From positions 1 through 63,475 of the forward strand of contig JAKBFV010000005.1 of the NCBI GenBank assembly GCA_021833365.1: DNA of 63,475 nt, read 5' to 3'. Made by a program: the position numbers and the translations under genes. Every line of letters begins with the position of its first letter. Within the stretch, counting starts at the first letter, position 1. Shown here piece after piece: positions 1 to 63,475 of the stretch. The notes below the pieces were generated by a model. That model worked only from the letters and a program-made list of their open reading frames with translations. It had not been told where the DNA came from and did not search any database. The DNA comes from Pseudomonadota bacterium. GTDB taxonomy: Bacteria > Pseudomonadota > Gammaproteobacteria > Pseudomonadales > Moraxellaceae.

Positions 1-226
<226 letters not shown>

Positions 227-247
227 TTTCCTTGTTTTGTCCGCTCA

Positions 248-321
248 TGGAGCGGGTGGCGGGAATCGAACCCGCACTATCAGCTTGGAAGGCTGAAGTT
301 CTACCACTAAACTACACCCGC
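248..321 (-). tRNA. tRNA-Gly (anticodon TCC)
   Basis: A 74-nt cloverleaf on the reverse strand: acceptor GCGGGTG/CACCCGC, encoded CCA, T-loop GGTTCGATTCC, and TCC in the anticodon loop. It is the middle tRNA of the tuf operon. Confidence 0.97.
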
Positions 322-357
322 TTTTCTCACGGCCACTCACATCGATTGACGGAGAAG

Positions 358-442
<85 letters not shown>

Positions 443-457
443 AGAGCAAGGCCGCAC

Positions 458-486
458 ATTTTCATGCCTGGCATTTGACTTGTCAA
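458..486 (-). promoter_or_regulatory. Sigma-70 promoter of the tRNA-Tyr-Gly-Thr-tuf operon
   Basis: On the reverse strand a perfect -35 TTGACA (481-486) is followed by 17 bases and a -10 GAAAAT (458-463). A GC-rich discriminator (GTGCGGCC) comes next, as is usual for stringently controlled stable-RNA promoters. The tRNA-Tyr 5' end is about 16 bases further on. Confidence 0.7.
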
Positions 487-531
487 GCACTCTGATGGCA
501 TTTAAGCGAGATCGCAACCAGGACTCTGCAC

Positions 532-1539
532 ATGAGCATCGTTCGCATCACCGGCGCGTGGACGCAACTCCTCCTCGCCTTTCTCGACAACCAGCAGCTG
601 GCAGCGCCCGATCTACGCCAGGAGCTGCAGGAACTAGCGCCTCAGGAGGTGGTCGCCATCAGCGTCTGGCATCGCCTGCTCGAGCAGACCGCCGCCCTGT
701 GCCCGCACCTGATCGCGCCGGGACTGGCCATCGGCGCCCTGGTCGAGCCGCGCCACGTCGGCGTCCTCGGCTATCTCGCCCTGACCTCCTCCCATCTGGC
801 CGAGGCCATGCTGGTCTACCAACGCTATGAGCGACTCTTCTATGGCGTCGATCTCGTCGAGCTGACTTATGAGGGTGATCAGGTGGAACTGCGCTGGCCG
901 CGCGATGCGCGCAGTTTCAACGCCATGACCGACTCCCTGGCCATCGCCGCCCTGGTCAGCTTTCTACGCCGTCAGATCGACAACCCGCCACCACCTACGC
1001 TGATCAGCTTCGTGCACGCCCACCCGGGCCCGAGCATCGCCCAGGCACACGCCGACTTCTTCGCCTGCCCGGTGCGCTTCGAGGACAGCCATACGCGCGT
1101 GCGCTTCCCCTGCGACCTGCTCAAGCTACCGATGCCGCAGCACGATCCCGGCCTGCGCGATCTGCTGGCGCGCCAGGCGCAAGCCCTGCTGCAGGCCCTG
1201 CCCAGTGCCGATGACTTCGAGAGCCGCCTGCAGCAGATCCTGCTCGCCGCCCTACCGGAAGGGCGCGCCAGCCTCGAGTTCTGTGCCGACCATCTATCGA
1301 TGTCGGCGCGCAGCCTGCAGCGCCAGCTCAAGGTCCGCACCCTGAGTTTTCAGGATCTCCTCGATCGCACGCGCAACGCTCTCGCCGAACAATACCTGAG
1401 CGATCCTGCGCTCAGCCTCGTCGACATCGCCTTGCTCCTCGGCTATTCCGAGCAGAGCGCCTTCAACCGCGCCTTCCGGCGTTGGAAGAAAATCAGCCCC
1501 CTGACCTGGCGGCAACAACAGGAGTTCACCCCGCGATGA
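532..1539 (+). CDS. AraC-family transcriptional regulator (Arabinose_bd type)
   Basis: This 335-residue protein has the OruR/ArgR-like AraC layout: an N-terminal ligand-sensing domain (about residues 20-200) and a C-terminal double helix-turn-helix (about 235-330). The C-terminal signature includes SMSARSLQRQLK in the first HTH and DIALLLGYSEQSAFNRAFRR in the second. The stop overlaps the start of the next gene (ATGA), so the two are translationally coupled. The ligand and targets cannot be read from the sequence. The neighbouring membrane protein is the most likely partner in function. Confidence 0.88.
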   Translation: MSIVRITGAWTQLLLAFLDNQQLAAPDLRQELQELAPQEVVAISVWHRLLEQTAALCPHLIAPGLAIGALVEPRHVGVLGYLALTSSHLAEAMLVYQRYERLFYGVDLVELTYEGDQVELRWPRDARSFNAMTDSLAIAALVSFLRRQIDNPPPPTLISFVHAHPGPSIAQAHADFFACPVRFEDSHTRVRFPCDLLKLPMPQHDPGLRDLLARQAQALLQALPSADDFESRLQQILLAALPEGRASLEFCADHLSMSARSLQRQLKVRTLSFQDLLDRTRNALAEQYLSDPALSLVDIALLLGYSEQSAFNRAFRRWKKISPLTWRQQQEFTPR

Positions 1540-2081
1540 TCCTCGCTCTGCTGACGCGCCTCGACCACCTCCTCGCCGGGCTCGTCCACGCCCTGCTCGC
1601 GCGTGCCGACCTCTGGCTGGCGATACTCGCCGGCATGATCCTGCTGCGCCTGCTACGCCCCTGGCCACGCCTGTACGCCATCGCCACCCTGCCCGCCACC
1701 TTCATGCACGAACTGCTGCACGCCGGCGTCGGCGGGCTGCTCATGGCGCAACCCTACAGTTTCAGTTTATGGCCGCAGGCACAAGGGAAATCCTGGCGAT
1801 TGGGCGAGGTGCGCTTTCGTCATCTGCGTTTCTACAATGCCTTGCCCGTGGCCTTGGCGCCGACCTTGATCTGCCCGCCCCTGCTCTACCTGGTCTACCG
1901 CCACCACGTCGATCCACAGACACACACCGCCTGGCTGGCGGCGCAGGCAGCGCTCCTCTGCTACCTCGCCATCGCCACCCTGCCCAGCCGCCAGGACTGG
2001 CGCGTCGGCCTGCGCCAGGGCTGGCCCCTGCTGGCTCTACTGCTTGCCGCCGGTTGGGCTTACTACGAACTGCGGCGTTAG
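1536..2081 (+). CDS. Integral membrane protein with HExxH motif (M50-like putative metalloprotease)
   Basis: A 181-residue hydrophobic protein with about four to five membrane segments. It has a zinc-protease-type HExxH motif (HELLH, residues 58-62) at the end of a membrane helix, reminiscent of site-2 protease or M50-like proteins. I chose the ATG at 1536 because it overlaps the AraC stop codon; an upstream in-frame ATG lies inside the regulator gene. I do not see a clear second-site NxxPD-type zinc ligand, so catalytic activity is uncertain. It could be a non-enzymatic membrane protein. Confidence 0.7.
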   Translation: MILALLTRLDHLLAGLVHALLARADLWLAILAGMILLRLLRPWPRLYAIATLPATFMHELLHAGVGGLLMAQPYSFSLWPQAQGKSWRLGEVRFRHLRFYNALPVALAPTLICPPLLYLVYRHHVDPQTHTAWLAAQAALLCYLAIATLPSRQDWRVGLRQGWPLLALLLAAGWAYYELRR

Positions 2082-2572
2082 TTCAGCGCCGCCGGTATCT
2101 CGACCCACCAGCCACCGCGTCCATCGGGGGTGGCGTGGAGGGCGATGAGGGCGGGCTGCGCCGCACTCCAGGAACGGCCGTCGAGATGCCAGCGATGCGC
2201 CACCTGTGTGTCGTCGCAACCGATCCAGTCATGCGAACGCTGCAGGCGCAGACGCGCGCACATGGCACCGACCTGCCACCACACGCCTTGCGGCAGGGCG
2301 TAGACACCATCGACGTAAGGAAAATCGTAGACGCGCAAGCGCTCGCCCTGCCAAAAGAGCAGGATGCGCGAAGAATGCCCGCCACTCACACCAGCACTGA
2401 CCTGCAGCGCGGCGTCGCCGTAAGGCGGTGCCTGCAGATGCAGCACGGTCGCCTCCTGCCGATGCGCCCATAGCGCGTGCAGAAAAAGCCAGGCGATAAG
2501 CGCGAACCCGGTCAGCATCATGGCGCGTATCCACTGGACGTAAAAGCGTATCCTTTGTTCACGTGTCGACAC
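2078..2572 (-). CDS. Hypothetical single-pass membrane protein
   Basis: A 164-residue protein of unknown function. One N-terminal membrane segment (about residues 15-35) precedes a soluble domain rich in Trp, with three cysteines in its second half. The GTG at 2572 was chosen because GAGGAGA lies six bases upstream. It overlaps the end of rsuA by 14 bases, so it is probably co-transcribed with it. Its 3' end overlaps the convergent membrane-protein gene by 4 bases. I recognise no family. Confidence 0.6.
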   Translation of the reverse strand: MSTREQRIRFYVQWIRAMMLTGFALIAWLFLHALWAHRQEATVLHLQAPPYGDAALQVSAGVSGGHSSRILLFWQGERLRVYDFPYVDGVYALPQGVWWQVGAMCARLRLQRSHDWIGCDDTQVAHRWHLDGRSWSAAQPALIALHATPDGRGGWWVEIPAALN

Positions 2573-3263
2573 AGGCGATCTCCTCAAGGGACAGGGGCCG
2601 CCACTGCCCAGGCGCCAGATCAGGATCGAGACGGATACCCGCCACTTGCTCGCGATGCAGGCTCAGCACATGGTTACCGACGGCGGCGCACATGCGCCGC
2701 ACCTGATGATAGCGCCCTTCATCGATGGTCATACGCACGCAGCGCGCATCGAGACCCTCGACAGCGAGAGCTCGCGCCAGCCCATCGGCATGCAAATCGA
2801 CGCCTTGCAACCAGGCCTGCAGCATGGCGGCGGTGACGTCTTCAGCGAGATGCAGCAGATAGACCTTGCTGTGCCGGCCCGGACGGCGCAGGCGATGCGA
2901 CCAGGCGCCATCGCTGGTGAGCAGGAGCAGCCCGGTACTGTCCTTGTCGAGACGACCGGCGACCTGCAGGCCGGCGCGCAAATGCACGGGCAAGAGATCG
3001 ACAACGGTTGGCTGATGATCATCGCGCGTCGCCGAAAGGTAGCTGGCTGGCTTGTGCAGCATCCAATAGCCCGGCGCTTCCTGCGGCGATGACAGGCATC
3101 GTCCCTGATAGCGGATCACCGCGCTTGCCGCGACGGCAGCGTCGGCGTGACGACAGGGCAGTCCCTCGACCTCGACCTCGCCTGAACGGATCAGGGCCCG
3201 GGCGGCGCTACGACTGAGCTGCAGCGAGCGCGCCAGATACTTGTCGAGGCGCATCGTCGCCAT
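2559..3263 (-). CDS. rsuA: 16S rRNA pseudouridine(516) synthase
   Basis: A 234-residue RsuA/RluE-type pseudouridine synthase that would modify U516 of 16S rRNA. It has an N-terminal S4 RNA-binding domain (MRLDKYLARSLQLSRSAARA, residues 4-23). The catalytic motif GRLDKDSTGLLLLTSDG carries the essential Asp. The family signature YHQVRRM lies further on. An AGGAG sits 8 bases upstream of the ATG at 3263. The length matches RsuA. RluB/RluF-type paralogues would be longer. Confidence 0.9.
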   Translation of the reverse strand: MATMRLDKYLARSLQLSRSAARALIRSGEVEVEGLPCRHADAAVAASAVIRYQGRCLSSPQEAPGYWMLHKPASYLSATRDDHQPTVVDLLPVHLRAGLQVAGRLDKDSTGLLLLTSDGAWSHRLRRPGRHSKVYLLHLAEDVTAAMLQAWLQGVDLHADGLARALAVEGLDARCVRMTIDEGRYHQVRRMCAAVGNHVLSLHREQVAGIRLDPDLAPGQWRPLSLEEIACVDT

Positions 3264-3280
3264 GACGCCACTCCTAACGA

Positions 3281-3305
3281 AACTGCCGGGACGAACCCGG
3301 CAGTT
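3281..3305 (-). terminator. Intrinsic terminator of the peroxiredoxin gene
   Basis: A perfect 10-bp inverted repeat (AACTGCCGGG/CCCGGCAGTT) with a 5-base loop. It lies just downstream of the peroxiredoxin stop codon and is followed by a short T-rich run in both directions. It separates the peroxiredoxin gene from rsuA. Confidence 0.75.
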
Positions 3306-3321
3306 TTGCCCTCATACGCCA

Positions 3322-3924
3322 TCAGAGCTTGTCGGCGTGTCCCGACAGATAGCTGGCGACACCGGCTGGCGAGGCATTCATACCTTGATCGCCTTTTTTC
3401 CAGTTGGCCGGACAGACTTCACCGTGCTCTTCGGTGAACTGCAGGGCATCGACGAGCCGCAGCAGCTCTTCCATGTTGCGGCCGAGCGGCAGGTCATTGA
3501 TGATCTGCGAGCGCACGACACCGGCGCGGTCGATCAGGAAGGCGCCGCGCAGAGCCACGCCACCGGCGGTTTCGACGTCATAGTCCTTGGCGATCTGATG
3601 CGTCACATCAGCGGCCATGGTGTAACGCACCGGACCGATACCACCCTGGTTGACCGGCGTATTGCGCCAGGCATTGTGGGTGAACTGCGAGTCGATCGAC
3701 ACCGCCACGACCTCGACGTTGCGCTTCTTGAACTCATCGACGCGATGATCGAGGGCGATGAGCTCGGAGGGGCAGACGAAGGTGAAATCGAGGGGATAAA
3801 AAAAGATCAAACCATACTTCCCCTTGAGGGCAGAAGCGAGATTGAACTGATCGACGATCTCGCCGTTGCCGAGGACAGCGGCGCACGTAAAGTCAGGGGC
3901 TTGCTTGCCTACCAATACTGCCAT
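3322..3924 (-). CDS. Typical 2-Cys peroxiredoxin (AhpC/TSA family)
   Basis: A 200-residue thiol peroxidase reducing H2O2 and organic peroxides. The peroxidatic cysteine is C51 in FTFVCPSEL and the resolving cysteine is C171 in GEVCPANW, so both redox centres are intact. The ATG at 3924 is preceded by an AAGGAGAAC ribosome binding site. A monothiol glutaredoxin gene lies directly upstream on the same strand (66-base gap), suggesting a joint role in peroxide and thiol homeostasis. Assignment to AhpC versus another Prx1-class member is open. Confidence 0.93.
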   Translation of the reverse strand: MAVLVGKQAPDFTCAAVLGNGEIVDQFNLASALKGKYGLIFFYPLDFTFVCPSELIALDHRVDEFKKRNVEVVAVSIDSQFTHNAWRNTPVNQGGIGPVRYTMAADVTHQIAKDYDVETAGGVALRGAFLIDRAGVVRSQIINDLPLGRNMEELLRLVDALQFTEEHGEVCPANWKKGDQGMNASPAGVASYLSGHADKL

Positions 3925-3990
3925 GATGTTCTCCTTGGAGGGTGGGGTTGACAGGCTGCCGCCGATCGAAGACGGCAACCCAGGACTGAT

Positions 3991-4308
3991 TCAAGCCGAC
4001 ACGGCCGCTTCGATCAAGGGCTTGAGTTCACCCTTTTGCGCCATCTCGACGAGAATGTCGCAGCCACCGATGAGCTCACCTTTGACCCACAGCTGCGGGA
4101 AGGTCGGCCAGTTGGCGATGCGCGGCAAAGTAGCGCGAATCTCCGGATTATCGAGAATGTTGACGAAGGCGAAGGGCACACCGGCCGCCATTACCAGTTC
4201 CGAGGCGCGCGCCGAAAAACCGCAGGAAGGAAAATCGGGCGTCCCCTTCATATAAAGGATGACGGGGTTTTCGGCGATCTGCTGACGAATGAGACTTTCA
4301 GTATCCAT
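3991..4308 (-). CDS. grxD: Monothiol glutaredoxin, Grx4 type
   Basis: A 105-residue CGFS-type glutaredoxin with the active site at C29 (PSCGFS). It also has the family motifs KGTPDFP and NWPTFPQLWVKGELIGGCDI. Members bind a glutathione-ligated [2Fe-2S] cluster and act in Fe-S cluster trafficking, often with BolA. The start at 4308 gives the usual family length. It sits upstream of the peroxiredoxin on the same strand. Confidence 0.95.
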   Translation of the reverse strand: MDTESLIRQQIAENPVILYMKGTPDFPSCGFSARASELVMAAGVPFAFVNILDNPEIRATLPRIANWPTFPQLWVKGELIGGCDILVEMAQKGELKPLIEAAVSA

Positions 4309-4497
4309 AAAACTCACCTGCACTGCTGAGACGGGCGGCGATGAACCGCGCATGGCCATATACTACTGTATTACTCGGTTTTTAGCCAAGCCCCCTGCGA
4401 CGCTGGCGCCTAGACGCGCCACCGAGCGAGAGGCTATCATCGGCGGCTTGATCCATTATGCCGGGACTGCGCGCAGCCCTGGCCTGCGGAGGAGTCT

Positions 4498-5685
4498 GTG
4501 AGCACGTCCCTGATGCCGACCTATGCACGGCAGCCCGTGGCTTTTGTTCGTGGCGAAGGCGTCTGGCTGGAAGATGAGCAGGGGCGCCGCTACCTCGACG
4601 CGCTGTCCGGCATCGCCGTCTGCGGCCTCGGCCATGCTCACCCGCGCATCGCCGCCGCCATCGCCGAACAGGCGCAGACCCTGATCCACACCTCCAACCT
4701 CTACCGCATCCCCCTGCAGGAGCAACTAGCGGCGCAATTGTGCGCCGTCAGCGGCATGGCGCGCTGCTTCTTTGGCAACTCCGGCGCCGAAGCCAACGAA
4801 GGCGCACTCAAACTCGCCCGCCTGCACGGACATCGGCGCGGCATCGCCCGCCCCGCCGTCCTGGTCATGGAGAACTCTTTCCACGGCCGCACCCTGGCCA
4901 CCCTGTCGGCGACCGGCAACCCCAAGGTGCAGAAGGGTTTCGAACCCTTGGTCGAGGGCTTCATCCGTGTCCCTTTCGATGACCTCGCCGCCATCGAGCG
5001 AGCGGCGCAAGAGCACCCTGAGATCGCCGCCATCCTCGTCGAACCGATTCAGGGCGAGAGCGGTGTACGCCTGCCAGCACAGGGCCTTACCGCCTATCTG
5101 ACCGCCCTGCGCCAGCTCTGCGATCGCCACGACTGGCTGCTGATGCTCGATGAGGTGCAGACCGGCAATGGCCGCACCGGTCGTTATTTCGCTTTTCAGC
5201 ACAGCCCCATCCTGCCCGACGTCGTCAGCACGGCAAAAGGCCTGGGCAATGGCTTTCCCATCGCCGCCGTCCTCGTCGCCGGCAAGGCCAGCGATCTTTT
5301 CGGACCGGGCATGCACGGTACGACGTTCGGCGGTAGCCCCCTCGCCTGCCGCGTCGCCCTGTGCACCATCGAACTCCTCTGCAACGGCGCCATGGCTAAT
5401 GCCGCGCACGTCGGCGCCGCCTTGCAGCAAAGCCTGCGCTCACGCCTGGCGGGGCTGGACATCGAAGTCGGCGGCCTCGGCATGATGATCGGTATCGTCC
5501 TGCCCTGCGACGCGACGCCCCTGGTCGAGCGCGGACGCGAAGCCGGCCTGTTGTTCGCCGTCTCGGCGGAACGGCGCATCCGCCTGCTGCCGCCGCTGAT
5601 CATGAACGAGCATGAGGCCGACGAACTGAGCGAACGTTTGAGTCGACTGATCCGTGACTTTCTCAGCACCGGGGTGACGGCATGA
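4498..5685 (+). CDS. argD: Acetylornithine aminotransferase
   Basis: A 395-residue PLP-dependent class III aminotransferase. It makes N-acetylornithine in arginine synthesis and may also act on succinyldiaminopimelate. Visible motifs are [40 protein letters not shown] and the PLP lysine K247 in [11 protein letters not shown]. The GTG at 4498 is preceded by GGAGGAG. The stop overlaps the argF start (ATGA), so the two arginine genes form a coupled operon. Confidence 0.93.
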
Positions 5686-6587
5686 CTCCCCGGCACTTTC
5701 TCACCCTGCTCGATCTCTTGCCGGAAGAGCTGGAATACATTCTGCAGCGCGCCATGGAGCTCAAGCGCATGCATCGCGACCGTGTCGTTCATGAGCCTTT
5801 GCGCGGTCGCGTCCTGGCGATGATCTTCGAGAAATCCTCGACGCGCACACGTGTCTCTTTTGAAGCGGGCATGGCGCAATTCGGCGGCCACGCCATTTTC
5901 CTGTCACCGCGCGACACCCAGCTCGGCCGTGGAGAACCGATCGAGGACTCGGCGCGCGTCATCTCGCGCATGTGCGACGCCGTCATGATCCGCACCTTCG
6001 AACACAGCATCGTCGAGCGTTTTGCCGCGGTCTCGCAAGTGCCGGTGATCAATGGACTCACCGATGCCCACCATCCCTGTCAGCTGCTCGCCGACCTGCA
6101 GACCTTCAAGGAGCTGCGCGGCGATCTGCGCGGCAAGACCTTTGCCTGGATCGGCGATGGCAACAACATGTGCAACTCCTATATTCATGCGGCGCATCGT
6201 TTCGACTTTCAGCTCAAGATCGCCTGCCCCTACGGCTTCGAACCCGACCCCGTCCTGATCAACCGCTTTCAGGCGCACGTCGAACTGGTCAAAACCGCTG
6301 AAGAGGCGGCGCGCGGCGCCCATCTCGTCGCCACCGATGTGTGGACTTCGATGGGTCAGGAGAACGAGAGCAGCGTGCGCAAACGTCGTTTTTCCGCCTA
6401 CCAGATCACACCGCGCTTGCTGGATCTCGCTGCCGATGATGCCCTGTTCATGCACTGTCTGCCGGCGCATCGCGGCGAGGAGATCTCCGACGACATGCTC
6501 GACGACAGGCGCGCCGTGGTCTGGGATGAGGCCGAGAATCGCCTGCATGCGCAAAAGGCCCTGCTCGAGTTTCTTCTGGCATCGTGA
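5682..6587 (+). CDS. argF: Ornithine carbamoyltransferase (anabolic)
   Basis: A 301-residue enzyme that converts ornithine and carbamoyl phosphate to citrulline. It has the carbamoyl-phosphate motif [10 protein letters not shown], the HPCQLLADL motif and the ornithine-binding [12 protein letters not shown]. Its length fits the anabolic form; catabolic ArcB is about 335 residues. It is coupled to argD by a 4-base overlap. Confidence 0.95.
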
Positions 6588-6693
6588 AGTATCCTGTCCT
6601 ATTGTGTCGACACCATCACAGATGCAGGATGTGGTGGTCAACGCGCGTGACGGACCTGCCGTTATGCGCTGGACACAACACAGGAGATACACC

Positions 6694-7023
6694 ATGCGTA
6701 ATGTCCGATTCAGCACCGTTTTCGCCGCGGCCCTGATGATCGCGGCCCCCTTGCTCGTACACGCCGACGACAACTGGAACCAAAATCACCCGCGACGGGC
6801 GCAGGTCAATCACCGCCTACAGCGTCAGAATCAGCGCATTCGTCAGGAACGCCGTGAAGGCGCCATCAGTCCCGCCCAGGCGCAGCAGATGCACCATGAA
6901 GACCACCAGATCCGCCGTGAGGAACGCCAGATGGCGCGCCACCAACACGGCACCATCTCACCGCAACAGCAGGCACAGCTCAATCAGCAGGAAAACGCCG
7001 TCAGCCAGCAGATCGGCCACTGA
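6694..7023 (+). CDS. Small secreted Gln/Arg/His-rich protein
   Basis: A 109-residue protein with a clear Sec signal peptide (hydrophobic stretch at residues 9-22, likely cleavage after HADD or VHA). The mature part is a charged, probably helical, low-complexity region rich in Gln, Arg and His. It has repeated patterns such as RLQRQNQRIRQERREG and ISPAQAQQ/ISPQQQAQ. Similar small periplasmic proteins are widespread in proteobacteria without a firm function. The ATG at 6694 has an AGGAGA ribosome binding site. Confidence 0.75.
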   Translation: MRNVRFSTVFAAALMIAAPLLVHADDNWNQNHPRRAQVNHRLQRQNQRIRQERREGAISPAQAQQMHHEDHQIRREERQMARHQHGTISPQQQAQLNQQENAVSQQIGH

Positions 7024-7031
7024 TCAACCGC

Positions 7032-7058
7032 AGCCCGGGCATATCCACCCGGGCTTCC
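7032..7058 (+). terminator. Probable terminator after the small periplasmic protein
   Basis: An inverted repeat AGCCCGGG/CCCGGGCT with an 8-base loop lies 9 bases after the stop codon. It is followed by only a short T run (TTCCT), so termination may be partial. Confidence 0.5.
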
Positions 7059-7076
7059 TGAAACGCCAAAATAGGC

Positions 7077-7105
7077 TTGACAAAAAACAGCGCCACCGCG
7101 AGAAT
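7077..7105 (+). promoter_or_regulatory. Sigma-70 promoter of tRNA-Met
   Basis: A perfect TTGACA (7077-7082), a 17-base spacer and a -10 GAGAAT (7100-7105) place the transcription start only a few bases upstream of the mature tRNA-Met. Confidence 0.7.
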
Positions 7106-7119
7106 TTGCACCCTCGCGT

Positions 7120-7196
7120 GGCTACGTAGCTCAGTTGGTTAGAGCACGGCATTCATAATGCTGGGGTCGCAGGTTCAAGTCCCGCCGTAGCCACCA
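7120..7196 (+). tRNA. tRNA-Met, elongator (anticodon CAT)
   Basis: A 77-nt cloverleaf with acceptor GGCTACG/CGTAGCC, encoded CCA, D-arm TAGCTCAGTTGG, and CAT in the anticodon loop. The sequence matches the elongator tRNA-Met type rather than the initiator, which would have the mismatched first pair and GGG/CCC anticodon stem. Confidence 0.93.
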
Positions 7197-7579
7197 CTTT
7201 TTAATCCCGCATCCGCCTCCATGACTCCGCATCAGCACAGGCTCTAGAAAACAAGCTAGCCTGCACTGACACCAGGCACCTGAACACGCCTGCATGAACC
7301 TGCCCATGCCGAAGTTTAGTGTCCCATGCCCGGGAAGCTCGCTCCACGGCGCCAGTTCACGTCGATCACGCTTGAAGGCATCAAACTCCCGGTGCTCCCT
7401 GTGATGCTCCCCATGGTCATGGGCATCCGTCCAGCGTGCGTCGATTTTGGCTTGCTGAACATCCCAACCCATCACACTATGACAGCGCGCGGGAAGCACC
7501 GTCGCTCATGCCCAACACGCCTGCTACACTGAAGGTGGCCTGGCCCAACATCCTATCCCTGCACGGTGAGGCGGCTCTG
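7197..7579 (+). other. Non-coding stretch, no gene recognised
   Basis: About 380 bases between tRNA-Met and the promoter of the transducer gene. It begins with a T run directly after the tRNA that may terminate it. Short open frames exist on both strands, but none has a ribosome binding site or family resemblance. It marks the left edge of a lower-GC patch. Confidence 0.5.
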
Positions 7580-7608
7580 TTGACTGTCGGTTATATGCCG
7601 CATATACG
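7580..7608 (+). promoter_or_regulatory. Promoter with palindromic operator upstream of the transducer gene
   Basis: TTGACT (7580-7585), a 17-base spacer and TATACG (7603-7608) form a plausible sigma-70 promoter. A perfect 15-base palindrome (TATATGC-C-GCATATA, 7592-7606) fills the spacer and overlaps the -10, which is the position of a repressor site. The regulator is unknown. Confidence 0.5.
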
Positions 7609-7761
7609 CCAGGGTAAGCGTGGATCAGGGCGGGTTATCGTAAGCATCACGGGCGGCGCCGCATGAAGACCCCACCTCGACCACCGGAGCCTGCACCGTA
7701 GACATCATGGTCGCAAGGTGGGGAGATGACCTGGTGACGTGCATTGCCTGGAGTATCTGTT

Positions 7762-8784
7762 ATGGTGGCGGCAGCATTTGGGGCAGGAATGGTGGGTGGG
7801 GTACTCTTCTCGTGGGTGGTGTCCGGACTGCTGAGGTCGTGGAATCATGCCCGGATGTTGGTGCCCCTCCTGCGTCGGCAGGCACCCGGGTGGCCCCTAC
7901 CTGCACACCAGGACTCGGCAGACTCAATTCTCGCAGACTGGCTGGCATGGCATGAGTCGAACCGGGTCGTTCCCGAGGGAATCAATGCTGATGCGTTTGC
8001 TGCGTTAGGCGAGCGTCTGTCTGCTGAGGCAAACCAGATTCTCTTCAATGCTCAGATTCAGGGGACCCTGACTGAACAGGCGCGTGTGAATATGGACAGT
8101 CTCAGCGCGAGCACCCAAACAGTCGCCCGGCTGGCATCGACAAGTGAGCAGGAAGCAACGAACAATCATGCAGCTGCTCTGGCAGGGGAACAAGCCGTGC
8201 TTGAAGTACAAATGCGCATTGCCCGTATGGCAGAGGCATTTGACCGGACTTCGGGACGGATGCAGACCCTGGCTCAACACATCGAGGAAATCGGCCATAC
8301 AACCGGTGTTATTCGGGGCATTGCCGATCAGACCAATCTTCTTGCACTGAACGCTGCTATCGAGGCTGCGCGCGCCGGTGATTTTGGCCGTGGTTTTGCC
8401 GTTGTTGCGGATGAAGTGCGCAGCCTTGCCAGCCGCTCAGCTGAAGCGACGGTCAATATCAGCAAGGCGATTGCGCGCATTCAGGGCGAGACGCACGCAT
8501 CTGTCGGTGAGATCGCCCAGACTCTGCCGGTCATGCAGGAGAGCGTTCATATCACCCAGGAAGCATCGGCTCTGTTGACCCAGATTCGCAGCCACTCAGA
8601 GCACAGTATGCAGATGATTTCCAGCCTGCGTACGGAAATCATGGAAGAGTCGGAAAAAATCAGCGATGTGATCGCCGAAGTTGCTCAAATTCTCGATGCC
8701 ATGAATTCGTTTGATGAAGTCGCCGAGCGTGTCCAGTCAGGGGCGCTGGAACTGATGAATGCGGCGCAGCCGGAAACCCATTGA
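7762..8784 (+). CDS. Methyl-accepting chemotaxis protein with cytoplasmic sensing
   Basis: A 340-residue transducer. A single N-terminal membrane segment (about residues 1-25) is followed by a cytoplasmic helical region. The conserved signalling hairpin carries the motifs [20 protein letters not shown] and [13 protein letters not shown]. There is no periplasmic ligand domain and no obvious HAMP, so the signal is probably intracellular. The ATG at 7762 has GGAG eight bases upstream; an in-frame TTG at 7744 is less likely. A bacteriohemerythrin gene follows 80 bases later, which suggests oxygen or redox sensing. Base composition is visibly less GC-rich than the flanks. Confidence 0.85.
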
Positions 8785-8788
8785 CGCA

Positions 8789-8802
8789 CTGATCTAGGTC
8801 AT
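8789..8802 (+). promoter_or_regulatory. FNR/ANR-like site before the hemerythrin gene
   Basis: CTGATCTAGGTCAT keeps the TGA-N6-TCA core of the FNR/ANR consensus TTGAT-N4-ATCAA, with three outer mismatches. It lies about 63 bases upstream of the hemerythrin ATG, a position suited to activation under low oxygen. Confidence 0.35.
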
Positions 8803-8864
8803 GCCACGTAGCCTAGACTCAGCGCACCGTCCAGGGTGGATGATCAATAAAGGAGGTTTATATC

Positions 8865-9272
8865 ATGCCGTTGATTACTTGGGGGCCTGCATTGCAGGTG
8901 GGCAACAAGACCATTGATGAACAGCATCAAAAACTGATTGATCTGGTCAATCGCCTCAATGATGCCATGCGTGCCGGACACAGCAAAGAAGTGCTGAATG
9001 ATGTGCTGACGCAATTGGTGGATTACACCGTCTATCATTTTGGCACGGAAGAACGTCTTATGGCGGAACATCATTACGAGTTCAGTGCAGCTCACAAGAA
9101 TGAGCATCAGAAATTTGTCCAGGAGGTGGGCAGCTTCAAAAAACGCTTTGATCAGGGGCAGGCAACGATCTCATCGGACATCATGACTTTTCTGCGCGAC
9201 TGGCTGGCCCGGCACATTATGGCAACCGATAAAAAACTGGCTAATGCCTTGCAAAAATCCGCAGCGCGTTGA
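8865..9272 (+). CDS. Bacteriohemerythrin
   Basis: A 135-residue single-domain hemerythrin that binds O2 at a non-heme di-iron site. The expected iron ligands are all visible: His21 in IDEQHQKL, the His and Glu in YHFGTEERLM, the two His in HKNEHQKF, and His/Asp in HIMATDKK. A strong AAGGAGG ribosome binding site precedes the ATG. It probably supplies or buffers O2, or acts with the adjacent transducer in aerotaxis. Confidence 0.93.
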   Translation: MPLITWGPALQVGNKTIDEQHQKLIDLVNRLNDAMRAGHSKEVLNDVLTQLVDYTVYHFGTEERLMAEHHYEFSAAHKNEHQKFVQEVGSFKKRFDQGQATISSDIMTFLRDWLARHIMATDKKLANALQKSAAR

Positions 9273-9372
9273 ACCCTCATGTGAAATTTCGAAAGGGGGG
9301 ATGAATGCCATGTTTCGAACGTTCAGATGACCCAAATAAAATACATCTATAATGCACTTTATATTTTTGTGC

Positions 9373-9402
9373 ATAAAACCCCCGTCGTTCACAGGACGGG
9401 GG
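9373..9402 (-). terminator. Intrinsic terminator of the SDR gene
   Basis: On the reverse strand an 8-bp stem (CCCCCGTC/GACGGGGG) with an 8-base loop is followed by TTTTAT. It lies just past the SDR stop codon. Confidence 0.75.
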
Positions 9403-9421
9403 AGGATGACAACACGCACGC

Positions 9422-10192
9422 CTATGTGGCAGATGATCGCGCCTGAGCGACAAAGGCATTGAGCTCGGCGAGGGTCTGATCAAAACGCCCCTCTGCCTCG
9501 GCATAGCGCAGAAAGCCGACACGTTCGACGAGAATCTCTGCGGGTGTCGGCGTCTGTCGCAAAAGCGTCATCACTTCATCGGCGAAAGCTGAGAGCGGCT
9601 GATAGCCCGGCCGCGTCGCCTGCCCTGGCGTCAGGTCGGTCTGTACGGCCGGTGGCGCCAGCTCGATGACCTCGACCCGGCCCTGCAGGGCCGCACGCAG
9701 TGACAGCGTGTAGGAGTGCAGCGCCGCCTTGGTCGCGCTGTAAGTCGGACTTGAGGTCAATGGCACAAAGGCCAGGCCCGAGCTGACATTGATGATGGCG
9801 GCGTCGCGCTGGGCGGTGAGATGATCGATCAGCGCATCGATCAGGCGCAGAGGACCGAGCAGATTGGTGGTGATCGTCGCTTCGGCGTCGGTCAGATCGC
9901 GTCCCTGCGCAAGGTCCTCGAAGCGCATGATGCCGGCGTTATTGATGAGGACATTGATTTTAGGATGCTCGGCGAGCAGACGCTGCACGAAGTCGGCGAT
10001 GCCGGCATGGGTGTCGATGTCGAGGCTCAAGGCGTGCATGCGCGGGCGACCCGCACACGTCTGCGCCAAGGCCTCCAGGCGTCGCCCGGCGACGATGACC
10101 GTATTCCCGAGGTCATGGAAGCGCTGCGCCAGCGCCTGGCCAATGCCAGATCCGCCGCCAGTGATGAGGATGGTTTGATCGGTGGTTTTCAT
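9422..10192 (-). CDS. Short-chain dehydrogenase/reductase
   Basis: A 256-residue classical SDR oxidoreductase. It has the cofactor motif TGGGSGIG (residues 11-18), NNAG in the fourth strand region, and the active-site YSATK preceded by a conserved serine (NVSSG). The start at 10192 has an AAGGAGAT ribosome binding site. The arginine at the end of strand 2 (AGRR) suggests NADP(H). The substrate is unknown. It is transcribed divergently from a LysR regulator that probably controls it. Confidence 0.9.
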   Translation of the reverse strand: MKTTDQTILITGGGSGIGQALAQRFHDLGNTVIVAGRRLEALAQTCAGRPRMHALSLDIDTHAGIADFVQRLLAEHPKINVLINNAGIMRFEDLAQGRDLTDAEATITTNLLGPLRLIDALIDHLTAQRDAAIINVSSGLAFVPLTSSPTYSATKAALHSYTLSLRAALQGRVEVIELAPPAVQTDLTPGQATRPGYQPLSAFADEVMTLLRQTPTPAEILVERVGFLRYAEAEGRFDQTLAELNAFVAQARSSAT

Positions 10193-10335
10193 GAGGTGAT
10201 CTCCTTGTGTGAGCGGCTCAGAACGCCTGAGAGGCGACATCCCTCGCAGAGCGTGACAGCGACCATTCTATTGTTTGATGATATCCTGATAAATCACTCC
10301 TAACTGGATAGACTGTACAGAAATCACGACCTATC

Positions 10336-11241
10336 ATGGAACTCATCTCACAGCTGCGCATTTTCCTGCGGGTCAGCGACAGCGGCAGCTTCACCGCCGC
10401 CGCCGAACAAATGGGTCTACCGCGACCGACCGTATCGCTGGCCCTGCAACAACTGGAAACCCGCCTGGGAACGCGCCTGCTCAACCGCACGACGCGACGC
10501 GTCAGCCTAACCCAGGACGGCAGCGCCTTGCGTGACCGCGCCGCCGCTCTGATCGCCGACAGCGAGGAGCTGGAACAGCTCTTCCTTCCCGCCGCACAGG
10601 CCTTGCAAGGCCGTCTGCGTGTCGACCTACCCAGCCGTATCGCCCGTCGCCAAGTGGCACCGGCACTGCCAGATTTTCTGGCGCGCCACCCCGGTATCGC
10701 ACTGGAGCTCGGCGGCAGCGATCGGCACGCCGATCTCGTGCGCGAGGGCATCGACTGCGCCCTGCGCATCGGCGTCCTGGAGGCGAGTAGCCTGATCGTC
10801 AGACCTTTGGGACACTTTCGTCTCGCCAGCTGCGCCAGCCCGCACTATCTCGCTGAGCACGGCCGACCACAGCACCCGATGGAACTCACCCGACACCAGG
10901 CCGTACATTACATCGCCCCCAACAGTGGCCATGTCATACCCTGGTCATGGCTGGATCAGGGGCGGCTGCAGACCCAGACACTGACGGCCAGAATTGCGGT
11001 CAGCAGCGCCGAAACCTATATCGCTTGCGGGCTCGCCGGCCTCGGACTGATCCAGGTGCCAGCCTTCGACGTGCAGGAACACCTGCACAGTGGCGCTCTG
11101 GTGGAAGTGCTACCGGAATGGCCAGCGCCAGCGCTCCCCGTGCAGATCGTCTACCCGCACCGCCAGTACCTGGCGCCGCGCGTACGCGCCTTTGCTGACT
11201 GGATCGCTGTACTGCTGCGCGATCATCTCGAGGATGGATAG
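10336..11241 (+). CDS. LysR-family transcriptional regulator
   Basis: A 301-residue regulator with an N-terminal winged HTH (SGSFTAAAEQMGLPRPTVSLAL, about residues 15-38). The C-terminal periplasmic-binding-like effector domain follows. The LTTR orientation, divergent from the SDR gene across a 143-base intergenic region, suggests autoregulation and control of that enzyme. The effector is unknown. Confidence 0.92.
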   Translation: MELISQLRIFLRVSDSGSFTAAAEQMGLPRPTVSLALQQLETRLGTRLLNRTTRRVSLTQDGSALRDRAAALIADSEELEQLFLPAAQALQGRLRVDLPSRIARRQVAPALPDFLARHPGIALELGGSDRHADLVREGIDCALRIGVLEASSLIVRPLGHFRLASCASPHYLAEHGRPQHPMELTRHQAVHYIAPNSGHVIPWSWLDQGRLQTQTLTARIAVSSAETYIACGLAGLGLIQVPAFDVQEHLHSGALVEVLPEWPAPALPVQIVYPHRQYLAPRVRAFADWIAVLLRDHLEDG

Positions 11242-11243
11242 GG

Positions 11244-11278
11244 AAAAGCGTGGCGAGGGCGCTGAACCCTCTCCACGC
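11244..11278 (-). terminator. Intrinsic terminator of the ompW-like gene
   Basis: Reverse-strand hairpin with a GCGTGG/CCACGC outer stem continued by GAGGG/CCCTC, followed by TTTTCCC. It lies between the convergent ompW-like and lysR genes. Confidence 0.7.
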
Positions 11279-11310
11279 GGCCTACACCAACAAGCGCCTG
11301 CGGGCACGCA

Positions 11311-11919
11311 TCAGAAGCGGTACCCATACCCCACACCCCAGATCACGGGGTTGATGTGCAGATGCGTCACGACACTGCCGGCATCCTTGACCTCCAATCC
11401 ATCGTTGGTGATTTTCTTGACATCAAGGTTGAAGTAGCCATAGGACAGCAAGGGAATGTCTATCCCCGCCTGGAAGGCCAGGCCGAAGCTATTTTGCGTC
11501 GTGGTCATGCCCGGTCCCAGGTTGCTGGCATAAAAGCGTGTGTAGTTCAGGCCCGCACCGACATAGGGCTGCACATAGGGATTGCCTGGCAGAAAGTGAT
11601 ACTGCGCCGTCAATGTGGGGGGCAGGACAGCAACATTACCGAGCTTCTTGCCGCCCAGATCGACGGCGTGCCGCGACGTACCTGCGATCAGCTCAACCGC
11701 CCAAGTTGGCGTGTAGTAGTACGACAGATCAATCTCTGGCACGGTGGCATGATGCACCGAGAGCTGGTCAAGATTGCGCAGATCAGCACCATGGGTCTCG
11801 GTCAACGGCGATACCTGTAATGCACGGATACGCACTTCCCAGGAGCCATCATTGACATCGGCATGAGCCCAGTTAGCCACACAGCCCATCGCCACAACAG
11901 CGAGATAAAGCGAGCGCAT
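11311..11919 (-). CDS. OmpW-family outer-membrane protein
   Basis: A 202-residue protein with a cleavable signal peptide (about residues 1-20, cleavage near AHA-D) and an eight-strand beta-barrel pattern. It ends in the aromatic terminus GVGYGYRF required for Bam assembly. The stretch PTLTAQYHFLPGNPYVQPYV and the NPVIWGVG ending are typical of OmpW. OmpW porins carry small hydrophobic molecules, and E. coli ompW is FNR-activated. An FNR/ANR-like site lies about 100 bases upstream here. Confidence 0.92.
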   Translation of the reverse strand: MRSLYLAVVAMGCVANWAHADVNDGSWEVRIRALQVSPLTETHGADLRNLDQLSVHHATVPEIDLSYYYTPTWAVELIAGTSRHAVDLGGKKLGNVAVLPPTLTAQYHFLPGNPYVQPYVGAGLNYTRFYASNLGPGMTTTQNSFGLAFQAGIDIPLLSYGYFNLDVKKITNDGLEVKDAGSVVTHLHINPVIWGVGYGYRF

Positions 11920-12019
11920 AAAACCTCCTAAAATCAACTGAATGTCGGACCTTGGAGAGAGCCGACATCATCATCTTGTCACAATCGCCGATGAAGAACG
12001 GACAGAAGGCGCTGGTTCC

Positions 12020-12033
12020 CTGACGCAGATCAA
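12020..12033 (-). promoter_or_regulatory. FNR/ANR-like box upstream of the ompW-like gene
   Basis: Reverse-strand TTGATCTGCGTCAG matches TTGAT-N4-ATCAA with a perfect left arm and a GTCA right arm, a variant common in ANR/DNR boxes. It sits about 100 bases upstream of the ompW ATG. Confidence 0.5.
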
Positions 12034-12062
12034 GCGCAGCCTTGTGTTTTTTTAAAAAATCT

Positions 12063-12944
12063 TCATCTTGACACCCATTCCGTCGACTTTTTCCCGGCTT
12101 GCTGTGGCACCCAGTTCGGTCTGTGCCAGAGCACACGCAGGGTCTTGTAGCGCCAGGCATCAGCCCACATGCTGAAAAATTCGTCGAGATCGAGGCGCAG
12201 CGGATTGAGGGAGCGCGGCTGGCGGAAAGTGATGCCATAGTCGATGCGGCCGGCGGCAGATTCGTCGACGAAGGTACCGAAAAGACGGTCCCAGATGATG
12301 AGCACACCACCGAAATTGGTATCGAGCTGATCAGGGTTGCGGCCGTGGTGTACGCGATGGTGCGAGGGGGTGTTGAAGATGAATTCATACCAGGCTGGCA
12401 GGCGCCCTACGACTTCGGTGTGCAGGAAGAATTGGTAGAACAGATTGAGTTCGATCATCACCACCACCGACATCTTGTCGAAACCGATGAGCGCCAGCGG
12501 CAGCCACCAGAGAATGGCTAAACCGGAGAGATCGAAGAGGAAATTCTGGCGCAACGCCGTAGAGAGATTCATACGCTCGGAGCTGTGGTGCACGGCGTGC
12601 ACGCACCAGCCGTAGCGCACCTTATGGAAAAAGGTATGCACCCCGTAAAAAATGAAATCCACAGCGAAGAAGAGCACGATCATGCCCAGCCAGCGCTGCG
12701 CGGGATGGTAATGCAGGCCGTGCGCGGCGATGCGATCGTAGAAATGTGTGACGAAGATGGCGACGACGATGCCGTCCGTGACCTTGTAGAGCAGGCCGGT
12801 CGTGATATTGGCGAGAGTCTCGCGCAGATCGTAGGCCTGGGGACGCTGGTGGCGGCGCCAGTAGCTACGTTCGAGGGCGATGAGAACGAGGAAGAAGCTC
12901 CCGGCGATGAGGATAAAGCCCAGTGCGTGCAGAATGTCGTTCAT
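12063..12944 (-). CDS. Sterol desaturase / fatty acid hydroxylase family protein
   Basis: A 293-residue membrane di-iron oxygenase-type protein with about four to five membrane helices. The histidine boxes are complete: HTFFH, HAVHH and HRVHH. The family hydroxylates or desaturates lipids, sterols or carotenoids using O2. The substrate here is unknown. It stands alone between the ompW-like gene and tRNA-Ser. Confidence 0.88.
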   Translation of the reverse strand: MNDILHALGFILIAGSFFLVLIALERSYWRRHQRPQAYDLRETLANITTGLLYKVTDGIVVAIFVTHFYDRIAAHGLHYHPAQRWLGMIVLFFAVDFIFYGVHTFFHKVRYGWCVHAVHHSSERMNLSTALRQNFLFDLSGLAILWWLPLALIGFDKMSVVVMIELNLFYQFFLHTEVVGRLPAWYEFIFNTPSHHRVHHGRNPDQLDTNFGGVLIIWDRLFGTFVDESAAGRIDYGITFRQPRSLNPLRLDLDEFFSMWADAWRYKTLRVLWHRPNWVPQQAGKKSTEWVSR

Positions 12945-13229
12945 GATAGGGTCTCCGGCTTGAGTCTCGCAGGATCGCGCGTCTCACGTCAGACTGATTG
13001 ACCCTGCGCAGGCTCTTTTTGACATAGTGCGCCATCCGTATCCGCCCCCATCCTGCGTATCGCCGGCGCGACCCCCCCCCGCTGAGCGCTGGGCTGATCA
13101 CGAGCCGCTGCAGAGCCGTCACCGAAGGGAAGCCGAGCTGGGCTTGGCCTGGACGTTGGCATCGTGATGGACACGCAGAGGCGAGCCGCCCATACCCTGC
13201 CAGGGCATGCGATCTATAGGGAACAGCGG
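12945..13229 (+). other. Non-coding stretch, no gene recognised
   Basis: About 285 bases between the desaturase start and the tRNA-Ser terminator. It contains a run of nine C (13071-13079 region) and short unsupported open frames. It presumably holds the desaturase promoter. Confidence 0.45.
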
Positions 13230-13253
13230 GAAAAGAGTGCACTTCAATGCACT
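13230..13253 (-). terminator. Probable terminator of tRNA-Ser
   Basis: Reverse-strand hairpin AGTGCA-N6-TGCACT followed by CTTTTCC, about 50 bases past the tRNA-Ser 3' end. The stem is only six pairs, so confidence is moderate. Confidence 0.45.
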
Positions 13254-13302
13254 GAAAAGCCAGATCTGCAAGGAGCAGCGGCGATGCGTCAGCAAGGGGA
13301 AG

Positions 13303-13393
13303 TGGCGGAGAGGGTGGGATTTGAACCCACGGTAGGGGAGACCCCTACTTCGGATTTCGAGTCCGACCCGTTCAGCCGCTCCGGCACCTCTCC
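13303..13393 (-). tRNA. tRNA-Ser (anticodon CGA)
   Basis: A 91-nt class II tRNA with acceptor GGAGAGG, encoded CCA, a long variable arm (TAGGGGTCTCCCCTA) and anticodon CGA in GGACTCGAAATCC. Confidence 0.96.
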
Positions 13394-13406
13394 GCAAGAG
13401 GCGCCA

Positions 13407-13435
13407 AAGATACCTGCTTCGCCCCTTGCTGACAA
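13407..13435 (-). promoter_or_regulatory. Sigma-70 promoter of tRNA-Ser
   Basis: Reverse-strand -35 TTGTCA (13430-13435), a 17-base spacer and -10 TATCTT (13407-13412), about 14 bases before the tRNA 5' end. Confidence 0.6.
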
Positions 13436-13441
13436 GTTTTT

Positions 13442-13660
13442 TCAGAGAGGAACGTCATCCACCGTGTCGGCGGCGGTCTGAATCGCCTTGTTGGCGGTAT
13501 TTCCGGCCACTGGCACGATGGAGACGACGGCGCCAACCAAGCGCATCGGCACCGTCACCAGCTTGGTCAGCACGCAACCGCTCAGACTGCTCACCAGCAC
13601 AGCGAGGACGGCAGTGCGCGCCATCCAGGGCAGCACTTTGGTGTGTTGTTGGGTACTCAT
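13442..13660 (-). CDS. Small lipoprotein-like protein, DUF6726-type
   Basis: A 72-residue protein with a hydrophobic N-terminal segment ending in a lipobox (LVSSLSGC, cysteine at about residue 29). A conserved-looking segment PMRLVGAVVSIVPVAGNTANKAI follows in part, then DTVDDVPL. It is therefore probably anchored to a membrane by a lipid. The order dapA-bamC-purC-this gene on one strand suggests co-transcription. Function is unknown, and the DUF assignment is from memory of similar small proteins. Confidence 0.7.
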   Translation of the reverse strand: MSTQQHTKVLPWMARTAVLAVLVSSLSGCVLTKLVTVPMRLVGAVVSIVPVAGNTANKAIQTAADTVDDVPL

Positions 13661-13697
13661 GACTTGCATCTCTCTACTCCCTGTTGAAAATCTCATG

Positions 13698-14411
13698 TCA
13701 GTCAAACTGGATACCGAGGCGATGCCCGACTTCCTCATAGGCTTCGACCACCCCGCCCAGACCCTGGCGGAACCTGTCCTTGTCGAGCTTGTTGCGCGTC
13801 TGTCGATCCCAAAGCCGACAGCCATCCGGCGAGAACTCGTCGCCGAGCAGGATATCGCCGTGGTGCAGGCCGAATTCGAGCTTGAAGTCGACCAGGAGCA
13901 TGTCACCGCCGGCAAAAAGCTCCTTGAGCACCGCATTCACCTGCAAGGAGAGCTCATGCATGCGCGCCAGCTGCACCGGCGTCGCCCAGCCGAAAGACAG
14001 GGCGTGCGATTCGTTGATCATCGGATCACCGAGCGCATCATTCTTCAAAAACAGCTCATAGGTCGGCGGCAGCAGCTCCTGCCCTTCGCTGACACCGAGG
14101 CGCTTGCACAAGGAGCCGGCGGCAAAGTTGCGCACCACGCACTCGACCGGGATCATCTGCAGACGCTTGACCAGCGACTCATGCGCGCTGAGCTGGCGCA
14201 CGAAGTGGCTAGCGATGCCCGCCTCTGCCAGACGCGTCATGATGAAGGTGTTGAAGGTGTTGTTCACCCGCCCCTTGCGCTCGAGCTGTTCGAGCTTCTG
14301 GCCATTGAAAGCCGATGTGTCATCGCGGTATTCCATGACCAGGAGATCGGGATCTTCACTGGCATACACCGACTTAGCCTTGCCCTTGTACAGCAATTGC
14401 CCTTTTTGCAT
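13698..14411 (-). CDS. purC: Phosphoribosylaminoimidazole-succinocarboxamide synthase
   Basis: A 237-residue SAICAR synthase of de novo purine synthesis, which joins CAIR and aspartate with ATP. Family signatures include [11 protein letters not shown], the [10 protein letters not shown] stretch and LVDFKLEFG. The ATG at 14411 was chosen for its match to the family N-terminus; another ATG lies two codons upstream. It follows bamC with an 11-base gap, the conserved dapA-bamC-purC order. Confidence 0.96.
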
Positions 14412-14422
14412 GGTCATCTCTC

Positions 14423-15031
14423 TCAGGGGGTCGTCGCCGGCCAAACTTTCTGCAGCCGCTGCAACAAGACGCGACTGGCGACCGCATCGGCCGGCGTTTC
14501 ATCATCATTCTGCAAGGCGATCTGCCAGTTGTCGACGCTGCGCGACAGACGCACCTGCACGCTGCTCGTCTGATGCGGCAGGGTGACGTAGATCAGCGCC
14601 AGCGAACGATTTCTGTCCTTGATCGGCGTCTGCGTGCGCGCCAGGGCCAAGTTGAGCTGATCCCAGGTCAGATCAAAACCGCTGCCACCGACATAGAGCA
14701 CCGGAAAGCCATTACCGTCGCGACCGAGACTGAGCTGCCAGTGGATGACGGCACCGGCCTGCTGTGCCTCGGCCTTGGCATCTTTCTGTGAAACCTGCAA
14801 AGGCTGCGGCGGCGGCAGCTCGGCCTCGCCATGATGCACCGTTTTTTGCGCCTGCGGCGACAATTCTGGCACCGGAAACAGTTCCTGCGGTGGACGTATG
14901 CTCATGCCTGGCGGCGCCACCGGCGGCTTGATCGAGCCGGCTTGCATGAAGACCGGCTTACGATGCAACCAGTGACAGGCGCTGAGCGCCACTGACAACA
15001 GCAAGATGCTGGTGAGTCGTTTAAAGTTCAC
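14423..15031 (-). CDS. bamC: Outer-membrane assembly lipoprotein BamC (short form)
   Basis: A 202-residue lipoprotein. The N-terminus is a signal peptide with lipobox ALSAC (cysteine at about residue 19), followed by a proline-rich unstructured segment. One helix-grip-like domain follows (about residues 95-200, including [13 protein letters not shown]). BamC of E. coli is about 344 residues with two such domains, so this copy lacks the C-terminal one. The GTG start at 15031 overlaps the dapA stop by 4 bases. The identity rests on the gene order as much as on sequence. Confidence 0.82.
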
Positions 15032-15903
15032 AGCAGGCCCGCCTGCTGCAGGGCCGCGCGCACCACGCCCTGTGATGCCTCGGTCAGCCAGGTCAACGGC
15101 AGACGTATGCCGGTATCGATGCGGCCCATGGCGTGCAAGGCCCACTTGACGGGAATGGGGCTCGATTCGACAAAGAGGTCACGATGCAGAGCGCGCAGAG
15201 GCGCATCGATACGCAGGACACCCGCTTCATCGCCGGCCAGAGCCGCCTGACAGAGCTGCGCCATGGCCGCTGGCGCGACGTTGGCAGTCACCGAGATATT
15301 GCCACGCGCGCCGCGCAGCATGAGCTCGCCTGCGCTGGCGTCATCGCCGGAGTAGACGGCGATGCGTCCTTTCAGGCCATGCATGAGCTCGACACCACGA
15401 GCGATCTGGCCGGTGGCATCCTTGATGCCGACGATACCCGGCACCTCGGCGAGGCGCAGCACCGTCTCATTGCTGAGATCGACGCCGGTACGCCCCGGCA
15501 CGTTATAGAGTATCTGGGCGACGTCGACCTGCTCGGCGATGGCACGATGATGACGATAGAGCCCTTCCTGAGTCGGCCGGTTGTAGTAGGGCGTCACCAG
15601 CAGGCAGGCATCGACCCCGAGACGGGCTGCTGCGGCGGTGAGCTCGATGGCCTCGCGCGTTGAATTGGCACCGGTCCCGGCGATCACCCGCAGACGCCCC
15701 GCCGCCACCTGCATGACCCGCTCGATGACGCGCAGATGCTCCTCGACGTCGAGGGTCGCCGACTCCCCCGTGGTGCCCACCGCGACGATGCCGTGCGTCC
15801 CTTCCTGGACATGCCATTCGACCAGGGCGGCGAGCGCCGCATCATCGACGCTGCCATCACGATGCATGGGCGTCACCATGGCCACCAGACTGCCCGCTAT
15901 CAT
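15028..15903 (-). CDS. dapA: 4-hydroxy-tetrahydrodipicolinate synthase
   Basis: A 291-residue TIM-barrel lyase that condenses pyruvate and aspartate semialdehyde in lysine and diaminopimelate synthesis. It shows the GTTGES motif, the catalytic Tyr in YNVPGRTG and the Schiff-base Lys in GIKDATG. It is the first gene of the dapA-bamC-purC unit. The ATG at 15903 gives the standard length. Confidence 0.96.
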   Translation of the reverse strand: MIAGSLVAMVTPMHRDGSVDDAALAALVEWHVQEGTHGIVAVGTTGESATLDVEEHLRVIERVMQVAAGRLRVIAGTGANSTREAIELTAAAARLGVDACLLVTPYYNRPTQEGLYRHHRAIAEQVDVAQILYNVPGRTGVDLSNETVLRLAEVPGIVGIKDATGQIARGVELMHGLKGRIAVYSGDDASAGELMLRGARGNISVTANVAPAAMAQLCQAALAGDEAGVLRIDAPLRALHRDLFVESSPIPVKWALHAMGRIDTGIRLPLTWLTEASQGVVRAALQQAGLL

Positions 15904-16021
15904 CAGAAACTCTCCACCCATGAAAGTCGACATCTTACCGTTGCGCCGCCTTCAGGTGCAAATGCTATAGCCGTCGCCGCGAAAGGGTTACACTGTCGAG
16001 GATGAGCAAGAGGAGTGAGCC

Positions 16022-18244
16022 ATGCCCGCATCGACGCAACTTGCCCTGGCCGGCCTGCATTGCGCCAGCTGTGTCCAACGCGTCAAAACCGCCCTGATGG
16101 CGGTGCCCGGCGTCAGCGCAGCGACGGTCAACCTCGCCGATCGCAGCGCCATGGTGCAAGGCGAGGCCAGCCCCGAAGCCCTGTTGCAAGCGGTACGGAC
16201 GACGGGGTTTCAGGCCTGGGTCGTCGACGATGAGCGCGATGCCCTGCTCGTACAGGAGCGCGCCGGTCGGCGCGAGTACCGCGGCAAGCTCTGGCGCACG
16301 GCGCTCGGCCTGAGCTACGGCACCTGGCTGATGCTGCACATGCACCACCTGGCACGCCTCTCTGCCCTCATCGCGGCGGAGCGCCACGAGTTGCTGACCC
16401 TGGCGGCGCTCACCGCCGCCGTCATGCTCGCCAGCGGCTGGCACTTTTTTGCCGGCGCCTGGGCAGCGCTGCGCCAGCGTAGCGCCAGCATGGATACCCT
16501 GATCAGTCTCGGCACCCTCGCCGCCTGGGGGTACTCGGCGGTGGTCGTCACTTGGCCACGCAGCCTGCCGACGGAAGCCCGCCACGTCTATTTCGAGGCA
16601 GCGGTGATGATCATCGCCCTGGTCAACCTCGGCAGCCTGCTCGAAAGCAGTGCAAGGCGCAAAGCACAAGGCGCCATCCGCGAGCTGGTGGCGCTGCAAC
16701 CCGACACCGCCACCTTGCGCGACGGTGACGGCGAGAGGAGCGTCGCCATCACCCAGCTGCGCCCCGGCGACCGCCTGCTCCTACGCGCCGGCGAACGCAT
16801 CGCCGTCGACGCCGAAGTCGCCGAAGGTGAAGTGCGCGTCGATGAATCCATGCTCACCGGTGAGTATCAGCCGGTGCTCAAAGCCGTCGCCACCCAGCTG
16901 CATGCCGGCAGCCTCGTTCTCAGCGGCAGCGCCGAGATCATCGTCACCCATATCGGTTCCGAGACCAGCCTCGCCGAGATCATTCGCCGCGTCCGTGAAG
17001 CGCAGAATGCCCGCCCGCCGATCGCTAATCGCGTCGATCGTGTCGCCGCCGCCTTTGTGCCGGCGATCCTTTTCATCGCCGCCCTGACCTTCGGCCTCTG
17101 GCTGCTTCTCGGCCCATCACCCCACCTCGCGCACGCTCTCATCGCCACCGTCTCGGTACTCATCATCGCCTGCCCCTGCGCCCTCGGTCTCGCCGTGCCG
17201 ATGTCGATCATGATGGCCTCCGGCCTCGCCGCACGTCATGGCATCCTCATCCGCGATGGCGCAGCTCTGCAGATGGCCAGCCGCATGAGCTGCATCATCT
17301 TCGACAAGACCGGCACACTGACGCAGGGACGCGGCTCCCTGACCCATATCGAAGCCCACGCCGAATATGACGACAAGACCCTGCTGCGCTGGGCGGCGGC
17401 GGCCGAGTTCGCCTCGGAACACGTCTTCGCGCGCGCCATCCTCGCCCACTTCGCCAGCACCGACCTGCTGCGCCCGAGCGCCGAGAACTTTCAGAGCATC
17501 GCCGGTGGCGGCATCCAGGCACGTGTCGAAGGCCACGACATCGTCCTCGGCAACGCCGCCCTCCTGCGCGCCCAGGGGGTCAGTCTGCCCGATCTCGACG
17601 CCAGCCTGCTGACCTGGGGGAGCGCCGGCGTCAGCCCCATCCTGATGAGTGTCGACGCGCGTTTCGTCGGTCTATTCGGCATCAGCGACACCCTGCGCCC
17701 GGAAGCACGCATCGCCCTTGGCCGCTTGCGCCAGATCGGTCTGCGCACCTGCCTGTTGAGCGGCGACAGCCGCGAGAACACCGCTGCGCTGGCGCAGTCT
17801 CTCGGCATCGAAACCTTCTGGGGGGGGCAGTCGCCGGCCGACAAACTCGCCCTCCTGCATCAGGAGCAAGTGCGCGGCGAGATCGTCGGCATGGTCGGCG
17901 ATGGCATCAACGACGCTCCCGCCCTGGCTGCCGCCGACGTCGGCTTCGCCATCGGCCAGGGCACCGATGTCGCCATGGCGGCGAGCGGCATCACCCTCAC
18001 CGGCAGCGACCTGAACAAGATCTTCATCGCCATCCGTCTATCACGCGCCACCTTGCGCAATATCCATCAGAATCTGTGGGCGGCCTTCATCTATAACCTG
18101 ATCGCTGTTCCTGTCGCCGCTGGCGCCCTCTATCCGTGGACACACTGGCAGCTCAACCCCATGCTCGCCGCCGCCGCCATGGCCGCTTCTTCGCTGACCG
18201 TGGTGCTCAATGCCAGCCGACTGCGCTGGCTGAAGCTGGACTGA
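16022..18244 (+). CDS. copA: Copper-translocating P1B-type ATPase
   Basis: A 740-residue P1B-ATPase, likely exporting Cu(I) across the inner membrane. It has one N-terminal HMA domain with the metal site CASC (C14, C17), a TGEYQP actuator motif, the membrane CPC site (residues 384-386) and the phosphorylation motif DKTGTLT (D428). The hinge is GDGINDAPALAAADVG, and the C-terminal helices carry the N and MAASS pattern of copper pumps. The usual HP dipeptide of the nucleotide-binding domain reads SEHVFA (H467, V468), so the proline is missing. Cu versus another soft metal is inferred. Confidence 0.9.
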   Translation: MPASTQLALAGLHCASCVQRVKTALMAVPGVSAATVNLADRSAMVQGEASPEALLQAVRTTGFQAWVVDDERDALLVQERAGRREYRGKLWRTALGLSYGTWLMLHMHHLARLSALIAAERHELLTLAALTAAVMLASGWHFFAGAWAALRQRSASMDTLISLGTLAAWGYSAVVVTWPRSLPTEARHVYFEAAVMIIALVNLGSLLESSARRKAQGAIRELVALQPDTATLRDGDGERSVAITQLRPGDRLLLRAGERIAVDAEVAEGEVRVDESMLTGEYQPVLKAVATQLHAGSLVLSGSAEIIVTHIGSETSLAEIIRRVREAQNARPPIANRVDRVAAAFVPAILFIAALTFGLWLLLGPSPHLAHALIATVSVLIIACPCALGLAVPMSIMMASGLAARHGILIRDGAALQMASRMSCIIFDKTGTLTQGRGSLTHIEAHAEYDDKTLLRWAAAAEFASEHVFARAILAHFASTDLLRPSAENFQSIAGGGIQARVEGHDIVLGNAALLRAQGVSLPDLDASLLTWGSAGVSPILMSVDARFVGLFGISDTLRPEARIALGRLRQIGLRTCLLSGDSRENTAALAQSLGIETFWGGQSPADKLALLHQEQVRGEIVGMVGDGINDAPALAAADVGFAIGQGTDVAMAASGITLTGSDLNKIFIAIRLSRATLRNIHQNLWAAFIYNLIAVPVAAGALYPWTHWQLNPMLAAAAMAASSLTVVLNASRLRWLKLD

Positions 18245-18676
18245 TCAGCCGCGCGTCGGCGCGGGAGCGTTCATGCCGCGCAACTCGGGCGGCTGATACT
18301 TCTCATCATGTTTGGCCAGGACCTGATCGGCCTCGACTTCGCCATGTTCGAAACGGCCACTGGCGATGATGCCCTGACCTTCACGAAAGAGATCGGGCAG
18401 GATGCCGGTGTAGACCACCGGCACTTGATGCTGAAAGTCGGTGATCATGAAATGCACCGTCAACGAGTTGGCACTATGCTGCACCGAGCCTTTCACCACC
18501 ATGCCACCGGCGCGCAGACGCACACCCGACGGCGCATCGCCGGCGACGAGTTGGCTCGGGGTGTAGAACAGGTTGATATTCTGGCGCAAGGCATAGGTGG
18601 TCAGCCCGACGGCGAGAGCGACGGCGAGGACGATGGCAGCCAGAATGATGAGGCGCTTGCGGCGTTGCGGTTTCAT
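18245..18676 (-). CDS. ccmE: Cytochrome c maturation heme chaperone
   Basis: A 143-residue membrane-anchored periplasmic heme chaperone that binds heme covalently before handing it to the CcmF/H ligase. The heme-binding histidine is H123 in VLAKHDEKY. One N-terminal membrane helix (about residues 8-30) follows a basic start. It is the last ccm gene here and converges on copA; ccmF, ccmG and ccmH do not follow. Confidence 0.95.
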
Positions 18677-18687
18677 GGGATCTCCTG

Positions 18688-18855
18688 TTAAGAACGACGG
18701 GAACGCTGCGCCTGCTCCTGCAACCAGCGTCGCCGTTGCCGTAAGGGCGTAAAAATATTCCACAGCACGATGACGGCGAAGAGGCCGTACGCGCTCCACA
18801 CATAAACGCCATGGTGTCCCATGGACCAGAAATCCTGCCAGCTTTTAAATGCCAC
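18688..18855 (-). CDS. ccmD: Heme exporter subunit CcmD
   Basis: A 55-residue single-span protein that stabilises the CcmC-CcmE complex and its release by CcmAB. The family pattern FxSWxxFWxMGxHGxYVW is visible, then one membrane helix and a basic tail. The GTG at 18855 was chosen because it aligns with the family start; this overlaps the ccmC end by 11 bases. Confidence 0.88.
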
Positions 18856-19624
18856 GCGCCTGCACCTCCGCCTGAACGATCTCACGCACCCACGCCGTAC
18901 GCGCCTCATGCACCAGGATGCGCTGTCGAGTACGCAGGATCAGCAATACCGCAAACAATGCATAAAAACCGAGCAGACTGAGCAGCAAAGGCAGATACAT
19001 GGCCGGCGGCATCTGCGGGCGCGCCCCGAGACTGAAGGTCGAAGCCTGATGCAGGGTGTTCCACCAGCGCACCGAGTAATGGATGATCGGCAGATTGACG
19101 ACGCCGACGAGGCTGAGCAAGGCAGCGGCGCGCCCGGCATGGCTACCTTCGGCGTAAGCCTGCTGCAGGGCGATCACGCCCCAGTAGAGAAAGAGCAGGA
19201 TGAGCATCGACGTCAGGCGTGCGTCCCAGACCCAGTAAGTTCCCCAGGTCGGTTTGCCCCACAGGGAACCGGTGACCAGACTGAGCAGGGTGAACCAGGC
19301 CCCGATAGGGGCGAGAGCCTCGGCCACCCACTCCGCCGTCTTCACTCGCCAGACCAGGACGATGAGGCTAGCGATCGCCAGGATGAGATAGCCGCCCATG
19401 GCCAGGGCTGCCGCCGGCACATGGATGAAAATGATGCGATAGCTGTCGCCCTGCTGATAGTCCGGTGGCGCAAAAGCCAGCCCCCAGACCAGGCCCGTGG
19501 TGAGCGCCAGCGCCGCCACGACGGTCAGCCAGGGCAGACACAAGCCGCTGATGCGATAGAAATGCTTGGGGCTGACCGTTTTCAGAAAGCCCTGCCAGAG
19601 TCTTTGCCACAACATCATAAACAC
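18845..19624 (-). CDS. ccmC: Heme-handling membrane protein CcmC
   Basis: A 259-residue six-helix membrane protein that loads heme on CcmE. The tryptophan-rich WWD segment WGTYWVWDARLTSML and the flanking histidines (FIHVPAAA, PIIHYSVRWWNTLHQ) are intact. It lies between ccmB and ccmD with short gaps. An alternative start two codons in is possible. Confidence 0.95.
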   Translation of the reverse strand: MFMMLWQRLWQGFLKTVSPKHFYRISGLCLPWLTVVAALALTTGLVWGLAFAPPDYQQGDSYRIIFIHVPAAALAMGGYLILAIASLIVLVWRVKTAEWVAEALAPIGAWFTLLSLVTGSLWGKPTWGTYWVWDARLTSMLILLFLYWGVIALQQAYAEGSHAGRAAALLSLVGVVNLPIIHYSVRWWNTLHQASTFSLGARPQMPPAMYLPLLLSLLGFYALFAVLLILRTRQRILVHEARTAWVREIVQAEVQARGI

Positions 19625-19628
19625 CTCG

Positions 19629-20297
19629 TCAATGCGCCAGAGCCAGGCGCAACGCGCCGATGATCGCCCAGGGCAGTAAAGTCAGCGCCGCCACCAGCAT
19701 GGCGGCGAGCAAGGCCAGAAATCCGGCGACCGGCAGCCCGACAGCCGCCGCCTGCACCGCCGCCGTCGCAAAGATCAGCACCGGGATCATCAGCGGCAGG
19801 CTGATCAGCGGCAAGAGCACGCCACTACGCCGCAGGGCCACGGTCAAAGCCGCCGCCAGTGCCGCCAGTAATCCCAGGGTCGGCGTCGCCAGCAGCAAGG
19901 CCAGCCAGAGCACCAGGGTCGCGCGCGTCTGCAGGTCGAGCATCACCGCTGCCAAAGGACTGAGCACGGCGAGGGCGAAACCGCCGGTCAGCCAGTGCGC
20001 CAGTACCTTACCCATGACCAACAGCCAGGGCGAGGCCGGCGTCAGCAACATCTGCTCGAGCGTGCCATCCTCGAAATCCTGACGAAACAGACTGTCCATC
20101 GACAGGAGCACGGCGAGCACCGCCGCCACACAGACGACGCCGGGGGCGATCTGGCGCAGGAGGGCCGGTTCGGGACCGACGCCCAGAGGAAAGAGGACGA
20201 TGACCATGAGGAAGAAGACGAGCGGGTTGAGCCAGTCGCCGCCGGAGCGCAGGGTCAGGCTGAGATCACGGCGCAGCACCGCCAGCCATGCCCTCAT
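19629..20297 (-). CDS. ccmB: Heme exporter permease CcmB
   Basis: A 222-residue membrane protein with about six helices, the permease partner of the CcmA ATPase. The N-terminal segment RDLSLTLRSGGDWLNPLVFF and the QMLLTPASPWLLVMGKVLAHW stretch (partly) are typical. The start overlaps the ccmA stop by 4 bases. Confidence 0.94.
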   Translation of the reverse strand: MRAWLAVLRRDLSLTLRSGGDWLNPLVFFLMVIVLFPLGVGPEPALLRQIAPGVVCVAAVLAVLLSMDSLFRQDFEDGTLEQMLLTPASPWLLVMGKVLAHWLTGGFALAVLSPLAAVMLDLQTRATLVLWLALLLATPTLGLLAALAAALTVALRRSGVLLPLISLPLMIPVLIFATAAVQAAAVGLPVAGFLALLAAMLVAALTLLPWAIIGALRLALAH

Positions 20298-20929
20298 GCC
20301 GCCACCTGGACACGATAGGCGGTCAGATCGAGCAGCTGCAGACCCGGTCGCGCCGGCATCACATGATGCGTCGTGAACAAGACCATGCCGCCGTCGCCGG
20401 CGTGCCGCACCAGCCTCTCCTCGAGGGCGCTGACGCCGTCCCGATCGATGGCGGTGAAAGGTTCGTCGAGCACCCAGAGACGACTTTCCTCGAGGCGCAG
20501 ACGCGCCAGCGCCACACGGCGCTTCTGCCCTGCCGACAGACGCGCCAGCGGCGTGTACTCCTCACCGACCAGACCGACCTCGGCCAGCGCCGCGCGCAAC
20601 TGTGTGCGTGTGCGCCGCAGTCCGCGCAAAGCGAGCAGAAACTCGAGATTCTCGAAAGGACTGAGCGCCATCTTGAGGCCGGCGGCGTGGCCGATATAGC
20701 TCATGTCCGTGGCATAATCGCTGCGACAACGGCCGATGTCCTCGCCCTGCCAGAGGATGCGCCCCTGCTCACAGGGCAAAAGACCCGCCGCCGCCGCGAG
20801 CAGCGTCGTCTTGCCGGCGCCATTGGCGCCGCTCACCTGCAGCATCTGCCCTGGTGCAAGGCTCTGAGACAGTCCTGCGAACAGGCAGTCCTCTCCACGG
20901 CGTACCGCCACGTCATCAAAAGTCAGCAT
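20294..20929 (-). CDS. ccmA: Heme exporter ATP-binding protein CcmA
   Basis: A 211-residue ABC ATPase that powers release of holo-CcmE. Walker A is GANGAGKTT, the signature is LSAGQKRRVALARL and Walker B is LWVLDEPFTAID. It is the first gene of the ccmABCDE operon. Confidence 0.95.
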   Translation of the reverse strand: MLTFDDVAVRRGEDCLFAGLSQSLAPGQMLQVSGANGAGKTTLLAAAAGLLPCEQGRILWQGEDIGRCRSDYATDMSYIGHAAGLKMALSPFENLEFLLALRGLRRTRTQLRAALAEVGLVGEEYTPLARLSAGQKRRVALARLRLEESRLWVLDEPFTAIDRDGVSALEERLVRHAGDGGMVLFTTHHVMPARPGLQLLDLTAYRVQVAA

Positions 20930-21065
20930 GCGCCCCCCTGTGCGCGCAGTATACCGTCAGCCTATCAAATTGGGCATATTCGGCCTTGACCTCCGACAAT
21001 TTATCCTGACGCAGGAATGCGCTAGGCTTGCTCCATCCCTTCGGCCACCGTGATCAGGATGCAGG

Positions 21066-23183
21066 ATGCCTACCCTCAACTCCATCGATGTCTCATTGCA
21101 GCATCTGTTCGAACAGACCGGCCCACACGTCGTCCTCGGCATCCCGCTCGGTATCGGCAAACCCAACGTCTGGGTCAATGCCCTCTATCGCTACATCGCC
21201 GATCGCCCGGATCACAGCCTGCGCATCATCACCGCTTTGTCGCTGCAACGGCCACAGGCGCACTCCGACCTCGAACAGCGCTTTCTCAAGCCCTTCGCCG
21301 AGCGCGTTTTTGAAGACTACCCCGACCTCGACTATGTGCGTGACCTGCAGGCCGGTCAACTGCCCAAAAACGTCGAAATCAGTGAATTTTTCTTCAAGAC
21401 CGCCGACTACCTGCACAACAACCGCGCTCAGCAGAACTATATCTGCAGCAACTACACGCACGTCGCGCGCGACATGATGAATTTCGGCATCAACGTCCTC
21501 GCCCAGGAGATCGCCGTGCGCGAGGACGCGGGCGGCCGGCGTTACAGCCTGTCCTGCAATCCCGACGTCTCGCTCGATCTGCGTGACATGCTCATCGAAC
21601 ATGGCCTGCGCCACCGCGTCATCATGATCGGCGTGATCAACCAGCACCTGCCCTTCATGCTCAACGACGCCGAGGTCGATGCCGGACACTTCGATATGAT
21701 CGTCGATACCGCCGAGGCCAGCCACGCTCTCTTCGCACCGCCGAACATGAAAGTCTCCCTTGCCGATTACAGCATCGGGCTCTATGCCAGTGCTCTGGTG
21801 CCCGATGGTGGTACTTTGCAGATCGGCATCGGCTCCCTCGGCGATGCCATCGCCCACGCCCTCATCCTGCGTGAACATCACAACCTCAGCTATAAGGCGA
21901 TGATCAGCGACCTCCCGGCCGCCAGTCTGCCGCTGCACACCGAGCTCGAAGTCTTTCAGCGCGGCCTCTATGGCTGCAGCGAGATGTTCGTCAATGGCTT
22001 CATACGCCTGCACCAGGCCGGCATCCTGCGCCGGCGTGTCTATCCCGACCTGCGCCTGCAGCAGTTACTCAATGCCGGGCTGATCGCCGAGATGCTGACC
22101 CCGGCCTTGTGGTCCGTCCTACGCGAACAGGGCCTTCTGCCACGCCGTCTGCAGGACGAGCATGTCGCCTGGCTGCAGCGCTTTGGCATCCTCGATGCCA
22201 CCTGGCAGCTCGACAGCGACGGCCTGCACCACGTCGACCTGACCCTCGCCAATGATCTCGACAGCGCCGACACCCGCCAGGAACTCGAGCGCCACGTCAG
22301 CGGACGCCGTCTGTGCGGCGGTTTTTTCATGCACGGTGGCTTTTTCATCGGTCCACGCGACTTCTACAAGAGCCTGCGCAACCTGTCCGAAGAAGAGCGC
22401 GCCGGCATCTGCATGGGCCGCATCAGCTTCATCAACCAGCTTTATGGCCAGGAAGCCCTGGCGCGCGCGCAGCGCCTGCAAGCGCGCTTCATCAATACGA
22501 CGATGATGGTCACCCTGCTCGGCGCCGCCGTCTCCGACGGCCTCGATGACGGTCGCCTGGTCAGCGGCGTCGGTGGTCAGTACAATTTTGTCGCCATGGC
22601 GCACGAGCTGCCGGATGCGCGCTCCATCCTGCTCGTGCGCGCCACCCGTGAGACCGAACACGGCACCGCTTCCAACATCGTCTGGAACTACGGTCACACG
22701 ACGATTCCCCGCCACCTGCGCGATATCGTCATCACCGAGTACGGCATCGCCGACCTGCGCGGCCGCCCCGATCACCACGTCATCGAAAGGCTCATCTGCA
22801 TCAGCGACTCGCGCTTCCAGTTCGATCTCATCGAACAGGCCAAGAGCGCTGGCAAGTTGCGCGCCGACTGGACCTTGCCGAGCTGGGCGCAGAACAATCT
22901 GCCTGAGACCCTCGGCGCCCGCCTGCAGCCCTGGCACCAGCGCGGCGACCTGCCCGACTTCCCTTTTGGCTGCGACTTCACCGCCGACGAGCTGCACATC
23001 ATCCACGCCCTGACCCAGCTCAAAAACAGCGTCGGCCATCCCCTCGACCTGATCAAGACCCTGGTGCAATCGACCTTTCGCAGCGAACCGGTGCCGGAAC
23101 GCTATCTCGAGCGCATGCAGCTCGATCATCCACGCACGCTCAAGCAGCGCTTGATTCGACAGCTGTTCAGCGGCAATCTGTGA
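21066..23183 (+). CDS. Acetyl-CoA hydrolase/transferase family protein
   Basis: A 705-residue protein with a C-terminal acetyl-CoA hydrolase/CoA-transferase domain (about residues 390-640, with GGFFMHGGFFIGPRDFY, GVGGQYNFVAMA and TEYGIADLRGR). An N-terminal CoA-transferase-like half includes GIGSLGDAIAHAL. It would move or hydrolyse CoA from acetyl-CoA or another acyl-CoA; the acceptor is unknown. It is longer than a classical acetyl-CoA hydrolase (about 500 residues) and stands alone. Confidence 0.85.
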   Translation: MPTLNSIDVSLQHLFEQTGPHVVLGIPLGIGKPNVWVNALYRYIADRPDHSLRIITALSLQRPQAHSDLEQRFLKPFAERVFEDYPDLDYVRDLQAGQLPKNVEISEFFFKTADYLHNNRAQQNYICSNYTHVARDMMNFGINVLAQEIAVREDAGGRRYSLSCNPDVSLDLRDMLIEHGLRHRVIMIGVINQHLPFMLNDAEVDAGHFDMIVDTAEASHALFAPPNMKVSLADYSIGLYASALVPDGGTLQIGIGSLGDAIAHALILREHHNLSYKAMISDLPAASLPLHTELEVFQRGLYGCSEMFVNGFIRLHQAGILRRRVYPDLRLQQLLNAGLIAEMLTPALWSVLREQGLLPRRLQDEHVAWLQRFGILDATWQLDSDGLHHVDLTLANDLDSADTRQELERHVSGRRLCGGFFMHGGFFIGPRDFYKSLRNLSEEERAGICMGRISFINQLYGQEALARAQRLQARFINTTMMVTLLGAAVSDGLDDGRLVSGVGGQYNFVAMAHELPDARSILLVRATRETEHGTASNIVWNYGHTTIPRHLRDIVITEYGIADLRGRPDHHVIERLICISDSRFQFDLIEQAKSAGKLRADWTLPSWAQNNLPETLGARLQPWHQRGDLPDFPFGCDFTADELHIIHALTQLKNSVGHPLDLIKTLVQSTFRSEPVPERYLERMQLDHPRTLKQRLIRQLFSGNL

Positions 23184-23192
23184 GGATCGACT

Positions 23193-23230
23193 CAAGGATG
23201 GCGGATGGCGGATGGCGGCCGCTATCCTTG
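23193..23230 (+). repeat. Three tandem GGATGGC units inside a hairpin
   Basis: GGATGGC occurs three times in a row (23196-23216). It is bracketed by CAAGGAT and ATCCTTG, which can pair. It lies between the acetyl-CoA hydrolase-family gene and the fliK-like gene. Confidence 0.55.
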
Positions 23231-23262
23231 CACAGGCGTGTGGCGGCAGGCCAGGAGGCGAC

Positions 23263-24759
23263 ATGCAGGTCAACCCAGGAGGTCCGAGTCCGGCGTTGCT
23301 GTCGAGCGCTGCCTTGCGCCAGCTCAACAGCACACCGCAGCTTGCCCTGCCGGCCCCGGTCAGCGCCACCGTCCTCAGCAGCCGCCCGGTTCCCGGCGCT
23401 GCTGCTCTCTTCCAGGGCGAGTTGCAGCTCGCCCTGACCACGGAGCTGCTCAGCTATATCTCAGCCACCCCCTTGCCAGCGGGCCAGAGTATCCGTCTGC
23501 AGGCCAATCTCGACGGCAGCTTTCAGGCAACACCGGTCAGCACACCTCCGCCCGTCACCGCGCAGGCTAGTTCAGCCCTGGCGCAGGCCTTGCGCGATCT
23601 GCTGCCGCTGACCCGCAGTGGCGCTTTCAGCCAACTCCTGGAAAGTCTGCGCGCCATCCAGCAAAATCCTGAACCAGCCCTGCCCGACAATGCCCTCATA
23701 CAGGCGCGCGCCCTGCTCGACGCCATCCCGAAAGTGGCATCGAGCACCGCCGCCGATGCCGTGCAGGCCTGGGTCGATCCACAGCTGCAGAGCCTCGAGG
23801 CCTTGCTGGCACAAGGCCAGACGCCGGCACAGGGACACCCGCAGCAACGCCTCGCCAGTCTATTGCAGTCCCTGGCGCCAGAGCATCCCGGCGCAGCGGC
23901 GACCACGACAACACCCGCACGCGGCGCGTCCGCACCGCTCATCTATGAACGCCTGCCGGCGACAGCCGCAATACCGCACGCTGTAACAGCGCAGATGGTG
24001 GACGCCCCCACCGTACCGCCAGCCGCTGCTACGCTCGCCGGCCCCGGCGGCGAACTGACCGCCACCCTCGACCTGATCGCCGCACCACCGCCGACGACGG
24101 CAGCAACAGCGACACCGATCATCGCCGTGCTGGCGGACAACACGGCGACGGACAGCGCCGCCGCGCCATCACCGGCGACCGACGCAGCCCCCCCGCCCTC
24201 GTCCAGCAATATCCATCCCGAGCAGACGGCGAGCTCGCCGGTGTCGGCACTGCGTGAACAGATCAGCGCCGTCCTCGCCGACCAGCATCTGCGTCAGGCC
24301 ATCACCCACCTGAGCGCGCATGGCGGCGATGTCGCCCTGCCGAGTCATTTGCAGAGCCTGCCTCAGGATGGCCAGCAGACCGTGTTGGTCACCAGTCTGC
24401 CGGTGCAATATGGCCAGCAATTCCATCAGGTCGACCTGCAGATCGGGCAGCGTCGCGGTGGCCGCGCACCCGGCGAGCATGCGGCGCGTATGACCTGGGT
24501 GATCAGCCTCGGCTTCGATCTCGCCGCTCTTGGCCGCATCGTCGTGCGCAGCGAACTCGCCGGCCGTCATCTCGAGGCGAGCTTCTGGACGGAGCGCGAC
24601 ACGACACGCCAGCTCATCGACCACGAGTTACCGCAGTTGAATGCGCGCCTGCAGGATCTGGGGCTGACGGTGACACGCCTGCAGACCTTGGCCGGTGTAC
24701 CGCCCGGCAGTGCTGATGCAGCGGTGACGACCTCCCACCTCGTCGATCTGTCGGTGTGA
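23263..24759 (+). CDS. FliK-like flagellar hook-length control protein
   Basis: A 498-residue protein with a long Ala/Pro/Thr-rich, poorly ordered N-terminal two-thirds. A compact C-terminal Flg_hook-like domain (about residues 370-490) includes VTSLPVQYGQQFHQVDLQIG, WVISLGFDLAALG and LEASFWTE. The ATG at 23263 has CAGGAGG upstream. An FlhB-tail gene follows after one base. No other flagellar gene is near, so its role in hook-length control is inferred from the domain only. Confidence 0.75.
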   Translation: MQVNPGGPSPALLSSAALRQLNSTPQLALPAPVSATVLSSRPVPGAAALFQGELQLALTTELLSYISATPLPAGQSIRLQANLDGSFQATPVSTPPPVTAQASSALAQALRDLLPLTRSGAFSQLLESLRAIQQNPEPALPDNALIQARALLDAIPKVASSTAADAVQAWVDPQLQSLEALLAQGQTPAQGHPQQRLASLLQSLAPEHPGAAATTTTPARGASAPLIYERLPATAAIPHAVTAQMVDAPTVPPAAATLAGPGGELTATLDLIAAPPPTTAATATPIIAVLADNTATDSAAAPSPATDAAPPPSSSNIHPEQTASSPVSALREQISAVLADQHLRQAITHLSAHGGDVALPSHLQSLPQDGQQTVLVTSLPVQYGQQFHQVDLQIGQRRGGRAPGEHAARMTWVISLGFDLAALGRIVVRSELAGRHLEASFWTERDTTRQLIDHELPQLNARLQDLGLTVTRLQTLAGVPPGSADAAVTTSHLVDLSV

Positions 24760-24760
24760 T

Positions 24761-25084
24761 ATGGATAAAGACCGCAAGGCCATCGCGCTGTTCTATGACG
24801 GGCAGCAGGCGCCGGAACTGACCGCCGTCGGCGAGCACGCCGTCGCCGAACGCATTTTGGCGCTGGCGCGCGAGCATCAGGTGCCGATCTATGAGAACGC
24901 CCCCCTGGTCGAGATGCTGGCGCAGCAGCGCCTCGGCGAACGCATCCCGGAAGAGCTCTACCGCATCGTCGCCGAGATCATCGCCTTCGTCTATGTGCTG
25001 CAGGGGCGCCGCCCGGCAGCGCACGCCGAAAGTAGCGCCATCCCCTCCCCGATCAAGCGTGCTGACCGGCGTAGTGACGCATGA
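24761..25084 (+). CDS. FlhB C-terminal-like export-switch protein
   Basis: A 107-residue stand-alone homologue of the cytoplasmic C-terminal domain of FlhB/YscU, as in FhlB-type proteins. The core AIALFYDGQQAPELTAVGEH and VPIYENAPLVEMLAQQRLGE aligns with the region after the cleavage site, while the NPTH autocleavage motif and membrane part are absent. It is one base downstream of the fliK-like gene and overlaps convergent serC by 32 bases. Confidence 0.85.
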   Translation: MDKDRKAIALFYDGQQAPELTAVGEHAVAERILALAREHQVPIYENAPLVEMLAQQRLGERIPEELYRIVAEIIAFVYVLQGRRPAAHAESSAIPSPIKRADRRSDA

Positions 25085-26150
25085 AATCGGCGAGATCGCG
25101 GGTCGCTGCCAGCCCCATGGCGTTGTAGAGAGAGGCGCGCACCCCGCCGAGACTGCGGTGACCGGCGAGGCCGACAAAACCTTCCTGAGTACAGGCCTGC
25201 AAAAAGGCGACGTCGTCTTCTGGGCGCGGCAGATGCAGGACGACATTCATCTGTGAGCGGTCGACGCGGCGCGCGTGCGGCCGATAGAACTGTGGAAACT
25301 CATCGATCACGGCGTAGAGCATGGCCGCCTTGGCAGCATTGATCTCCTGCATGGCCGACAGCCCACCGATCTCGCGCTGCAGCCAGTGCAGCACGCGTTC
25401 GACGACGAACAGCGCAAAGACCGGCGGCGTATTGAGACGCGAACCGGCGGCCAGATGTTGACGATAATCGAGAAAATCCGGCAGATCGGCGGGCATCTGC
25501 GCCAGCAGGTCGCGCCGCAGCAGCACCACCGTCGCACCGGCCGGGCCAAGATTTTTCTGGGCGTGCGCATAGATGAGATCGAAATGATCGAGGTCGATGG
25601 GGCGGCTGAGAAAATCCGAGGACATGTCACAGAAACGCCGCACCGTCGCATGCCCGGGAAGATGATGAAACTGCAGTCCTTCGACGGTCTCGTTGGAGAC
25701 ATAGTGCAGGTAGGCGGCATCGCTGGCATAGCGCTGCCGATCGTCATCCGGCAAGGCCCGGAAACCCTCGGCACGGCCGCTGAAAGCGACACGTACGGAA
25801 CCACAGCGGGTCGCATGCGGCAGGGATTTGGCGCTCCAGTAACCCGCTTCGATATAGTCCGCCGCCGCCCCCGTGCGCCGCAGAAAACTCATCGGCACCA
25901 TGCTGAACTGCTGCGTCGCACCACCTTGCAGAAAGAGCACCGCCCAGGCGCCATCGAGACCGAGGAGCTGGCGCAGACGCTCCTCGGCGCTGGCGAGCAA
26001 GGCGGTAAACCAATCGCTACGGTGACTGAGGCCGAGCAGGGACAGCCCGGTGCCCGGCACTTCCTCGATCGCTTGCTTGACTTCAGCGAGAACGCTGGCG
26101 GGTAAAGCGCCCGGTCCACCGGAAAAGTTGTGTTCGTCACGAAACCCCAT
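25053..26150 (-). CDS. serC: Phosphoserine aminotransferase
   Basis: A 365-residue PLP enzyme of serine and pyridoxine synthesis (3-phosphohydroxypyruvate plus glutamate). It shows NFSGGPGALP, GGATQQFSMVP, the PLP lysine in AHAQKNLGPAG and the C-terminal GHRSLGGVRASLYNA. The ATG at 26150 overlaps the upstream ATP-grasp-like gene by 14 bases, so the two are coupled. Confidence 0.95.
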   Translation of the reverse strand: MGFRDEHNFSGGPGALPASVLAEVKQAIEEVPGTGLSLLGLSHRSDWFTALLASAEERLRQLLGLDGAWAVLFLQGGATQQFSMVPMSFLRRTGAAADYIEAGYWSAKSLPHATRCGSVRVAFSGRAEGFRALPDDDRQRYASDAAYLHYVSNETVEGLQFHHLPGHATVRRFCDMSSDFLSRPIDLDHFDLIYAHAQKNLGPAGATVVLLRRDLLAQMPADLPDFLDYRQHLAAGSRLNTPPVFALFVVERVLHWLQREIGGLSAMQEINAAKAAMLYAVIDEFPQFYRPHARRVDRSQMNVVLHLPRPEDDVAFLQACTQEGFVGLAGHRSLGGVRASLYNAMGLAATRDLADFMRHYAGQHA

Positions 26151-27312
26151 GCCCACCTCCGGCGTGACGCAGCAGACAATCGACCATCGCTGCGCGCACA
26201 CGACCCATCTGCACCTGCTTGTAGGGAAATCTTTGCGCATCATCGAGAGCGTGCACGACCATGGCGTGATCGGCCTCGAACAGAAGGATACGGCCATCCA
26301 TGAGCTCAGCGGCGTCGATCAGGACGTAGGCGAGCTGCAAGTGCTCGCTGATCGCCGCGAAGGTCGCCGCATGCGGCCGTGACCATGTCTCAAAGTCGGC
26401 CATGAAGGCCGCTTCCGCGGCGCGCTTGTCGGCATCCTCATACATGCCGGCATTGACGTAGTGCACCATCCAGTGCGCAGACAAGGCATAGTGACACGGC
26501 CAGGCGCGACCGTCGATCAGCGCCAGACGCATCTTGGCATACAGGCCATCGGGGCGGCGGTAGTCGACAAAAGGCGCCAGGGTGTAGTTCGGTGCCTCGT
26601 GCTGCGCCAGATACGCTGGCAGTTGCTCTGCCGCACCGAGACGGGCCAGCCCCTGCCCGGCCTGCGAGCCCTCGGGACGGATGATGAGCGGCCAGGTCAG
26701 CGTCTCCTCGCTGAGCTGCTGGCGCGTCAACAGATGCGTCGCCGGCGCCCACAGACCCGCGATGCCCTGCAGGCGCTGCGCCACGTCGACTCGATCGAGG
26801 GCAAGCAAGGCCGCTGCCTGATCGAGCACCGGACGCGGCCAGTCGCTGAGCTGCCGTTGCAGATGCATGAGCAGTTCGCGGTGCGCCGGCGCATGCGCGA
26901 CGGCGATGAAGAGGAGATCATGCTCCGGCAGATCCTGCGCTCGCAGTGGCGACAGATCGACATAGACCTGGGTGATGGCGACGGCGCTACCGGCGAGCAG
27001 ACACTCGAGCGGCGCATTGGCGGCGAGATCGCCGACCGCCAGCAGCATGAGCAGACGCAGACGCGGCGGCTGCGCGCAAGGCAGGGTATAGCAGCGCGCC
27101 TGGCGTACCGCCTCATGCAACAGACGCAAGGCCATCTCGGCTTGCCCGATACAGGCCAGAGCGAGAGCAGCATCACGCCAGTGACCGGCGTCGGCGCTGG
27201 TGTCTTCGAGCTGATGCAAGGCCAGCTCAGCGCGTCGCTGCATGTCCTCGCCAGCAAGACTGGCGGCCAGATGCGGGGTCAGACCGGCGCTGCTGGCGAT
27301 GGCTTCGTACAC
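26137..27312 (-). CDS. ATP-grasp-like protein with helical repeat N-terminus
   Basis: A 391-residue protein. The N-terminal part is helical and repeat-like (ALHQLEDTSADAGHWRDAAL, about residues 30-80). The C-terminal part looks like an ATP-grasp fold: LIIRPEGSQAGQGLARL (nucleotide loop), YAKMRLALIDG and the late acidic motif LFEADHAMVVH. ATP-grasp enzymes join carboxylates to amines. The substrate here is unknown. The GTG at 27312 has AGGAG seven bases upstream. It sits between a TPR lipoprotein and serC. Confidence 0.65.
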   Translation of the reverse strand: MYEAIASSAGLTPHLAASLAGEDMQRRAELALHQLEDTSADAGHWRDAALALACIGQAEMALRLLHEAVRQARCYTLPCAQPPRLRLLMLLAVGDLAANAPLECLLAGSAVAITQVYVDLSPLRAQDLPEHDLLFIAVAHAPAHRELLMHLQRQLSDWPRPVLDQAAALLALDRVDVAQRLQGIAGLWAPATHLLTRQQLSEETLTWPLIIRPEGSQAGQGLARLGAAEQLPAYLAQHEAPNYTLAPFVDYRRPDGLYAKMRLALIDGRAWPCHYALSAHWMVHYVNAGMYEDADKRAAEAAFMADFETWSRPHAATFAAISEHLQLAYVLIDAAELMDGRILLFEADHAMVVHALDDAQRFPYKQVQMGRVRAAMVDCLLRHAGGGHGVS

Positions 27313-27334
27313 GGCATACTCCTGTCTTTGTGAC

Positions 27335-27889
27335 TCATGGGTGAGCGACTGACCGCGACACCGGTGGGTGGCACATGCGGATGATCGCCTTGAGACGCTC
27401 ACGCTCGGCGATACTGCGCGAATAGAGCAGGCCGCGGCGCGCCAGATGCTCAGCGGCAGCGAGATGACGCTGCTGCAGGCGCAGCTCGGCGAGCCGCAAA
27501 AAGGTCAGCGACGACTGCGGCGCCAGACGCAAGGCCTGCTCGAGATCATGACTGGCGAGATCGAGGCGACCCTGGCGACGATAGCGCTCGGCACGCCGCA
27601 GAAGACTCTGTACCACCGGCAAATGCTGGCCATCGGCGAGACGTCCGGTGATCGGTGCCGCCGGCACATTCGGTGTCGCCGGCGCCGGCGCCGGCAAATG
27701 CCGTACCGGCAGGGGACCGCTGTGTGCACTGCGCGCAGGCGGCGTCACCAGCGCGGCAGCCCCTGCGTTGCCCGCATTCGTCGCCACTACTGGCGCCGGC
27801 GGCGGTGCCGGCGGCAGACTGTGACAGGCAGCGAGCAGGACGGCCAGAGCGAGAGCAGCGCTTATATTTTTTGTCACCTCATGGACCAT
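27335..27889 (-). CDS. TPR-containing lipoprotein
   Basis: A 184-residue protein with a lipoprotein signal (lipobox LLAAC near residue 22), a Pro/Ala-rich linker and a C-terminal helical repeat pair (about residues 100-165). It is probably attached to the outer membrane facing the periplasm. Its start overlaps the end of mrcB by 11 bases. This neighbourhood suggests a role near PBP1b, comparable in position but not in sequence to outer-membrane PBP activators such as LpoB. Confidence 0.72.
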   Translation of the reverse strand: MVHEVTKNISAALALAVLLAACHSLPPAPPPAPVVATNAGNAGAAALVTPPARSAHSGPLPVRHLPAPAPATPNVPAAPITGRLADGQHLPVVQSLLRRAERYRRQGRLDLASHDLEQALRLAPQSSLTFLRLAELRLQQRHLAAAEHLARRGLLYSRSIAERERLKAIIRMCHPPVSRSVAHP

Positions 27890-30227
27890 GACCGAACCAG
27901 CTCCGCACACCTTGGATGAAACGATCGACCACCGGCGCAGCTGGTGGCGCACACGTTGCCCGCTGCGCAGGTACGGTGGACTGCCGCAGCGGTAGATCGA
28001 CGGCACCGGGACAGGCGGCGTCCGTGGGCAGACCACTCACCGGGTCCATCCACTGCCAGACGACATCATCCGGCTGCGGCGTATCGAGAGGTGCCGGGTG
28101 CAGAGTCCGCATCATCGTGATCCATACCGGCAGGGCGCCCTGCGCACCGCTCAATCCGGTACCGCGGTCATCGTCATTGCCGAGCCAGACCACGCTCAAC
28201 AAATTGCCGGTGAAGCCGGCGAACCAGCTGTCTCTGAGCGCATTACTCGTCCCCGTCTTGCCCGCCATATCGATCTGATCGGGCAGGGCCCGCCCAGCCT
28301 GCGCCGCCGTGCCTTGCACCATCACCTGATGCAGAGCATAGCGCAAAAGATAGACATCGCTGGCGTCGGCGACCTGCCGCATCTCCAGCTCATAGCGTTG
28401 CATCGGATGCCCGTGTGCATCGACGACGACACGGATGGCGTGGATCGGCGAGCTGAAGCCGCTGGCGGCGAGACTCTGATAAAGATGCAGCACATCCATC
28501 GGCGACGCGGCGATGGCACCGAGAAACAGCGATGGCAGGGCCGGCAGCTGGCCGGGCAGACCGAGACTTTGCAGGGTATGGATGAAAGTCGGCAGACCGA
28601 CCTGCAGGCCGAGGCGGATGCTGGCCAGATTATAAGAGTGCGCCAAGGCGGCATAGAGCGGCACCGACGCCGGCGCTCCCGCCTCATCATTGTGCGGCGC
28701 CCAGGTCTGCCCATGACCGAGATCCAACTGCAGCGGCGTATTGTCGAGAGGCGTGGCGAGCGTTACCCGCCCCGTGCTCAGGGCACTCAGATAGAGGGCG
28801 GGCTTGAGCAGAGAGCCGACCGGACGGCGTATGTCCAAAGCGCGGTTGTAGCCCGTGAAGGCCCCGCCGTCGGCGCTGCCGACGACGGCCAGCAACTCAC
28901 CGTTCTGTGAATCACAGACCAGCACCGCCCCCTGCAGATGGCGTCGCTGCCGTGGCGCCTGCCGGCGCAAATGGTCGCGCACGCTCTGCAGCGCCTGCTG
29001 CGCCACCTCCTGGGTGCGCGGATCGAGATTGGTGAAGATGCGCAAGCCCTGGCTGCCGAGATCAGCATCACGATAGTCGCTGCGCAACTGTGCGCGCACC
29101 ACCTCCATATAGGCCGGGTAGAGCGTGCCGCTGGCATTGGGGTGGCGGATCAGGCGCAGCGGCATGGCGGCATAACGCTGATAATCCTGCGCCGTGATGG
29201 CGTGTATGGCCAGCATGTTGGCGAGGACGACATTGCGTCGGCGCAGGGCCAGGCGCGGATGCAGGTGCGGGTCATAGAGGGTCGGTCCACGCACCATACC
29301 GACCAGGGTCGCCACCTCGGCGACGTCGAGATCGCGCACCGGCTGACCAAAATCGTCCTGCGCCGCGAGGGCGAAACCGTGCACGGCGTGCTGTCCCATC
29401 TGCCCGAGATAGACCTCGTTGAGATAGGCCTCGAGGATCTCGTTCTTGCTGTAATGCAGCTCCAGCAGCACGGCCATGACCGCCTCACGCAGCTTGCGGT
29501 GCCAGGTGCGGGCGTCACTGAGAAAGAGATTTTTGACCAGCTGCTGGGTCAGGGTACTGCCGCCCTGATGCCAGTTACCATGGCGCAGATCCGCCCATAG
29601 GGCACGCAGCGAGCCACGCAGGGAAATACCATGATGGTGATAGAAGGAGCGGTCTTCCGTCGCCAGCAACGCCGCAATGAGCGCAGGCGGCGCGTCCTGC
29701 AGACGCATCAGCACGCGATCCTCCTGCGACCCTGGATAGATGCTGCCGATGATCATGGGATCGAGGCGCACCAGGGTAGCGTCCCCCTGCCGGGCACTGA
29801 GCTGACTCAGACCAGCAGCGCTGAAATGCAGACGCACGACCTGCTCGGGGGTGATCGCATCGGCGAAGTGAAAGCCACGCGTATGCACGAGAAGATCGCT
29901 GGCGGCGATCTGATAGGAGCCGGGCTGCCCGAGATCACCGATGCGGTAGTGCAGACGCTGCAGTTCGGCGATGACATCGCCTTCCTGCCAGGGCGCACCG
30001 GCATAGAGATCGAGGGGACGGGCGTAGACCTTGGCCGGCAAGGTCCAGCGATGGCTTTCGAAAGCCGCGCGCAGACTGCGATCGATGCCTAGCAGCGCGA
30101 GGGCGGTCCAGGCCAGGGCGAAAAGCAGGGCGAGCACGACGAGCGCGCCGAGAAACCCACGCTCACCTCGACTTCGCCAACGCTCCTGGCGCCCGGACCC
30201 CTGTTCCGTCTTCCTGCGCCGCGTCAT
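27879..30227 (-). CDS. mrcB: Penicillin-binding protein 1B, bifunctional
   Basis: A 782-residue class A PBP that polymerises and cross-links peptidoglycan. One N-terminal membrane anchor (about residues 20-45) is followed by a UB2H-like region and the GT51 domain (TEDRSFYHHHGISLRG, GGSTLTQQLVKNLFL). The transpeptidase domain has the catalytic Ser in RPVGSLLKP, the SYN-type motif AHSYNLAS and KTGTSN. The ATG at 30227 gives the expected length. Confidence 0.94.
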   Translation of the reverse strand: MTRRRKTEQGSGRQERWRSRGERGFLGALVVLALLFALAWTALALLGIDRSLRAAFESHRWTLPAKVYARPLDLYAGAPWQEGDVIAELQRLHYRIGDLGQPGSYQIAASDLLVHTRGFHFADAITPEQVVRLHFSAAGLSQLSARQGDATLVRLDPMIIGSIYPGSQEDRVLMRLQDAPPALIAALLATEDRSFYHHHGISLRGSLRALWADLRHGNWHQGGSTLTQQLVKNLFLSDARTWHRKLREAVMAVLLELHYSKNEILEAYLNEVYLGQMGQHAVHGFALAAQDDFGQPVRDLDVAEVATLVGMVRGPTLYDPHLHPRLALRRRNVVLANMLAIHAITAQDYQRYAAMPLRLIRHPNASGTLYPAYMEVVRAQLRSDYRDADLGSQGLRIFTNLDPRTQEVAQQALQSVRDHLRRQAPRQRRHLQGAVLVCDSQNGELLAVVGSADGGAFTGYNRALDIRRPVGSLLKPALYLSALSTGRVTLATPLDNTPLQLDLGHGQTWAPHNDEAGAPASVPLYAALAHSYNLASIRLGLQVGLPTFIHTLQSLGLPGQLPALPSLFLGAIAASPMDVLHLYQSLAASGFSSPIHAIRVVVDAHGHPMQRYELEMRQVADASDVYLLRYALHQVMVQGTAAQAGRALPDQIDMAGKTGTSNALRDSWFAGFTGNLLSVVWLGNDDDRGTGLSGAQGALPVWITMMRTLHPAPLDTPQPDDVVWQWMDPVSGLPTDAACPGAVDLPLRQSTVPAQRATCAPPAAPVVDRFIQGVRSWFGHGP

Positions 30228-30318
30228 GCCCTGCTCCCTGAAAGCTCGCTGCCGATTGTCGCACGCGGCGAGGCTCGTGATAAGCTCCGCCGCATCAGTC
30301 TGCGAACGGTATCCCAGC

Positions 30319-31308
30319 ATGTATGAGTTTGATGTCTACGCCCTTGGCAACGCACTGGTCGATCGCGAATATCACATCGATGAGTCCCTGCTCACCGAAG
30401 TCGGCCTGGACAAGGGCAGAATGAGCCTGATCGATGCAGAGCGCCGCCATCAACTGCTCGCCCTGCTCGAAGCACGCTATCCTTGCCTGCAACAAGCCTG
30501 CGGTGGATCGGCTGCGAACAGCATCGTCGCCGTCGCCGCTCTCGGTGGCCGCCCCTTCTACGCCTGTCGTGTCGCCGATGATACGCTGGGCGATTTTTAT
30601 CATCGTGATTTACGCGCCGCCGGCGTCGCCTATCGCCGCCTCGAGCAGGGTGTCAGCGGTCATACCGGCACCTGTCTGGTCCTCGTCACCGACGATGCCG
30701 AACGCACCATGGCCACCCATCTCGGCGCCACCGCCGACTTCGCCGCCAGCGATCTCGACGAAGCGCATCTGATCACCAGCCGCTGGCTCTATATCGAGGG
30801 CTATCTCGCCAGTTCGACTTCAGCGCGCGCCGCCGTGGCGCGCGCCCGTGATCTGGCACAGGCGCACGACATCCCGGTGGCGCTGACCTTTTCCGACCCC
30901 GCCATGACCTTGCACTTCCGTCCGGCCTTGCGCGAGATGATCGGCGCCGGTGTCGATCTTCTGTTCTGCAACGAAGAGGAAGCCTGTCTGTTCAGCGGTG
31001 CAAGCAGCCTGGAGGGCGCCCTGCCCTTCCTGCTCGCCCTCGCCCGTCGTGTCGTCGTCACCCGTGGCGCGCAAGGCGCTCTGATCGTCGGCGGCGGGAG
31101 CCGCCTGAATATCCCCGCCCCACGGGTGCAGGCGATCGACAGCAATGGCGCCGGCGATGCCTTCGCCGGTGCCTTTCTCTACGGTATCACCCACGACTTC
31201 GACCCTGAACGCGCCGGCCAGCTGGCGGCCCGCGTCGCCGCGCAGGTGGTCAGCCGCTACGGACCACGACTGCCGCTGAGCGACTACGCCGCACTGCTCA
31301 CGCCCTAA
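30319..31308 (+). CDS. PfkB-family carbohydrate/adenosine kinase
   Basis: A 329-residue ribokinase-fold kinase with the substrate-side motif CGGSAANSIVAVAALGG and the C-terminal PfkB signature DSNGAGDAFAGAF, which contains the catalytic Asp (the usual DTTGAGD reads DSNGAGD). Related bacterial proteins are annotated as adenosine kinase. The substrate cannot be fixed from sequence. It is divergent from mrcB and convergent with norR. Confidence 0.85.
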   Translation: MYEFDVYALGNALVDREYHIDESLLTEVGLDKGRMSLIDAERRHQLLALLEARYPCLQQACGGSAANSIVAVAALGGRPFYACRVADDTLGDFYHRDLRAAGVAYRRLEQGVSGHTGTCLVLVTDDAERTMATHLGATADFAASDLDEAHLITSRWLYIEGYLASSTSARAAVARARDLAQAHDIPVALTFSDPAMTLHFRPALREMIGAGVDLLFCNEEEACLFSGASSLEGALPFLLALARRVVVTRGAQGALIVGGGSRLNIPAPRVQAIDSNGAGDAFAGAFLYGITHDFDPERAGQLAARVAAQVVSRYGPRLPLSDYAALLTP

Positions 31309-31317
31309 GACGCAAGC

Positions 31318-32847
31318 TCATGCCTTCAATCCGAGGCGACGCGCCAGCTTGTGCAGATTGCTCGCATCGAGACCGAGGCTGCGCGCCGCTGCTGCCCAGT
31401 TGCCTGCGCTCTGCTGCAAGGTCATCTGCACATACTGGCGCTGAAAGTTGACGACGGCGATGGCGAGCGGCGGGCGTGTCGACGGCATGGGTGGCGCCGC
31501 CGACGACACGGCCTGACGCGGGTGAGCGGCAGCGGTGTCGAGATCGAGGAGATCGGCGGCCAGGGTGACGATGTCGGTGCGCACGGCACCGCGGCTGAGC
31601 GCCTTGATCGCGGCACGACTGATCACATGCTCGAGTTCGCGCACGTTGCCAGGCCAGTGATAGTCGAGCAACAGGGCCTCGGCCTCAAGCGACAGACGCA
31701 GGCTGCGCAAACCGAGACGGGCGCGATTGAGTTCGAGAAAACGCCCGGCGAGCAGGAGAATATCATGACCGCGCTGACGCAAGGGCGGAATGGGCACGGG
31801 ATACACGGACAGGCGGTGATAAAGATCGGCGCGAAAGCTGCCCTCGCGCACACTCTGCTGCAGATGGCGATTGGTGGCGGCGACGATACGCACATCGACC
31901 TTGCGTGGATGGTCTTCCCCCAAGCGCTGGATTTCGCCGTTTTGCAGAGTGCGCAGGAGCTTGGCCTGAATGCTCAACGGCAATTCCCCGACCTCATCGA
32001 GAAACAGGGTGCCGCCATCGGCGGCCTCGAAACGGCCGGCGCGATCCTGGCTGGCACCGGAAAAAGCACCTTTGACGTGACCGAACAGCTCACTCTCGGC
32101 CAGCGATTCCGGCAGCGCCGCACAGTTGACGTGCACGAGAGGCCGTGAGCGCGCTGAATGGCGATGCAGATGCCGCGCAAATAATTCCTTGCCGACACCG
32201 GTCTCACCGAGCAGCAGCACAGGCAGATCCGAATCCGCCACCACCTTGAGTTCTTCGATCAGATGGGTGATCTCCGGACTCTGCCCGAGGATGTCGTCCT
32301 CGCCATCGATCGTCTCGGTACCGGGCTCTTGTGTCCATCGATGCAGACTTAGGCTGCGCACCTCTTCCTCGAGACGGGTCATGCGCAGGGCAGCCTCCAC
32401 CAGCAGGAGATGCTCGCCGAGTATGCGCTGCATGTCGGCATCGAAACGGGCGCCGGCGAGAGCGTCGAGGGTCAGTACGCCCCAGGGCCGTCCTTCGACG
32501 AAGAGGCTGACGCCCATGCAATCGTGCACTGGCAGGGGCTCTCCCGCCTGGTCGGCGAGCAAACCGTCATAAGGATCGGGCAGTTCGCTGCCCGGCATGA
32601 AGCGTACCGGTTCGCGCTGCTGCAAAATACGCACGAAACGCGGATGCAAGGCGACACGGAAACGTCGGCCGAGCGCCTCATGCACCAGACCATCGACCGC
32701 CACCGGCACCAGGACGTCTTCCTGCAAGCACAACAAGGCCACCGCGTCACACTGAAAATACATGCGCAGGACGTGCACCAGACGCTGCAAGCGCACCGCC
32801 GAAGGTAGCGCGGTCACGAGGTCGGCGAGCAGACTGGCATCGATCAT
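31318..32847 (-). CDS. norR: NO-responsive sigma-54 activator NorR
   Basis: A 509-residue bacterial enhancer-binding protein: N-terminal GAF domain (about residues 20-170) that binds NO at a non-heme iron, AAA+ domain (Walker A GETGVGKE, DE-box [14 protein letters not shown]) and a C-terminal Fis-type HTH (NWAAAARSLGLDASNLHKLA). The sigma-54 contact loop reads GAFSGA instead of GAFTGA. The ATG at 32847 directly abuts the first of three NorR boxes. The nor operon it should activate is divergent. Confidence 0.95.
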   Translation of the reverse strand: MIDASLLADLVTALPSAVRLQRLVHVLRMYFQCDAVALLCLQEDVLVPVAVDGLVHEALGRRFRVALHPRFVRILQQREPVRFMPGSELPDPYDGLLADQAGEPLPVHDCMGVSLFVEGRPWGVLTLDALAGARFDADMQRILGEHLLLVEAALRMTRLEEEVRSLSLHRWTQEPGTETIDGEDDILGQSPEITHLIEELKVVADSDLPVLLLGETGVGKELFARHLHRHSARSRPLVHVNCAALPESLAESELFGHVKGAFSGASQDRAGRFEAADGGTLFLDEVGELPLSIQAKLLRTLQNGEIQRLGEDHPRKVDVRIVAATNRHLQQSVREGSFRADLYHRLSVYPVPIPPLRQRGHDILLLAGRFLELNRARLGLRSLRLSLEAEALLLDYHWPGNVRELEHVISRAAIKALSRGAVRTDIVTLAADLLDLDTAAAHPRQAVSSAAPPMPSTRPPLAIAVVNFQRQYVQMTLQQSAGNWAAAARSLGLDASNLHKLARRLGLKA

Positions 32848-32905
32848 GGTCAATAAAACCCTTTCTTGGTCGAAAGAACCCTAACCCTCCAGGGTCAAAA
32901 AAACC
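32848..32905 (+). promoter_or_regulatory. Three NorR binding sites
   Basis: Three 13-base boxes fit GT-N7-AC: GGTCAATAAAACC (32848-32860), GGTCGAAAGAACC (32868-32880) and GGTCAAAAAAACC (32893-32905). E. coli norVW also has three NorR sites upstream of its sigma-54 promoter. The last box is about 40 bases before the -24 element. Confidence 0.85.
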
Positions 32906-32945
32906 ATCTATTTTTTATGATCATGAAAAATAATGAATTTTTTTA

Positions 32946-32961
32946 TGGCACAAGCCTTGCT
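32946..32961 (+). promoter_or_regulatory. Sigma-54 promoter of the ric-nor operon
   Basis: TGGCACAAGCCTTGCT is a perfect match to the -24/-12 consensus TGGCAC-N5-TTGCW. It lies 35 bases before the ric start codon and downstream of the NorR boxes. Confidence 0.93.
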
Positions 32962-32996
32962 TAGAGAGCTTCGTCTTTCATCCACAGGAGCCTCTC

Positions 32997-33668
32997 ATGA
33001 CCTTACTCGACCAGTCCCTCGGTCAGATCGCCCGTACCTTGCCGGGCGCCACCGGCATTTTTCACACGCATAAGCTCGATTTCTGCTGTGGCGGTGACAT
33101 CAGCCTGCGCGACGCCGCCGCTCGCAAGGGCCTCGACGCCGAAGTCCTCGCCCAGGAACTCAGCGATCTGAACAGCGACGCCAACACTGCCGCGTCGCTG
33201 CCGGATGCGGCGAGCATGATCGAACACATCCTGCAGCGCTATCACGCCCAGCACCGCCAGCAGCTCCCCGAACTCATCCGCCTGGCGCAGCGCGTCGAAC
33301 GTGTCCACGCCCGCCACCCGGACTGCCCGAGCGGCCTGGCGCAGCAGCTCATCAATATGCTGCAGGAACTGGAGAGCCATATGCTGAAAGAGGAACAGGT
33401 CCTCTTTCCCTGGCTACTGCGCGCCGGAGCGCCCTGGCCGGAAGGCCCCATCGCCATGATGCGTTTCGAGCATGATCAGCATGGCGAGGCGCTGGCCGAA
33501 GTGATCCGTCTCACCGACGACATCCAGCCACCCGACGACGCCTGCAACACCTGGACAGCCTTGTATACCGGCCTCGAGGCCTTTCGCCGCGACCTGATGC
33601 AGCACATCCATCTCGAAAACAACGTTCTGTTCAAGGGCCTGCTCCATGAACCGGCGGATCTCGTCTAG
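32997..33668 (+). CDS. Iron-sulfur cluster repair di-iron protein (RIC/YtfE/DnrN/NorA)
   Basis: A 223-residue protein with an N-terminal ScdA_N-type segment (FHTHKLDFCCGGDISLRDAA) and a hemerythrin-like C-terminal di-iron domain. Ligand candidates are in RYHAQHRQQ, LESHMLKEEQVLFPWL, RFEHDQHGE and MQHIHLENNVLF. The family repairs Fe-S clusters damaged by NO. As the first gene after the NorR-driven promoter it couples repair to NO removal. Confidence 0.93.
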   Translation: MTLLDQSLGQIARTLPGATGIFHTHKLDFCCGGDISLRDAAARKGLDAEVLAQELSDLNSDANTAASLPDAASMIEHILQRYHAQHRQQLPELIRLAQRVERVHARHPDCPSGLAQQLINMLQELESHMLKEEQVLFPWLLRAGAPWPEGPIAMMRFEHDQHGEALAEVIRLTDDIQPPDDACNTWTALYTGLEAFRRDLMQHIHLENNVLFKGLLHEPADLV

Positions 33669-33677
33669 GAGGACATC

Positions 33678-35541
<1,864 letters not shown>

Positions 35542-35591
35542 CGCCCACCCAGGAGGGGAATCCTCCCCTCCTCCCTGACCGGAGACATGCC

Positions 35592-36188
35592 GTGTTGTGG
35601 CCCTTACACACCATCGTGAATGAGCAGGATGAGCGGGTGAACTTGCCGGGTGATCTCGCCATCTGGTTTTTTATCGCCGCCGAGCTCCTCGTCTTTGCCA
35701 CCTTGTTTCTCTGCTTTGCTCTGGCCCGCAACGACCATGCTCTCCTGTTCGCGCAAGCCGAAAAGAGCTTGCAACGTCTGCCAGCACTGCTCGAGACCCT
35801 CCTCCTGATCGCGAGCAGTTATGCCGTCGTCTGCGCCATCCGCGCTTTGCACGCCGGCCAGCCGCGCCGTGGCAGCCGAGATTTCGGCGCGGCCCTTGTC
35901 CTCGGTGGCATGTTTTGTGGACTCAAAGTCCTCGAACTGCGGCGTGATTTTGCTCTCGGCATGAGTCTGTCGCACGACCTGTTCGACATGTTCTATCTCA
36001 GCCTGATCGTCTTTCATTTCATGCATGTGCTCATGGGCATGGTCATGCTCAGCGTCGTCACCCTGCGCAGTCGTCGCGGTGCTTACGACGCTAGGAATAT
36101 GAGCGCTGCCGAGTCGGTCGCCGCCTTCTGGCATATGGTCGATCTGCTCTGGATCTTTCTTTTTGTTCTCATCTACGTCCTCACCTGA
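35592..36188 (+). CDS. norE: NorE, cytochrome c oxidase subunit III-like protein
   Basis: A 198-residue membrane protein with about five helices and the subunit III pattern (LPGDLAIWFFIAAELLVFA near the start, FHFMHVLMGM, AAFWHMVDLLWIFLF at the end). NorE supports assembly or full activity of NorCB. The GTG at 35592 has GGAGA upstream. Confidence 0.92.
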   Translation: MLWPLHTIVNEQDERVNLPGDLAIWFFIAAELLVFATLFLCFALARNDHALLFAQAEKSLQRLPALLETLLLIASSYAVVCAIRALHAGQPRRGSRDFGAALVLGGMFCGLKVLELRRDFALGMSLSHDLFDMFYLSLIVFHFMHVLMGMVMLSVVTLRSRRGAYDARNMSAAESVAAFWHMVDLLWIFLFVLIYVLT

Positions 36189-36201
36189 AGCGGAGTCCGC
36201 C

Positions 36202-36465
36202 ATGCCCGCCCTCTCGCCACGCCTCGCCGTGATCGTTCTGATCAGCCTGACACTGCTCAGCTATCGCCTGCACGACGATCTGCACGGTGCCGTCCTCGCC
36301 ACTTGCGCCTTGCTGCTCAGCTTCTGCAAGGGTCAGCTCATCGTCGACGACTTCATCGGCCTGCGCCGTGTACGCGGTCCATGGCGACTTCTGTTCAGCA
36401 CCTACCTAGGTGTACTGACCACCACCCTCATCCTCATCAGCCAGAAGACCGGAGTTCATCCATGA
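36202..36465 (+). CDS. norF: NorF-like small membrane protein
   Basis: An 87-residue protein with about three membrane helices, resembling the cytochrome c oxidase subunit IV/NorF family. It lies between norE and norQ; its stop overlaps norQ (ATGA). It probably assists NorCB biogenesis. Confidence 0.82.
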   Translation: MPALSPRLAVIVLISLTLLSYRLHDDLHGAVLATCALLLSFCKGQLIVDDFIGLRRVRGPWRLLFSTYLGVLTTTLILISQKTGVHP

Positions 36466-37259
36466 ATGCCGCAAGCCATGATTTGCCGCCCCCTTACCTC
36501 GCGGTCGGCGATGAGATCGATCTCTTCGAAAAGGCTTGGCGCAGCCGCCTGCCCGTCCTCATCAAAGGCCCGACCGGCTGCGGCAAGACGCGTTTTGTCG
36601 AGCATATGGCGGCGCGCCTGGGGCGTCCTCTCTTCACCATCTCCTGTCATGACGACCTCAGTGCCACCGATCTCGTCGGTCGCCATCTCATCGCTGCCAG
36701 CGGAACTTTCTGGCAGGATGGCCCTCTGACCAGCGCCGTGCGTGCCGGCGGCATCTGCTATCTCGACGAGATCGTCGAAGCGCGCAAGGATACCAGCGTC
36801 GTTCTGCACGCCTTGTCAGACGATCGGCGTCTCTTGCCGATCGAACGTACGGGTGAACAATTGCAGGCGCCGCCCGAATTCATGCTCGTCGTCTCCTACA
36901 ATCCCGGCTATCAGCACCTGCTCAAAGGACTCAAACCGAGCACGCGACAACGCTTCGTCTCTCTGCGCTTCGACCATCCCGACCTCGCCCAGGAAGAGGC
37001 CATCGTCAGCGCTGAGACCGGTCTCGCAGGTGATATGGCGCGCCGCCTCGCCCTGCTCGCCGAAGCGCTGCGACAGAGCGCCAGCGATACCCTCGACGAG
37101 GTTCCAGGAACCCGGCTGATCGTCGGTGCAGGCCGACTGATCGCCGCCGGCTGCGCTCCCCGTCAAGCTTGTCGCGCCGGCATCATCGAGTGTCTGAGCG
37201 ATGACAACGAGCAGATCGCAGCCTTGATGCGTGTCGTCGACATGGTCATGGGCTCCTGA
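36462..37259 (+). CDS. norQ: NorQ/CbbQ MoxR-type AAA ATPase
   Basis: A 265-residue AAA+ ATPase: Walker A GPTGCGKT (residues 36-43), Walker B ICYLDEIVEA, sensor motif VVSYNPGYQ and second-region RQRFVSLRF. With NorD it is thought to insert the non-heme iron into NorB. Coupled to norF by a 4-base overlap. Confidence 0.95.
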   Translation: MNAASHDLPPPYLAVGDEIDLFEKAWRSRLPVLIKGPTGCGKTRFVEHMAARLGRPLFTISCHDDLSATDLVGRHLIAASGTFWQDGPLTSAVRAGGICYLDEIVEARKDTSVVLHALSDDRRLLPIERTGEQLQAPPEFMLVVSYNPGYQHLLKGLKPSTRQRFVSLRFDHPDLAQEEAIVSAETGLAGDMARRLALLAEALRQSASDTLDEVPGTRLIVGAGRLIAAGCAPRQACRAGIIECLSDDNEQIAALMRVVDMVMGS

Positions 37260-37276
37260 CGCTGACGGAGAGAGCG

Positions 37277-39091
37277 ATGGAAGAATGGGTGGGTCAACTC
37301 TGGCATCGCTGCCGGCAAAGCCTGCGCCGTGGCGGCCATGCGCACGCGGCGATGACACTGGCTGAGCAGCAGAAGGAACTCAGCTTACTCTTTCGCGCCT
37401 GCGCCGGCGATCCCGGCTTGCGTCTGGCCGGCGCCCCCGTCCTGGCACACGCCAGCCCCGATCTCGGCTGGCGCCATGGTGATCCGCACCATGCTGAACT
37501 CGCTTTCAGTGATGAACAGGCTCTGCATCTGCCGAGCCGCATCGACCTCTATCCGCAGCGACGACACAACCGTGAGCTTTATGACTGGCTGACCGCGCTG
37601 TGCGCCGTCTTGCCGGCACATAGGCGTGCTGACTGGGCACAGGCGCAGCAAAGCGCCACCTTGTTTCTGCTGACGCGCTATGCCGGTCTGGCGCAATCCT
37701 ATGAGCGCCTGGTCGCTGCCGAATTACAGCGCCGTCCACCATTGACCGCCCTGCCCGCAGCAGCGCAGGCGCGCGAGCGTGCTCTGCGTCAGGCCTTGCT
37801 GCAGCCAGGCTCCGTCGACCACCTCCCCGACTCACCGTTCGGCCATCTGCCCCTGCCCCTGTGGACGGCGCCCGTGCTGCCGCGCCCACCCAGTCCGGCG
37901 ACCCTGCCCGAACAGGATGATGCGCGCGCCGGTCAGCGTCAAAGCGGTGATGACAAGCGCCGCGCGAGCCGCCGCGAAGATGCCCCGCGACGCCATGCCG
38001 GCCTGCTCATCTTTCGCCCTGAATCCATCTTCAGCTGGAGTGAATACGCCGCCGTCGAACATGAAGTGCAAGACAATGACGATGAGGATCTCGCTGCCGC
38101 CGCCGATGATCTCGACGTGATCAGCCTGAGCCGTGACGGCCGCAACATCGCCAAGGCCGTGCGCATGCAGCTCGATGATGCCGTCAGCACGGCGACTCTG
38201 ACCGCGCCCGGCACGGCGGTGGTGAGCGTCCCGGAATGGCACTATCGGCAACACCGTCTACTTCCCCAACACTGTCAGATCAGCACCAGGATCGGCGCCA
38301 TGCATGGCACGGGGCTCATGCCGGAACACCTGCGTGGCCCACAAAAACGCCTGCAGGGGCAGCTGGCGCGCTGGCTGCCCGAACGTCAACGTCTGCGCGA
38401 CCGCCTCGATGGCGACATCGATATCGACGCTTGCATCCTGCACCGCAGCCGCGGCGAACGTGAGCGCATCGATTGTCATCAGCAGTGGCAACGACGCCAG
38501 CGTGACATCGCCTGCCTGATGCTGGTCGATCATTCATTGTCGACTGAGGCCAGCCTCACCGATCACCTCAGCGTCATCGACGTCATCCGCGACAGCCTGC
38601 TGCTCTTTGCGGAATCCCTGGACAGCTTGCAGGACTGCTTTGCTCTCTATGGCTTTTGTTCACGCCAGCGCCAGGATGTGCGCATCAGCGAACTCAAATC
38701 CTTCGCTCAGCACTACGATCAGGACGTGCGCCGCCGCATCGCTGGCCTGCAGCCCACCCTCTATACGCGCATGGGCGCCGCCTTGCGCCACGCCAGCGAC
38801 CTTTTGGCTCAACAGCAGCAGCGCCAGCGCCTGCTCCTGCTGATCACCGACGGCAAACCCAACGACTGCGATGGCTATGAAGGCCGTTATGGCTGTGAAG
38901 ACACCCGTCATGCCGTACTCGCGGCGCGCCAGCGCGGTCTGCATCCTTTTTGCATCACCATCGACCAGGAGGCCGGTTCCTACCTGCCCCACATCTTCGG
39001 CGCCCAGGGTTACTTCCTGCTCCGCCATGCCGCCGAATTGCCGCAGCGCCTACCCTTGCTCTATGCCCACATGACCGCCCCCTTCAGGTGA
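37277..39091 (+). CDS. norD: NorD, von Willebrand factor A activator
   Basis: A 604-residue protein with a C-terminal VWA domain (about residues 410-600). The MIDAS motif DHSLS is at LMLVDHSLSTEA, and LLLITDGKPNDCDGYEGRYG is typical of NorD/CbbO partners of NorQ. The middle has an acidic low-complexity stretch (DNDDEDLAAAADDLD). It ends the nor operon and overlaps a convergent acyl-CoA dehydrogenase gene by 8 bases. Confidence 0.94.
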   Translation: MEEWVGQLWHRCRQSLRRGGHAHAAMTLAEQQKELSLLFRACAGDPGLRLAGAPVLAHASPDLGWRHGDPHHAELAFSDEQALHLPSRIDLYPQRRHNRELYDWLTALCAVLPAHRRADWAQAQQSATLFLLTRYAGLAQSYERLVAAELQRRPPLTALPAAAQARERALRQALLQPGSVDHLPDSPFGHLPLPLWTAPVLPRPPSPATLPEQDDARAGQRQSGDDKRRASRREDAPRRHAGLLIFRPESIFSWSEYAAVEHEVQDNDDEDLAAAADDLDVISLSRDGRNIAKAVRMQLDDAVSTATLTAPGTAVVSVPEWHYRQHRLLPQHCQISTRIGAMHGTGLMPEHLRGPQKRLQGQLARWLPERQRLRDRLDGDIDIDACILHRSRGERERIDCHQQWQRRQRDIACLMLVDHSLSTEASLTDHLSVIDVIRDSLLLFAESLDSLQDCFALYGFCSRQRQDVRISELKSFAQHYDQDVRRRIAGLQPTLYTRMGAALRHASDLLAQQQQRQRLLLLITDGKPNDCDGYEGRYGCEDTRHAVLAARQRGLHPFCITIDQEAGSYLPHIFGAQGYFLLRHAAELPQRLPLLYAHMTAPFR

Positions 39092-40139
39092 TCGGCAGCA
39101 ACTGCTGCCGCCGCCAGGCGACGCTGCCGCCCAGACTCTGTAGCTGCCAAGCGTCGCGCCAGCGTTTCTCCTGGCCGGAAGCGCGCATATAGCCATTACC
39201 GCCGAGCAACTGGATACCGTCACAGCACAGTTCACAGGCGAGAGCGGCGGTATGCAGCAAAGCATGCTCTGCCGTCACCGCGACCTCCTCGTTCTGCTGA
39301 TGCCGCTCAAAGAGCGCCGTCGCCACCGCCAGGCGCTCATCCATCAGGGCGAGCAAGCGCCGCACCTCGCCCCAGCCCAGAAGGCTGCCTCCCCCCTGGT
39401 GGCGCTGCCGGCTGTAATCGCGCGCCGTCGCCAGACTGCCTTGCATGAGACCGCAGAACATGGCCATGGCGGGTAGCGCCAGGCGACGCTGCAGATCGGC
39501 GAGCAGCTGATCGGCACCAGCGCTCAGAAGATGCGCCGGCGTCGCCTGCAACTGCAGATCGACGATGCCACAGGCAGCCAGACCGAGCGTGCGCACCGGC
39601 GCACTACGCACGCAACCCGGCGCTGTCAGATCGACCATGACCAAGGCCAGAGCGTCGTCATGGCGCGCCGGCAGGACGGCTGCACGGGCATGCGCACCGA
39701 GCAGCAACATAGGGACTTCGCCGTGCAGCCGGCCCTGCTCATCGAGGCGTGGCCATACCAGCTCGCCCAAGGCATGAAAGGCAGGCCAGGCGATCCAGGC
39801 GCACGCCAGATCGGTGCCAGGGATCGATCCATCGCTCACCGCGCGTAAGGCCAGCTGCGCCGCACCCTGTGCATAGACGGCGGCACCGACACTGGCGTCG
39901 ACGGTGCACAGGGCGTGCAGGACGCTGGCGAGCACGAACTCATCCTGCGCCAGCCCCTCCTGCGCCTCAGATCGACAGAGAAGGTCGAAACCGAGCTCAG
40001 CCATCTCCGTCAAAATGACGGCGAAGTCAGCGCCGGCGTGGACCTCCAGAGCACGCCGCGACGTTCCGAGGCGAGCGTCGGCATAAGCCCGCGCCGCTTC
40101 CTGCCAGACCCCATCGATGCTGCGCGGATGATCGCTCAT
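39084..40139 (-). CDS. Acyl-CoA dehydrogenase-like protein, short
   Basis: A 351-residue member of the acyl-CoA dehydrogenase superfamily, recognised by the C-terminal helical domain (ALACELCCDGIQLLGGNGYM and the following REKRWRDA-like segment). The usual EGT catalytic segment reads SLGGS, so the common glutamate is missing, and the middle beta-domain is weakly conserved. It may be a non-catalytic partner of the preceding enzyme or use a base elsewhere. Its start overlaps the upstream dehydrogenase stop by 4 bases. Confidence 0.75.
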   Translation of the reverse strand: MSDHPRSIDGVWQEAARAYADARLGTSRRALEVHAGADFAVILTEMAELGFDLLCRSEAQEGLAQDEFVLASVLHALCTVDASVGAAVYAQGAAQLALRAVSDGSIPGTDLACAWIAWPAFHALGELVWPRLDEQGRLHGEVPMLLLGAHARAAVLPARHDDALALVMVDLTAPGCVRSAPVRTLGLAACGIVDLQLQATPAHLLSAGADQLLADLQRRLALPAMAMFCGLMQGSLATARDYSRQRHQGGGSLLGWGEVRRLLALMDERLAVATALFERHQQNEEVAVTAEHALLHTAALACELCCDGIQLLGGNGYMRASGQEKRWRDAWQLQSLGGSVAWRRQQLLPIT

Positions 40140-41626
40140 ACCCCCTCCTCGCGAACAAATACGGCGATCGCGTCGTCATGACGCAGACTGCACTTGAAAT
40201 AGTTCACCCGATTCAGCTGGTTGGTGCCTTCATAGATCTGCAGGAGCTTGGCGTCGCGCAGCATCTTCTCGGCGGCCTGCGTCTGCCGCAGACCGTCGGC
40301 GCCCATCAGCTCGAGTGCCAGGCCCGCCGTCGCCACCGCCAGATCGCTGGCGGCGAACTTGGCCATCGACGCCAGTCCGGAGACATGCCGCTGCCAGGGC
40401 GCTGGATAGTCTTTCAGATAGCGCCGCTGCAGCTGCCGCTGTAGCCATGGGTGGCGCAGAGTACGGCCGCAAGCGCGCCACAGCAGCGCTGGCGTCGCCG
40501 CTTCGAGCTGCGCCAGAGGCGGCAGCAACAAGGGCGCATAAAGACCTCCGAGACCGTTGGCGAGGGCCGACTCGATCCAGCACTGCCGGGCCATGGCGGC
40601 ATTTTTGGCCATCTCTGCGAGACAGGATTGCGCCCACTGCTGTTCGATCAGCCGCCCCTTTGGCAAGCGTTTGGTGAGGGCGTAGTCCTGCGCCAGACGC
40701 TGGCTACCGCGCGCCACACCAGCGGCGAAAGCGGCGACACCAGCGCGCGTCGAGGACACCACATAGTCGATGATGCGCTGCAGCATGGCGCGGTGCGCCA
40801 CCGCCAGCGCTTGTGAATCAGCCGGTGCATAGGCGACACGCGCCGCCGGTACCGGGCACGCGGTGAAGAGGAGCTCCGAGGCGACGCAGGCTTTCTGGCC
40901 CATCTTGTTTTCATGGCGGCCGCGCGTGAAGCCTTGGTCGTCATGACGCAAGACCAGCACGACACCGGTGTCGGCGGCACGCCGGCGGTCTTCGGCGCTG
41001 ATCACCATGAACCAATGCGAGACATGGCCGTTGGAGATGAAGACCTTGCTGCCATCGAGGCGATAACCGCCATCTCCTTGTGGCCGCGCCACCGTGCCGA
41101 TGGTGATCCTCTCCAGAAGCTCGGTCTCCTCCATATCCGTGCCGGCGCCAGGTTCGGTGATAGCGAGGGCGATGAGATGGGGCTGGCCGCGCAGGTCTGC
41201 ACGACAGACATCGGTGAGGACTTCCTCGCTCAGGCGGGTGTTCCAGGTCGCCATCAGGGTCGCCACCCCCAAATAGTGCACGCCGATGACATTGGCGAGC
41301 CCGACACAGACGCTCGAGACCTCTTCCAAAAAGACGTAGAGCGAAAGGAAATTCCAGCCTTCACCACCGTACAGTCGCGGGATCCAGCGGCTGAACAGGC
41401 GCCAGCGCGCCGCCGTCGCGATGAAATCCTGCGGCCACTCCTCAGGGTGATCCTGCAGCCTGGCATCGAGCTGCAGATAGCAGGGGCGCACCACTTCCTC
41501 ATTGAAGCGCTGCGCCAAGCGTAGGGCACGCTCGCTGTCCCGCCCCAGGCCACGCGGCAGACGGTCGAGAGCCGCCAGATTCGCTGACCAGCCGGCGAGA
41601 GGATCCACCTCAGACAGATGCGTCAT
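40136..41626 (-). CDS. Acyl-CoA dehydrogenase
   Basis: A 496-residue flavoprotein that would make the alpha-beta double bond in an acyl-CoA. It has the FAD/substrate segment ALAITEPGAGTDMEE, the LDGSKVFISNGHVSHW stretch and the catalytic Glu in LLQIYEGTNQLNR. The start at 41626 has a GGAGG ribosome binding site. It lies in an operon with an acetoacetate-decarboxylase-like gene and a second dehydrogenase, facing a TetR regulator. The acyl chain preference is unknown. Confidence 0.9.
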   Translation of the reverse strand: MTHLSEVDPLAGWSANLAALDRLPRGLGRDSERALRLAQRFNEEVVRPCYLQLDARLQDHPEEWPQDFIATAARWRLFSRWIPRLYGGEGWNFLSLYVFLEEVSSVCVGLANVIGVHYLGVATLMATWNTRLSEEVLTDVCRADLRGQPHLIALAITEPGAGTDMEETELLERITIGTVARPQGDGGYRLDGSKVFISNGHVSHWFMVISAEDRRRAADTGVVLVLRHDDQGFTRGRHENKMGQKACVASELLFTACPVPAARVAYAPADSQALAVAHRAMLQRIIDYVVSSTRAGVAAFAAGVARGSQRLAQDYALTKRLPKGRLIEQQWAQSCLAEMAKNAAMARQCWIESALANGLGGLYAPLLLPPLAQLEAATPALLWRACGRTLRHPWLQRQLQRRYLKDYPAPWQRHVSGLASMAKFAASDLAVATAGLALELMGADGLRQTQAAEKMLRDAKLLQIYEGTNQLNRVNYFKCSLRHDDAIAVFVREEGV

Positions 41627-41636
41627 CACGGCCTCC

Positions 41637-42401
41637 TCAACGCACACGCAGGCGGGTGAGACTGCTGAGCAGGAAAGGCCCGACGGGAAACAGACGTAGC
41701 GGCGGTGGCAAGATGCCGCCGCCGATATCGCAGGTGCGCAGGCTGGCGCGCCGCGCTGCGCCAGCGGCGATGTCGATGGGGTCATCGGCGCCGGCGGTCA
41801 GCGTCACCTCGACCTCGTCCAGGGCCTGCGCCGCATGGACCGTCTCCTGCGGCCGGAATAGCAGCAGATGCGCCGGTAACAAGCCGATGAGGCCGCGCAG
41901 ATTGACCTGCCAGCGACCGATACCGAGAGGCGGATGCGGCAGGCTGCGCGCGCTGATCCGCCCCTGCAGGCGGAAGACCTCCTCACCACCACGCTCGACA
42001 CTGCCGAAAAAACGCCCGTCGCGCTCCTCGAAACGGAAGACACCCATCTTTTTGGGATAGCCGAGCATCTCGCGCCCGAGGATGAGAGCGCTGTCATCAT
42101 CGACGATCATCCATGGGCAGTATTGCAGGTGCCAGCCGAACAAGGTGACATCGAGCAGGATCGCCGCCTCATGATAGACACTGCCGAAGGAAGTCTGCGG
42201 ATAGTCGGCGATGAAGACGCTCGCCGTCGCCGGTTGCGCCAGGCGCAAGGGAAAAGGCAGCCAATCGCGCACCCGTTCAGCATCGATCGGCAGCTCCGCC
42301 CAGGCCATGCGTGCCTGTGTCCAAAATGGACTGCCCGGCAAGCGCAGTCGCAAGCCGAGGTCCTGCCATTCTCGCAGGGCATTGCGTAGGTTCTTGAACA
42401 T
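41637..42401 (-). CDS. Acetoacetate decarboxylase-like protein
   Basis: A 254-residue member of the ADC superfamily. The hallmark GREMLGYPKKMG contains the adjacent lysine pair of the acetoacetate decarboxylase active site. Members include decarboxylases but also aldolase-dehydratases and proteins of unknown activity. It is the first gene of the acyl-CoA dehydrogenase operon, so a role in the same degradation route is likely. Confidence 0.82.
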   Translation of the reverse strand: MFKNLRNALREWQDLGLRLRLPGSPFWTQARMAWAELPIDAERVRDWLPFPLRLAQPATASVFIADYPQTSFGSVYHEAAILLDVTLFGWHLQYCPWMIVDDDSALILGREMLGYPKKMGVFRFEERDGRFFGSVERGGEEVFRLQGRISARSLPHPPLGIGRWQVNLRGLIGLLPAHLLLFRPQETVHAAQALDEVEVTLTAGADDPIDIAAGAARRASLRTCDIGGGILPPPLRLFPVGPFLLSSLTRLRVR

Positions 42402-42438
42402 GTCAGCGCCTCCATTCCATGATTTCACCGATAAACCT

Positions 42439-42477
42439 ATCAGCGAAATTGCTGATGAAATTTGACTTAAATCAAAT
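42439..42477. promoter_or_regulatory. Tandem operators in the ADC-like/TetR intergenic region
   Basis: Two adjacent dyads: ATCAGC-N6-GCTGAT (42439-42456) and ATTTGA-N6-TCAAAT (42460-42477). The second contains TTGACTTAAATCAA, one mismatch from the FNR/ANR box TTGAT-N4-ATCAA. The first is a plausible TetR-family operator. Confidence 0.55.
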
Positions 42478-42525
42478 ATCACGCAAACTTGACCATTAAA
42501 ATAACCGGCGAATCAGGAGAACCTC

Positions 42526-43170
42526 GTGAAGCGAGCTGCGCGCACCCCGAGCCGTGAGGAGAGCAAACTGCTCACCCGTCACCGGCTGATGCAGGCGACT
42601 TTGCAACTGCTCATGGCACAAGGGCATGAAGGCCTGACCACCGGCCGCATCGCCCAGCTGGCCGGCGTCGCGCAGGCGACCTTCTACGTCCACTTCCGCG
42701 ACATCGACGACCTGCTCGCCACCCTGGCACGCGATGTCGTCGAACGCCTGCAACCCGTGCTGACGCGCCTGCGTCTGCAGTTCGATGAATCGCAGCACTT
42801 CGCCGCGGCGCTGCGCCAGAGCTACCGCATCCCTCTCGAGACCATCGTCGCGCACGCTGATCTGCTGCGCCTGTTCATGACCGAGTACTACCGCCCCAAC
42901 TCGCCGCTCGGGAGCAGCGCACGGGCGTTGCTCGCGGCTTTGAGCCAGCATCTTTATCAGGACCTCCTGACTCTGGTGCTGACCCGTGACATCGCCGCCG
43001 ATCATCTCGAGCTGGCGGCAGAGACGGTGGTGGCGCTCACTTTGCAGGTGGGGCTCGGCCTCGCCGAACACCCTGAACGCAAGATCGAACAAGCGCTCGA
43101 CCTGCTCTGCGCCTTGACCATGGGGGCGCTGTTCACCGCCGCTCCGCCACAAACAGCGACATCCGGGTAA
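42526..43170 (+). CDS. TetR-family transcriptional regulator
   Basis: A 214-residue regulator with an N-terminal HTH (LTTGRIAQLAGVAQATFYVHF, about residues 37-57) and a helical ligand domain. The GTG at 42526 has AGGAG six bases upstream. It is divergent from the ADC-like/acyl-CoA dehydrogenase operon and probably represses it until an acyl-CoA-type effector binds. Its stop codon overlaps a half-site upstream of the CrcZ-like RNA. Confidence 0.9.
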   Translation: MKRAARTPSREESKLLTRHRLMQATLQLLMAQGHEGLTTGRIAQLAGVAQATFYVHFRDIDDLLATLARDVVERLQPVLTRLRLQFDESQHFAAALRQSYRIPLETIVAHADLLRLFMTEYYRPNSPLGSSARALLAALSQHLYQDLLTLVLTRDIAADHLELAAETVVALTLQVGLGLAEHPERKIEQALDLLCALTMGALFTAAPPQTATSG

Positions 43171-43203
43171 CAACATCGAAACATTGGCGAAGCCGATTGT
43201 TAC
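43167..43203 (+). promoter_or_regulatory. Candidate CbrB upstream activating half-sites
   Basis: GTAACA (43167-43172) and TGTTAC (43198-43203) form a perfect inverted pair 25 bases apart, about 113-149 bases upstream of the predicted start of the CrcZ-like RNA. This is a usual enhancer distance for a sigma-54 activator. The half-sites equal those I recall for CbrB in Pseudomonas, but the order and spacing differ. Confidence 0.45.
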
Positions 43204-43289
43204 GAGAGCACCCGCACATCACCGCGTACAAATTTCCATCAAATCATCAACCCATTGAAAATTAAATGGAATTTTCTTTTTTAAGATAT

Positions 43290-43305
43290 TGGCACGATAT
43301 CTGCT
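43290..43305 (+). promoter_or_regulatory. Sigma-54 promoter of the CrcZ-like RNA
   Basis: TGGCACGATATCTGCT matches TGGCAC-N5-TTGCW at all but one position (C for the first T of TTGC), with exact GG to GC spacing. A T-rich tract precedes it. No protein gene starts within 500 bases; transcription should begin near 43316. Confidence 0.8.
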
Positions 43306-43315
43306 TTATATCTGG

Positions 43316-43703
43316 CGTGGTCGCCGCACCCCAAAACAAGAACAAGCGGCACCACCGCGAAAACAACAACAAGAGCGAGCGGTAGCGGCAAAAATACAAT
43401 AACAAGCTGCGACAAAACGCAGCGACCAGAAGCGGCATCGCGACGACAGCTAGAACAATAAAAATGGCTGCACCGAAACGATTCGACATAAAAAGAAAAC
43501 ATAAGAAAAATAGGGAATCTGCATGGGGCTTAGGCCCCTTCGCCCTGCGTGGTGGAGGGCAGAGCGAAGGGCCACTGAGACGAAACACGGACACGAGCTG
43601 CGCAACAACCATAACAAAAGCAGCCGGTCACGACAAAATAACGATAACGACACAAGCATGGTAAGACTTCAGCGCAAGCGGGATGACCTCCCGCTGTTTT
43701 CTT
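43316..43703 (+). ncRNA. crcZ: CrcZ-like small RNA, decoy of Hfq/Crc
   Basis: About 388 nt between a sigma-54 promoter and an intrinsic terminator, with an A-rich, U-poor top strand and no convincing reading frame. Perfect AANAANAA motifs occur at 43333-43345, 43360-43372, 43398-43405, 43454-43461 and 43490-43510, with weaker ones near 43604 and 43635. Several sit in loops of predicted hairpins: GCCGC/GCGGC (43323-43350), ACCGC/GCGGT (43354-43383), GCGGC/GCTGC (43385-43410), CAGC/GCTG (43447-43470) and GCTGC/GCAGC (43597-43624). In Pseudomonas, CrcZ (about 400 nt, CbrB and sigma-54 dependent, next to pcnB) uses such motifs to sequester Hfq and relieve catabolite repression. Position next to pcnB and the presence of cbrAB support this reading. 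Identity is inferred from architecture, not from alignment. Confidence 0.78.
43677..43703 (+). terminator. Intrinsic terminator of the CrcZ-like RNA
   Basis: A perfect 7-bp stem AGCGGGA/TCCCGCT with a 5-base loop, followed by GTTTTCTT. It lies about 110 bases before the pcnB start and ends the A-rich RNA. Confidence 0.85.
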
Positions 43704-43814
43704 GTTCCACTCCGTTGCAACGGTATAGATCGCCGACCGCCGGCATCGATGGCACCCGCCCGACATTGCCGCTATAATCGCCACTTCGTCTTTGTCAAGA
43801 ATGCGGCCCAAGGC

Positions 43815-45161
43815 ATGCTCAAACGTTTCATCGATCGCTTGCGCGGACGCCGCGCCGCCGACTCACCCAGCGCCAAGAAAGCACACATCATCGCGCGTGG
43901 GCGACATGGCATCGCACGTCAGCGCATCAGTAGCGCCGCCGTCAAGGTGCTGGAAGGGCTACAGGGAAAATCCTATCAAGCCTATCTCGTCGGCGGTGGC
44001 GTGCGCGATCTGTTGCTCGGCCTCACGCCCAAGGACTTCGACGTCGCCACCAGCGCCACACCGGAGCAGGTGCGTGCCCTGTTTCGTAACGCCCGCATCA
44101 TCGGCCGACGTTTCCGCCTCGTGCATGTGCTGTTCGGGCGCGAGACCATCGAAGTAGCGACCTTTCGTGCGCATCACGAACAGGATGAGCAGCGCACCAC
44201 GACCAATGCCCAGGGCATGATCGTGCACGACAACGTCTACGGTCAGATGGAGGAAGACGCTGAACGCCGTGACTTCACCGTCAACGCCCTCTACTACGAC
44301 GTCGCCGATGAAACCATCCACGACTATGTCGGTGGGGTGAACGACCTCGAAGCCCGCCTTTTGCGCCTGATCGGCCATCCCGAGACACGCTACCGCGAAG
44401 ATCCGGTACGCATGCTGCGCGCCATCCGCTTCGCCGCCAAACTCGACTTCCGTATCGAGGCGCACACCGCCGCCCCCCTGCCACACCTCGCCTCTCTGCT
44501 CACCGGGGTGTCACCGCATCGCCTCGCTGACGAGGTCGACAAGCTGCTCGGCAGCGGTCATGCCGAAACCGTGCTCGCCCTGCTCGAGGAATACGGCCTC
44601 CTGCATTACCTGTTTCCCGACCTGCATCTCAACGACGCCAGCCGCCGCCTGATCCTGGCGACGGCGCAGAGCACGGATGCGCGGCTGCGCATCGGCAAGG
44701 GCATCAATCCGGCCTTCTTCTACGCCGCTTTGCTTTGGCAGCCGGTGCAGGTGCGCAGCCGCCAGCTACACGACCACGGCACGCCCCTCGTTCCCGCCCT
44801 GCAGCAGGCGATACAGCAGGTCATCCAGCAACAGATGACGCGCACCGCTCTCACCCGCGTGCTGGCGACGACCTTGCGCGAAATCTGGGAGATGCAGACA
44901 CGCCTGCAGAACCCCGACATCCGGCGCGTCGATGAGATGTTGCAGTCGCCGCGTTTTCGTGCCGGCTTCGATTTCCTCGTCCTGCGCGAGCAGAGCGGCG
45001 AGCCCACCGGCCAGATGGGGGATTGGTGGCAACACTATCAGGATGCCGACAACGAGGGCCGTCAGGCCCTGCAGGCGGAGGTGCTCGCCGCACGCCGGCA
45101 GCCGGATGGCGCGGCGCCGAAACGCCGGCGGCGGCCGCCGCGCAAACGCAAACCGGCATGA
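43815..45161 (+). CDS. pcnB: Poly(A) polymerase I
   Basis: A 448-residue class II nucleotidyltransferase that adds poly(A) to RNA 3' ends and promotes decay. The catalytic head motif is YLVGGGVRDLLLGLTPKDFDVAT, the RRDFTVNALYYD segment follows, and the C-terminus is strongly basic (RRRPPRKRKPA). The ATG at 43815 was chosen to match the family N-terminus (MLKRFIDRLRG); in-frame ATGs upstream lie near the terminator. The stop overlaps folK (ATGA). Confidence 0.93.
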   Translation: MLKRFIDRLRGRRAADSPSAKKAHIIARGRHGIARQRISSAAVKVLEGLQGKSYQAYLVGGGVRDLLLGLTPKDFDVATSATPEQVRALFRNARIIGRRFRLVHVLFGRETIEVATFRAHHEQDEQRTTTNAQGMIVHDNVYGQMEEDAERRDFTVNALYYDVADETIHDYVGGVNDLEARLLRLIGHPETRYREDPVRMLRAIRFAAKLDFRIEAHTAAPLPHLASLLTGVSPHRLADEVDKLLGSGHAETVLALLEEYGLLHYLFPDLHLNDASRRLILATAQSTDARLRIGKGINPAFFYAALLWQPVQVRSRQLHDHGTPLVPALQQAIQQVIQQQMTRTALTRVLATTLREIWEMQTRLQNPDIRRVDEMLQSPRFRAGFDFLVLREQSGEPTGQMGDWWQHYQDADNEGRQALQAEVLAARRQPDGAAPKRRRRPPRKRKPA

Positions 45162-45649
45162 GGCATATCGCCTATATCGCCCTCGGCGCCAATCTGCAGC
45201 AGCCACAGCAGCAGCTGGATCTGGCGCTGCAACGGCTCGATGCGCATGCCGATCTCACCCTGCTGGCGTGTTCACCTTACTACCGCTCGGCCCCGATCGG
45301 CCCCCAGGACCAGGACGACTTCATCAATGCCGTTTGCCGCGTCGCCACCGACCTCACACCGGTGCAGCTGCTGGCACAGCTGCAGCACATCGAGCATGAA
45401 CAAGGGCGACAGCGCCTGCGCCATTGGGGGCCGCGCAGCCTCGATCTCGATCTGCTGTTCTATGACGACCTCGTCCAGCAGGATGCGCAACTGACCCTGC
45501 CGCATCCACGCATCGCCGAACGCGCCTTCGTCCTCTACCCCCTGCACGACCTGCTCGGTGATACCGCTCTGCCCGATGGCCGCTCCTGGACAGGTCTGTG
45601 GGCAGGTATCGCCGGACAGCGCATCGAACGCCTGCACACAAGTGATTGA
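45158..45649 (+). CDS. folK: 6-hydroxymethyl-7,8-dihydropterin pyrophosphokinase
   Basis: A 163-residue HPPK of folate synthesis with the signature RHWGPRSLDLDLLFYDD and the N-terminal YIALGANLQQPQQQL. Coupled to pcnB by a 4-base overlap, the same order as in pseudomonads. Confidence 0.95.
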   Translation: MRHIAYIALGANLQQPQQQLDLALQRLDAHADLTLLACSPYYRSAPIGPQDQDDFINAVCRVATDLTPVQLLAQLQHIEHEQGRQRLRHWGPRSLDLDLLFYDDLVQQDAQLTLPHPRIAERAFVLYPLHDLLGDTALPDGRSWTGLWAGIAGQRIERLHTSD

Positions 45650-45703
45650 CGGCATCGGCGCGAGCCGGAACAATGCCGGTACGAGACGGGAGGAGCGCGC
45701 ATC

Positions 45704-46507
45704 ATGACCACCACCTTGCATCGCTTGCGGCAGATGAAACAGCAGGGCCAGCGTTTCGCCTGCATCACCGCCTATGACGCCAGCTTCGCCTGGCTGGCCG
45801 CCGCCGCCGGCATCGAAGTGGTGCTGGTCGGAGACTCCCTGGGCATGGTCGTGCAGGGGCAGGACAGCACGCTGCCGGTGACCCTCGATGACATGGCCTA
45901 CCACACGCGCTGCGTCGCGCGCGCCAACGATAGCAGCCTGATCATGGCAGACCTGCCCTTCATGACCTATAGCGATGAGCGTCAGGCCCTCGACAGCGCC
46001 GCCCAGCTGATGCGTGCCGGCGCCCATCTGGTCAAGCTCGAAGGCGGCGCCTGGCTGGCGAGCAGCGTCGAGCACTTGCGCCGCAACGGCATTCCGGTGT
46101 GCGCGCACATGGGCTTGACGCCACAATCGGTGCACGTCTTCGGCGGCTATCGCGTGCAGGGACGCGGCGATGAAGCCGGACAGCGCCTGCTCGATGAGGC
46201 GCGCACCCTGGCAGCGGCGGGGGCTGATCTGCTCCTGCTCGAGTGTGTCCCACGCGATCTCGCCGCGAGCGTCAGCGCCGCCGTGGAGATCCCGGTCATC
46301 GGCATCGGTGCCGGCCCTGACACCGACGCGCAGGTGCTCGTCATGCACGACCTGCTCGGCATCGAGCGTGGTCATAAACCGGCGCGTTTCGTGAAGAATT
46401 TTCTTGCCGGCAGCGACAGTATCCTTGACGCCTTTCGCGCCTACGCTGCCGCCGTCCGCGACGGCAGCTACCCCGGCGACGAACACTGCTTCGGCCAGAG
46501 CACCTGA
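45704..46507 (+). CDS. panB: 3-methyl-2-oxobutanoate hydroxymethyltransferase
   Basis: A 267-residue ketopantoate hydroxymethyltransferase, first committed step to pantothenate. Motifs include ITAYDASFAWLAAAAGI, VLVGDSLGMVVQG, VKLEGG and LLLLECVPRDLA. A GGGAGGAG ribosome binding site precedes the ATG. It is followed by panC after 10 bases. Confidence 0.96.
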   Translation: MTTTLHRLRQMKQQGQRFACITAYDASFAWLAAAAGIEVVLVGDSLGMVVQGQDSTLPVTLDDMAYHTRCVARANDSSLIMADLPFMTYSDERQALDSAAQLMRAGAHLVKLEGGAWLASSVEHLRRNGIPVCAHMGLTPQSVHVFGGYRVQGRGDEAGQRLLDEARTLAAAGADLLLLECVPRDLAASVSAAVEIPVIGIGAGPDTDAQVLVMHDLLGIERGHKPARFVKNFLAGSDSILDAFRAYAAAVRDGSYPGDEHCFGQST

Positions 46508-46517
46508 GGAGGTGAGG

Positions 46518-47384
46518 ATGGACACGTTTCATGAACGCGCTGCTCTGCGCGCCCGCCTGCAGGAAGCGCGCGCACGCGGCCGGCGCATCGGCCTGTTGCC
46601 GACCATGGGCAACCTGCACAGCGGCCATATCGCTCTGCTCGAGGATCTGCGCCGCGTCTGTGACATCAGCATCTGTTCGATCTTCGTCAACCCCACGCAG
46701 TTTGGCGCCGGCGAGGACTTCGAGCGCTATCCGCGTACCCTGCCACAGGATCAGGAGCGTTTGAGCGCCGCCGGCTGTGATCTGCTCTTCGCGCCGAGCA
46801 TCGTCGAGATGTATCCGCATGGCCTGACGACACTGACCACGGTGACGGTACAGGGACTGCAGGATGGCTTGTGCGGCGCGCATCGCCCCGGCCATTTTCA
46901 AGGCGTCGCCAGCGTCGTCAGCAAGCTGTTCAACATCGTGCAGCCTGACGTGGCCATCTTCGGTGAGAAGGATTATCAGCAACTCGCCGTGCTGCGCCGC
47001 ATGACCCTGGACCTCGATTTTCCCGTACAGATCCTCGCCGGTGCGACGCGCCGTGACGCGGATGGGCTGGCACTGAGCTCGCGCAACCAGTATCTGCGGC
47101 CGGATGAACGTCAGCGCGCACCCATGCTCTATCGCACGCTGCAGCAGATGCGCGATGCTATACTGTCAGGCATCGACGACTATCGCATGCTGGAGAGTTC
47201 GGCCACCGGTCTGCTGGAGAAGTCGGGCTTTCACACCGACTACTTCAGTGTCGTCGACGCCGATAGCCTGCAGCCTGCCGGTGCGCAGACGCGACGACTA
47301 ACTCTGCTGGTCGCCGCGCGCCTCGGCGAAACGCGGCTGATCGACAATATCAGCCTCGACTTGGCGGCGCCGACAGCGACGTGA
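46518..47384 (+). CDS. panC: Pantothenate synthetase
   Basis: A 288-residue ligase joining pantoate and beta-alanine with ATP. It shows LLPTMGNLHSGHIALL (HIGH-type motif), SIFVNPTQFGAGEDFERYPR and FGEKDYQQLAVLRRM. The ATG at 46518 has GAGGTGAGG upstream. Confidence 0.96.
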   Translation: MDTFHERAALRARLQEARARGRRIGLLPTMGNLHSGHIALLEDLRRVCDISICSIFVNPTQFGAGEDFERYPRTLPQDQERLSAAGCDLLFAPSIVEMYPHGLTTLTTVTVQGLQDGLCGAHRPGHFQGVASVVSKLFNIVQPDVAIFGEKDYQQLAVLRRMTLDLDFPVQILAGATRRDADGLALSSRNQYLRPDERQRAPMLYRTLQQMRDAILSGIDDYRMLESSATGLLEKSGFHTDYFSVVDADSLQPAGAQTRRLTLLVAARLGETRLIDNISLDLAAPTAT

Positions 47385-47488
47385 TGATGGCGCCGTCATT
47401 GATACGCCGGGCCAAGTCTGGCATGCTTACGCACCATTTCAGGGTGGATATCCCGCCCTCGACTCACAGCTGAAAGCGGAGGTCGTGT

Positions 47489-47869
47489 ATGCAGTGCACT
47501 ATGCTGAAAGCCAAGCTTCACCGCGCTCGCGTCACCCACGCCGAGCTGGACTATGAAGGCTCTTGTGCCATCGATGGCGAGTTGCTCGATCTGGCAGGCA
47601 TCCTCGAATACGAGCAGATCCAGATCTATAACGTCACCAATGGCGAGCGCTTCACCACCTACGCCATCCGCGCCGAGGACGGCTCACGCATGATCTCGGT
47701 GAATGGTGCGGCGGCACACAAGGCCGGCGTCGGCGATCGCCTGATCATCTGCGCCTATGCCGCCTACAATGCCGCCGAACTGCTCAACTTCAAGCCGCAT
47801 CTCGTCTATTGCCAGGCCGACAACAGCGTCAGTCATACGATGAACGCCATCCCCGTTCAGGTCGCCTGA
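47489..47869 (+). CDS. panD: Aspartate 1-decarboxylase precursor
   Basis: A 126-residue pyruvoyl enzyme that makes beta-alanine for pantothenate. The self-cleavage site Gly-Ser is in YEGSCAIDG (residues 24-25), the catalytic region is intact, and [12 protein letters not shown] is typical. It completes panBCD. Confidence 0.96.
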
Positions 47870-47930
47870 CCCGCCGATCCCTCGCTGCGCTCCTCTCCCC
47901 CGGACACAAGGATGTGCCGGTGCGATCGTG

Positions 47931-47971
47931 TTGCACTGCCGGCCTTTGCCGACTAGAGTGAATGCTCTAGT
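47931..47971 (+). promoter_or_regulatory. acs promoter with overlapping operator
   Basis: TTGCAC (47931-47936), a 17-base spacer and TAGAGT (47954-47959) form a possible promoter 40 bases before acs. A perfect dyad ACTAGAG-N6-CTCTAGT (47952-47971) covers the -10 and the start point. Confidence 0.5.
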
Positions 47972-47997
47972 TCCGTCAGACCGCAAAGGACAGGGCC

Positions 47998-49938
47998 ATG
48001 TTCCCGATCGAAAAGCATCCCGTTCGCCCCGAATTCGCCGCCACCGCCCGCATCAACCGCGCCACCTATGAGGCCTGGTATCGCGAGTCCATCGAGTCGC
48101 CCGACACTTTCTTCGCAGCGCGCGCCGAAGAGCTGCTGAGCTGGAGCCGGCGCTGGGACGAGGTGTGCTCATCCGACTGGACAGGCGGGCATACCGCCTG
48201 GTTCCGCGGCGCCGAACTCAATGCCTGCTACAACTGCGTCGATCGTCATCTGCCGCGCCGTGCCGCGCAGACGGCGCTGATCTGGGAAGGCGATGAACCG
48301 GGCCAGGATCAGACCATCTCCTACCAGAAACTCTATGAAGAGGTCACCCGCCTCGCCAATGCCTTGCGCGCCCGCGGCGTGCGCCGTGGTGATCGTGTCT
48401 GCATCTATCTGCCGATGATCCCAGAAGCGGTCTACAGCATGCTCGCCTGCGCCCGTCTCGGCGCTATCCATTCCGTCGTTTTCGGTGGCTTCAGCCCCGA
48501 ATCCCTGAAAGACCGCATCATCGACGCCGGCTGCTCAGTGGTCATCACTGCCGACGAGGGCGTGCGCGGCGGCCGCAGCGTGCCGCTCAAAAGCCATACC
48601 GACAAAGCCCTGGAAAACTGCCCGGGCGTGCACAGCGTCCTCACCGTGCGCCGTACCGGCTCACCCGTACACTGGAAGCAGGGACGCGACATCTGGTACC
48701 ACGACATCGTGCCGCATATGACCACCGACTGCCCGCCGGAGCCGATGGCGGCGGAAGATCCCCTCTTCATCCTCTACACCTCGGGCTCGACCGGCAAACC
48801 GAAAGGCGTCCTGCACACCACCGCCGGCTACCTCCTGGCAGCGACGATGAGCTTTCTCTACGTCTTCGATTACCGTGAGCACGAGATCTACTGGTGTACC
48901 GCCGATGTCGGCTGGGTCACCGGACACAGCTACATCGTCTACGGCCCCCTCGCCGCCGGCGCCACCTCCCTGGTCTTCGAAGGCACGCCGACCTATCCCG
49001 ATGCCAGCCGCTTCTGGCAGGTCATCGACAAGTGGCAGGTCAACATCTTCTACACCGCTCCCACCGCCCTGCGCTCGCTGATGCGCCAGGGCGATGAACC
49101 CGTGCGCCGGGCACAAAGATCGTCGCTGCGCCTGCTCGGGTCGGTCGGTGAGCCGATCAATCCCGAAGCCTGGGAATGGTATTACCACGTCGTCGGTGAC
49201 GCGCGCTGCCCGATCGTCGACACCTGGTGGCAAACCGAGACCGGAGCGATCATGATCGCTCCCCTGCCCGGTGCCGTGGACCTCAAACCCGGCTCGGCGA
49301 CACTGCCCTTCTTTGGCGTGCGCCCGGAGATCGTCGACGCCGATGGCCAAGTGCTCAGCGGTGAATGCCACGGCAATCTGCTCCTGGCGAGCAGCTGGCC
49401 GAGCCAGATCCGCACCGTCTATGGTGATGATGAGCGGATGGTGAGCACTTACTTTTCGGCTTACCCGGGCAAGTATTTCACCGGGGATGGCGCCCGTCGC
49501 GACGCTGACGGTTACTACTGGATCACCGGTCGCGTCGATGACGTGCTCAACGTCTCCGGCCATCGCCTCGGCACCGCCGAGATCGAATCAGCCCTGGTCC
49601 TGCACGACGCTGTCGCCGAGGCGGCGGTGGTCGGTTTTCCGCACGACATCAAGGGCCAGGGCATCTACGCCTATGTCACCTTGATGGCCGGGGTGAGCGC
49701 CAGTGAGGCCCTGCTCAAGGAACTGCAGAAGTTCGTCGGCCAGGCCATCGGCGCCATCGCGCGCCCGGACGTCATCCAGTTCGCCGGCACCCTGCCGCGC
49801 ACGCGCTCCGGCAAGATCATGCGCCGCATCCTACGCAAGATCGCTGAAGGCGAGCTGGGTCAGCTCGGCGATACCTCGACGCTGGCCGACCCTTCCGTCC
49901 TCGAAGATCTCATCGCGCACCGGGTGGCGCCGCGCTGA
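47998..49938 (+). CDS. acs: Acetyl-CoA synthetase
   Basis: A 646-residue AMP-forming acetate-CoA ligase. It has the P-loop-like [47 protein letters not shown] and the C-terminal [15 protein letters not shown], whose lysine is the usual acetylation site. It activates acetate for central metabolism. In Pseudomonas the corresponding acsB also follows the panBCD block. Confidence 0.96.
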
Positions 49939-51606
49939 TCAATCAAAGGCGCGTCGCCAGGCGCGCCGCAACACCGCCTGCACCGGCGCGCCCTGCGCCA
50001 GGCCGCCATACATCTGCGCGCCGCTGCGCGCCAGACGCGAGTCGCAATAGGCGAAGGCGTCGGCACTGGGGGCATAGCGCAGCATGAGGCTGGCCTGCAG
50101 CAGGATGGCGAGACGGTCGACGCAGTAGCGGGCGCCGTATTCGAGCTCAGCGTCATTCCAGCTCTCCATCTGAGCGCGCAATTCGCGCACGCCGGCAGCG
50201 AGCAGAGGATGCTGCGCGCCCGCTTGCAGGATCTCGGCGAACAGAACGGGCAGGGCCTGTGGCGATTTGTGCAGGACGCGCAGAACGTCCAGACACTGCA
50301 CATTGCCGCTGCCTTCCCAGATGGCATTGATCGGCGCCTCGCGATAGAGACGCGGTAACATGCAGGTCTCCATGACGCCGGTGCCACCGATGCACTCCAT
50401 GGCCTCATAGGCGTGCTGCGGTGTCCGTTTGCAGATCCAGTACTTGCCGATGGCGACGGCGATGCGGGCGAGCAGCTTCTCCTCCTCACTCGTGCCATCG
50501 AGCGCACGCGCCATGCGCATGCTGAGCAGCAGGGCGGCTTCGCTCTCCAGCGCCAGGTCGGCGAGGACATTCTGCATCAGCGGCTGCTGCACCAGCAGGC
50601 GCCCGAAGGCGCGACGGCGCGACGCGTGATGGGTGGCCTGGGTGAAGGCCATGCGCATGCCCGCCGCCGAGCCGATCATGCAGTCGAAGCGCGTCAGGCT
50701 GACCATCTCGAGGATGGTGGCGATGCCGCGCCCCTCCTCCCCGACCAGCCAGCCGAGGGCGCCGCGCAGTTCGACCTCGCTGGAAGCATTCGAGGCGTTA
50801 CCCATCTTCTCCTTGAGGCGAACGAGTTCGAGCATGTTTTTCTCACCCTCGTCGCGCCAGCGTGGCACCAAGAAGCAGGACAGCCCGCCCGGCGCCTGCG
50901 CCAGCATGAGAAAGGCGTCGCTCATCGGCGCCGAGAGAAAAAACTTGTGTCCGACCAGCTCATAGGCACCAGCCGCAGCGAGTGGATAGGCGCGCGTCGT
51001 GTTGCTGCGCACGTCCGATCCACCCTGTTTCTCGGTCATGCCCATGCCCAGGGTCAGACCGCGCTTGTGCGGCGCCGGGATGTTGCGCTCATCATACTGG
51101 CGCGACAGCAGGCCCTCACGCCAGAAAGATAGAGATGGCGCTGCGCGCAGCGCCGGCATGGCGGCGAAGCTCATGGTGATGGGGCAGCCATGCCCGGCCT
51201 CGACCTGGGTGTGCAGATAGCAGAAAGCGGCGCGCTCAGCATGGACACCAACGCCCGGCTCACTCCAGGGCAGGGCGTGCAAGCCATGCGCGATCGCCGT
51301 CTGCATGAGCTGGTGATAGGCCGGATGATAGGTCACCTGATCGAGGCGTCGACCATAGGCGTCATGCGTCGCCAGTTCCGGCCGGTAGCGATTGGCGGCA
51401 TCGCCGAGATGCAGATACTCGGCGCGTCCGATCTGCTGTCCAAAAGCCTGCAGACGTGTCGCCGCACCAGCGCGCGCATCGCGTTCGACAGCGGCGCGCA
51501 AAGGCGCATCCTCACCGAAAAGATCATAGTCGACGAGTTCCTCGACGACATTCTCGACCGCATGCGTCTGCCAGCGCGCAGCCGGCGCCTCGCTCTTCCT
51601 ATCCAT
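49939..51606 (-). CDS. AidB-like acyl-CoA dehydrogenase
   Basis: A 555-residue ACAD of the AidB type. Typical segments are GMGMTEKQGGSDVRSNTT, FFLSAPMSDAFLMLAQAPGG and INAIWEGSGNVQCLDVLRVL, which holds the catalytic Glu. E. coli AidB is a DNA-binding flavoprotein of the adaptive response; many homologues are simply acyl-CoA dehydrogenases. It is divergent from a Rieske protein across a region packed with palindromes. Confidence 0.9.
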   Translation of the reverse strand: MDRKSEAPAARWQTHAVENVVEELVDYDLFGEDAPLRAAVERDARAGAATRLQAFGQQIGRAEYLHLGDAANRYRPELATHDAYGRRLDQVTYHPAYHQLMQTAIAHGLHALPWSEPGVGVHAERAAFCYLHTQVEAGHGCPITMSFAAMPALRAAPSLSFWREGLLSRQYDERNIPAPHKRGLTLGMGMTEKQGGSDVRSNTTRAYPLAAAGAYELVGHKFFLSAPMSDAFLMLAQAPGGLSCFLVPRWRDEGEKNMLELVRLKEKMGNASNASSEVELRGALGWLVGEEGRGIATILEMVSLTRFDCMIGSAAGMRMAFTQATHHASRRRAFGRLLVQQPLMQNVLADLALESEAALLLSMRMARALDGTSEEEKLLARIAVAIGKYWICKRTPQHAYEAMECIGGTGVMETCMLPRLYREAPINAIWEGSGNVQCLDVLRVLHKSPQALPVLFAEILQAGAQHPLLAAGVRELRAQMESWNDAELEYGARYCVDRLAILLQASLMLRYAPSADAFAYCDSRLARSGAQMYGGLAQGAPVQAVLRRAWRRAFD

Positions 51607-51631
51607 ACGACCACCCTCCCACCATCCTCGC

Positions 51632-51675
51632 GTCATTATTACTCATAATGACATAAAATTTTATGTTGGTACATA
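51632..51675. promoter_or_regulatory. Cluster of three palindromes between the aidB-like and Rieske genes
   Basis: GTCATTAT-N5-ATAATGAC (51632-51652), CATAAAATTTTATG (51652-51665, perfect) and TATGT-N4-ACATA (51662-51675) run into each other in an AT-rich stretch 26 bases upstream of the aidB start. They look like operators for a divergent promoter pair. Confidence 0.6.
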
Positions 51676-51735
51676 TAAGGCATTCCACCAAGGTCATCCG
51701 ACTGTGCTAGTCTGCCTGCAGACAGGAGCACCCTG

Positions 51736-52068
51736 ATGACCGTCCTACCTGACATCGACCCTTACGCCATGCGTGACCTGGAAACGCGCAGCTGCCTCGT
51801 GCAGGGGCAGGAACTCGTCATCCTGCGTCATGACGATCACTGGTACGTCTATCTCAACAGCTGTCCGCACCTCGGCATTCCCCTCAACTTCATCGCCGAC
51901 GACTTTCTCGATCTCGATCGCCAACATTTCATCTGCGCCAACCATGGCGCCCTCTTTCGCTACGAGGATGGCTTGTGCATCAGCGGCCCGTGCAGCGGCC
52001 AGCGCCTGCGCCAGTTCCCCTGTGTCGTCGACGCCGGGCGTCTGCACGTCGATATGCTCGATCTATAA
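51736..52068 (+). CDS. Rieske-type [2Fe-2S] protein
   Basis: A 110-residue stand-alone Rieske domain with both cluster motifs: CPHLG (Cys, His) and CANHGALF (Cys, His). It resembles small ferredoxin-like Rieske proteins such as the NirD group. It probably transfers electrons to an unidentified oxygenase or reductase. A CAGGAGC ribosome binding site precedes the ATG; dksA follows after 78 bases. Confidence 0.9.
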   Translation: MTVLPDIDPYAMRDLETRSCLVQGQELVILRHDDHWYVYLNSCPHLGIPLNFIADDFLDLDRQHFICANHGALFRYEDGLCISGPCSGQRLRQFPCVVDAGRLHVDMLDL

Positions 52069-52146
52069 AATGTAAAAATTGCAGGCGCGCTCGCTTCCTG
52101 TTATAGATAGCGGTTCGCAAGCTAGTATTTTGCCGTAGAGAAGAAC

Positions 52147-52665
52147 ATGGCTACCAAGACGAGTACCCCGCAGAGCAGCGACAGCAGCAAAAGCACCGCC
52201 AAGAGCAGCAAGGCACGCGCCACCAAGGCGGCGCATGCGAGCAGCCCCGCAGTGCTGATCCACGGCCAGCCGGCTTATGCCGAAAGTGCCGGGGAAGCTT
52301 ATATGAATGCCGCCCAGAAGACGCACTTTCGCGCCATCCTCGAAGCCTGGAAGCGCGAGCTGATGGAAGAGGTCGATCGCACCTTGCACTATATGCAGGA
52401 CGAATCAGCCAACCTGCCCGATCCGGTCGATCGCGCCTCGCAGGAGGAGGAGTTCTCTCTCGAGCTGCGCACACGCGACCGCGAGCGCAAGCTCATCCGC
52501 AAGATCGATGAGACGCTGAAGAGCCTCGATGAGGATGACTACGGCTATTGCGCGACCTGTGGTGAAAAGATCGGCATCCGCCGTCTCGAGGCGCGACCGA
52601 CGGCAACCTTGTGCATCGACTGCAAGACCCTCGCCGAAATCAAGGAAAAGCAGTTGCAAGGCTGA
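52147..52665 (+). CDS. dksA: RNA polymerase-binding transcription factor DksA
   Basis: A 172-residue DksA: Lys/Ser/Ala-rich N-terminal tail, coiled coil with the acidic tip DPVDRASQEEE, and the C-terminal zinc finger CATC/CIDC (four cysteines). It works with ppGpp at stable-RNA and amino-acid promoters, e.g. the tRNA-tuf promoter at the window start. Confidence 0.96.
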   Translation: MATKTSTPQSSDSSKSTAKSSKARATKAAHASSPAVLIHGQPAYAESAGEAYMNAAQKTHFRAILEAWKRELMEEVDRTLHYMQDESANLPDPVDRASQEEEFSLELRTRDRERKLIRKIDETLKSLDEDDYGYCATCGEKIGIRRLEARPTATLCIDCKTLAEIKEKQLQG

Positions 52666-52673
52666 GTTTCGCC

Positions 52674-53531
52674 GTGCCGTTCATCCCGGTGGGCCGCTTC
52701 GCCCCCTCGCCCACCGGCCCCCTGCATCGCGGCTCCCTGTTCGTCGCTGTCGCCAGCTATATCGATGCGCGCGCGCGCGGTGGCCGCTGGCTGTTGCGCA
52801 TCGAGGATCTCGACACGCAGCGCTGCCGGCCGGAATATGACACCCTGATCCTGCAAACCCTGCAGCGTTACGCCCTGTCCTGGGATGGCGAGGTGTGGCG
52901 GCAAAGTCAGCGCCATGCGATCTATGCCGACCATTTACAGCGTCTGCACGCCCACCCAGGCCTCTACGCCTGCCGTTGCTCGCGCTTGCGCCTGCGCGGC
53001 CAGGAGTGCTATCCGGGCACCTGTCGCCACCTCGCTCTCGCCATGAGCGGACACGCCCTGCGCGTCTGCGTCGATGCGCGCCGTATCGATTTCGACGATC
53101 GTCTCCACGGCGCGCAGAGCGATCAACCGGCGACACAGTGCGGCGACTTCGTGGTCTGGCGGCGCGAACAGGGGGCCGCCTACCAGCTCGCCGTCGTCGT
53201 CGATGATGCCCTCAGCGGCGTCAACAGCGTCCTGCGCGGCGCCGATCTGCTCGACAATACCGCGCGCCAGATCTTTCTGCAGCAGATGCTCGGCCTGGCC
53301 CGGCCCGAGTACACCCACCTGCCCCTGCTGCGCGATGCGCAGGGACGCAAACTGAGCAAGCAAAACCACGCACCGGCGATCAGCCTGGAGGATCCGGTCA
53401 GCGAACTCGCCGCCGTCCTCGCCGCGCTCGGTCACCCGGTCTCGCCTCCTCTCTGTCGCCAGGGCTGCGCCGCCATGCTCGCCGCCGTCGCCAGCGACTG
53501 GGATGTGCGCCGTATCCCGCTTCCAGCATGA
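52674..53531 (+). CDS. gluQ: Glutamyl-Q tRNA(Asp) synthetase
   Basis: A 285-residue truncated class I GluRS paralogue that attaches glutamate to queuosine of tRNA-Asp. It shows GRFAPSPTGPLHRGSL (HIGH-type), a Cys cluster (CRCSRLRLRGQEC) and the KMSKS-type KLSKQN; the anticodon-binding domain is absent as in the family. I chose the GTG at 52674 because the family N-terminus begins right after it, although its ribosome binding site is weak. Confidence 0.92.
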   Translation: MPFIPVGRFAPSPTGPLHRGSLFVAVASYIDARARGGRWLLRIEDLDTQRCRPEYDTLILQTLQRYALSWDGEVWRQSQRHAIYADHLQRLHAHPGLYACRCSRLRLRGQECYPGTCRHLALAMSGHALRVCVDARRIDFDDRLHGAQSDQPATQCGDFVVWRREQGAAYQLAVVVDDALSGVNSVLRGADLLDNTARQIFLQQMLGLARPEYTHLPLLRDAQGRKLSKQNHAPAISLEDPVSELAAVLAALGHPVSPPLCRQGCAAMLAAVASDWDVRRIPLPA

Positions 53532-53583
53532 CAGCGGGCAGCGCGTCTGCTAGGCTTGGCGGAACTGATCCGGTGAACCACTG

Positions 53584-53760
53584 ATGTATATCGATCGTCT
53601 GGTCTTGCTCATTCTGGTCGGTCTCTACCTGCTATCGCCAGCCTTTCTGGCTTGGTGGAGTCAGGGCGCCTCGGCCTGGTATCGTCCCTATCTGCTCTGG
53701 GTATTGCTCATTTTCATCGGCTATTGGGCCAGTTCCGGGCAGGATCACGATGATCTTTAG
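53584..53760 (+). CDS. Small membrane protein upstream of cbrA (CbrX-like)
   Basis: A 58-residue protein beginning MYIDRLVLLILVGLYLLSPA, with two hydrophobic segments (about residues 5-24 and 36-52) and a charged tail DHDDL. Its end overlaps the cbrA start by 11 bases, so cbrA translation is probably coupled to it. A small gene also lies between gluQ and cbrA in Pseudomonas (CbrX, from memory); equivalence is inferred from position. Confidence 0.72.
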   Translation: MYIDRLVLLILVGLYLLSPAFLAWWSQGASAWYRPYLLWVLLIFIGYWASSGQDHDDL

Positions 53761-56701
53761 TCTGTCACACGTGCTGCTCATGGGCGTGAGCTATCTGCTC
53801 CTGCTCTTCATCGTCGCCTATGTCAGCGATTCCGGCATCATCCCGGTACGCCTGTTGCGCCATCCCGTCGTCTACGTCCTGTCTCTCGGCGTCTATGTCT
53901 CGGCCTGGGCCATTTTCGGGGCGGTCGGCTTCGCTCACGACATGGGCTATGAATTCCTCGCTTACTACATCGGCATCTCCGGCGCCTTCCTGCTCGCCCC
54001 CATCCTGCTTGGACCGGTGCTGCGTCTGGCGCGCACCTACCATCTCGGCTCACTCGCCGATCTTTTCGCCTACCGCTACCGCAGCCAGGCCGTCGGTGCC
54101 CTCACCTCGCTGGCGATGACGGTGAGCGTCATGGCCCTGCTCGCCATGCAGATTCAGGCGGTGGCGGACAGCATCGGCATCATGACGCATCAGGACCAGC
54201 CCAATACCCTGGCCTTGTGGTTCTGCATCATCGTCACCGTCTTCACTTTGCTCTTCGGTACCCGCCACATCACCCCCCGCGAAAAACACGAAGGTCTGGT
54301 GGTGGCGATCGCCCTCGAGTCCCTGCTCAAACTCGTCGCCTTTCTCAGCCTCGGCGCCTTCGCTTATTTCCGTGTCCTCGGCGGCCCGCACGGCCTCAAG
54401 TCCTGGCTCGAGGCGAATCCGCAGAATCTGCAGATGCTCTATACCCCGCTGCATGAAGGCTCCTGGCACAGCTTGATGCTGGCCTTCTTTTTTTCTGCTG
54501 TTCTGATGCCCTTCATGTATCAGATGACCTTCACCGAGAACCAGAACCCCGGTCACCTCAAACGCGCCAGCTGGGGATTCCCCCTCTATCTGCTGCTCAT
54601 CGCCCTACCCGTCCCGCTGATCCTGTGGGCCGGTGTCAAACTGGTCAATTACGAGATCGACCCGGAGTACTTCAGCCTCGCTGTCGCCATGGCGGCACAT
54701 ACGCCCCTGCTCGCCCTGCTGGTCTTCGTCGCCGGCCTGTCCGCCGCCAGCGGCGTCATCATCGTCACCACCTTGGCGCTGGCGTCGATGAACCTCACCC
54801 ACCTCATCCTGCCCATCTATGCGCCGCCGCAGGAAGCCAATCTCTATGACTGGCTGCTGCGCATGCGCCGCCGCCTGATCGTGGCCCTGATCATGCTCGC
54901 CTACGCCCTCTTCGTCGCTCTCGATAAGCAGCACACGCTCACCGAGATGGGCACCATCACCTTTGTCGGCACCCTGCAGTTCGCTCCCGGCCTGGTCGGT
55001 GTGCTGTTCTGGCCACGCGGCAACCGTGTCGGCCTGGTCTGGGGACTGGGCACCGGCATGGCGATCTGGTTCATCGCCCTGGTCATCCCCTTCCTGCTGC
55101 AGATCGAGCTCTTCCATTTCCGCTTCGGCAACATCGAGTTCACCGGCAATCCCGCCTACTGGCAAGACGTCGGCGTCATCGCCACCTTCGCCAACAGCGT
55201 GATCTTCACCCTCTTTTCCATCCTCGCGCCGCAGAGCGAGGCGGAGGCGCTGGCCGCTGCCAGTTGTTCCGTCGACAATCTGCGCCGACCGCAACGCTGG
55301 GAACTGGCGGCGCACAAAGCGCAGGACTTCACCGACGCACTGACGCCGCATCTCGGTCGCCTGTCGGCGGAAAGCGAAGTGCAGCAAGCCCTGCACGATC
55401 TGCACATGCCGCCACAGGAGTCACGCCCCTACGCCCTGCGCCGCCTGCGCGACCAGCTCGAATCCAACCTCTCCGGTCTGCTCGGACCGGCCATCGCCCA
55501 GGAGTTGCTCGATCAGGCCGTCCCCTACAAGATCCGCGCCGAACAGATCGCCGGCGAAGACATCCACTACACCGAATCGCGCCTCGAGGAGTACCGCAAT
55601 AAACTCTCCGGCCTCGCCGGTGAACTCGATTCCCTGCGTCGCTTTCACCGCCAGACCCTGTTCGACCTGCCGCTCGGCGTCTTTACCCTGGGTAAGGATC
55701 AGGAGATCCTGAGCTGGAATCAGGCGATGATGCAGCTCACCGGCATCACCGACCGCGACATCATCGGCGCGCACCTGAATGCCCTGCCGATACCCTGGAG
55801 CACCTTGTTCATCGGCTATATCGAGGGCGATCTGGCGCCGCGCCCACGCCACCACGTCGAGTATCAGGGGCGCCAGCTCTGGGTGAGCATGAACCGCGCC
55901 CTCATCGTCGGCGAGGATCTGGTCATGGATGACAGCCAGGTGGTGGTGGTCGAGGACGTCACTGCCTTGCACACCATGGAGGCACAACTGACGCACCGTG
56001 AGCGCCTCGTCTCCATCGGCACCTTCGCCGCCGGCGTCGCCCATGAGATCGGTAATCCGATCACCGCCATCGCCTGTCTGGCACAGAATCTGCGCGCCGA
56101 GAGCGAAGATCCCGACATCCGTGAAGCCAGCACACAGATCGTCGAGCAGACACGGCGGGTGTCGCAGACCGTGCAGTCGATGGTCGTCTTCGCGCGTGGT
56201 GGTAATACCCACGGCAGCCAGCATGAGAGCGTCCCCATCCGCGTCTGCGTCGAAGAGTCGATACGTCTGCTACAGCTGGTGCCGGGCGGCCGCGACTATC
56301 AGTTCGTCAACGAATGCGACGTCGATGCCTATGCACACGGCGATCAGCAGGAGCTCATGCAGGTCTTCGTCAATTTGCTGTCGAACGCCCGCGACGCTTC
56401 GCCCCTCGGCGGCCGCATCGTCGTACGCTGTGACGGCAATGAACACACGCTGACGATCGAAGTCGAGGATTTTGGCAGCGGCCTGTCGGCGGCCATCCGC
56501 CCCCATCTTTTCGAGCCTTTCGCCACCACCAAGGACATCGGCAAGGGCACCGGCCTCGGTCTCGCTCTGGTGCATGGCATCATCGGCGCCCATCATGGCA
56601 AAATCCAGATGATCGATAAGGCTGACTACGATCAAGGTCAGGGAGTCATCGCCCGCATTACCCTGCCGGGTCAGATCGCACAGCAGTCGGGAGCGTCTTA
56701 A
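53750..56701 (+). CDS. cbrA: Sensor histidine kinase CbrA with transporter domain
   Basis: A 983-residue protein combining an SSS-type transporter domain of about 13 helices (residues 1-500), a STAC-like linker, a PAS domain (about 630-740), a HisKA domain with phospho-accepting H765 in GVAHEIGNP, and a HATPase domain ([28 protein letters not shown]). CbrA senses carbon/nitrogen state and phosphorylates CbrB, allowing use of poorer carbon sources. The cbrB start overlaps its stop by one base. Confidence 0.94.
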
Positions 56702-58026
56702 TGGCCAACATCCTCATCGTCGAAGACGAAAGCATCATCCGTACCGCCTTGCGCCGTCTGCTCGAGCGCCACGAGCATCAGGTGCAGGAGGCCGGCTCGG
56801 TGAGTGAAGCGCGCAGCGTCGATGCGAGCCAGCTCGACCTGGTGATCTCCGATGTGCGCTTGCCCGGCGAGGAAGGCACCGAGCTGATCGCCCTCATGCG
56901 TCCGGTTCCCGTCCTGATCATGACCTCCTACGGCAGCGTCAAATCAGCGGTCGACGCGATGAAAGATGGCGCCGTCGACTACATCACCAAGCCCTTCGAT
57001 CACGAGGAGATGGTGCAGACGGTCGAACGCATCCTGCAGCAGCGTCAGCAGGGGGAACGTGGCCGCGCCAGCAGCGCTGAACGCACGCCGGCACAGATGG
57101 TCGGACAATGCCCGGCCATGCTCGAGGTCTTTCTGCGTATCCGTAAAGTCGCACCGATCCCCTCGACGGTGCTCATCCTCGGCGAATCGGGCACTGGCAA
57201 GGAACTGGTGGCGCGCGCTCTGCACGAGCAGTCGACGCGCGCGCGCGGCCCGCTGATCTCGGTCAACTGCGCTGCCATTCCGGAGAACCTCATCGAGTCG
57301 GAGCTGTTCGGCTATGAGAAGGGCGCCTTCACCGGCGCTCAGGCCAGCCGCAAAGGCCTGGTCGAGGCCGCCGACGGCGGTACGCTCTTCCTCGATGAGA
57401 TCGGTGAACTGCCGCTCGAGGCGCAGGCGCGTCTGCTGCGCCTGCTGCAGGAGAAAGAGGTACGCCGCATCGGTGCCACGCAGGCGCGCCAGATCGACGT
57501 GCGCATGATCGCTGCCACCCATCGCCCGCTCAAACAACTAGCCAGCGAAGGGCGCTTCCGTGAAGATCTATTCTATCGCCTCAATGTCTTCGAGATCCGC
57601 CTGCCGCCGTTGCGCGAACGCGGTGACGACATCCTGCTGCTCGCCGATCGCCTGCTCGAGCGCAATTGCCAAAAATTATCGGTGACAGCGATGCGCTTCT
57701 CGGCGTCAGCGCGCCAGGCCATCCTCCACCATGACTGGCCAGGCAATGTGCGTGAGCTGGAGAACGCCATCGAGCGCGCGATCATCCTCTGTGACAATGG
57801 CGATATCAGCAGCGAGCACCTCGGCCTCGGAGACGGCATGGAGGAGGCCTTGGAAGCCGTGGATCTGCCTCAATCGACCTCGCTCGAGGACTATTTCACG
57901 CAGTTCGTGCGCAAGCATCAGGAGCAGATGTCGGAGACCGAACTGGCCCAAAAACTCGGCATCAGCCGCAAGACCTTGTGGGAACGCCGCCAGCGTTTGA
58001 ACCTGCCACGCAAACGCGATGGCTGA
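56701..58026 (+). CDS. cbrB: Sigma-54 response regulator CbrB
   Basis: A 441-residue NtrC-family activator: receiver domain with phospho-Asp D51 (VISDVRLPG), AAA+ domain ([28 protein letters not shown]) and a C-terminal Fis-type HTH ([19 protein letters not shown]). In Pseudomonas it activates crcZ and amino-acid catabolic operons. The CrcZ-like RNA at 43.3 kb, with a sigma-54 promoter, is its most likely local target. Confidence 0.95.
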
Positions 58027-58104
58027 GCGACTTCTGCGCCGTCCCCATGATGACGTGTACCGAACTTTAAAAGCACCACTCACCACCCTAGGGAGGCAGC
58101 AGCG

Positions 58105-59340
58105 ATGAGCGCAGCGGATTATGATGTCGTCGTCTTTGGTGCGACCAGCTTTGTCGGCAACATCCTCTGTCAGTACCTGCTGACTTCACCATCCGCCGCC
58201 GGCCAGCTGCGCTGGGCCCTCGCCGGTCGCTCACCGCACAAGCTGCAGCAGTTGCGCACACGCCTCGGCGCGGCAGCCGCCGATCTGCCCATCCTCATCG
58301 CCGACGCCGATGATGAGGCTTCCCTGCGCGCCCTCTGCGCCCGCACCCGTGTCGTCGTCTCCACCGTCGGCCCTTACGCTCTGTACGGCTCGACCCTGGT
58401 CAAGGTCTGTGCCGAGCTCGGCACCGACTACTGCGATCTGAGCGGTGAGCCGCTGTGGATCGCCGATATGATCGCCGCCCATGAGCAACGGGCGCGCGCC
58501 AGCGGCGCACGCATCGTCCATTGTTGCGGCTTCGATTCCCTGCCTTCCGATCTCGGCGTGCAATTCCTGCAGGACTGCGCCTACCAGCGCCATCAGCAAC
58601 CCTGCCAGCGTGTGCGCCTGCGCATCCAGGCGATGCGCGGCACGCTCTCTGGCGGCACCTACGCCAGCATCCTGCACAATGTGCAAGAAGGCGTCGCCGA
58701 CCGCGCAGTGCGCCGCCGCATGGCCGACCCTTACGTTCTCAGTCCAACGCGCGGGCCGCGCCAGCCGAGGGTGAGCTGGGCACAGTACGACGCCGAACAG
58801 GGCAGCTGGCTGGCACCTTTTCTGATGGCGACGATCAATACGCCCGTGGTGCTGCGTTCGCAGGCTCTGAGCGGTGGCCGCTATGGCGAGAATTTTCTCT
58901 ATGATGAGGCCATCCTCACCGGTGCCGGCTGGCGCGGGCGCGCCAAGGCTCTCGCCATCAGCCTGTCCATGGCCGGCTTTCTCGCGGCGACGGCACTTCG
59001 ACCGAGCCGCTATCTGCTGACGCAATACGTCCTGCCACAACCTGGCGAAGGACCCAGTCGCGAGGCGCAGGAACGCGGCTTTTTCGACATCCGCATCGAC
59101 GGCCGCTGCGCCGGAGGACAACGAGTCAGCGTGCGCGTCACCGGTGATCGTGACCCGGGTTACGGCTCGACCGCCAAGATGCTGGCCGAAGCAGCGCTCT
59201 GCCTCGCCTTCGAACGCAGCAAAGAGTCCTTTGCCGGCGGCTTCTGGACGCCAGCCACCCTGCTCGGCGCGACCCTGCGCCAACGCCTCATCGCGCACGC
59301 CGGCCTCAGCTTCACCGAGCGCAGCGAAGCCTATGAGTGA
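58105..59340 (+). CDS. Saccharopine dehydrogenase-like NADP-binding protein
   Basis: A 411-residue protein with an N-terminal Rossmann domain (DVVVFGATSFVGNILCQYL, residues 6-24). The conserved stretches STVGPYALYGSTLVKVCAELG and YCDLSGEP are found in saccharopine dehydrogenase-like and trans-acting enoyl reductase families. It also has CCGFDSLPSDLG. The true substrate is unknown. A GGGAGG ribosome binding site precedes the ATG. It lies just outside the accessory island. Confidence 0.85.
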   Translation: MSAADYDVVVFGATSFVGNILCQYLLTSPSAAGQLRWALAGRSPHKLQQLRTRLGAAAADLPILIADADDEASLRALCARTRVVVSTVGPYALYGSTLVKVCAELGTDYCDLSGEPLWIADMIAAHEQRARASGARIVHCCGFDSLPSDLGVQFLQDCAYQRHQQPCQRVRLRIQAMRGTLSGGTYASILHNVQEGVADRAVRRRMADPYVLSPTRGPRQPRVSWAQYDAEQGSWLAPFLMATINTPVVLRSQALSGGRYGENFLYDEAILTGAGWRGRAKALAISLSMAGFLAATALRPSRYLLTQYVLPQPGEGPSREAQERGFFDIRIDGRCAGGQRVSVRVTGDRDPGYGSTAKMLAEAALCLAFERSKESFAGGFWTPATLLGATLRQRLIAHAGLSFTERSEAYE

Positions 59341-59505
59341 CGCCCTGTATGCGCAGATCAGGAAGGCGAGGCTGTTGAAATCCTGAGGGGCTCGCGCCGG
59401 CGTGTGTCCGACGTGGTGAACAGGACGACCGCCAAGCTCAGCATCGACACGCTGGTGCAAATGCCCAGCCGCATCGGCAAGCCGGTCAAGCTGGCCATCG
59501 GTTGA
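59340..59505 (+). pseudogene. Remnant of an HTH (XRE/HigA-like) antitoxin
   Basis: The frame from about 59383 reads GSRRRVSDVVNRTTAKLSID and ends TLVQMPSRIGKPVKLAIG, matching the C-terminal half of small HTH antitoxins of the HTH_37 type. The N-terminal half is lost except for AQIRKARLLK in another frame, interrupted by a stop at about 59383. No toxin partner remains. Confidence 0.65.
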
Positions 59506-59517
59506 CGCATTGAACGA

Positions 59518-59556
59518 CGCCGTCGGCGATTTTCTAAAATCGTTGGCGCTTTTTTG
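59518..59556 (+). terminator. Hairpin terminator after the HTH remnant
   Basis: A GGCGATTTT/AAATCGTT-type hairpin with flanking GC pairs is followed by TTTTTT (59550-59555). It may end transcription from the saccharopine-dehydrogenase-like gene or the lost antitoxin. Confidence 0.6.
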
Positions 59557-59562
59557 TGCTTC

Positions 59563-59590
59563 CTATGCAGCCCATGCTATGCAGCCCATG
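59563..59590 (+). repeat. 14-bp tandem direct duplication
   Basis: CTATGCAGCCCATG occurs twice without a gap (59563-59576, 59577-59590) in non-coding sequence between toxin-antitoxin remnants. Confidence 0.9.
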
Positions 59591-59733
59591 GTACGGCCAT
59601 GTCCTCTCTTGCCAGGCTCAGCATGATCGTGCCGACAACGGCCCAAGCATTCAGTGCCGCCGATCATGCGCATCCAGCCATCCACCGTCCAGGTACCTCG
59701 ACTGGAGCTTTACCATCGATCACGGATGGCTGG

Positions 59734-59919
59734 CTACAAGTACCGTTCTGCATCCTGCCGCTGATGCAGAACACGAATCACGTCCAGACAGTCAGAGGAG
59801 TCCAGGAAATAGACCACATGCCCACTGTATCAGTTTTAAATCGGCATTGACATGTAGAGCCATATTTCCTCAAGATCAGCCTCGGCCCAAGGGGGGGACA
59901 GCCGGTAGGGCTTAACCAT
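59734..59919 (-). pseudogene. parE: Broken ParE-type toxin gene
   Basis: The ATG at 59919 overlaps the parD stop by 8 bases. It opens the ParE-like start MVKPYRLSPPWAEADLEEIW but stops after 28 codons. The ParE C-terminus (HVVYFLDSSDCLDVIRVLHQ then RQDAERYL) follows in another frame. About 40 central residues are missing, so the toxin should be inactive. A run of seven G/C lies near the start. Confidence 0.82.
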
Positions 59920-60154
59920 GCTGCGTATGCATCCGACTCAGGAATGCGGCGCCATCAAACGGCTTCGGCTCACCGGATTGAAGGCCAGCATTCAGCGCCT
60001 CTTGCAGCGCTCTTACCTTGGCTTCGTGCTCTTCCAGCAGTCTTAACCCTGCTCTGACCACATCGCTGGCTGTGCCATAGCGACCGCTCTGTACCTGGGC
60101 ATCAATGAAGCTGACGAAGTGCTGCCCGAGGGCTACGGATGTATTTCGGCTCAT
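59912..60154 (-). CDS. parD: ParD-like antitoxin
   Basis: An 80-residue ribbon-helix-helix antitoxin: N-terminal SVALGQHFVSFIDAQVQSGR, then YGTASDVVRAGLRLLEEHE, the DNA-binding and dimer core, and a C-terminal toxin-binding tail. It is intact although its ParE partner is destroyed. It may still repress its own promoter or protect against a related toxin encoded elsewhere. Confidence 0.9.
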   Translation of the reverse strand: MSRNTSVALGQHFVSFIDAQVQSGRYGTASDVVRAGLRLLEEHEAKVRALQEALNAGLQSGEPKPFDGAAFLSRMHTQHG

Positions 60155-60338
60155 AAGCGTTATCTTTCTCAAAGTACCAAGATGTACCAAATTTTGGCAC
60201 GGAGTGAAGGATGGGGCAAGGATCATGTCCCGAGAAGCGGTGTAACAGAAGGGCGTAGCCGGTCATCGCGCATCTTCGGTAGAGTTTGGTTTGCGAACTC
60301 AACGACACAGAGGATGACGACGATAACCGATGACATGA

Positions 60339-60491
60339 TCCAATGAGGCTGCCATCATCCGCCTGGTCGGGGCGATAATCCTGGAGCAAAACGATGAGTG
60401 GGCCGTGCAACGGGCGCGCTCTATGACGCTGGAAACCATGGATCCTTTGAGCAATGATGCGATGGTCACGTTGCCCACCATGGCAGCCTGA
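60339..60491 (+). pseudogene. C-terminal remnant of an IS256-type transposase
   Basis: The frame reads NEAAIIRLVGAIILEQNDEW and then AVQRARSMTLETMDPLSNDA up to a stop at 60491. This is the ending of IS256/mutator transposases of the AVQRARYMTLET type. The catalytic DDE part is absent. It directly abuts the end of the NTPase gene and probably removed that gene's 3' end. Confidence 0.8.
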
Positions 60492-60537
60492 TCGAACAGC
60501 AAACCATGCCTACCCGAGGCAAGAGTGACCGGTGCTG

Positions 60538-61918
60538 TTACACCACGCCTGGGGACACGATCAGACTTGCCGGGTCGCCTGCAGTGAAGAGCAGAAAGGG
60601 CGTGCGCCGAATGACCTCGCTCGCCACACTCTCGTCCCAAAGGCTTAGCCAAGCTGCTGTTTCGAGCATGGAAGGCTTGACCAGCTCGATCTCATAGGTC
60701 CGGGAAAATAGGAGATCGTACAAGCGGCGCTGTGGCAGGTTGGCTTGCCGCAGCCGCTGCAGCCAGCGCGCAGCCAGATAGCCTCGTACCACGCCCTCAT
60801 TGTCGTTATGCAACCTGGCACGGCCGAAGGTGGCTGGTTCGAATGCCGGGCGCGTCAGCAGCTGCAGTCGGTCTTCGCCTGACCAGTCCGGCAACACGTC
60901 GTCGATCTTGACCGCGGTTCGCGCGTCTTCGACCGGCGCGTCCTTGTCCGGTATCGCAATAGTTGTCTGGCGGCCAAACACGAGCGCTGCGCCGATCCGC
61001 TCCAGCCCGCGTTTCGCGCGTTCGGCGTCTAAGCGATCACGACGTGCACGGTCTGGATCGTACTCTTGCACGCGCTCACACAGGCTGGCCTCGATCATCT
61101 CTGTGAAACTGCCGAGACGGCCGTGGATGCGCCAATAGCGCACGATCCAGTCAAGATCCAACGGCCGCCGCGCGAACTCCCACATGTTCGCCGCCTGAAT
61201 CGCAGCGATGAGGGCGCCCAGCTCTGGGACATTCTTGGCGGCAGCATATGTCCGCACCTTGTCAGCATCGAGCGGGGCCATTACGACGATCATGAGCATC
61301 TCTGCCGGCGTCGGTTCCGGCGGCTTTTCGTGGCGCAGTACGCGGCGGATCAGCATTTCGAGCGGGGGAACTGGCTCGGCCAGGTTCTCACGTGGCAGTG
61401 GCAACTCCTCGATTAGCCGGCGTGCGTCGCGGGCGACCTCCCAATCCGTATGTCGGCCCGAGAGCACGATATGGGCACGGACCTCGTTGCCAGTGATCCC
61501 ATCGGCAATTTCCCGGAGCGCTCTTTCTAGGCGGATGTTGTCGAGCTTCGCTTCGTCAATGGAGTCGATGAAAAACCATCCTGGCTCGCCGCTCTTGCGC
61601 CAAGCGTCCAGTCGTGGCCAGTCGTGGCCAGTCGGCAGGCCGAAATGCTTTATCGAACCCGTCGCGGCCAACATCTTGAACTGTCGCGTAGAAAGCAAAT
61701 TTGCCTGCGGCGGTTTGCAGACGTGCTTGCTCTGTCAGCTCTTCGGTTTTGCCACTGCCAGCCTCAGCCAGAATGACGACGCGGCGCTTGGCAAGCAGGT
61801 CGGGCCAGCCAAGCAATCCGTCCGAAACGCCGGCCGCTGCCCGGTACCGCGAATGGGCAAGCCCATCGGCATCTTCGCGCCATTCGTAGAACCGGCGATC
61901 AAGGGGAATTGTGGTCAC
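60538..61918 (-). pseudogene. NACHT-like P-loop NTPase, frameshifted by a 10-bp duplication
   Basis: The GTG at 61918 (AAGGAGG upstream) begins a frame with Walker A AEAGSGKTEE. The frame runs off after ADWPRL and ends at 61556. The second frame continues DAWRKSGEPGWFFIDSIDEA (Walker B) to the stop at 60538. The frame changes exactly at two tandem copies of GTCGTGGCCA (61611-61630). Removing one copy restores a single 456-codon frame. The 3' end probably was cut by the IS256-type remnant. It lies 17 bases after abiEii, so it is the third gene of that operon. The IDSIDE Walker B suggests a STAND/NACHT ATPase; function beyond a defence context is unknown. Confidence 0.78.
61611..61630. repeat. 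10-bp tandem duplication causing the frameshift
   Basis: GTCGTGGCCA is present twice in direct contact. The second copy is followed by GTCG, so the slippage-prone tract is about 24 bases. Confidence 0.95.
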
Positions 61919-61935
61919 TCTGCCGTCTGCCTCCT

Positions 61936-62829
61936 TCAGCCCGAGCCGGCGGGTTGCCGATACCGTCTCAGCAGGCCCGGATATTTTTTTGTGCGCAGAT
62001 CTTCTAATGCTTTGTCGGTTAGCTTCCACGCATCGCCCTTGATGCGAGCGATCAGTTCCGTCCAGACGCACTCGAAAGCTTGTATTGCATCGTCGTCGTT
62101 GAAGCGGATGCCGGCCGGCAGCAACGGTGCGATATCTTCAGTGAGGCTACGAGTGAGTTTTTCCAGCATTCGCTGCTCGGCGACGGCACGCGTGATGAGT
62201 TTGCCTTCAAGCGCCAGATAGTGGTCGAAGCAGGCGATGAGCTTGTCCCGATCCATGGCGAGTTGGTCGAGCCCGTGGTGCAAATCGAAGAGGTCGCGGT
62301 TCTTGCGCCGCTGCAGCAATGCGCGCAGCTTGGTGCCAAACAGTTCCTCGGGCTCGAAGGACGTGATCTCGGTCTCGCCCTGGTACCAGTCACTTTCCAC
62401 CGCGAAGGGGTAAGACCTGATACCGAACAGGTGCTCGTGCTCGCGGGTATTGATCTCGACCTTGAGCTTCAGCGTTGCCTGCGGATCAGCTTCGGGCGTG
62501 AACTTGAATATCAGGTGCATAGAATGCCCAGCCTGCTCACGATTGCACTTGCCGAGCCATGACAGGGCTTCGCGGATTGCATCGACCGTCGTGCCAATGG
62601 GCTCGGCCTGTGTTTGCACCAGATCGATGTCTTCCGAATAGCGCAGTGGCTGCTTGAACAGCAGTTTGTTGATTGCGGTGCCACCGCGGAAAGCAATCTT
62701 GTCTTTCAGCGCTGGCGCGTTGAACAGGTCGCACAACGCACGGCAGATGATCAGGTCCTGTTCGATCTGCCTGGCATCGGGCCAAGGGGCCTTCACGCTC
62801 CAGGCCTGGATATATGAGCTGGGAATCAA
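61936..62829 (-). CDS. abiEii: AbiEii/AbiGii nucleotidyltransferase toxin
   Basis: A 297-residue nucleotidyltransferase-fold toxin of type IV toxin-antitoxin and abortive-infection systems. It has FRGGTAINKLL (GS-type motif) with the catalytic acidic pair in RYSEDIDLVQT, then EELFGTKLRALLQRRKNRDLFDL typically shared by the family. It blocks growth, probably by modifying tRNA. Its start overlaps abiEi by 4 bases. It looks intact. Confidence 0.92.
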   Translation of the reverse strand: MIPSSYIQAWSVKAPWPDARQIEQDLIICRALCDLFNAPALKDKIAFRGGTAINKLLFKQPLRYSEDIDLVQTQAEPIGTTVDAIREALSWLGKCNREQAGHSMHLIFKFTPEADPQATLKLKVEINTREHEHLFGIRSYPFAVESDWYQGETEITSFEPEELFGTKLRALLQRRKNRDLFDLHHGLDQLAMDRDKLIACFDHYLALEGKLITRAVAEQRMLEKLTRSLTEDIAPLLPAGIRFNDDDAIQAFECVWTELIARIKGDAWKLTDKALEDLRTKKYPGLLRRYRQPAGSG

Positions 62830-63475
62830 AAGTCAATCTCCACGGGCTCATTGATCACGAGCTTCCACTTCGTATCTTTCTCGTGGAGTACAGACAGGGA
62901 TTCGATAAGGGGCTTGACGGAGGGGTCCAGGGGCACGGCCGTCTTGGCCTTCTTGGCAAATGGTTCCAGCGCGTTGGCCTGACGCACATGACCGACATGG
63001 TCCAGCAAATAGCCGAGCCGGCGCACGGACGAGTTTTCGTAAGCCGCGGCCGCTTTGGCGAGCGCACGCGGCTCAGCCTTGGCGCCAATGTCCTTGGCGA
63101 TCTGTGCAACACCATTGATGCCGGAGGCCTTGTGCAAGTAGCGAACGCAATCCAGCAACGTCAACTCGACGCCAGCCACTTGGGCAAAACCTGCATCACT
63201 CTTCATTTGGTCGAGCCAATCGGGTTGATTGAGCTTTGCGAAGGCCTTGGGCGTCTGATAGAGAAACTGGAGCCGGTGGCGGCCGATCTCGAAGTCCCGC
63301 AACTGTTTGGGCACAACCACCTGAAAGACCATGGCGGCCTGGTGCGATGAACCATGGAAGGCCGCAGCACGCAGCAGCGAGATGCGATAGTCGATGCCCT
63401 GATACTTCATCAAGGGATCGATCCAACGAACGGGATCCGGGGCGCCGGCCATCTGATCCTCGGGACGCAGGATCA
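62826..63475 (-). CDS. abiEi: AbiEi-type antitoxin (5' end beyond window)
   Basis: At least 216 residues of an AbiEi-family antitoxin and transcriptional repressor. The visible part includes WIDPLMKYQGIDYRISLLRA, AAAFHGSSHQAAMVFQVVVP and the LTLLDCVRYL segment of the family C-terminal domain. The frame stays open through the window end (ILRPEDQ precedes the ATG at 63452). The real start and winged-helix domain are therefore outside. Coupled to abiEii. Confidence 0.88.
   Translation of the reverse strand, partial: ILRPEDQMAGAPDPVRWIDPLMKYQGIDYRISLLRAAAFHGSSHQAAMVFQVVVPKQLRDFEIGRHRLQFLYQTPKAFAKLNQPDWLDQMKSDAGFAQVAGVELTLLDCVRYLHKASGINGVAQIAKDIGAKAEPRALAKAAAAYENSSVRRLGYLLDHVGHVRQANALEPFAKKAKTAVPLDPSVKPLIESLSVLHEKDTKWKLVINEPVEIDF

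Follow-up and report, generated by a model that had tools for sequence, protein, structure and literature searches.

The question raised by this locus is whether a stretch of about 390 nucleotides between a TetR-like gene and pcnB, in a member of the Moraxellaceae, encodes a regulatory RNA akin to CrcZ of Pseudomonas, as a first-pass annotation made from the letters alone had proposed. The CrcZ RNA of P. aeruginosa is described, in the part of the paper available, as 407 nt long, with six ARN stretches, and as titrating Hfq via its distal face (PMC4063720). The two-component system CbrAB is called exclusive to Pseudomonas and Azotobacter in excerpts of two papers (PMC8871633; PMC6296734), and a third, likewise seen in excerpt, records marine cbrAB transcripts in a metatranscriptome (PMC5073097). 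No description of a CbrAB-linked RNA of the CrcZ kind outside the Pseudomonadaceae was found in the sections of the open-licence PMC literature covered, and, as far as our searches show, a CrcZ-type decoy RNA is new for the Moraxellaceae lineage. Within the window, by which we mean the whole stretch of 63,475 nucleotides analysed, our best explanation, to which we give a probability of roughly 0.88, is that this interval specifies a divergent CrcZ orthologue outside the Pseudomonadaceae: a non-coding decoy RNA of about 390 nt that would be controlled by CbrAB and would titrate Hfq. The features on which the argument draws are collected in Table 1.

Table 1. Features of the predicted RNA and its neighbourhood (positions in the window)
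Feature	Position	Strand	Remarks
GTAACA, CbrB-type subsite (reverse form)	43167..43172		exact match; in 3/3 genomes of genus
TGTTAC, CbrB-type subsite (forward form)	43198..43203		exact match; 91 nt before sigma-54 site
IHF-like site CATCAACCCATTG	43245..43257		one mismatch to WATCARNNNNTTR, which we take to be the IHF consensus
Sigma-54 promoter TTGGCACGATATCTGCT	43289..43305	+	12/13 consensus positions
CrcZ-like decoy RNA (predicted)	43316..43707	+	about 390 nt (392); start deduced by promoter spacing, end by terminator
Hfq distal-face (ARN / AANAANAA) cluster 1	43335..43345	+	
ARN / AANAANAA cluster 2	43362..43372	+	
AANAANAA cluster 3	43398..43405	+	
ARN / AANAANAA cluster 4	43454..43464	+	
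AANAANAA cluster 5	43490..43497	+	
ARN / AANAANAA cluster 6	43503..43510	+	
Conserved 13-bp core hairpin, then GGCCACTGAGA	43536..43571	+	common to genera g1 and g4
Intrinsic terminator, 7-bp stem and T-rich tail	43677..43707	+	stem 43677-43695, then GTTTTCTTGT
Sigma-70-like promoter, 10/12	43749..43778	+	after terminator; probably serves pcnB
pcnB, polynucleotide adenylyltransferase	43815..45161	+	TIGR01942 501 bits, cut-off 306
CbrA orthologue, 983 aa	53750..56701	+	Pfam HisKA, HATPase; N-terminal half without Pfam match
CbrB orthologue, 441 aa	56701..58026	+	receiver, sigma-54 AAA+, HTH

The initial description of the unit listed a near-perfect sigma-54 promoter, five exact AANAANAA motifs lying mainly in hairpin loops, a 7-bp intrinsic terminator with a T run and no convincing gene, and all of it was borne out apart from the number of motifs. 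Among sites with fixed GG and GC, the promoter is the sole one in the window, on either strand, to match the consensus at 12 of 13 positions. The motifs are present but had been undercounted, as positions 43316-43707 hold nine overlapping starts in six clusters, and nine of the ten plus-strand occurrences in the entire window fall inside the RNA. Dinucleotide shuffles contained 1.44 on average and reached nine or more in 1 of 2000 cases, and no other 392-nt stretch held more than two (both strands, 12,540 placements in 10-nt steps). Five stretches of the Hfq distal-face type, (ARN)n with n of at least 4, also lie within the RNA. The predicted minimum free energy of the strand is -116.7 kcal/mol; shuffled versions average -95.3 (z = -4.0), and none of 100 folds as stably. 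The exposure of the motifs holds as a prediction: AANAANAA positions have a mean unpaired probability of 0.91, compared with 0.79 at other A's and 0.46 at the remaining positions. All 19 of the 19 RNAs analysed gave this ranking; they are those of the 19 family loci whose promoter at pcnB can be recognised, minus L026 and plus L063 from a Moraxellaceae metagenome-assembled genome (MAG). Terminator-like sites in the region number three (1.4 in shuffles), the one at 43677 being alone on the plus strand, and six of its seven stem pairs are conserved across all three genomes of the genus.

The core hairpin covaries. In five sequences from genera g1 and g4, 98.5% of its cells are paired and three pairs have changed on both sides, and sliding the pairing by one to three columns lowers it to 40-46%. 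Shuffles matched its covariation score in 4 of 500 cases, its count of pairs with two-sided changes in 29 of 500 and its pair-type count in 353 of 500. The covariation term is -0.65 for the three genomes of the window's own genus; the consensus fold of genus g13 plus L063 has two-sided changes at 8 of 40 predicted pairs and an unfavourable term of +1.36. Judged from these alignments, what is conserved in the RNA is the promoter, the exposed A-rich clusters and the terminator, rather than one fold. A coding gene within the unit was rejected on the genus alignment, some of whose indels would shift the reading frame, their lengths not being divisible by three. An antisense gene was rejected as well, the 116-aa open reading frame on that strand having a partly similar 111-aa counterpart in genome G005 and none of at least 40 aa in G021.

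Upstream of the promoter lie exact copies of both CbrB subsites, which are published, in the portion of the paper available, as TGTTAC and GTAACA (PMC6296734). In the 19 family loci whose promoter at pcnB is recognisable, the interval 60-200 nt upstream holds 40 exact hexamers of this type, where the rest of the loci would predict 0.61, and none of the 19 lacks one; in L007, L019, L021 and L023, copies of TGTTAC stand in tandem at intervals of about 21 bp. Between hexamers and promoter, 17 of the 19 have an IHF-like site, counted on both strands and allowing one mismatch, a weak result given that the region is AT-rich and that the expected number, 0.05 per 85 bp, was derived from the window as a whole. 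The exact hexamer-promoter pattern TGTTAC-N68-98-TGGCAYG-N5-TGC has a single match in the 2.57-Mb genome to which the window belongs, at the 43198 locus. The TetR-like gene ends in a stop codon that lies inside the GTAACA at 43167-43172, which places this putative activator site partly within coding sequence.

The RNA lies directly upstream of pcnB, as had been claimed (the pcnB start at 43815 was chosen within an open frame of 43683-45161), and pcnB is followed by folK, panB, panC, panD and an acetate-CoA ligase gene, the names folK, panC and panD coming from the open reading frame list with no family search behind them. CbrAB, merely assumed in the first-pass annotation, is encoded in the same window, at 53750-58026. 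Aligned with the CrcZ-linked proteins of the Pseudomonas-like genome G179, its CbrA shows 50% identity over 981 positions and its CbrB 60% over 473; against the window CbrB, the CbrB of G179 reaches 545 bits, and the highest-scoring other sigma-54 activators of the window's own genome reach 303. The reference locus in G179 has the order cbrA-cbrB-crcZ-pcnB, and because its CrcZ scores 334 bits to the Rfam model we take the genome to be Pseudomonas. The C-terminal HTH of CbrB is much alike among the orthologues compared, least so in G007, and this likeness fits use of the same DNA site. In all three genomes of the genus cbrAB lies 9-10 kb downstream of the RNA, and in L063 directly upstream. 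A search with the Pfam SSF domain (PF00474) matched neither the window CbrA nor anything in the three genomes of its genus; absence of CbrA, read from that null result, was dropped, as the sigma-54 activators of the window revealed CbrAB. An SLC5-type membrane domain joined to a histidine kinase is a mark of the CbrAB system; the N-terminal half of this CbrA (53750-55700) escapes PF00474 despite the 50% identity of the whole protein to the G179 CbrA, and domain searches would miss a CbrA of this kind.

Elsewhere in the window, a GAF and sigma-54 activator gene (31321-32880, minus strand) adjoins an 11/13 sigma-54 site at 32945 (plus strand), and COX3-like, NorQ-like AAA and VWA genes lie nearby (35286-39091, plus strand). 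The genes in 31321-39091 probably form a nitric oxide reductase cluster under the control of NorR, the names NorR and nor being assigned by inference.

The comparative evidence for a CrcZ-like RNA is stronger than the evidence within the sequence itself. Of 61 genomes in the family, 56 have pcnB and were retained, five with no pcnB match being left out; CbrA was searched for in 55, with G045 entering the RNA search only. A full-length CbrA match was present in 25 of the 55 (32-100% identity; that of G018 is split over two contigs), and the 30 CbrA-negative genomes had either no match or a partial one, at about 30%, in another protein some 1,180 aa long. A CrcZ-like RNA was found in 23 of the 25 CbrA-positive genomes and in none of the 30 CbrA-negative ones, for which the Fisher p of 1.6e-13 is too optimistic owing to relatedness; counted by genus, the RNA is found in 7 of 8 CbrA-positive and 0 of 7 negative genera (p = 0.0014). 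The full signature of the RNA, of which a sigma-54 site is part and whose thresholds were chosen after the data had been seen, was seen beside pcnB in 18 CbrA-positive genomes out of 25 and in 0 of the 30 others. Five more CbrA-positive genomes carry the RNA elsewhere than at pcnB, namely G012, G037 (in which the contig ends close upstream of pcnB), G004, G002 and G030; that at L193 was recognised by the signature beside cbrB and the others by the exact hexamer-promoter pattern. CbrA-positive G007 has a promoter and hexamers followed by two motifs, a weak RNA, and in CbrA-positive G018 no RNA was found. The exact pattern, which was applied to the 30 CbrA-negative genomes as well, matches 21 of 57 genomes, against 3 of 57 for the reversed control: 17 of the 25 CbrA-positive genomes and 4 of 31 other family genomes, with none in G179. 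The matches in CbrA-negative G053, G026, G022 and G032 are each followed by at most one motif, and one in CbrA-positive G040 (L294) has no motifs.

Among relatives, further or relocated copies are seen at L200:15993 (G021), on the reverse strand of L198 at 4433 and 5002 (G003), and at L277 (G019), L290 (G037), L193 and L292 (G012), L291 (G040), L271 (G004) and L070:8640. Several stand directly after cbrB, and promoter, motifs and hexamers are present, except that L200 has no exact hexamer. In genus g3, cbrAB is present and no RNA was found at pcnB or cbrB. Its member G002 holds five CrcZ-like RNA copies on four contigs (L278, L293, L295, L296, L297), and in every copy the first 450 nt from the promoter contain 15-23 AANAANAA sites. 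A second member, G030, holds one RNA (L279), with about 12 tandem AAAAAAC units, that is cut by the contig end.

The association extends beyond the family. A scan by PcnB alignment gave a list of the best 80 loci, from organisms with names, and among these 80 matches the signature was present in 31 of 34 loci with cbrB and in 1 of 46 without, that single locus carrying cbrA. Among the matches listed, loci with both CbrAB and a CrcZ-like RNA come from Halomonas, Marinobacter, Oceanospirillum, Spongiibacter and others, and the loci of Vibrio, Aeromonas and Shewanella among the 80 have neither cbrB nor the signature. The closest of the matches listed is L063, with 58% PcnB identity, whose RNA can be aligned with those of genus g13, which makes the Moraxellaceae the probable family of the window. 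As controls, 1.57 Mb of reverse strand contained no hit to the signature, and other forward-strand sequence, 1.47 Mb in all, gave two false hits: the one in L070 immediately follows cbrB, and the second is in L130. Three of the loci scored as having neither show partial features: L085 and L091 are truncated close to pcnB, and in L098 promoter and motifs are present with no exact hexamer and no cbrAB hit; the Alcanivoracaceae loci L068, L083 and L132 combine cbrB with motifs and hexamers and lack a sigma-54 site to complete the signature.

Which protein the RNA would bind is a separate matter, and here the label 'Hfq/Crc-type' that had been given to the motifs is more safely narrowed to Hfq. 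Genes for RpoN and Hfq are present in the window's own genome, which is 97.6% complete, and on alignment with E. coli we take its Hfq to have F at the Y25 position. This is a milder change than Y25D, with which PAO1 Hfq is defective in CrcZ binding according to the available part of the report (PMC4063720). A search with PF03372 found two proteins in this genome, L187 and L188, and no Crc with a degenerate active site; L188 has no PDB match, and L187 scores 262 bits to the exodeoxyribonuclease 2jc5 against 181 to the Crc structure 4jg3. L187 retains the catalytic E, D, N and D: like active AP endonucleases, it has the glutamate, GDxN and a final SDH. These residues are lost from the Crc of two Pseudomonas-like genomes and intact in 12 of 12 Crc-type rows of the window's family. 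Because the sole Crc-type protein found thus keeps its catalytic residues, Hfq is the safest candidate for the target of the decoy. A degenerate Crc, judged by eye, was found in G061 (L298), so the same type of search can detect one. In a tree, the two Pseudomonas Crc rows form a long branch within the catalytic-type rows, which suggests that the dead Crc evolved by inactivation of an AP endonuclease, the forks of the tree being weakly supported. Crc-based repression is reported, in the passages available, for A. baylyi (PMC6456745) and Acinetobacter sp. SK2 (PMC8312277).

Taken together, these features would fit the following course of events. When preferred carbon runs short, CbrA would phosphorylate CbrB, and CbrB~P would bind the GTAACA/TGTTAC sites and activate sigma-54 RNA polymerase at 43289-43305, probably with bending by IHF. 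The transcript would stop at its own terminator, ahead of the separate pcnB promoter, and its six A-rich clusters, kept accessible by their position in linkers and in the loops of hairpins, would bind the distal face of Hfq. Hfq would thereby be titrated off the A-rich ribosome-binding sites of catabolic mRNAs, and carbon catabolite repression would be relieved.

The most serious competitor, in our view an improbable one, accepts control by CbrB and sigma-54 and differs in function: the A-rich sites would recruit Hfq to a trans-acting sRNA that pairs with mRNAs, and there would be no sponge. The core hairpin and the GGCCACTGAGA that is invariant in g1 and g4 could hold a seed, and there is a precedent in sRNA99 of A. 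baumannii, which, in the part of the report available, has three A-rich motifs, occurs in Hfq chimeras and is likened to CrcZ (PMC12802169). However, among the loci compared GGCCACTGAGA is confined to the RNAs of these two genera plus one match elsewhere (L092), and what the RNAs share across genera is motif load and exposure, with no common unpaired stretch; the multiplication of A-rich repeats in genus g3, moreover, fits titration. That the sequence is instead a 5' leader or upstream attenuator of pcnB, on the same strand and immediately 5' of that gene, we consider very unlikely and have rejected, as an intrinsic terminator and a separate sigma-70-like promoter precede pcnB, and relatives have the RNA away from pcnB (L193, L198, L200, L271, L277-L279, L290-L293 and L295-L297). 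Chance motifs in A-rich intergenic sequence, a reading that an A content of 36% and the post hoc definition of the signature might invite, can hardly account for the outcome of the shuffle, strand and whole-genome controls, or for conservation reaching other families; the co-occurrence with CbrAB also speaks strongly against such a reading.

Against orthology with CrcZ, the reading we prefer, we have counted a missed Rfam threshold, the relative (L067) with no match to the Rfam model, the non-adjacent cbrAB, the failure to find a degenerate Crc, the F in Hfq, the G018 genome with no RNA, the weak RNA of G007 and the unfavourable covariation in g13 and L063. A broader scenario, offered tentatively and with the odds somewhat against it, in part owing to the Crc-based repression reported for A. 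baylyi, is that the CbrAB-driven decoy is an ancestral, order-wide switch for Hfq titration that works in this lineage with no dedicated dead Crc, that the dead Crc arose in a lineage including Pseudomonas when an AP endonuclease lost its activity, the catalytic residues being still intact in the form seen here, and that one sister genus came to hold at least five repeat-rich decoy copies. The presence of CbrAB with a CrcZ-like RNA across these genera would make carbon control by RNA titration widespread in the order, and the natural variants (no obvious Crc, a split locus, a multi-copy RNA) allow the essential parts of the system to be tested.

Comparison with known systems shows both kinship and divergence. 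The Rfam CrcZ model (RF01675), which the first-pass annotation had suggested as a check, scored 10.1 and 10.0 bits in the window, well short of its gathering threshold of 95, and under stricter filters gave no hit in the window's own genome at E<=0.001; membership in RF01675 is not assigned on this score. Applied to relatives, the model scored 58.9 bits in Marinobacter (L075) and 23.5 in the Moraxellaceae MAG (L063), both at the place of the RNA and thus linking it to CrcZ, and found no match at E<=1 in Oceanospirillum (L067). Over 194 genomes of the order, the threshold was reached in 9 and E<=0.001 in 41, with scores falling family by family. The likeness that had been drawn to CrcZ in length, promoter class and motif load is upheld: CrcZ of two Pseudomonas-like genomes is 397 and 403 nt long, with six AANAANAA clusters and five ARN stretches each, and the window RNA, at 392 nt and likewise under a sigma-54 promoter, has the same numbers of both. 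It further shares with CrcZ of Pseudomonas and Azotobacter the TGTTAC/GTAACA sites, a terminator, a downstream pcnB and CbrAB in the genome, but its primary sequence has diverged, its core hairpin is not the same, and cbrAB, directly upstream in Pseudomonas, lies here 10 kb downstream. Pseudomonas has two further Hfq-decoy RNAs, CrcY and CrcX. The CrcY promoter carries such activator sites, in the excerpt available (PMC6296734). Both RNAs follow the same logic of control and decoy, and relatives of the window genome also have second copies, whereas that genome itself has a single copy by the exact pattern, which misses 8 of 25 CbrA-positive genomes. In the sponge RNAs RsmY/RsmZ and CsrB the motif is GGA. 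These differ from the window RNA in the protein bound (CsrA/RsmA) and in the activator, and the analogy, drawn in the part of the CrcZ report available, lies in the titration of an RNA-binding translational repressor (PMC4063720).
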